Virus record (IMG/VR): IMGVR_UViG_3300006928_000074 | Span: 1-25,080 of that record | Reading direction: 5' to 3' (one strand) | From: a virus | Length of the DNA: 25,080 bases | Shown: piece after piece, positions 1 through 25,080 of the stretch | How the letters are laid out: each line of letters opens with the position of its first letter | Position numbering within the stretch: position 1 is the stretch's first letter | Position numbers and translations under genes: made by a program | The notes under the pieces: generated by a model | Seen by the model: only the letters and a program-made list of their open reading frames with translations | The model's database searches: none | What the model was told of the DNA's origin: nothing

Positions 1-26
1 TCGTTAAAGAATCCTCCTAATTAGAA

Positions 27-1103
27 ATGGCAGCCCCGTTTCAGAATTACTCTGGCGGTGTCCTTCTTGCGGACATCGTAAAAAGAAATAATTTGTCTCG
101 CTATGTAAGTGAGGCAATAAAAGAGCGCAGTTTATTCCTTAAAAGTGGAGCTGTAGCTCGTAGTGCTTTCCTTGATGCAAAGGAAGGTGGTACACGCATC
201 CAAGTTCCTGAGTTTAATCCTGTTTCACCAACTGAAGAGGTGATGACAGGTGCAGCTAACTGGGGAACATCAACTGCTGGTTACTTAACACCACAAAAGA
301 TCACCACAGATACACAAATTGCATCAATCTGTCACAGAGGTTTTGCCTATGCGGTAGATGACATTGCAACATTGGCTGCTGGTGAAGATCCAATGCTTCA
401 CATCCGCAATCAACTTGCAGATGCAATCAACAAGCTAAATAGCCAAAGATTGTTCTATCAATTACATGGTTTATTTGGTGGTGCGCTATCTGGTAACAAG
501 CTAGATATAGCAAAGGCTGGTACTGGTGCTGCTGAAGCTAACTTCTTGACAGCTTCTACAGTTGCAAGAGCAAGAAATCTTCTTGGAGAGCGTGGCGATG
601 AGCTAGATACGCTAATCGTTCACCCTTCTGTTGGTTTCTACCTTTATCAGGTTGGTTTACTACAGTTCTCTACTTCTGCACTTTCAACTGGAACAGGTAT
701 CCAGTGGGGTGGCGGTGGTGCTGGCGTTGATGCTAAGAGCATCGGTACATTCGCTGGCATGAATGTTGTTATGGATTCTCAGGTGAACGCTGTTCAACCT
801 GGTTCTTCTGGACATCAAATTGAGTTCTATTGTTACCTAACTAAGGGTGGAACAATCCTTGAAGGTGTTCAACAGGATCTCAGAATTGAAGCAGACAGGA
901 ACATCTTATCGAAGCAAGATGTACTTTCTGTTGACTACCACACTGCGTATCACGTTATGGGTACTAAGTGGGTAGACGCTGGTGACAACCCAACAAACTC
1001 AAACTTGGGTGCTCATGCTAAGTGGGGAGCTACATACGATATTGACCTAATTCCTTTAGTTCAATTGACAGTTAACAGTCCTCTAGACACATCTACACTT
1101 TGA
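27..1103 (+). CDS. Major capsid protein (HK97-fold candidate)
   Basis: This 358-residue protein is most likely the shell subunit of the phage head. It begins with 'MAAPFQNYSGGVLLADIVK' and carries features common in major capsid proteins of this size class: an N-terminal 'SLFLKSGAVAR' segment, a 'RGFAYAVDDIATLAAGEDP' stretch near residues 104-122, an 'INKLNSQRLFYQLHGLFGG' helix near residues 133-151, and the later pair 'LDTLIVHPSVGFYLYQ' and 'GTFAGMNVVMD'. The family call rests on this pattern plus position: it precedes the connector and neck genes and is followed at once by a hairpin terminator, as expected for a very highly expressed gene. No scaffold or protease gene lies inside the window; it would be upstream. 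The HK97 fold is inferred, since no structure or search is available. Confidence 0.85.
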   Translation: MAAPFQNYSGGVLLADIVKRNNLSRYVSEAIKERSLFLKSGAVARSAFLDAKEGGTRIQVPEFNPVSPTEEVMTGAANWGTSTAGYLTPQKITTDTQIASICHRGFAYAVDDIATLAAGEDPMLHIRNQLADAINKLNSQRLFYQLHGLFGGALSGNKLDIAKAGTGAAEANFLTASTVARARNLLGERGDELDTLIVHPSVGFYLYQVGLLQFSTSALSTGTGIQWGGGGAGVDAKSIGTFAGMNVVMDSQVNAVQPGSSGHQIEFYCYLTKGGTILEGVQQDLRIEADRNILSKQDVLSVDYHTAYHVMGTKWVDAGDNPTNSNLGAHAKWGATYDIDLIPLVQLTVNSPLDTSTL

Positions 1104-1125
1104 TCTAATATCAAGGTTGGAAGTC

Positions 1126-1159
1126 AAAACCCTCATCATTTATTTGGTGGGGGTTTTTT
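1126..1159 (+). terminator. Intrinsic terminator after the capsid gene
   Basis: AAAACCCTCATCA at 1126-1138 pairs with TGGTGGGGGTTTT at 1145-1157 (13 bp, two G-U pairs) around a six-base loop, and the 3' arm runs into six T residues at 1154-1159. This is a classic rho-independent terminator. It would isolate the abundant capsid transcript from the connector genes downstream. Confidence 0.88.
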
Positions 1160-1172
1160 ATGACGCTAGAAT
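1160..1172 (+). promoter_or_regulatory. ACGCTAGAAT element, candidate promoter
   Basis: ATGACGCTAGAAT follows the capsid terminator directly and ends 25 bases before the GTG of the next gene. TAGAAT (1167-1172) resembles a -10 box. TTGGTG at 1144-1149 lies 17 bp upstream, but it is inside the terminator arm and matches only the TTG of a -35. A 12/13 match recurs at 3938-3950, also just after a terminator. Confidence 0.42.
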
Positions 1173-1196
1173 GTAAACAATGTTTGGTAAATAAAC

Positions 1197-1727
1197 GTGG
1201 CAGCTACTATTCACGCCACTTTGAAAGGTGAAAGTTCTAATAGCTATGCAACTTTGGCAGAAGCTAATAGTTACTTTGAAACTTCTCCTGATGATTCAAC
1301 GTGGACAAATAAAACAGACGATCAAAAAAATCGTGCATTAATTTCTGCTACTCGTTGGATCGACAGCTTGAATTTTTACGGTGATAGATGTGATGAATCA
1401 CAAGCATTAAAATGGCCTAGAAATAATTTTCAAGTTGATGATGTTGAGCTTGATTGCAGTTCAATTCCAAACAAAATCAAGTATGCACAATATGAATTAG
1501 CAAGAGCGTTAGCTAATGACACAGATGCAATGACAGGAAATAGTGGCACAGAAGGCGTTGCAAAAGAAGTAGAACTTGGTGAACTAAAGGTTAAATACAA
1601 CGAAGCTAGTCTTGCTACTGGCAATGTGAACAATGTTTTTGACGTTTATCCTTGGTTGCAGTCCTATCTTGGTGCTTATTGTCTTGGTGGAGCTGGCGGC
1701 TATCAAGTACGAGTGGTAAGAGGTTAA
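1197..1727 (+). CDS. Head-tail connector, DnaT-like family
   Basis: This 176-residue protein starts at a GTG. It matches the pattern of the phage family named 'putative DnaT-like ssDNA binding protein': 'SYATLAEANSYFE' near residues 16-28, then 'NRALISATRWIDSLNFYGDR' near residues 45-64, then 'QALKWPRNNFQVD'. Despite the family name, proteins of this type between the capsid and neck genes are generally the connector (adaptor) ring that joins portal to head-completion proteins. That role is inferred here from position and family. The GTG lacks a clear Shine-Dalgarno sequence. The gene follows a terminator and a candidate promoter, and begins a run of four tightly packed genes. Confidence 0.75.
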   Translation: MAATIHATLKGESSNSYATLAEANSYFETSPDDSTWTNKTDDQKNRALISATRWIDSLNFYGDRCDESQALKWPRNNFQVDDVELDCSSIPNKIKYAQYELARALANDTDAMTGNSGTEGVAKEVELGELKVKYNEASLATGNVNNVFDVYPWLQSYLGAYCLGGAGGYQVRVVRG

Positions 1728-1729
1728 TT

Positions 1730-2107
1730 ATGGCAAAAATTGATGATGTATTTGGAAACGTACCAGCAAGCGTCCTTAATACATGGGGTCAAACATTAAC
1801 TTTTGTTAAAACTACAACTCCAAGAACTTATAACCCAACAACAGGAGCTGTTACTGGCTCAGATACAAATGTCAGCGTAAAAGGAGTAATTTTAGACATT
1901 AATTCAAGTGAAGACGAAGGCTTATATCAAACAACCGACTTAAAGATTGTTATTGGAGCGAGTGAATTGGGGGATTATTACCCGACAGAAGCAGATCGTG
2001 TTCAATATGCACAAGCAGGTGCTACCAAAGAAGGAAAAATTATCAATATTCAAACAGCGAGAGGAGATAAGCCTATATTTCATACATTGATAGTGAGGCC
2101 ACAGTAA
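1730..2107 (+). CDS. Putative head-closure / head-tail joining protein
   Basis: This 125-residue beta-rich protein begins 'MAKIDDVFGNVPASVLNTWG' and ends 'IFHTLIVRPQ'. Start choice: the frame is open further upstream, but AAGAGG at 1718-1723 lies six bases before the ATG at 1730, and the upstream extension is a tryptophan/cysteine-rich shadow of the preceding gene. Its stop overlaps the next start (TAATG). The pattern of a small beta-barrel with 'GVILDINSSEDEG' and 'DYYPTEADRVQY' segments, between a connector and a gp10-like neck gene, fits a head-closure (stopper) protein. No catalytic motif is visible and the assignment is mainly contextual. Confidence 0.6.
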   Translation: MAKIDDVFGNVPASVLNTWGQTLTFVKTTTPRTYNPTTGAVTGSDTNVSVKGVILDINSSEDEGLYQTTDLKIVIGASELGDYYPTEADRVQYAQAGATKEGKIINIQTARGDKPIFHTLIVRPQ

Positions 2108-2637
2108 TGGCAACTAGAGGACAAGAACTCAAAAAAATGAGTCGTGCTTTATTAGAACAAGTAAATGAAGCAGCTAGGGAAGCGACTGTAAGGGTAATGA
2201 ATGATTTAGCAGAAAAAGGGCCAGAGTGGTCTGGAGATTTTAAGAATAGTTGGATGGCTATTCCTGCTGGAAAAGGTGCTTCTGGTTCTACTGGTGGTGA
2301 ATATCCTTATACGCTTGATGACGTTCCAAAATTATCAACCAACCTTGCTGAAATGAGAAGGGTTACAAAATTTAGAATTGAAAATAGACAACCTTATGCA
2401 CCATACGCTTTAGATTTAGAAGAAGGTGTATTTAGAGGAGATAGAAAAGGTAATTTTCCTATTGGAAAAGTAGTAGCAAAAGGTAGCAGACCTACTCCTG
2501 GCAAAAGAGGTAATGTTAAAGGTGGAATGGGAGAAGCTACAAGTACAGCCGAAAAAGATTGGTATAGGACTTATTTAAAAGGTGGTGCAATGAAAAAAGC
2601 TATTGTTGAAGGTGTTAGAGCTGGACTTACGAAATGA
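2107..2637 (+). CDS. HK97 gp10-like neck / tail-completion protein
   Basis: This 176-residue basic protein starts on the A of the previous TAA and ends in an ATGA overlap with the next gene. The N-terminal helix (residues 1-36, 'QELKKMSRALLEQVNEAAR') leads to 'EKGPEWSGDFKNSWMAIPAG' and then 'RIENRQPYAPYALDLEEGV'. This order, helix then 'tG.l..sW' then 'n...YA..lEeG', is typical of the HK97 gp10 family of neck proteins that complete the head or tail interface. The 'SRPTPGKRGNVKGGMGEAT' loop is glycine- and basic-rich. Identification is from motif order and genomic position. Confidence 0.7.
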   Translation: MATRGQELKKMSRALLEQVNEAAREATVRVMNDLAEKGPEWSGDFKNSWMAIPAGKGASGSTGGEYPYTLDDVPKLSTNLAEMRRVTKFRIENRQPYAPYALDLEEGVFRGDRKGNFPIGKVVAKGSRPTPGKRGNVKGGMGEATSTAEKDWYRTYLKGGAMKKAIVEGVRAGLTK

Positions 2638-3065
2638 ATTATCAATCTATTCGAGCACAAGTAGAAAACCCATTGTTAACTGCTTTTGGAGCGTTAAGTC
2701 CTGCGGTTCCTATATTTTTTGACAACATTACGGCTGCACCAGCTAATAGCACTACTGAATATGTAAGGTTAAACGTAACTTTTGGAATTACAAACGAACC
2801 TACGTTAAGTTCTAGTGTTGATAACGCTCAAGGAGCAATAATTATTAGGATTTTTACTGAAAAAGGAAAAGGGCCAGCTAGAAATCAAGTATTAGTAAAT
2901 ACGGCTGTTGATGTTTTAGAAACTTTAAATAATGGGACAAAAGGTACTACAGGTACTTATTTAAAGGTTGGTGCAATAGATGGGCCAAGCTTTTCTAGTA
3001 CAGAAAATCCACCTATGTTTATGAGTACGATTGACACTTCGTTTGTCGCAACAGTTTTAAGTTAA
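2634..3065 (+). CDS. Tail terminator protein (DUF4128-like)
   Basis: This 143-residue protein begins 'MNYQSIRAQVENPLLTAFG' and carries 'VPIFFDNITAAPANSTTEYVRL' near residues 25-46, then 'GAIIIRIFTEKGKGPARNQV' and 'LVNTAVDVLETLNN'. This order (helix, 'v...n', strand-rich core, 'G...i.if...g.G...a') is that of the DUF4128/lambda gpU-like tail terminators, which cap the finished tube and bind the head neck. The start overlaps the stop of the gp10-like gene by four bases, so the two are probably translationally coupled. It is the last gene before the tail tube gene, the usual position for this role. Confidence 0.72.
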   Translation: MNYQSIRAQVENPLLTAFGALSPAVPIFFDNITAAPANSTTEYVRLNVTFGITNEPTLSSSVDNAQGAIIIRIFTEKGKGPARNQVLVNTAVDVLETLNNGTKGTTGTYLKVGAIDGPSFSSTENPPMFMSTIDTSFVATVLS

Positions 3066-3073
3066 GTAATAAC

Positions 3074-3097
3074 ACGCTAATCTATAGATAAATCTAT
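3074..3097 (+). promoter_or_regulatory. ACGCTAATCT element and small hairpin before the tail tube gene
   Basis: ACGCTAATCT (3074-3083) is a weaker copy of the ACGCTAGAAT element and ends 25 bases before the tail tube start. It is followed by ATAGAT/ATCTAT (3084-3089 and 3092-3097), which could form a 6-bp stem with a two-base loop. A role as promoter or leader structure is inferred only from position and similarity. Confidence 0.25.
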
Positions 3098-3107
3098 CAG
3101 CAGCCTC

Positions 3108-3878
3108 ATGGCCGTTACATGTTTATCTGGCACATCAGGTGCTCTCTATTACAAACCAGCAGGAACAACAGGAACTTTTGGTACTGGTAATGTTGTCATT
3201 GCAACAGAAACAATGACTGTTGAAACTTATTTGAATCTTAAAGCTGGAGATCCAGTTAAGTTTAGTGTTATTGATTCTTCTACAGGTGGAACAGGAACAG
3301 GAACTTTACCTGCTGGATTAACTGCTGGAACAACTTATTACGTCAAAACTTATGTAGCAAATACTGGAGCAATGACTGTTTCTGCTACTAACGGTGGTTC
3401 TGCTGTAAACCTAACTGACGTTGGAACAGCAGCAGCTCCTAATGAATTTCAAGTTGCTTATGCTGCTTTTGAAAATGTTAGTCAAGTTAGCGAGTGGTCT
3501 TTTGAAATTGAAAGAGCTGAAATTGATGTAACTACTATTGGTGGTGATCCTGGTCAGTACGTTCCATTTAGAAAATACATTGCTGGATTTGGTGATGGTT
3601 CAGGTAGTGCAACTGCTTACATGACAAACGAAGATGCTTCTCTTTCTAACCGCATGATTGAAGATGTTCTTCAGCGTCAACAAGTCGGTGCAGCATTTAA
3701 GCTTTATACAGACCGTGTATTTAGTGGTGGAACTGTAAGTGACACTCTAAGTCGTTCAATTAGCTTTGATGCAACACTAACTTCTGCTTCTTTAGGTGTT
3801 ACTCCTGATGATGCACAAGCAGTAACAGTTAACTTCCGTCCTGCTGGAGTACCAACATTCGATTTTAGTCGTTCATAA
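3108..3878 (+). CDS. Major tail tube protein with inserted domain
   Basis: This 256-residue protein is probably the subunit that polymerises into the tail tube. The tube-like core is split. The start 'CLSGTSGALYYKP' (residues 5-17) and the part from about residue 118 ('NVSQVSEWSFEIERAEIDV', then 'TIGGDPGQY', 'GFGDGSGSATAYM') match two other proteins in this window. Between them lies an extra beta-rich segment (about residues 24-117) with 'AGDPVKFSV', 'LPAGLTAGTTYYVKTYV' and 'GAMTV', probably an independently folded surface domain. The gene lies between the tail terminator gene and the tail chaperone gene, and is followed by its own terminator, as expected for an abundant component. Confidence 0.82.
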   Translation: MAVTCLSGTSGALYYKPAGTTGTFGTGNVVIATETMTVETYLNLKAGDPVKFSVIDSSTGGTGTGTLPAGLTAGTTYYVKTYVANTGAMTVSATNGGSAVNLTDVGTAAAPNEFQVAYAAFENVSQVSEWSFEIERAEIDVTTIGGDPGQYVPFRKYIAGFGDGSGSATAYMTNEDASLSNRMIEDVLQRQQVGAAFKLYTDRVFSGGTVSDTLSRSISFDATLTSASLGVTPDDAQAVTVNFRPAGVPTFDFSRS

Positions 3879-3904
3879 TAAGAACGGAATCGGAATGTTC
3901 CAAG

Positions 3905-3930
3905 AACCCTGCTCTTTAGCAGGGTTTTTT
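3905..3930 (+). terminator. Intrinsic terminator after the tail tube gene
   Basis: AACCCTGCT (3905-3913) pairs perfectly with AGCAGGGTT (3918-3926) around the loop CTTT, and the arm leads into a T run ending at 3930. It is a strong rho-independent terminator that separates the tail tube transcript from the chaperone and tape measure genes. Confidence 0.92.
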
Positions 3931-3937
3931 ATTGTTT

Positions 3938-3950
3938 ATTACGCTAGAAT
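3938..3950 (+). promoter_or_regulatory. ACGCTAGAAT element, candidate promoter (second copy)
   Basis: ATTACGCTAGAAT matches 12 of 13 bases of the element at 1160-1172 and again follows a terminator. TAGAAT ends 22 bases before the ATG at 3972. No -35 is visible 17 bp upstream (GGGTTT), so if it is a promoter it may be of an extended -10 type or need a phage factor. Confidence 0.42.
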
Positions 3951-3971
3951 AATTTCATATAATTTTTTACT

Positions 3972-4334
3972 ATGTCAACAAGTCCTAGATCTGCAAGATC
4001 AACATTACGAGCAATAGATCGTTTAAAGAAAGCAGCGAATTTAGAAGCTACAAAAAAAGAAATAGAACTTTCTGATGGGTCTATTTTTGAGATGTGGGTC
4101 GCACCACTAACGATGGCAGAAAGAGAAAGAGCACAAAGAGGAACTAAATCTGATGATGCAAATGAGTTTGCGTTAAGACTGTTAATTTCTAAAGCACAAG
4201 ACGAGAATGGAACAAGGTTGTTTCAAATGGGAGAGATAGATGTTTTAAAGAATGAAGTAAAGGATGCTGATTTACAAAAGTTGATGTTGGCAGTTTTAAC
4301 AGATGATGAGGATGCTTTAGACCCAAAAGACTAA
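3972..4334 (+). CDS. Tail assembly chaperone, short form (lambda gpG-like)
   Basis: This 120-residue protein is charged and helical. It begins 'MSTSPRSARSTLRAIDRLKK', has the core 'IELSDGSIFEMWVAPLTMAE' near residues 32-51, and ends in an acidic tail 'LTDDEDALDPKD'. Position between tail tube and tape measure, size, and the out-of-frame continuation identify it as the short chaperone that, with its frameshifted longer form, coats the tape measure and recruits tube subunits during tail assembly. Such chaperones are absent from the finished virion in lambda. The stop TAA at 4332-4334 lies just past the slippery heptamer at 4322-4328. Confidence 0.82.
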   Translation: MSTSPRSARSTLRAIDRLKKAANLEATKKEIELSDGSIFEMWVAPLTMAERERAQRGTKSDDANEFALRLLISKAQDENGTRLFQMGEIDVLKNEVKDADLQKLMLAVLTDDEDALDPKD

Positions 4335-4516
4335 GCGAAGAGATAAGAAAAGATAATTTATTAATGCTTCAGTTTGGGATAGCAAAAGAGTTAGGTAAGT
4401 CTTTAACTGAAATACGGCAAATGACAATGGAAGAAATTGTTGGATGGTCAGCTTATTTCCTAGTGTTAAACGAAGATCAAGAGAAAGAAATGCAAAAAAC
4501 TCAAAGACGTAGGTAA
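3972..4516 (+). CDS. Tail assembly chaperone, -1 frameshift product (GT-like)
   Basis: The -1 frame is open from 4310 to the stop at 4514-4516. In the G frame the heptamer C CCA AAA (4322-4328) has the canonical X XXY YYZ form. Slipping there gives a 181-residue fusion: 119 residues of G, then 62 residues starting 'RLSEEIRKDNLLMLQFG' and including 'AKELGKSLTEIRQMTMEEI' and 'VGWSAYFLV'. The last two segments are typical of the T part of tail chaperones, a helix followed by a 'W.AY' motif. GAGG at 4308-4311, ten bases before the heptamer, could act as an internal Shine-Dalgarno stimulator, as in dnaX. In lambda the ratio of G to GT is critical for tail assembly. Confidence 0.82.
4322..4328 (+). 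promoter_or_regulatory. Programmed -1 ribosomal slippery site CCCAAAA
   Basis: C CCA AAA lies one GAC codon before the zero-frame TAA (4332-4334). Both tRNAs can re-pair after a one-base backward slip (CCC and AAA). It is the only heptamer of this form in the 4310-4331 stretch where both frames are open, which fixes the shift point. Confidence 0.82.
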
Positions 4517-4541
4517 TATGGAATGAGTTAGGGAAAAAGTT

Positions 4542-7256
4542 GTGGCATCGGCAGAAGCTCAAATACAAATTGCCGTCAAAAATCTTAATGCGTTAACTAA
4601 GTTAGATAAGCAATTAAATAAAATAAATAAAACAAATGAAGCCTTACTTCGTGGTTTAGAAAAGTTAACTGTAAGTGTTGATAATTTATCTAAAACACAA
4701 GGTTTTAAAAATTTATCTAAAGAAGCAAATGCAGCAGCTAAGTCTGTTGATGTAGTAACAAAATCAACTAATAATCTTCAAAAAATACAAGAAGTTATTG
4801 GAATGAAAGGTAGATTAAATAAATTTGGTTTAGTAGGGTTAGGAGGATTAGGTGCTACGGCTGCTGGAATTAAGGGAATAAATAATTTAAGTGATGCTTA
4901 CAATAAACTTTTAGGCCCATTAGGTAATTTAGTTCCAGCACTTAAAGCTCCTACTATTGCATTAGGAAAGTTTGGAGTTGTTGGAAAAGCAGCAGCAGTT
5001 TTATCAAGTGCAAAATTAGCTCCAGCTTTAGGTGCATTAGCTGTTGCTTATATGGCTTTAGGAGATAAAGCTATTCCATTAATTAAAGGAACGGCTGAAC
5101 TAGGAAAAGGTTTATTTGGATTAGGAAAAACTGTTGGAACTGAGTTAAAAACTTCTTTAATACAAGGATCTTTAGCGTTTCAACCATTAAGAACTGAAAT
5201 TGAATTAACAACACAAGCTCTACTGAAGTTAGATGAAAGATTTAATGCCCCAGGAGGAATAATTAATAGGTTAAGTAAAGGAGGACAGATGCCTAACAGG
5301 GCATTTGGAATCAGGCAAGTTGGAACTCCATCAGAAGAAGCAGCAAGAAGAAGAAATAGACGAATTAATGAAATGGCAGCTCGTCACAGAGAAGACAGAT
5401 TAGTAACAACAGCTATTGCAGGAACAGGATCAAAAAGAGCAGGACAAGAAATTAGACGACTTAAAAGTATTGATGCGAATATGAAAAAGACTGCTGTTGA
5501 AAGCAAGAAATCTAATTCAATTCTTTCTTCTCAAGCTTTATTTGGGCCTACTGCTTACCAACCTCCTATTCCTGGTCTTGGGCCAGTTACTTCAGGAACA
5601 GGATTTACTGCTGCTCAATATGGGCCACAACAATTACCTAATACCCTTCGTTCTGGTTTCCAAAGACAAAGGAATCGTCTTGGAATAGGAAAATTTGCAA
5701 ATCCTCAAGGAATGTTTGCAAGTAGAAAAGGTGCTCAAGGAAGAATTGGTGGAGCGTTAACAAGTGGAATGATTGGTGGAGGTTTCCCACTTTTATTCGG
5801 TCAAAGTCCTTTAGCTTCTATTCTTGGAGGAATTGGTGGTGCTGCTGGTGGTGCGTTAGGAGGAGGGCTTGGATTTGGGTTATCTATTGCTGGTACGGCA
5901 TTAGCTCAACAAATTCAAGAAACTCTTGATTTCCGCAAAGCAATTGGAGATTTAAATACAGAAATGAAAGGAATGGGATTTAGTGCTGGTGTTAGTGCTC
6001 AAGAAATAACAAAATTAGGAAAAAGTTTAGGAATTACAAAACAAGAAGCTGTTCAAGTTGCTTCACAATTTAAGCGTTTTGGGCCAGATGCTACTGGTTT
6101 AGCAACTTTATTCCAAGGAGATGCAGCAGCTTTTTCTTCTACTATTCAGGCTAATGATTTTGAATCTACTATAAATGCAATAAAAGAAGCACAGAAAGAT
6201 TTAACAGTAGAGCAAGAAGCAGGTCTTATGATTTCTCTTCAAAAACAAGGAGTAGAGGAAACTATTAACAAATTAATAGATATAAGAAAACAAAAAATAT
6301 TAACAGAAAAAGCTGAAGAACAAAGAAAAGCAGCAGTTAGAACTGGAGCTATTCCCTTTGGACTTGGGCCTATTATTAGTCAAATGATTCAACAACCGAA
6401 TCAGGCTAAAGATTTAGAAAAAACAAATACTGAATTAGATGATGTTATTGTTAAACTTAACGAAATAAAAGATAGAACAAACGATACAAATAAAGCTGCT
6501 CAGGCTGCCTTGCGATCAGTTAATGCAGAATTAGAAAGGTTAGAAAAAGAACTTACTGTTTTAAATGATCCAGCTTTCCAATTAGTGTCAGCAGCTAAAT
6601 CAATTGGTGATGCTTTTAGTGAATCATTTAAAGGAGTAATAAGTGGAACAATGAATGTTCAAGAAGCGTTTGCAAATATGTTTAAACGCATAGCAGATCA
6701 TTTCTTAGATATGGCTGCAAGAATGGCTGCTAATAAATTAATGACAAGTATATTAACTGCTTTTGTCCCTGGATCTCTTGCGGCTGACAGGGCTTTTTCA
6801 GGACTTGGCCCTGGATCTGCTTTAAATACTCCTGCTAATTTACCAATGCCTAAAGGGGCAGAAGGAGCTTACTGGTCTGGAGGATTAAAGACATTTGCTT
6901 CTGGAGGTATGGCTACAAGGCCAACTCTAGGGCTAATAGGAGAGGCTGGAGAAGACGAATACATAATTCCTGCATCAAAGATGGCTGCAAGTATGCAACG
7001 CTACTCAGCAGGTGCTAGAGGTGAAGCTGTGATTCCTGGCACTGGTTCGTCTTATGCAGGAGGCGGTGCAGGAAGTTCTACTACTGTTAATTACTCTGGG
7101 CCTATTCTTAATTTCAACTCTGAAGAGTTTGTTCCTAAGTCTGCTGTAGGACAAATTATTGCAACTGCCACATCAAGAGGTGCTAAAGCTGGAGAAGCTA
7201 GAACATTGTCTAGTCTTCAAAATTCTCGTAGCAGAAGGAGTAATTTAGGATTATGA
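4542..7256 (+). CDS. Tail tape measure protein
   Basis: This 904-residue protein starts at a GTG, because the ATG at 4518 in the same frame is followed by a stop. N-terminal 60 residues look like a coiled coil ('LDKQLNKINKTNEALLRG'). Hydrophobic stretches follow near residues 98-115 and 150-175, then a long glycine-rich membrane-like block near residues 400-463 containing 'GGGFPLLFGQSPLASILGG'. Helical charged repeats occupy about residues 540-680, then 'VQEAFANMFKRIADHFLD' and, near the end, 'LGLIGEAGEDEYIIPASKM', a motif common at tape measure C-termini. In known phages this protein sets tail length; at roughly 1.5 angstrom per residue it would correspond to about 130-140 nm. The gene overlaps the next start by ATGA. 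Confidence 0.93.
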   Translation: MASAEAQIQIAVKNLNALTKLDKQLNKINKTNEALLRGLEKLTVSVDNLSKTQGFKNLSKEANAAAKSVDVVTKSTNNLQKIQEVIGMKGRLNKFGLVGLGGLGATAAGIKGINNLSDAYNKLLGPLGNLVPALKAPTIALGKFGVVGKAAAVLSSAKLAPALGALAVAYMALGDKAIPLIKGTAELGKGLFGLGKTVGTELKTSLIQGSLAFQPLRTEIELTTQALLKLDERFNAPGGIINRLSKGGQMPNRAFGIRQVGTPSEEAARRRNRRINEMAARHREDRLVTTAIAGTGSKRAGQEIRRLKSIDANMKKTAVESKKSNSILSSQALFGPTAYQPPIPGLGPVTSGTGFTAAQYGPQQLPNTLRSGFQRQRNRLGIGKFANPQGMFASRKGAQGRIGGALTSGMIGGGFPLLFGQSPLASILGGIGGAAGGALGGGLGFGLSIAGTALAQQIQETLDFRKAIGDLNTEMKGMGFSAGVSAQEITKLGKSLGITKQEAVQVASQFKRFGPDATGLATLFQGDAAAFSSTIQANDFESTINAIKEAQKDLTVEQEAGLMISLQKQGVEETINKLIDIRKQKILTEKAEEQRKAAVRTGAIPFGLGPIISQMIQQPNQAKDLEKTNTELDDVIVKLNEIKDRTNDTNKAAQAALRSVNAELERLEKELTVLNDPAFQLVSAAKSIGDAFSESFKGVISGTMNVQEAFANMFKRIADHFLDMAARMAANKLMTSILTAFVPGSLAADRAFSGLGPGSALNTPANLPMPKGAEGAYWSGGLKTFASGGMATRPTLGLIGEAGEDEYIIPASKMAASMQRYSAGARGEAVIPGTGSSYAGGGAGSSTTVNYSGPILNFNSEEFVPKSAVGQIIATATSRGAKAGEARTLSSLQNSRSRRSNLGL

Positions 7257-7717
7257 GTCTTGTTGCTTTAACTAATTTTATTACTATTACTAATCCAAAT
7301 GGTTCAGTAGCAAACATTCCTGACAAGTTTCAAAACGGAAGACACTCTCCTGCAATTAGTGGATTTCAATACCTTTCTTTTATTTATCAAGGAGCTGCAA
7401 GAAATAGATCTGGAGACAATATGATTTCATCATTATTACTTGCAAATAATGAGTTGAGCATGAATTATGCACAGCAAATTGTAATTAATAAATACCATGT
7501 AAAAGTAGAAACTTGGTTGATGACAGAAGCATTTGAAAGAAGCAAAGAATTAACAGAAGAGCAATGGTTAGCTTCTTCTATGTCATACGATCCAGAAGCA
7601 ATAGAAATTATTCTGTCTTCTGCTGTTGATGCTGTTGGTGCAAATGCTCCAAATAAAACTTTAACAAGAGATATTGTTGGAGCTTTACCCACTACTGGAT
7701 CGCTTCAAAACAGATGA
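7253..7717 (+). CDS. Minor tail protein, L-like / DUF1833-like
   Basis: This 154-residue protein overlaps the tape measure stop by four bases and the next gene by four. The last third, 'YDPEAIEIILSSAVDAVGA' followed by 'KTLTRDIVGALP', resembles the 'v.i.L.sp.da.g...P.r.l...l' pattern of lambda gpL-like and DUF1833 tail-tip proteins, which link the tube to the tip hub. Position right after the tape measure and before an NlpC/P60-like and a J-like gene supports this. Unlike lambda gpL, whose C-terminal part binds an iron-sulfur cluster through cysteines, this protein has no cysteine and is shorter, so it would represent only the N-terminal structural part. Confidence 0.62.
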   Translation: MSLVALTNFITITNPNGSVANIPDKFQNGRHSPAISGFQYLSFIYQGAARNRSGDNMISSLLLANNELSMNYAQQIVINKYHVKVETWLMTEAFERSKELTEEQWLASSMSYDPEAIEIILSSAVDAVGANAPNKTLTRDIVGALPTTGSLQNR

Positions 7718-8094
7718 AGCCACATCAATTAATTGGTCTTCCTTATCGTTTAGGTGCTGACCCAGAAAGACATAAAGCAGGTGATTGTTTGTCTTTGGTT
7801 CGTACAGTATTAGCAAATTATGGTTTTACTGTTCCAAAAGGAGAACGTAATTGGTATCGAAGATTAAGGAAAAAAGACTATAGTATCTTTTTTGAAGAAT
7901 TAAATAGGTGGGGAGTTGATTCACACCCTAAACTAGGGACAATTGCTTTATGCAAATCAGATGATGGTTACGGCATGGCTGCTTTTTACGAGGAAGGATG
8001 GCTGAATTTCCAAAAAACATTAGGAGGCCAGGTGGTGATTTGGTCTCCGTTAAACGCCCTCATGGTAGAAGGCTGCTATTACCAACGGAAGTAG
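7714..8094 (+). CDS. NlpC/P60-like tail protein (lambda gpK-like), possibly inactive
   Basis: This 126-residue protein starts 'MKPHQLIGLPYRLGADPERH' and has the 'GDC' signature at residues 23-25 followed by 'LSLVRTVLANYG', as in NlpC/P60 cysteine peptidases that sit beside the tail hub gene in lambda-like phages and are thought to cleave peptidoglycan stems during entry. The second half, 'HPKLGTIALCKSDDGYGMAAFY', aligns with the usual 'GDl.l......HvgiY' block, but tyrosine/glycine (residues 86-87) stand where the catalytic histidine is expected. The only histidines are residues 4, 20 and 71. Activity is therefore doubtful, and a purely structural role is possible. The 3' end overlaps the hub gene. 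Confidence 0.68.
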   Translation: MKPHQLIGLPYRLGADPERHKAGDCLSLVRTVLANYGFTVPKGERNWYRRLRKKDYSIFFEELNRWGVDSHPKLGTIALCKSDDGYGMAAFYEEGWLNFQKTLGGQVVIWSPLNALMVEGCYYQRK

Positions 8095-11000
8095 AACTAT
8101 GTAAGTTTTTAGGAATTAATGAAGATGAGTATTGGTATTTTCAAGATACGATTGCTGCCTATAACGGACAAAGACCAGAAGGATATGAATTAATTCCTGA
8201 CATTAGGGCTGAAGCACTTTCTTTTTTAGTTGCAAAAGAATTTTTAATTCAAGTAGGTATAGCTGTAGCTGCTGCAACTATTTCATATTTATTAACACCT
8301 AAACCAAAAGAATTAAAGCAAGGTGGTAGCAGAAGAACTGCTGATGCAATTGGTAATACTAAGTTTGCTCCACAAGCTTCTTTTAATTCAATACAAGAGT
8401 TAGCAAATATAGGTGATGCTATTCCTTTGATTTTTGCTAATCAATATAAAAAAATAACTTCATCAGGAATATATCTTTACGGTGGTGTAAGAGTTAATAG
8501 CCAACTTTTATGGAGTCAATTTGTAAGCCTTGGTAAATATCAACAATTAAAAGCACTTGCTTTGTTTTCTCATGGAACACTAGAAAGTAAACCTGAGTAC
8601 GAAGGATATGCTGTTGGAGATACCTTATTAAATACTTATAACGCTTATAAAGTTGGTCTTTATTTTAGAGATGGAAGTACATCAGGAAACAATAGGATTG
8701 TTGAAGGAAATAAATATGACGAATCACAATTAAATTTTAATGGTAGTGGAAATGATCCTTTTATAGTTGGTGTTCCAAACAAAGCTGGTACACAAGTTCC
8801 AACAATAATTAGTAAATCTTTTAGTGGAGCAAGAAACCCTACGACACAAACAACTTTTGGTATTTATGCACCTTTGCCTAATTGCCAATTGGTTCGTCTT
8901 CCTTATGAATTAATTCGTGATCCTAGAGGTTCTTCAAAAGAATCAATAAAAGACATGATGAGGAAAAGGAAAAAACTTGAATTTGCAAGATGGCCTACAA
9001 GAGCTGGTATTTTAAAAATAAACAATACAACTTCAAAAGGTCTTCATGCTGTTAATAAAAACGACATTATTGAATATCAAATAGTAGGAATGGATAGTGG
9101 TGAAGCTAATGCTTTACAAAGAGTGTATGACCATGATCCTAATACAACTGGTTTTCAAGAAAACGAAGCTGGTGATGCTTTTAATTACAGACCTCATGGA
9201 GTAGAAGATGTAGACAATTTAACTACATCAATCAGAGAAAATACAGATAATTTAATAGCAGTTGGAGAACAATATTTATTCGGAACTGCTCTTGTTATTT
9301 GTACAGAAACAGAAACTCCAGGGCCGTGGCTTATTTCACAAACAAAAGAGTTTAAGTTTAAAGTTATCGAATCTGGAGAAGTAGATATTCCTGCTAATGG
9401 AGCTAATTTAGCAACGCATTGTACTAATCCTAAATGGTTTGATCCTAATCAGTCAGGATTTTTATTTGGTGGTAGTTCTGATAGAGATGCTCTTTATAGT
9501 TTAAGTGATTTAGCACCTATTTTTTGGCAACAAGAAATTAGTGGCACTGAATTTAATTTTAGTAGAGGAACCCGTGATTTATATTATGGTCATGACATTT
9601 ATACAGCACAAAAAATTGCATTAGCAACTGTATCTAATAACAGAAAATGTGATGTTACAGAAATTGGTATAAAGTCAAAAGTTTTTAAACGTATTCAATT
9701 TGCAAATGTAAACAGTCAACCAAACGAAGCAGCTTTAGAACGAGCTTTTAATGATAGAACACAAATATCATTAGGACAAGTAAATACTTATGCAAAAAGA
9801 ATTTCTTTGTTTATGTTACAAGCAAGGCAAATAGGAGATTCTAATTGGCAAGATTTAAAAAATACTTTATCAAATCATACTGGTTTATTTGCAGTTAAAG
9901 GTAGTACTCCAGAAGCTCAATATAATGCTATTACAATTTCACATCCTACTACTGATCAATATGAATATAGATTCAAACCTTTTCCTGGTAATTACATAAC
10001 AAGAAAAGATTTATGGAATAAAAGATATAATTTATTATCAACAGATGCAAGTGGTGGTACGCAAGTTTATCATTTTTCAGCCAGTACTTCATTCGGAAGT
10101 TTTGATATAGCTTTTTCAGGAGATGAAGGTTATACAATTGATCAAAATGAAGCTTGTAACCCTGAGTGGCAATTAGGAACAACGTCTGTTAGTACTATTG
10201 GAACGGTTCAAAGCGCAAGACATAATGGACAAACCAGTTGGGTACAAGATTCAGCACTTTTCAATGGAACAATTAGTAGCTGTGCTTGGACTCAAAATGC
10301 TGTTTATAAAGATGGATCGTATGCAATTGTTTTATGGAATGAAATAAGTAATCCTGGGTGGTCTGCTGGAATGAAAGCTTTAGGCCATGTAGGTTATCAA
10401 TGGCAGTTATATGACGGAGTAAGAACTGATTGGGTTCTAAGTGCTTTTCCTAACAATAAAGATTCATGGGAAGAAGTTTGGTTTTGGCAACCAAGTCCTG
10501 AGAAAAGATTTATTGTTGCTAATCCTTCTATTCATGGTAAACCTACAAGTGGGAATAGTGGTAGTACTGGTCATAAATTCTATGTAGTAGAACAGACATG
10601 GCAATGTAACACTACAAATAGAACGAGGTATACTCATTTCGATGGAAATGTAACAGTTAACGGAGGGAGTGGAACTGGTTTAAAAGTTAATTTAAGAGTA
10701 CAAAAAGTAAACATACATGAAGGTAGAGCAGGTTTTCCAGTTTCTTATATTTATAAATTAGACTGGTCTTTAGATCCTAATAATTTAGGAACTGGATATA
10801 AAAATGGTGAGCAAGTAAGTATTCCTTGGAATGATCACAATGGAGCAGCTAGAATACAATATGTTACTTTATTAGTAAATGTTCAACAAATAACTACAAG
10901 AAACGATCAAAACTTTAATCCTTTTGATGCGTTAGCTGATTGGAATGTTTACGAAGGAGATGAAAATAGCAACCGTAACGATCCAGACCATGAAATTGTA

Positions 11001-12200
11001 TATGTAAATGAAATATTAAAGCCTCCAGTAAACAATCAAAGTGTTGAACAACCTGCACAATATAGTAATTTAGCTTTTGCTGGAATAAGAATTAATAGTT
11101 CAAAAGAATGGACAAATTTTAGTCAATTTTCTGCTTATTTTAAAAAAGGAATACAAGTAGAAAAATTACCTTTTGGAACGGGGCCACATCAATCAAGAGG
11201 AGCAACTAATTTGTTTCCTGAAATTGCTTATGCTTTATTGACTGATGTAGAAATAGGAGCAGGAAAACTAATAGGTATTTCGTCTGTAGATAAAGATGCA
11301 ATGACTGACGCTGCTGAATTTTGTTCTAAAAACGACTTTTATTGGGACGGAACAATTAGCAACAAATTAAATTTAAGGGATTTTATTTTTGAACACGCTG
11401 GTTATTGTTTATTAGATTTTACAATTATTGGAGGTAAATTTAGTCTTAAACCTTCTGTCCCTGTTGATTCGAGCAATAAAATTAATAAAACAATTTTACC
11501 TGATATAAAATGTCTTTTTACTGATGGAAATATTAATGATTTACAAGTTTCATTTTTAAGTCCAGAAGAAAGACAAACATTTAAAGCTGTTGTTCTTTAT
11601 AGAGAAGAAAAAGAAAATGGTTTTCCAGAAGTAAAATCTGTTTTAGTTGAAGAAAATATTGCTAATTCTGGAACTGATCCAATTGAAACTTTTGATTTAT
11701 CTGGTTTTTGTACATCTCGTCAACAAGCTTTATTTTTTGCCTGTTTTGCTATCAGATCTAGACGTTTAATTGATCATGGACTTAGTTTTAAAACAGCCCC
11801 TCAATATGTACAAAATCTTAGTCCTGGTAATTATTTTAGATTAGTTTCAGAAGTTAGTCATACCAGTAGATTTAGTAATGGTGCAAAACTAGATGATGGA
11901 ACAATTGTGAGTAAAGATAATGTTGCTGGATCGGCAAATGTTTTGTATTGGGAACCTGGAACTGTAGGAGTTAAAACATCAACACTTTCTCAAGCTCCTG
12001 ACGGTGTTTTATTTACTGTTAAAAATACAACAACAGAAAATAAAGTTTATAAATGTGAAAGTATTTCTTATGGTGAGGATGGATTAATTGAAGTAGCTGG
12101 TAGCTATGCTCCTACAGAAACCAATGGACAACTTTCTGTTATGCAACATTGGGGTTTAAATGGAGACATTACTAATTTCAAAATTACAGAAGACAGATGA
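7998..12200 (+). CDS. Tail tip hub / host-specificity protein, J-like
   Basis: This 1400-residue protein is the largest tail-tip component. A hydrophobic segment near residues 75-98 ('FLIQVGIAVAAATISYLLTP') is followed by a proline/lysine linker and 'SFNSIQELANIGDAIPLIFA', the usual opening of J-like hubs. A long beta-rich, aromatic-rich middle follows. Near residues 1230-1290, 'ETFDLSGFCTSRQQALFFA', 'AIRSRRLIDHGLSFKTAP' and 'LSPGNYFRLV' match the conserved hub segment. It probably forms the central tip that closes the tube and touches the host. Start uncertain: the ATG at 7998 has AGGAAGG abutting it with no spacer, while a TTG at 8040 has TAGGAGG at 8021-8027. Its end overlaps the next gene by ATGA. 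Confidence 0.82.
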   Translation: MAEFPKNIRRPGGDLVSVKRPHGRRLLLPTEVELCKFLGINEDEYWYFQDTIAAYNGQRPEGYELIPDIRAEALSFLVAKEFLIQVGIAVAAATISYLLTPKPKELKQGGSRRTADAIGNTKFAPQASFNSIQELANIGDAIPLIFANQYKKITSSGIYLYGGVRVNSQLLWSQFVSLGKYQQLKALALFSHGTLESKPEYEGYAVGDTLLNTYNAYKVGLYFRDGSTSGNNRIVEGNKYDESQLNFNGSGNDPFIVGVPNKAGTQVPTIISKSFSGARNPTTQTTFGIYAPLPNCQLVRLPYELIRDPRGSSKESIKDMMRKRKKLEFARWPTRAGILKINNTTSKGLHAVNKNDIIEYQIVGMDSGEANALQRVYDHDPNTTGFQENEAGDAFNYRPHGVEDVDNLTTSIRENTDNLIAVGEQYLFGTALVICTETETPGPWLISQTKEFKFKVIESGEVDIPANGANLATHCTNPKWFDPNQSGFLFGGSSDRDALYSLSDLAPIFWQQEISGTEFNFSRGTRDLYYGHDIYTAQKIALATVSNNRKCDVTEIGIKSKVFKRIQFANVNSQPNEAALERAFNDRTQISLGQVNTYAKRISLFMLQARQIGDSNWQDLKNTLSNHTGLFAVKGSTPEAQYNAITISHPTTDQYEYRFKPFPGNYITRKDLWNKRYNLLSTDASGGTQVYHFSASTSFGSFDIAFSGDEGYTIDQNEACNPEWQLGTTSVSTIGTVQSARHNGQTSWVQDSALFNGTISSCAWTQNAVYKDGSYAIVLWNEISNPGWSAGMKALGHVGYQWQLYDGVRTDWVLSAFPNNKDSWEEVWFWQPSPEKRFIVANPSIHGKPTSGNSGSTGHKFYVVEQTWQCNTTNRTRYTHFDGNVTVNGGSGTGLKVNLRVQKVNIHEGRAGFPVSYIYKLDWSLDPNNLGTGYKNGEQVSIPWNDHNGAARIQYVTLLVNVQQITTRNDQNFNPFDALADWNVYEGDENSNRNDPDHEIVYVNEILKPPVNNQSVEQPAQYSNLAFAGIRINSSKEWTNFSQFSAYFKKGIQVEKLPFGTGPHQSRGATNLFPEIAYALLTDVEIGAGKLIGISSVDKDAMTDAAEFCSKNDFYWDGTISNKLNLRDFIFEHAGYCLLDFTIIGGKFSLKPSVPVDSSNKINKTILPDIKCLFTDGNINDLQVSFLSPEERQTFKAVVLYREEKENGFPEVKSVLVEENIANSGTDPIETFDLSGFCTSRQQALFFACFAIRSRRLIDHGLSFKTAPQYVQNLSPGNYFRLVSEVSHTSRFSNGAKLDDGTIVSKDNVAGSANVLYWEPGTVGVKTSTLSQAPDGVLFTVKNTTTENKVYKCESISYGEDGLIEVAGSYAPTETNGQLSVMQHWGLNGDITNFKITEDR

Positions 12201-12604
12201 CAACAGCACAACCATTTCCTACGATCAAACCAACTTCTAGAAACTATTCTCCTGGGACGTATCCAAGTACAAATTTTGAATCGTTAAACGGTACAAAAAC
12301 ACATTTGCGTTACGGTAACAAACGAGTAAATGCCACATTGAAACTAGGCTTTTCTAATATTTCTGATGCGGATGCTGCTTTAATTTTAGCTAATTATGAA
12401 AGTGTAAATTCTGATTGGGATTACGTAACTTTTGATCGTGGTTATGCTACTTCAGGTGTAACTAATACTAGCCTTTTAGCTTATTTAAAAGAGTCTGGAT
12501 CAAGTCTTAAGTGGAGATATTCTGGGCCTCCAAGTGTTACAAGCACCTTTAAAGGAAAAAGTAATGTTAGTTGTAGTTTTGTCGCTTGTCTCGATTCACC
12601 GTAG
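12197..12604 (+). CDS. Minor tail protein, M-like candidate
   Basis: This 135-residue protein overlaps the hub stop by four bases. The layout 'LNGTKTHLRYGNKRVNATLK' (about residues 30-49), then 'LGFSNISDADAALILANYE', then 'LKWRYSGPPSVTSTFKGK' near residues 102-119 and a final strand 'SNVSCSFVACL', recalls small beta-barrel tail-tip proteins such as lambda gpM ('f..G......v.l.w..i', a helix, then 'w.y..pp.v'). Similarity is at pattern level only. It is probably a structural tail protein bound to the hub. The stop TAG is itself part of the TAGAAT element at 12602-12607. Confidence 0.5.
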   Translation: MTTAQPFPTIKPTSRNYSPGTYPSTNFESLNGTKTHLRYGNKRVNATLKLGFSNISDADAALILANYESVNSDWDYVTFDRGYATSGVTNTSLLAYLKESGSSLKWRYSGPPSVTSTFKGKSNVSCSFVACLDSP

Positions 12605-12607
12605 AAT
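12599..12607 (+). promoter_or_regulatory. CCGTAGAAT element overlapping a stop codon, candidate promoter
   Basis: CCGTAGAAT resembles the ACGCTAGAAT elements at 1160 and 3938 and ends 27 bases before the GTG at 12634. The following bases (AAACGCAATGTTT) also echo those after the first element (GTAAACAATGTTT), which is more than chance would suggest. Promoter function is inferred. Confidence 0.35.
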
Positions 12608-12633
12608 AAACGCAATGTTTTTGATTTGGACTT

Positions 12634-13113
12634 GTGGCTGGTTTTTATAGCGGAAGAGATGGAGCCTTATACATAGGCACATCAACAACAAAAGCAGCTA
12701 AAGTCCAGAATTGGAATTTTTCTGTAAGCCAAGCAGTTTTAGAAACAACTGCAATGGGAGATACTGATAGAACAATTACTGATGGAATCAGAAGTTATTC
12801 AGGAAGTGCAAGACTTTTTTATTACACAACTTCAGGTGGTTCTAACGTAAAAGATATTATTCAAAATTCAATTAAAAGAAGTTCTGGAACTGCTGCTGGT
12901 GATGGAGAAAATGCTGCAAGTACAAATGTAAAATTAAAGTTGCAATGGATTGACGGTTCAACTCCAAGACAAATTACTTTTTGGGTTTTTGTTACTTCAT
13001 TATCAATGGGAGCTTCGATGGGTGAAGTGTCTTCTGTCGATATAAATTGGGAAGCAAATGGAGCACCTATTGAAGATACGCTTGCAACTGGAGCTGCTTC
13101 TACTGGTTCGTAA
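12634..13113 (+). CDS. Tail-tube-fold protein, paralog 2
   Basis: This 159-residue protein starts at a GTG. It reads as the bare core of a tail tube protein: 'FYSGRDGALYIG' (residues 4-15), 'KVQNWNFSVSQAVLETTAMG' (about residues 23-42), 'DGIRSYSGSARLFYY' (about residues 50-64), and a C-terminal 'FVTSLSMGASMGEVSSVDI' strand pair ending 'NWEANGAP'. The same blocks occur in the major tail tube protein at 3108-3878 and in the next gene, but here without an inserted domain. It lies between tip and fiber genes, so I infer a tip ring, tail-fiber adaptor or minor tube component. It is less likely to be the bulk tube, since the 3108 gene holds the canonical position. Overlaps the next gene by TAATG. 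Confidence 0.62.
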   Translation: MAGFYSGRDGALYIGTSTTKAAKVQNWNFSVSQAVLETTAMGDTDRTITDGIRSYSGSARLFYYTTSGGSNVKDIIQNSIKRSSGTAAGDGENAASTNVKLKLQWIDGSTPRQITFWVFVTSLSMGASMGEVSSVDINWEANGAPIEDTLATGAASTGS

Positions 13114-14000
13114 TGGGTGTTTATTTTGGACAGAGTGGTGAGATTGTTTTAAAAAGAGATACTCTTCAATCTCCATTACAAACAACATTAGATCCTTCGG
13201 ATGTAAATACGCAGACGAATAGGTTTAATGTTGACCATAGTTCTGGGTCGTTAATTACTGGAGATGAAGTAGAAATAGCAACGGCTGATAAGTCACCTTT
13301 AAAACTTGTTGATGGTCATATTGATCCTGCGACAAGTGATTATTACCCAGATATTAAATGTTTTGTAAATATTGATGCTGTTGGTGGTATTCGTTTATTT
13401 GATTCTTTTGCTTTAGCAATTGAAGGTATAACTGCTAACGCAAAAACTCTTGTTGTTCCTAACAGTACAAAAGATGTAACAATTAAAACTACAAATGAAT
13501 TGTTTAGACATGTTGCAAATATAAAAGATTTTGAAATGACTACAAGTAGAGATCAAGTTGATTTGACTTCTGTAGGAGATGAATTTAAGAGTCAATACGA
13601 AGCTGGTTTAATTAGTGGTCAAGGTTCTATGAATTGCATTTGGGAACATAGCTATGCAACAGGAAATAGAGAAAATCAATATGGTGCAGATGTAGAATTT
13701 CCTTTTTATCTTGCTCAATTAATTCTTAGAACTCAGCAAGGTGCAGATTTTAGTGGAATCTTTTTTATCTATAGAGATAGTGGCAATGCAAAAAATAATG
13801 TTTATTACGAAGCTGAGTGTTGTATAACAAATGTTGCTGTTTCGGTTGCTGCTGCTGACGTTATAGAAACAAGAATTGATTTCGTTACTAATGGAGTTAT
13901 TGGTTTAAAAACAGGAGATACCCCAGGTTATATACTTCAAGAAGATAACGATAGGATTCTTCAAGAAAATGAAAGTCCCATATTGCTCGAACAGGTTTAA
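13113..14000 (+). CDS. Tail-tube-fold protein, paralog 3, with inserted domain
   Basis: This 295-residue protein starts on the last A of the previous TAA. 'VYFGQSGEIVLKRD' (residues 3-16) and, after a long insert (about residues 17-132), 'VANIKDFEMTTSRDQVDLTS' and 'VGDEFKSQYEAGLISGQGSM' align with the tube core of the two paralogs. The C-terminal 'CCITNVAVSVAAADVIETRI' matches their last strands. The insert contains 'GSLITGDEVEIATADKSPL' and 'DYYPDIKCFVNIDAVGGIRL', resembling the insert of the 3108 protein. The last 22 residues repeat an 'ILQE'/'ILLE' motif, a tail often seen on phage structural proteins. Probable role: tip or fiber-attachment component. Confidence 0.58.
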   Translation: MGVYFGQSGEIVLKRDTLQSPLQTTLDPSDVNTQTNRFNVDHSSGSLITGDEVEIATADKSPLKLVDGHIDPATSDYYPDIKCFVNIDAVGGIRLFDSFALAIEGITANAKTLVVPNSTKDVTIKTTNELFRHVANIKDFEMTTSRDQVDLTSVGDEFKSQYEAGLISGQGSMNCIWEHSYATGNRENQYGADVEFPFYLAQLILRTQQGADFSGIFFIYRDSGNAKNNVYYEAECCITNVAVSVAAADVIETRIDFVTNGVIGLKTGDTPGYILQEDNDRILQENESPILLEQV

Positions 14001-14031
14001 ACTATTGCTATTGGTTTTTAGTTAGGAGTCA

Positions 14032-17000
14032 ATGGCAGATCTCAAGATAACCTCGCTTCCCGTATTAGCGGAAGGCTCGATTCAAGCAACTGACGTACTT
14101 GCAGTTGCAGACTTGAGTGCAACTGAGACAAAAAAAGTCACTGTTAAAGATTTAGTAGCGGCTGCTGTTGTTCTACTTGATGCAAATGATATACCTGCGG
14201 CAAAGATAGCAACTCCTTTTGCTGCTAACTCAGTAGCAACTGCTTCAATTCAAAACGACGCTGTTAATGCAGATAAATTAGCAACTAATTCTGTCACATC
14301 AGATGCTGTTGCTGCTAATGCTATCGGAGCAAGTGAATTAGCAGATAACGCTGTTGATTCAGGGGCTTTGGCTACTAATTCTGTTATAACAGCAAAAATA
14401 ACTGATCTTAATGTAACAACAGATAAGCTTGCTAGTAATGCAGTTACGACTGTTAAGATTACAGATTCTAGTGTAACTTATGCAAAATTAAATCTTACTG
14501 ATGGCGATATTCCTGGTGCAAAAATCACAGGTAATTCTATAACAAATGCACAAATAGGAGTCAATGCTGTAGGAGCTTCTGAACTTTCTGATAATGCTGT
14601 TGATACAAACGCTATTGCTAACTCGGCTGTAACAAATAATAAATTAGCTAATTCAAGTATCAGTCTTGGAGGTTTAAGCCTTTCACTTGGATCGACAGAT
14701 GCGACTCCAGCTTTCAACTTAACGGACGCTATAAATTATCCAGCATCGTCTTTATCTGGAACGATTACAAATGCACAGTTAGCAGGAAGTATTACTGGAG
14801 ACAAATTAGCTAATTCAACAATTGAAGCAGGAAAATTAAATTTAGCTGACGGATCTATAGCAGGAGCAAAAATAACTGGAAATTCCATAACTGCTGCACA
14901 AATAGCAGCAAACGCTATAACTGCATCTGAATTAGCTGATGACGCTGTAGATACTGCGGCTGTAGCAGACGGAGCGATAACAAGTACACAGATAGCAGCA
15001 AATACTATTGGAGCTGGAAATCTAGCTGCAAATTCTGTAGGAGCAAGTGAACTTGCAAATAATTCTGTAGATACTGGAGCTGTTGTTGATGGAGCTATCA
15101 CAAGAGATAAAATTGCAGACGGAGCAATAAACGCAGCAAAACTTGATGGAACTATTTCAGCAACATCTATTGGTGACAATACAGTTACAAGTTCAAAAAT
15201 AGCTGCTAATGCCGTAGGAGCTTCTGAATTAGCAGACAACGCTGTAGATACTGATGCCGTAGCAAATGCAGCCATAACAAACGACAAAGTAGCTAGTGGC
15301 ATTAGTGGAACAAAAATAAGCGATGGATCAATTACGGCTACAAAATTAAACACAAGTACGATTGATAGGTCTTTAAACGTAGCTTCTGGATCGCTTGGAA
15401 TTAATAACGCAATTACAGCAGCAACAAGATCTGGTATTACATATAACGCACAAGGCTTAATAACCGCTACAACTGCACTGGTAGCAAGCGATTTGCCAAT
15501 TTCTTCAGCTTCAGCCGTAGGTGGCGTTTCTGTTGGTACTGGTTTAAGCGTTACTGGTGCTGGTGCATTGTCACTTTCAAATAGTGTGACTGGTGCAACT
15601 GTATCTGGAATTACTTTCAATAATCAGGGAATGATTACTGCTGCCACTGGATTGACAGCAGCAAACCTCCCGATAGCAACAACAAGTGCAAAAGGAGCCG
15701 TACAAATTACATCTGGAGGTGGTTTAACTGTTGATGGATCGGGAAATCTTACGACTTCAACAAGTGGAGTAAGTGCTGGAACTTTTCAATCAGTAACTGT
15801 TAATAATAAAGGCGTAATTACAGCAGGTGCATCTTTAACAGAAGGGTTAATTCCATCACTTCCTGCTAGTAAAATAACAAGTGGAACTATAGATGCTGCA
15901 AGGATAGCGGCTGATTCTATTGATTCGTCTAAGCTTAGTAATTCTTCAACAACAATAATACAATCAATAGCTCAGTTAGGTTATCCAACAGCAGCATTTA
16001 CAGGGCAATTACTATTCGACCCAATTGCTGAAGATGCGTATCTCTGGGACGGGAACGCTTGGAATCCAATTACAACCTTAACAAAAGGAGCCTTACAGCG
16101 ATTTGGCACTTTTAATGCAAATCTCAGCCAAGTTGATTTTGTAACAAGTGCTGGAGCTGCTGCTGGATTATCAGTTGGACAAAATCTTCCTGCTGCTAGT
16201 TCCGCAGTAGACGGTGGATATGTTGTTGTTTCGGTTCAAGGTACTCCAAGTGGTATTGCAGGAATAACAGGAGTACTTAAGCCACCCGATTATTTATTAG
16301 GAGTAACTAATACTTCTGGATCTAACTGGGTAGAAATTGATTTATCTTCAACTGTTGCTTCACAAACTGCAAACCAAATTGGCTATACGCCTTTTGGTCA
16401 ACTTGCTTCTACTAATGTTCAAGCAGCAATTGATGAACTTGAAACAGAAAAATTAGCAAAAGCTGGTGGCACTTTTACAGGTGAACTGCTTATTGGTAAT
16501 GCTGGAAGCCTTGTTTTTGAAGGAGCAACAGCAGATGCTTTTGAAACAAAATTAACAGTTGCCGATCCAACAACTTCAGACAAAGTAATAACTTTACCAG
16601 ATATAACAGGAACAGTAATTACAACTGGAGATACTGGGACTGTCACTGGAACGATGCTTGCCAATGACACGATCCAGAACGTAGATATTAAGAGTGATGC
16701 TGCAATTGCATTTACCAAATTAGCTGATCTAACTTCTGGTCAAATTCTTGTTGGTAATGGGTCTAATGAAGCTACAGCAGTTGCAGTTACAGGAGACATA
16801 AGCATAAATAATGCAGGACTTACTGCTATTGGAACAGGCGTAATTGTAAACTCAGATATTTCTGGATCGGCTGCAATTGCAGGTTCAAAAGTTACCACTG
16901 GAACTACAAGTGACGTTGGTGTTTTACAGCTAACAAACTCAACCTCAAGCACTAGCACTTCAACTGCTGCTACTCCTAACTCTGTCAAAACAGCCTTTGA

Positions 17001-19998
17001 TCTTGCAACAACAGCAAATACAAATGCTGCTAACGCTGCTCAAACTACAGGTTCAACTTTTACAGGCAATATCATTTTAGATAATGCAAAAGAACTAAGG
17101 TTTAGCGAGCCAGATGGTGACGGATCTCATTACACAGGGATAAAAGCACAAGCACAATCAGCAGATATTGTTTTAACTCTTCCTGCGGTAGCACCTACAA
17201 CAGGTCAAGTACTCAAAAGTGGTTCTACAGCTACGACACTTGAATGGGCAACTGACTCTGCTACTGACTCAACAAAACTTCCTCTTGCAGGTGGAACGTT
17301 AACTGGAAATTTAATTCTTAATGCTCAATCCGATGTCAGATTTGCTGATGCTGATAGCTCACATTATGTAGCTCTTCAATCTCCTGCGACAATCGGAACA
17401 AGTTTTACTTTGACTCTTCCTACAGCAGATGGGTCTAATGGACAAGCTCTTATTAGTGATGGCTCTGGAAATTTATCTTTTTCAACAGTTACAACTGCGG
17501 CGGCTGGAGCTAATACACAAGTTCAATTTAATAACTCTGGTTCATTTGCAGGATCTAACTCTTTAACTTTTAATTCTGGTTCTGGAGCTTTAACTGCAAC
17601 TTCATTTATTGGAGATGTAACTGGAGACTTAACTGGTAACGCAGATACAGCAACAAAACTTGCAACTGCCAGAGCAATAAATGGAGTTAATTTTGACGGT
17701 TCCGCAGCAATAACGGTAACTGCTGCTGCTGGTACGTTAAGTGGTGCGACGCTTGCCAGTGGAGTAACAGCATCAAGTTTGACTTCTGTTGGGACTCTTA
17801 CAGGATTAACGACAACAGGTGATGTCAATTTAAATGGACAAGCTGATCTTAGATTTAAGGATTCTGATAGTTCTCACTATGTAGGTCTTCAAGCTGCTGG
17901 AACAATTTCAAACAGTTATACACTTACTCTTCCTGCTGCTGACGCTGCTGTTTCTGGTTATGTGTTAGCAAGTGATGGATCTGGAACCTTATCTTGGGTA
18001 GATCCAGGTTCAACATCATCACCAACATTTACAGGAGATGTAAGTCTTACTAATGATGGAGCTTTAATTGGATTTTCAAATCTAAATGCAACTTATACAG
18101 GCAATGCAAAAACATTAACGGTTACTGTTGCAAGTAAAACTGGTGCTCATCGCTACAACGGTTCTGGCTCTAGTAATGGATACAAAATTGACGGTAAAGA
18201 AGCTCCTTTCTTAACTCTTACCCCAGGTCGTACATATAAATTTGATCAAGCACATAGTTCCAATTCAGGTCATCCACTTGTTTTCTATGAGCTTGCCACT
18301 GGAACTTCATATACAACAGGAGTTACAACTAATGGAACCCCTGGTTCGTCTGGTGCTTACACACAAATAGTTGTTTCAGATACAACTCCACAAGTTCTTC
18401 ATTATCAGTGCAGCAATCACTCTTACATGGGTAATGCTGTTCAAACAAATAGTAATGTTGCTTATCGTTCCAGAAACGTAGAAGTTATTGCTCAAAACAG
18501 TGTAGCAGCAACGGTTTATCCTTTATTTTCTGGCAATGGAGCCACTGCAACAGGTTATTTAACTCCTGCTACTGACACAGGTTTTACTTATAACTCTTCA
18601 TCAGGAAATTTAACAGCTACTGAGTTTACTGGTGCATTAACTGGAGCTGCTTCACAAATAAAAGTTACGGCTGAAAGTGTCGAAGCTAATTGTTATCCTA
18701 TTTTTATAAAAACTAACCATACAGGCGATAAAGAACCAAAGAGTAGTACAAGTTTCTTCTTCAATTCAAGTACTGGACAGTTAAACGCTACATCTTTTGT
18801 CGGAGCAGGAGCAACCTTTACTGGTGATGTCCTCTTTGATGGAGCAACAGCAGGAAGAGATATCACTTTTGATCGATCAGTAAATTCTTTAATATTTGCA
18901 AATGAAGCTAAAGCTCAGTTTGGCACTAGTACTCTTTTCCATAACAGCATTGATCTATATATTCAAAACAGTGTAGGAGATATAAGACTTGAACCTAAAG
19001 GAGGCGAGGCTGGTCTTTGGTTGCATCGTGATGGTTCAGTCGAACTTTACGATGGGAATGCTGCTGGAACGTCTCAAAAGAAACTTGAAACTACTGCAAC
19101 AGGTGTAACGATAACAGGGACAGCAACAGCGACTGCCTTTAGTGGTTCGGGTGCTTCTTTAACTGCTTTAAATGCCTCTAATATTTCTTCTGGAACAGTT
19201 GCAACAGCAAGACTTGGAACTGGTACGGCTTCTAGCTCTAACTTCTTAAGAGGTGATGGATCGTGGCAAACAATTGATCTTACTAATTTAAGTGCAAATA
19301 GTTTAACTTCGGGTACTGTTCCTGACGCTCGTTTTCCATCAACATTACCTGCGGCTAGTGGTGCGAATTTAACTGCATTAAACGCATCAAATATATCTAG
19401 TGGAACTATTTCAGCATCGAGAATACCAACACTAAACCAAAACACAACAGGTTCAGCAGGAAGTTTTACAGCAGGTTCAGCGTCAAATTTAAACTCTGGA
19501 TCGCTACCAGCAGCCAGAATAAATGGCCTTGCTTTTAATGGCTCAAATATAACCAACGTCAACGCAACAACTCTTGATGGAATAGATAGTACAAACTTCT
19601 TAAGATCTGATGCTTCTGACACGATGTCAGGAACATTAACTATTGATTCGGCTTCAGCAGGAGACACTTTAAATCTAAAAAATAATACAAGCCCCATGAT
19701 TAACTTCAAAGTGGGGAACACACAGAAAGGATATTTGAGTTTTATCGGTGGACGTATGCAACTAGCGAATGAGCAAGAAGGTTGTTTTATGAAATTTGAA
19801 GATGATTGGACATTTAGTAATGATGGCGGTTCAAACTTCTACTCTGTTATTCATCAAGGGAACGTAGGGTCAGGAGGGAAATTATCTAATAAGAATGTTT
19901 ACGTCAATCAGATACACGGTGATGGTTCAAACCTAACCAACCTTCCTGCTTCCGAACCAAGCTATGCAGGATTGTTAAAACACTTCTGCGGATGCTAA
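14032..19998 (+). CDS. Giant tail fiber with beta-helical repeats and a cupredoxin-like domain
   Basis: This 1988-residue protein starts 'MADLKITSLPVLAEGSIQA' with AGGAG (14024-14028) just upstream. Order: virion-anchor segment (1-57); 'ASELADNAVDT'-type repeats (about 57-446); three 'GIT.N..G.ITA' units (near 468, 527, 588); an 'AYLWDGNAWNPI' unit (about 668); repeated 'GGTFTG'/'LTLP..D' units (about 810-1340); a cupredoxin-like domain (about 1362-1475); further 'TFTGDV' and 'LTALNASNISSGT' units (1595-1790); a C-terminal domain. Repeats are strand-forming and alanine/threonine/serine rich, as in trimeric fibers. It probably mediates host recognition. The end ('KHFCGC') is unlike the rest and may be the product of a frame change. 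No intramolecular chaperone motif is recognised. Confidence 0.85.
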   Translation: MADLKITSLPVLAEGSIQATDVLAVADLSATETKKVTVKDLVAAAVVLLDANDIPAAKIATPFAANSVATASIQNDAVNADKLATNSVTSDAVAANAIGASELADNAVDSGALATNSVITAKITDLNVTTDKLASNAVTTVKITDSSVTYAKLNLTDGDIPGAKITGNSITNAQIGVNAVGASELSDNAVDTNAIANSAVTNNKLANSSISLGGLSLSLGSTDATPAFNLTDAINYPASSLSGTITNAQLAGSITGDKLANSTIEAGKLNLADGSIAGAKITGNSITAAQIAANAITASELADDAVDTAAVADGAITSTQIAANTIGAGNLAANSVGASELANNSVDTGAVVDGAITRDKIADGAINAAKLDGTISATSIGDNTVTSSKIAANAVGASELADNAVDTDAVANAAITNDKVASGISGTKISDGSITATKLNTSTIDRSLNVASGSLGINNAITAATRSGITYNAQGLITATTALVASDLPISSASAVGGVSVGTGLSVTGAGALSLSNSVTGATVSGITFNNQGMITAATGLTAANLPIATTSAKGAVQITSGGGLTVDGSGNLTTSTSGVSAGTFQSVTVNNKGVITAGASLTEGLIPSLPASKITSGTIDAARIAADSIDSSKLSNSSTTIIQSIAQLGYPTAAFTGQLLFDPIAEDAYLWDGNAWNPITTLTKGALQRFGTFNANLSQVDFVTSAGAAAGLSVGQNLPAASSAVDGGYVVVSVQGTPSGIAGITGVLKPPDYLLGVTNTSGSNWVEIDLSSTVASQTANQIGYTPFGQLASTNVQAAIDELETEKLAKAGGTFTGELLIGNAGSLVFEGATADAFETKLTVADPTTSDKVITLPDITGTVITTGDTGTVTGTMLANDTIQNVDIKSDAAIAFTKLADLTSGQILVGNGSNEATAVAVTGDISINNAGLTAIGTGVIVNSDISGSAAIAGSKVTTGTTSDVGVLQLTNSTSSTSTSTAATPNSVKTAFDLATTANTNAANAAQTTGSTFTGNIILDNAKELRFSEPDGDGSHYTGIKAQAQSADIVLTLPAVAPTTGQVLKSGSTATTLEWATDSATDSTKLPLAGGTLTGNLILNAQSDVRFADADSSHYVALQSPATIGTSFTLTLPTADGSNGQALISDGSGNLSFSTVTTAAAGANTQVQFNNSGSFAGSNSLTFNSGSGALTATSFIGDVTGDLTGNADTATKLATARAINGVNFDGSAAITVTAAAGTLSGATLASGVTASSLTSVGTLTGLTTTGDVNLNGQADLRFKDSDSSHYVGLQAAGTISNSYTLTLPAADAAVSGYVLASDGSGTLSWVDPGSTSSPTFTGDVSLTNDGALIGFSNLNATYTGNAKTLTVTVASKTGAHRYNGSGSSNGYKIDGKEAPFLTLTPGRTYKFDQAHSSNSGHPLVFYELATGTSYTTGVTTNGTPGSSGAYTQIVVSDTTPQVLHYQCSNHSYMGNAVQTNSNVAYRSRNVEVIAQNSVAATVYPLFSGNGATATGYLTPATDTGFTYNSSSGNLTATEFTGALTGAASQIKVTAESVEANCYPIFIKTNHTGDKEPKSSTSFFFNSSTGQLNATSFVGAGATFTGDVLFDGATAGRDITFDRSVNSLIFANEAKAQFGTSTLFHNSIDLYIQNSVGDIRLEPKGGEAGLWLHRDGSVELYDGNAAGTSQKKLETTATGVTITGTATATAFSGSGASLTALNASNISSGTVATARLGTGTASSSNFLRGDGSWQTIDLTNLSANSLTSGTVPDARFPSTLPAASGANLTALNASNISSGTISASRIPTLNQNTTGSAGSFTAGSASNLNSGSLPAARINGLAFNGSNITNVNATTLDGIDSTNFLRSDASDTMSGTLTIDSASAGDTLNLKNNTSPMINFKVGNTQKGYLSFIGGRMQLANEQEGCFMKFEDDWTFSNDGGSNFYSVIHQGNVGSGGKLSNKNVYVNQIHGDGSNLTNLPASEPSYAGLLKHFCGC
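14323..15266 (+). repeat. Imperfect DNA repeats in the fiber gene
   Basis: At least five imperfect copies of a roughly 35-45 base unit encoding 'GASELADNAVDT'-like peptides begin near 14323, 14569, 14917, 15037 and 15213, with similar units between them. The copies near 14569 and 15213 share GTAGGAGCTTCTGAA. They are in frame, so copy number could change by recombination without breaking the gene. Confidence 0.7.
18110..18465 (+). other. Cupredoxin-like domain inside the fiber
   Basis: Residues about 1362-1475 contain 'FLTLTPGRTYKFDQ', 'SNSGHPLVFYE', 'GTPGSSGAYTQIVV' and 'LHYQCSNHSYMGNA'. H1414, C1460, H1463 and M1466 reproduce the His...Cys-x2-His-x(2-4)-Met ligand pattern of type 1 copper proteins such as plastocyanin. 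Whether copper is bound is unknown. Domains of this look are, from memory, common in marine phage structural proteins. Confidence 0.68.
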
Positions 19999-20060
19999 AC
20001 GTAGATCCAATGCTAATATCTAAAGAGATTGCTAATGAATTGGTGAACGACTATGGCTGA
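19992..20060 (+). other. Possible 22-codon leader ORF or fiber frame extension
   Basis: The frame -1 to the fiber is open after GTTAAAA (19974-19980) and ends at the TGA 20058-20060, overlapping the next start by eight bases. Counting from the ATG at 19992 it encodes 'MLNVDPMLISKEIANELVN' plus three residues. It has no Shine-Dalgarno sequence. It could be a coupling mini-ORF, a frameshift extension, or chance. Confidence 0.2.
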
Positions 20061-21597
20061 CGCATTGCATGAGTTTTATAATGCTAGTAATTTAGGTTTT
20101 ACGACTTTAAGTGCTGGTCAAAACATAGGTGCAACAACTGGATCTCAAAAAGCTGTTATAAGAGATATTTGTATTACAAATACTGGAAATAAAACTCTTG
20201 AAGTAAAATTAGGAAATCATCTTATTGCAACAGTATCTAAAACAGAAACTTTATCTGGAACATTAATTTTAAAAGAAAGTCAAAATTTAACTTTATATGC
20301 TACTGACAATATTACTTGGACAGGCATTAGGATGATGTATGAAAGTACTAGTACTTATAAAGAACTTACTTGGGATGCTGAATATTTCTTTTTAGTTCCT
20401 TCATCATCTAAGAATACAGTTTCAACAGGAGGATGGAAAACTAATAAAAAATTCAGGTCTAATGGTAGTGCGTTACAAGGTGGTGCGGACTTAGGCGATA
20501 CTATATTTGCTTGGGATGCTCATTCGATGTTTGGTCAAGCAGAAGGAGATTTTTACTATACAAGAGATTTTCAAAGAGCTAGTGGCAACAACAATACTAC
20601 TTCAAATAAAATTTATTTTTACGATGCTAGTGCTGATAGTTCTACTCTAGTTAATTCAGGTAATAGCTCACTTGACAGAAGAATGTGGGAAGGCGGTTGG
20701 ACAAATAGGTATTTAATTCGTCTTGGTCAATATAGTGGTTCTTCTTATGATCGTTATGATGCTTTTGACACGACAACAAATAGTTTGGTAAAAGACAATG
20801 CAGAAATGATAAGAGGTTATGACAGCAATACAGGTAGTGAAGATCGAATTGAAGATATTTATTACTACAACAGAATGACTTCAATAATGGATCAATATGT
20901 TTTTATTAAAGGATTAGCTCGACCAAGTACAAGTAGAGCAGCTCATTTGTTAGATATTACAACAGGTCGATATAGGACATGGTACGCAGGAGATGCTAAC
21001 GACACATATAACACAAAATTTAACTCTAATAGCAGTTCTTACGGTAGCTATCATAATTCTGCTCAAATTTGCAAAGGAGAAGATGGTGTTTATCGTGTTA
21101 TTTGGTCTTACACACGTGGAAGTAGTACTAACGAATCTGGTTTTCAGATTTGGAATTTAACCAGTGATCCTGCTGCTACATATTTAGCACATGGAACTGG
21201 TAGCTTTAATTATGCTGCTGGATTCCAATATTATTATTCTGATACGAGTAATTGGGATAAATTTAGAACTACTGAATCCAACGTAGCAAGTAAAGGAGGA
21301 TACATGAGTGGATTTGTTCCTTTAAAGCGCATTACTCCTACAGATTCAGGTTGTCGTTATTGGATGTTTTTAGGTAGTCAAGCTAATTATGTAATTGATA
21401 TACAAGCAACATCTTCTTCTGGTGTAGAACTTGTAAGATATGACCAAGGTTCAAATAGTAATCACATATACCCTTGGCAAGGACAAAGTTCTTTAAATGA
21501 TTATGTTTCAAATGCTTGGCCTGTCTATGATGAAACAGCAGCAGCCTCTGGATGGGGAGATGTTGCTGTTAGAACCAGTGGTATTCTTAACACCTAA
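20053..21597 (+). CDS. Putative virion / fiber-associated protein
   Basis: This 514-residue protein begins 'MADALHEFYNASNLGFTTL'. The first 100 or so residues look like a small beta-sandwich ('KAVIRDICITNTGNKTLEVK', 'LSGTLILKESQNLTLYAT'). The remaining 400 are rich in tyrosine, serine, asparagine and tryptophan ('TSNKIYFYDASADS', 'AAHLLDITTGRYRTWYAG', 'GFQIWNLTSDPAATYLAHG'), with repeated strand-turn patterns that could form a beta-propeller. I do not recognise the family. Position directly after the giant fiber, and the composition, suggest a receptor-binding or fiber-tip component. No signal peptide, membrane segment or enzyme motif is visible. Confidence 0.65.
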   Translation: MADALHEFYNASNLGFTTLSAGQNIGATTGSQKAVIRDICITNTGNKTLEVKLGNHLIATVSKTETLSGTLILKESQNLTLYATDNITWTGIRMMYESTSTYKELTWDAEYFFLVPSSSKNTVSTGGWKTNKKFRSNGSALQGGADLGDTIFAWDAHSMFGQAEGDFYYTRDFQRASGNNNTTSNKIYFYDASADSSTLVNSGNSSLDRRMWEGGWTNRYLIRLGQYSGSSYDRYDAFDTTTNSLVKDNAEMIRGYDSNTGSEDRIEDIYYYNRMTSIMDQYVFIKGLARPSTSRAAHLLDITTGRYRTWYAGDANDTYNTKFNSNSSSYGSYHNSAQICKGEDGVYRVIWSYTRGSSTNESGFQIWNLTSDPAATYLAHGTGSFNYAAGFQYYYSDTSNWDKFRTTESNVASKGGYMSGFVPLKRITPTDSGCRYWMFLGSQANYVIDIQATSSSGVELVRYDQGSNSNHIYPWQGQSSLNDYVSNAWPVYDETAAASGWGDVAVRTSGILNT

Positions 21598-21603
21598 TTA
21601 ACT

Positions 21604-21918
21604 ATGGGATTACAAGCACCAGCAAGCGCAGCATCACAAAAACCTGTAGCATTTATAAACCTTTACAAACAAGGAGGTTCAGGAACTATTTATACTGTTC
21701 CTGACAGTAGGTATTATATAGGTTACATTTATGTCAATGGATCAACAAGTCCCACTCCTGCAATTAACGGAGTAGATGGATCAGTCAATACTACACTTAA
21801 CCAAGCTAGTACTAACGGTAGACCTATTGAGTTTTATCTTGGCCCTGGTGACTATGTTGTAGCTAATACAAATAGTAGTTATTATACTTATATGAATGGA
21901 CGAGAGTATAGCCTTTAA
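21604..21918 (+). CDS. Small beta-rich virion protein
   Basis: This 104-residue protein starts six bases after the preceding stop. It has 'GTIYTVPDSRYYIGYIYVNG' near residues 27-46, 'IEFYLGPGDYVVANTNSSYY' near residues 75-94, and a final 'NGREYSL'. This 'Y.vP...y.g.i' followed by 'e..lgpGd.v.a.....y...G.Ey' layout is familiar from small tail-fiber-associated or decoration domains and suggests a jelly-roll-like fold. Exact function is not known. Context with the fiber and the 514-residue protein suggests it belongs to the same fiber tip assembly. Confidence 0.6.
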   Translation: MGLQAPASAASQKPVAFINLYKQGGSGTIYTVPDSRYYIGYIYVNGSTSPTPAINGVDGSVNTTLNQASTNGRPIEFYLGPGDYVVANTNSSYYTYMNGREYSL

Positions 21919-21951
21919 AACTACTCGTAATTTATTTATTTATTCTTGACA

Positions 21952-22272
21952 ATGGCTGTAACTAACACCTGGACAATTCAAAAAGAACGTCACAATAATC
22001 GTACTGAAAAGTTTATTTATGAAATAGATGCACTTTGTACTGCAACTGAAACTGTAGGAAGTGATAGTTATACAAAAACAAAAGAAGTATCAAAAATTTT
22101 ATTAGATAAACCTGATACTTTAATTGCTTACGATACTTTTAATAAGCAAGCCACTTTAGTTGCTGCTGCTAAAGCTAAAATTTCAGATGCAGGAGTTACA
22201 GCTATTGAAGCTGAACTAGCTGAATTAATAGAAATAGAAAAAAATCCGTTAGAAACAGTACCTCCTTCGTAA
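21952..22272 (+). CDS. Small fiber-region protein, DUF7936-like
   Basis: This 106-residue protein starts 'MAVTNTWTIQKERHNNRTEK'. The ATG at 21952 is preferred over an in-frame TTG two codons upstream. The 'MAVTNTW.I' opening, a beta-rich first half and an alanine/glutamate-rich helical second half ('DAGVTAIEAELAELIEIEK') recall small cyanophage proteins grouped as DUF7936 that lie near tail fiber genes. I base this on memory of the pattern, without a search. A chaperone or fiber accessory role is possible. It ends the main structural run, just before a candidate promoter. Confidence 0.55.
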   Translation: MAVTNTWTIQKERHNNRTEKFIYEIDALCTATETVGSDSYTKTKEVSKILLDKPDTLIAYDTFNKQATLVAAAKAKISDAGVTAIEAELAELIEIEKNPLETVPPS

Positions 22273-22281
22273 ACCTTAGTA

Positions 22282-22310
22282 TTGGGCAGGGTAGACAAAA
22301 GGCTTATACT
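22282..22310 (+). promoter_or_regulatory. Candidate sigma70-type promoter
   Basis: TTGGGC (22282-22287) and TATACT (22305-22310) are separated by 17 bases. TATACT matches five of six bases of the -10 consensus, the -35 only TTG plus C at a shifted place. It lies in a 60-base intergenic gap, 23 bases before the ATG at 22333, and would drive the coiled-coil and membrane protein genes. Confidence 0.5.
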
Positions 22311-22332
22311 TTAAGAGCAATATATTTTTCTT

Positions 22333-22566
22333 ATGGCTGATCGCAACGAACTTATTCAAGAGAAAGCACGTCTTGTAAAAGAACAACAAGAACATATAGA
22401 TGCTGCTAATGCAAAAGTAAAAGAAGCAGTAGCTCCTATAAAAGAAGAGCTTGATAAAATTATTACTCCTATGTCAGAAAGGATTGCAGAAATAAATACT
22501 GAGTTATTAAATGATTTAGATAGTGAGGCTGGTGTTGTTCACCATGAAGGAGCTTGCCCTGCATGA
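22333..22566 (+). CDS. Small coiled-coil protein
   Basis: This 77-residue charged, almost wholly helical protein starts 'MADRNELIQEKARLVKEQQE'. Heptad-like hydrophobics run through residues 5-60 with a proline break at 'APIKEELDKIITPM', suggesting two short helices or a helical hairpin. The end 'VVHHEGACPA' is not helical. Its stop forms an ATGA overlap with the gene for a small membrane protein, so the two are probably coupled. I do not recognise the family. There is no clear Shine-Dalgarno sequence. Confidence 0.6.
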   Translation: MADRNELIQEKARLVKEQQEHIDAANAKVKEAVAPIKEELDKIITPMSERIAEINTELLNDLDSEAGVVHHEGACPA

Positions 22567-22769
22567 TTAAAATCCTTACCTACATAAATACAGCCTTACT
22601 TGGTTTGGCTGTATCTGTTGGTACGTTGGCTTATTTTCAGCGTGGCAAGATTACAGAATCCATAATGACTGAAGTGCAAAAGCAATTGCCTTCTCTTGTT
22701 AAAGGAGCAATGCCAGCTATACCAAGTATTCCAAAAACAACTGGCCCTGTTAACCCATTTGCTAAATGA
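22563..22769 (+). CDS. Small single-span membrane protein
   Basis: This 68-residue protein starts at the ATG overlapping the previous stop; an in-frame TTG three codons upstream is less likely. Residues about 6-26 ('TYINTALLGLAVSVGTLAYF') form one membrane span, followed by 'QRGK', an amphipathic stretch 'ESIMTEVQKQLPSLVKG' and a proline-rich end 'AIPSIPKTTGPVNPFAK'. The size would allow a holin-like or regulatory role, but only one span is present and no lysis enzyme is nearby, so this is open. Stop overlaps the next start by ATGA. Confidence 0.6.
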   Translation: MIKILTYINTALLGLAVSVGTLAYFQRGKITESIMTEVQKQLPSLVKGAMPAIPSIPKTTGPVNPFAK

Positions 22770-23323
22770 TTCAGTTCAAGTCATTTAACGGCCTGACTTC
22801 TTTAGTTTTAGGCGGTGGTTTAATTGCTACAAACTTTATGAGTCTTTCTTTGTTGGCTCGTAAAGATTCTGGCATTCCTGATATTGCTAAGCTTTCTAAT
22901 ACTCCTTACAGCAGTCTTCAAATTAGGAGTGAGAAAGGTGCTGATGGTGCAGAAGAATGGAGTTTTGCCAGCCGTCAACACGATCCAAAAACAATGCTTC
23001 AGTATGAAACTAGCGAAGCTCCTACTTTTAATGGTGGTGTGAAGACTAGGCATACGCATAAAGAATCTGTTGCTCAGTTCATTACATATCCGCAAGGCTC
23101 AGACGGTAAATTAACGGCAAAACAGATCGAATGTATTGAAAAACAAGCCCAAGGACGCAGTAATGGACAGATGATTGCTGACGCTGGATCGGTTCAAGTG
23201 ACACCTGCAATCGCTGGAATCCCTGTGGTAGGGCCAGTTTTGGCAGGTATTTTCTTTGGTCAAGCTAGAAAGCAAGTAGGAAATGTTGCGAGTGATCTTG
23301 CTGGTCAATGGAACGACTGCTAA
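22766..23323 (+). CDS. Membrane-associated protein of unknown function
   Basis: This 185-residue protein has hydrophobic segments at both ends: residues about 8-28 ('NGLTSLVLGGGLIATNFMSL') and about 145-165 ('TPAIAGIPVVGPVLAGIFF'). Between them is a polar domain with 'AEEWSFASRQHDPKTMLQYE', 'KTRHTHKESVAQFITYPQG' and 'LTAKQIECIEKQAQGRSNG'. The pattern suggests a two-span protein with a central domain on one face of the membrane. I do not recognise a catalytic motif. It is the third gene of the coupled set driven from the 22282 promoter candidate and is followed by a terminator. Similar hypothetical proteins occur, I believe, in cyanophages. Confidence 0.6.
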   Translation: MIQFKSFNGLTSLVLGGGLIATNFMSLSLLARKDSGIPDIAKLSNTPYSSLQIRSEKGADGAEEWSFASRQHDPKTMLQYETSEAPTFNGGVKTRHTHKESVAQFITYPQGSDGKLTAKQIECIEKQAQGRSNGQMIADAGSVQVTPAIAGIPVVGPVLAGIFFGQARKQVGNVASDLAGQWNDC

Positions 23324-23390
23324 TATATTTTTACCAGACCCATTATCAAGCTATTAACTTAGCCTCTGCTCTGTTGGAACGTCAGTCACG

Positions 23391-23424
23391 AAACCCCTTA
23401 GTTTGCTTACTACTAGGGGGTTTT
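23391..23424 (+). terminator. Terminator whose 3' arm holds a Shine-Dalgarno sequence
   Basis: AAACCCCTTAGT (23391-23402) pairs with ACTAGGGGGTTT (23412-23423), 12 bp with one G-U pair, around a nine-base loop, and ends in four T residues. AGGGGG at 23415-23420 lies nine bases before the ATG at 23430, so the stem would also hide the ribosome site of the next gene. Confidence 0.7.
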
Positions 23425-23429
23425 GCTGT

Positions 23430-24248
23430 ATGGAAATAGAAGATATTTCTGTTAGGGAGATACCTGAAGCTTCGATAGATACAACAATAATTCCTACACC
23501 TAAAGCTGTATTGCCTAACAACATAGGCTTTCCAGTTATTCAAATGCCTGGCTGTGTAAGGGCTAGGACGTTAAAAAATAAAAATTTAGTTACTACAGAT
23601 CCTGCTGGAAATTTTTATGTATGCGACGGAAACGTACCAACCCTTGAAAGCATGGCCGTTGATTGGGACGGTTTATCTGCTGTTGGGCCTGTAAAAGCAG
23701 ACGAGCCAGAAATAGTTCCACCTATCCCAAAGTTAAAAGGGAACCAAAGAAAGAAAGTGAAAGAAGAGAATGGCAAAGATGACAAGCAGGGAGATACCAA
23801 TGTAGGGCAACAAGATTTTAAAATTCCAGATGTTGATGGAGAGTTTATTGCAGATATTCTGCCTTGCCCACCTTTAGACACACTTGCTAAAACTCCTGTT
23901 GGTTCGTTAGGTAAAGGCGGCCTTGCAAGGATTAAAGGATGGAAAAGAGATGTGCTTACAGGTAAATGTGAAACAGTATGGGAAGGTTTGAACCCACTAG
24001 AGATTGCAGGTAATTACGCTCCACAGCCTACGGTTCTTGTAAATACATCTGCTATTGCTATTACGTCAGTTGTTGGTGTAACTGTTATTGGTCAACCGAT
24101 AGCTAAGTTTTTCCAAAAACAATTAAAAGGACAAGTTAAAAGTTTTTCTAAAAAAATTACTAAAAAGCTGTTAGCTATTCGGGGGAAGAAACCTCCTGTA
24201 AAGTCCCTCGCTGAAAGGAAAAAGGAACAGAGGTTGTCTCGGAAGTAA
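23430..24248 (+). CDS. Tail-anchored membrane protein, hypothetical
   Basis: This 272-residue protein starts at the ATG with AGGGGG nine bases upstream; an earlier in-frame TTG would begin within the terminator. It contains 'GFPVIQMPGCVRARTLKNKN' then 'DPAGNFYVCDGNVPTLESM' near residues 32-75, an acidic/basic proline-rich linker about 90-135, 'ILPCPPLDTLAKTPVGSLG', one membrane span near residues 203-226 ('NTSAIAITSVVGVTVIGQ') and a strongly basic C-terminus of about 45 residues. The 'MPGCV...DP.GNF..CDG' block resembles hypothetical proteins I recall from T4-like cyanophages. Function unknown; it looks like a membrane-anchored protein. The 3' end overlaps the opposite-strand gene by 74 bases. 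Confidence 0.65.
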   Translation: MEIEDISVREIPEASIDTTIIPTPKAVLPNNIGFPVIQMPGCVRARTLKNKNLVTTDPAGNFYVCDGNVPTLESMAVDWDGLSAVGPVKADEPEIVPPIPKLKGNQRKKVKEENGKDDKQGDTNVGQQDFKIPDVDGEFIADILPCPPLDTLAKTPVGSLGKGGLARIKGWKRDVLTGKCETVWEGLNPLEIAGNYAPQPTVLVNTSAIAITSVVGVTVIGQPIAKFFQKQLKGQVKSFSKKITKKLLAIRGKKPPVKSLAERKKEQRLSRK

Positions 24249-24873
24249 CTTCAATACTATGAGTGTGATCTGGCAATGTATTAGGAGGGTTTACTAAACG
24301 GACATCTTCACAGACAACGTAGCTAGGACTGTCTTTTGCATAGACAACACCTAATTTCAATTGCTCTGCACATACCTTCAAACGTCCAAGAGAGTAATCT
24401 AGTTTCTTGGCTTTATATGCTTGTTCTAAATATTTAATACGAGTATTCATCGCGGCTACGCAGTTATTGGTCATGCGGCGATCTAGTGGTACTGCCACGG
24501 TTGCAGTTATGCCATAGTTAAAACTCAAGTTATTACGAGCTTGTCCAGTTCTAATTGGTTTTGTATATAAAACTCCACCAGGATTTAATAAATTACCGTC
24601 ATCATCTGTACTATCGTCATATACATTTTCAAGGTACGTTGGTTCAAAAGGATCTTTCCAAGTATTCACTTTAGAGATGAAGGGATTAATGGTAAGAGTC
24701 GTTCCACTGCAACGGATTCCATCACCTACTTCTTGAAACATAAAGCTACCACTTTGAACCTGAATACCTTGGTTAATTACTGACCCCTGTGATGTAGCTG
24801 AAGGCGATGCTATCGTTGTTGAGTTTGCAAATACTGGCTGACTAAATGTTATTGAGTAAAGACAGATACTGAT
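24175..24873 (-). CDS. Predicted exported protein with paired cysteines, start uncertain
   Basis: The reading frame on the minus strand ends with TAG at 24177-24175. A signal-peptide-like segment 'GISICLYSITFSQPVFANS' (about 24875-24820) with a probable cleavage after 'VFA' is followed by 'ASPSATSQGSVINQGIQV', 'GDGIRCSGTTLTINPF', 'RMTNNCVAAMNTRIKYLEQ', a helical stretch 'AYKAKKLDYSLGRLKVCAEQ' and 'SPSYVVCEDVRLVNPPN'. Four cysteines remain in the mature part, which would suit two disulfides outside the cytoplasm. The first ATG in this frame (25026) lies deep in the coding end of the upstream gene and the next (24741) falls after the signal segment. The limit used here is an ATC codon at 24873-24871; the real start is not established. 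Confidence 0.55.
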   Translation of the reverse strand: MSICLYSITFSQPVFANSTTIASPSATSQGSVINQGIQVQSGSFMFQEVGDGIRCSGTTLTINPFISKVNTWKDPFEPTYLENVYDDSTDDDGNLLNPGGVLYTKPIRTGQARNNLSFNYGITATVAVPLDRRMTNNCVAAMNTRIKYLEQAYKAKKLDYSLGRLKVCAEQLKLGVVYAKDSPSYVVCEDVRLVNPPNTLPDHTHSIEVTSETTSVPFSFQRGTLQEVSSPE

Positions 24874-25080
24874 TCCACGATAGAATCTGTTGTTGTGGTT
24901 CGATTTATTGTTGTTACATTTTGGAGTCCAGGTTGGGCTAGACTTTCTGTAAAGGAAAAAGCGTTGCCAGCCGTTTTTATTCCCCAGTCGGGTTTGTTTG
25001 CTGGTGTTACATCTACTGATGTCCATGTGAATGTAATGTTATCAATTGTTTGAGGTGTACTTAGTACAGCTTTAGGTGAA
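24849..25080 (-). CDS. 3' end of a minus-strand structural gene (partial, continues past window)
   Basis: The minus strand has an open frame of 76 codons from the window edge to TAA at 24851-24849. It reads 'SPKAVLSTPQTIDNITFTW', 'SVDVTPANKPDWGIKTAGN', 'FSFTESLAQPGLQNVTTIN' and ends 'DSIVESVSVFTQ'. Composition (Thr/Ser/Val/Asn, no Cys, regular strands) is that of a phage structural protein, whereas the competing frame over the same bases is a Cys/Asn/Lys-rich shadow. I take it as the C-terminal end of a larger tail or fiber protein whose start lies to the right of the window. Its family cannot be named. Confidence 0.6.
   Translation of the reverse strand, partial: SPKAVLSTPQTIDNITFTWTSVDVTPANKPDWGIKTAGNAFSFTESLAQPGLQNVTTINRTTTTDSIVESVSVFTQ

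Follow-up and report, generated by a model that had tools for sequence, protein, structure and literature searches.

The window analyzed here is a stretch of virus DNA of 25,080 bases (positions 1 to 25,080 of the record IMGVR_UViG_3300006928_000074). The nearest relative of its capsid protein is found in AG-345-A17, a single-cell marine virus record (73%), and the next-nearest relatives are those of the cyanosiphoviruses S-2L, KBS-S-2A, S-H1, and MED4-184. A tail protein has weak relatives, in Synechococcus phages only. From these sequence comparisons the virus is likely a marine cyanophage with a siphovirus-type tail, and the "probable cyanophage" of the first-pass annotation is borne out by the nearest relatives of both proteins. 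The window encodes a large tail fiber that matches PF03406 (Phage_fiber_2) with an E-value of 1.3e-8 in a Pfam search and was assigned to tail fiber families using PHROGs. The N-terminal half of the fiber is repetitive (Phage_fiber_2 repeat), and the C-terminal half is a mosaic. The features of the fiber gene are as follows.

14032–19998, plus strand: tail fiber gene, an open reading frame of 1988 amino acids assigned by PF03406 and PHROG tail fiber families
17779–18078, plus strand: upstream fiber module, which recurs in other phage genes with a different C-terminal cap and without the cupredoxin
18079–18459, plus strand: cupredoxin-fold domain, fiber residues 1350–1476, from the AlphaFold2 model and its fold matches in the PDB
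18271–18273, plus strand: H1414, predicted first His ligand, just ahead of strand 1416–1419; kept in 98 of 99 non-redundant homologues
18409–18411, plus strand: C1460, predicted Cys ligand, the final residue of strand 1455–1460; kept in 95 of 97 homologues
18418–18420, plus strand: H1463, predicted second His ligand, in the C-x2-H-x2-M loop; kept in 96 of 97 homologues
18427–18429, plus strand: M1466, presumed axial Met ligand; kept in 96 of 96 homologues
18460–18840, plus strand: downstream fiber module, part of which follows an ordinary repeat in fiber L486, without the cupredoxin

The residue numbers and positions given for H1414, C1460, H1463, and M1466 in the first-pass annotation are exact in the open reading frame 14032–19998. 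The cupredoxin-like domain that it had placed at 18110–18465 is present there, with an extent that is slightly wider, at about 18079–18459. The C-x2-H-x2-M motif appears once in the whole fiber, compared with about 1.4e-4 occurrences expected from composition. A further histidine near the site, H1408 (18253–18255), is a private change in this fiber; the residue is Asp in nearly all of the relatives, and H1408 is outside the predicted metal site.

The structure of the domain was predicted using AlphaFold2 with an alignment of 132 diverse members that are 27–87% identical to the window domain. The model contains eight strands, with a pLDDT of 90.6 and a pTM of 0.85. A model obtained with a shallow alignment (32 sequences, 72–93% identical) has a pLDDT of 45 and was set aside. 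The Foldseek comparison of the 132-sequence model with the PDB provided eight matches with E < 0.001, every one of which is rusticyanin, followed by multicopper oxidases, laccases, and nitrite reductases. The top 50 PDB matches are without exception cupredoxins, and the Foldseek TM-scores to the PDB cupredoxins are modest (0.42–0.58). In domain numbering, the four residues of the AlphaFold2 model are H65, C111, H114, and M117, and the strands are located at 67–70, 106–111, and 119–122. C1460 closes the next-to-last strand of the model, and H1463 and M1466 are found in the loop preceding strand 1468–1471. The placement of the ligands along the predicted strands is the layout of a type 1 copper protein. 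The cupredoxin-like domain that had been proposed for the fiber is thus recovered as a confident model with matches to blue copper folds, and from prediction and homology together the domain is almost certainly a Greek-key beta-sandwich of the cupredoxin superfamily.

The window domain gave no usable match in direct sequence searches against Pfam, NCBIfam, and the PDB. It does not match PF00127 (plastocyanin/azurin), no match to the Copper-bind family was obtained in the whole virus record, and phmmer detected no match to the domain among the PDB sequences, amicyanin included. A profile search of the PDB provides weak but independent agreement with the fold matches: its best-ranked chain belongs to a multicopper oxidase, at E = 0.042, with pseudoazurin second at 0.13 and a copper nitrite reductase third at 0.66. 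When PF00127 was compared with the 132 relatives, 6 of the 132 matched, with E-values of 0.0067 or worse. For the At5g54830-like domain of Pfam (PF25489), the bacterial relative L403 passes the cut-off and 32 of the 132 phage members match weakly; the window domain itself has no match.

Alignment of the domain by hhalign with amicyanin (a sequence that agrees with PDB 1aac) and plastocyanin gave an E-value of 4.4e-4, and each of the four ligands is aligned with its counterpart. The values for the reversed, shuffled, and other-window controls were 0.016 or worse. The beta-sandwich and the His-Cys-His-Met order are common to the fiber domain and to amicyanin and PF00127 Copper-bind, and the amicyanin loop (C92, H95, and M98) has the identical C-x2-H-x2-M spacing. 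The fiber domain has no significant direct sequence match to amicyanin or the small blue copper proteins, and the context of its first ligand is HP, in contrast to HN in the amicyanin-type proteins. The latter are free electron carriers, whereas the fiber domain is embedded in a phage fiber. Rusticyanin, which provides the best PDB fold matches to the domain model (E = 1.3e-4), is a periplasmic redox protein with a longer loop and is 12–16% identical to the fiber domain. By its predicted fold and ligand layout the domain is a member of the cupredoxin superfamily, but its score does not place it in PF00127 and its loop spacing is not that of a plastocyanin.

Ligand conservation was analyzed in a set of 99 domains with less than 80% mutual identity. 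The ligand set and order proposed in the first-pass annotation hold across these homologues, with all four residues kept in 95 of the 99 non-redundant domains. The ligand columns rank 2, 4, 5, and 7 in conservation among all columns, and the near-invariance of the ligands extends down to approximately 40% identity; the loop residues between the ligands vary freely among the homologues. Among the matches listed for search patterns that contain no ligand residues, all four ligands are present in 67 of 68 new loci, a control for search bias. Exactly one Cys is found in 94 of the 99 domains. A single Cys per domain leaves no partner for an intradomain disulfide, and an interchain disulfide is conceivable.

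The same data bear on a structural-only beta-sandwich, in which an Ig-like spacer or adhesion domain would keep the four residues for packing and would hold no metal. In favor of this explanation is a natural loss of the site in L146 (3004–3336), where the Cys is replaced by Ser and the second His by Asp and the domain is still recognizable. The other three of the four domains without a full ligand set come from large wedge or structural proteins, where they are incomplete or degenerate copies. Two copies of the domain are found in each of the cyanomyovirus baseplate wedge or structural proteins L086, L087, and L088, one with the ligands and one degenerate, and the copies without some or all of the ligands also favor the structural-only explanation. 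From L146 and the second copies in the wedge proteins, it follows that the cupredoxin fold can outlast the site. However, the Cys and the Met are strictly retained, which speaks against a purely structural role: four types of ligand residue, a lone Cys and a Met among them, are near-invariant amid variable loop neighbors, and such a set is seldom required by packing alone. A domain that serves only as a structural element is unlikely.

The modular insertion suggested earlier for this part of the fiber is supported by the fiber L486 and by the reuse of the flanks elsewhere. Up to about residue 1050, L486 and the window fiber are approximately 85% identical; beyond that point L486 diverges, and it lacks the cupredoxin domain. 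The upstream flank is present in many other genes. The absence of the domain from L486 and the recurrence of its flanks in other contexts place the domain in an exchangeable half of the fiber. In relatives with domains that are 60–75% identical, the flanks are mostly without detectable similarity, which could also be explained by fast divergence of the flanks.

Relatives of the domain are encoded in at least 586 IMG/VR stretches and in named phages of Synechococcus, Prochlorococcus, Pelagibacter, and Methylophilales. The domain is carried by fibers of P-SSM2, P-TIM68, Bellamy, Melnitz, and Mosig. PHROG 30742 and the related families of cyanophage tail fibers and wedges contain the same domain, in proteins of the same type. 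These families are annotated as tail fiber or structural protein only, and no copper-site assignment was seen for them. No description of a cupredoxin domain in phage fibers was found in the open-licence literature. This distribution points to a predicted copper site, on an appendage that touches the host, in many marine viruses.

Few cellular relatives were detected in the approximately 630 genomes searched, and all of them contain the ligands. They were picked up in scans with the alignment; a genome scan with the single domain sequence gave none. L402, L403, L404, and L405 are Bacteroidota proteins, secreted or lipoprotein-like, in which the domain has intact ligands; from their sequences, some of these domains look to be adjacent to CHRD-like repeats. 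In the alphaproteobacterial proteins L393 and L394 the domain is duplicated in tandem, and both copies contain the ligands. Several of the matches from bacterial assemblies resemble phage fibers.

The favored explanation, with a probability of roughly 0.55 for the reading as a whole, is an exchangeable cupredoxin module with an intact type 1-like site, probably for copper, and a role in attachment. Residues 1350–1476 would form a cupredoxin module within the distal, variable half of the tail fiber, which is presumably a trimer, and the site composed of H1414, C1460, H1463, and M1466 would bind a metal, most probably copper. The copper would be acquired outside the reducing cytoplasm of the host. 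The bound metal would lock the beta-sandwich and the last loop to give a rigid and robust surface module, which may be involved in contacting the host envelope. Binding of a metal by the domain is likely, the presence of copper in the mature particle is somewhat favored, and for a function in attachment the chances are about even. A receptor-binding or copper-stabilized module is a plausible, putative assignment. A point against copper is that the cytoplasm in which phage proteins assemble contains almost no free copper.

During assembly in the cytoplasm zinc would be offered before copper, and zinc can be held by a Cys, two His, and a fourth ligand. Both points favor a site that holds another metal, such as zinc, purely for stability. 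The invariant Met, however, is a poor ligand for zinc, and the exact cupredoxin layout favors copper; a site for a different metal is considered quite unlikely.

Iron-binding phage fibers with HxH motifs and the "Ferrojan/Trojan Horse" hypothesis have been described for marine phages (PMC11705849). In the T4 gp37-type fibers the metal site is located on the phage fiber, as is proposed here for the cupredoxin module, but those fibers are trimeric with HxH iron sites, whereas the window fiber has a predicted single-chain Cys/His/His/Met site (PMC11705849). An HxH iron site was rejected for the window fiber because the motif (two His two apart) is absent from all 1988 residues. A copper counterpart of the iron proposal would have the loaded fiber act as bait or as a redox tool that engages copper-uptake or redox proteins of the host surface. 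It draws on the description of the iron case for marine phages (PMC11705849) and on the wide occurrence of the domain in ocean phages with differing hosts; against it, no receptor is known and the HxH motif is missing, and it is decidedly improbable. It is improbable as well that a large group of ocean phages has copper-loaded fibers and uses the metal at the host surface, either as uptake bait or as a redox trigger of infection. The mimicry of host plastocyanin suggested in the first-pass annotation, or descent from it, has in its favor a common superfamily and the many cyanobacterial hosts, but it is not favored and is extremely improbable. Pfam provides no plastocyanin match for the window domain, which has very weak similarity to plastocyanin and a loop with the amicyanin-type spacing C-x2-H-x2-M and not the C-x2-H-x4-M of plastocyanin. 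The cellular relatives detected are secreted bacterial proteins and not plastocyanin, and the domain also occurs in phages that infect Pelagibacter and Methylophilales, hosts without photosynthetic electron transport.

For the favored copper-bearing module, a loaded site would make marine phage particles copper-carrying particles, and the idea of a metal-bearing fiber would be widened from iron to copper. One Cys, two His, and one Met would then constitute a testable set of residues for effects on stability, adsorption, and host choice, and L146 is a ready-made natural control for loss of the site. The family is missed by current domain libraries in the window protein and is common in the fibers of cyanophages, pelagiphages, and methylophages.

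The domain model also has matches in BFVD. A0A481Z7Q7 and A0A481Z6J5 are stand-alone "beta-sandwich proteins" of 124–133 amino acids from Pithovirus environmental genomes, and longer Marseillevirus "beta-sandwich proteins" match the model as well.
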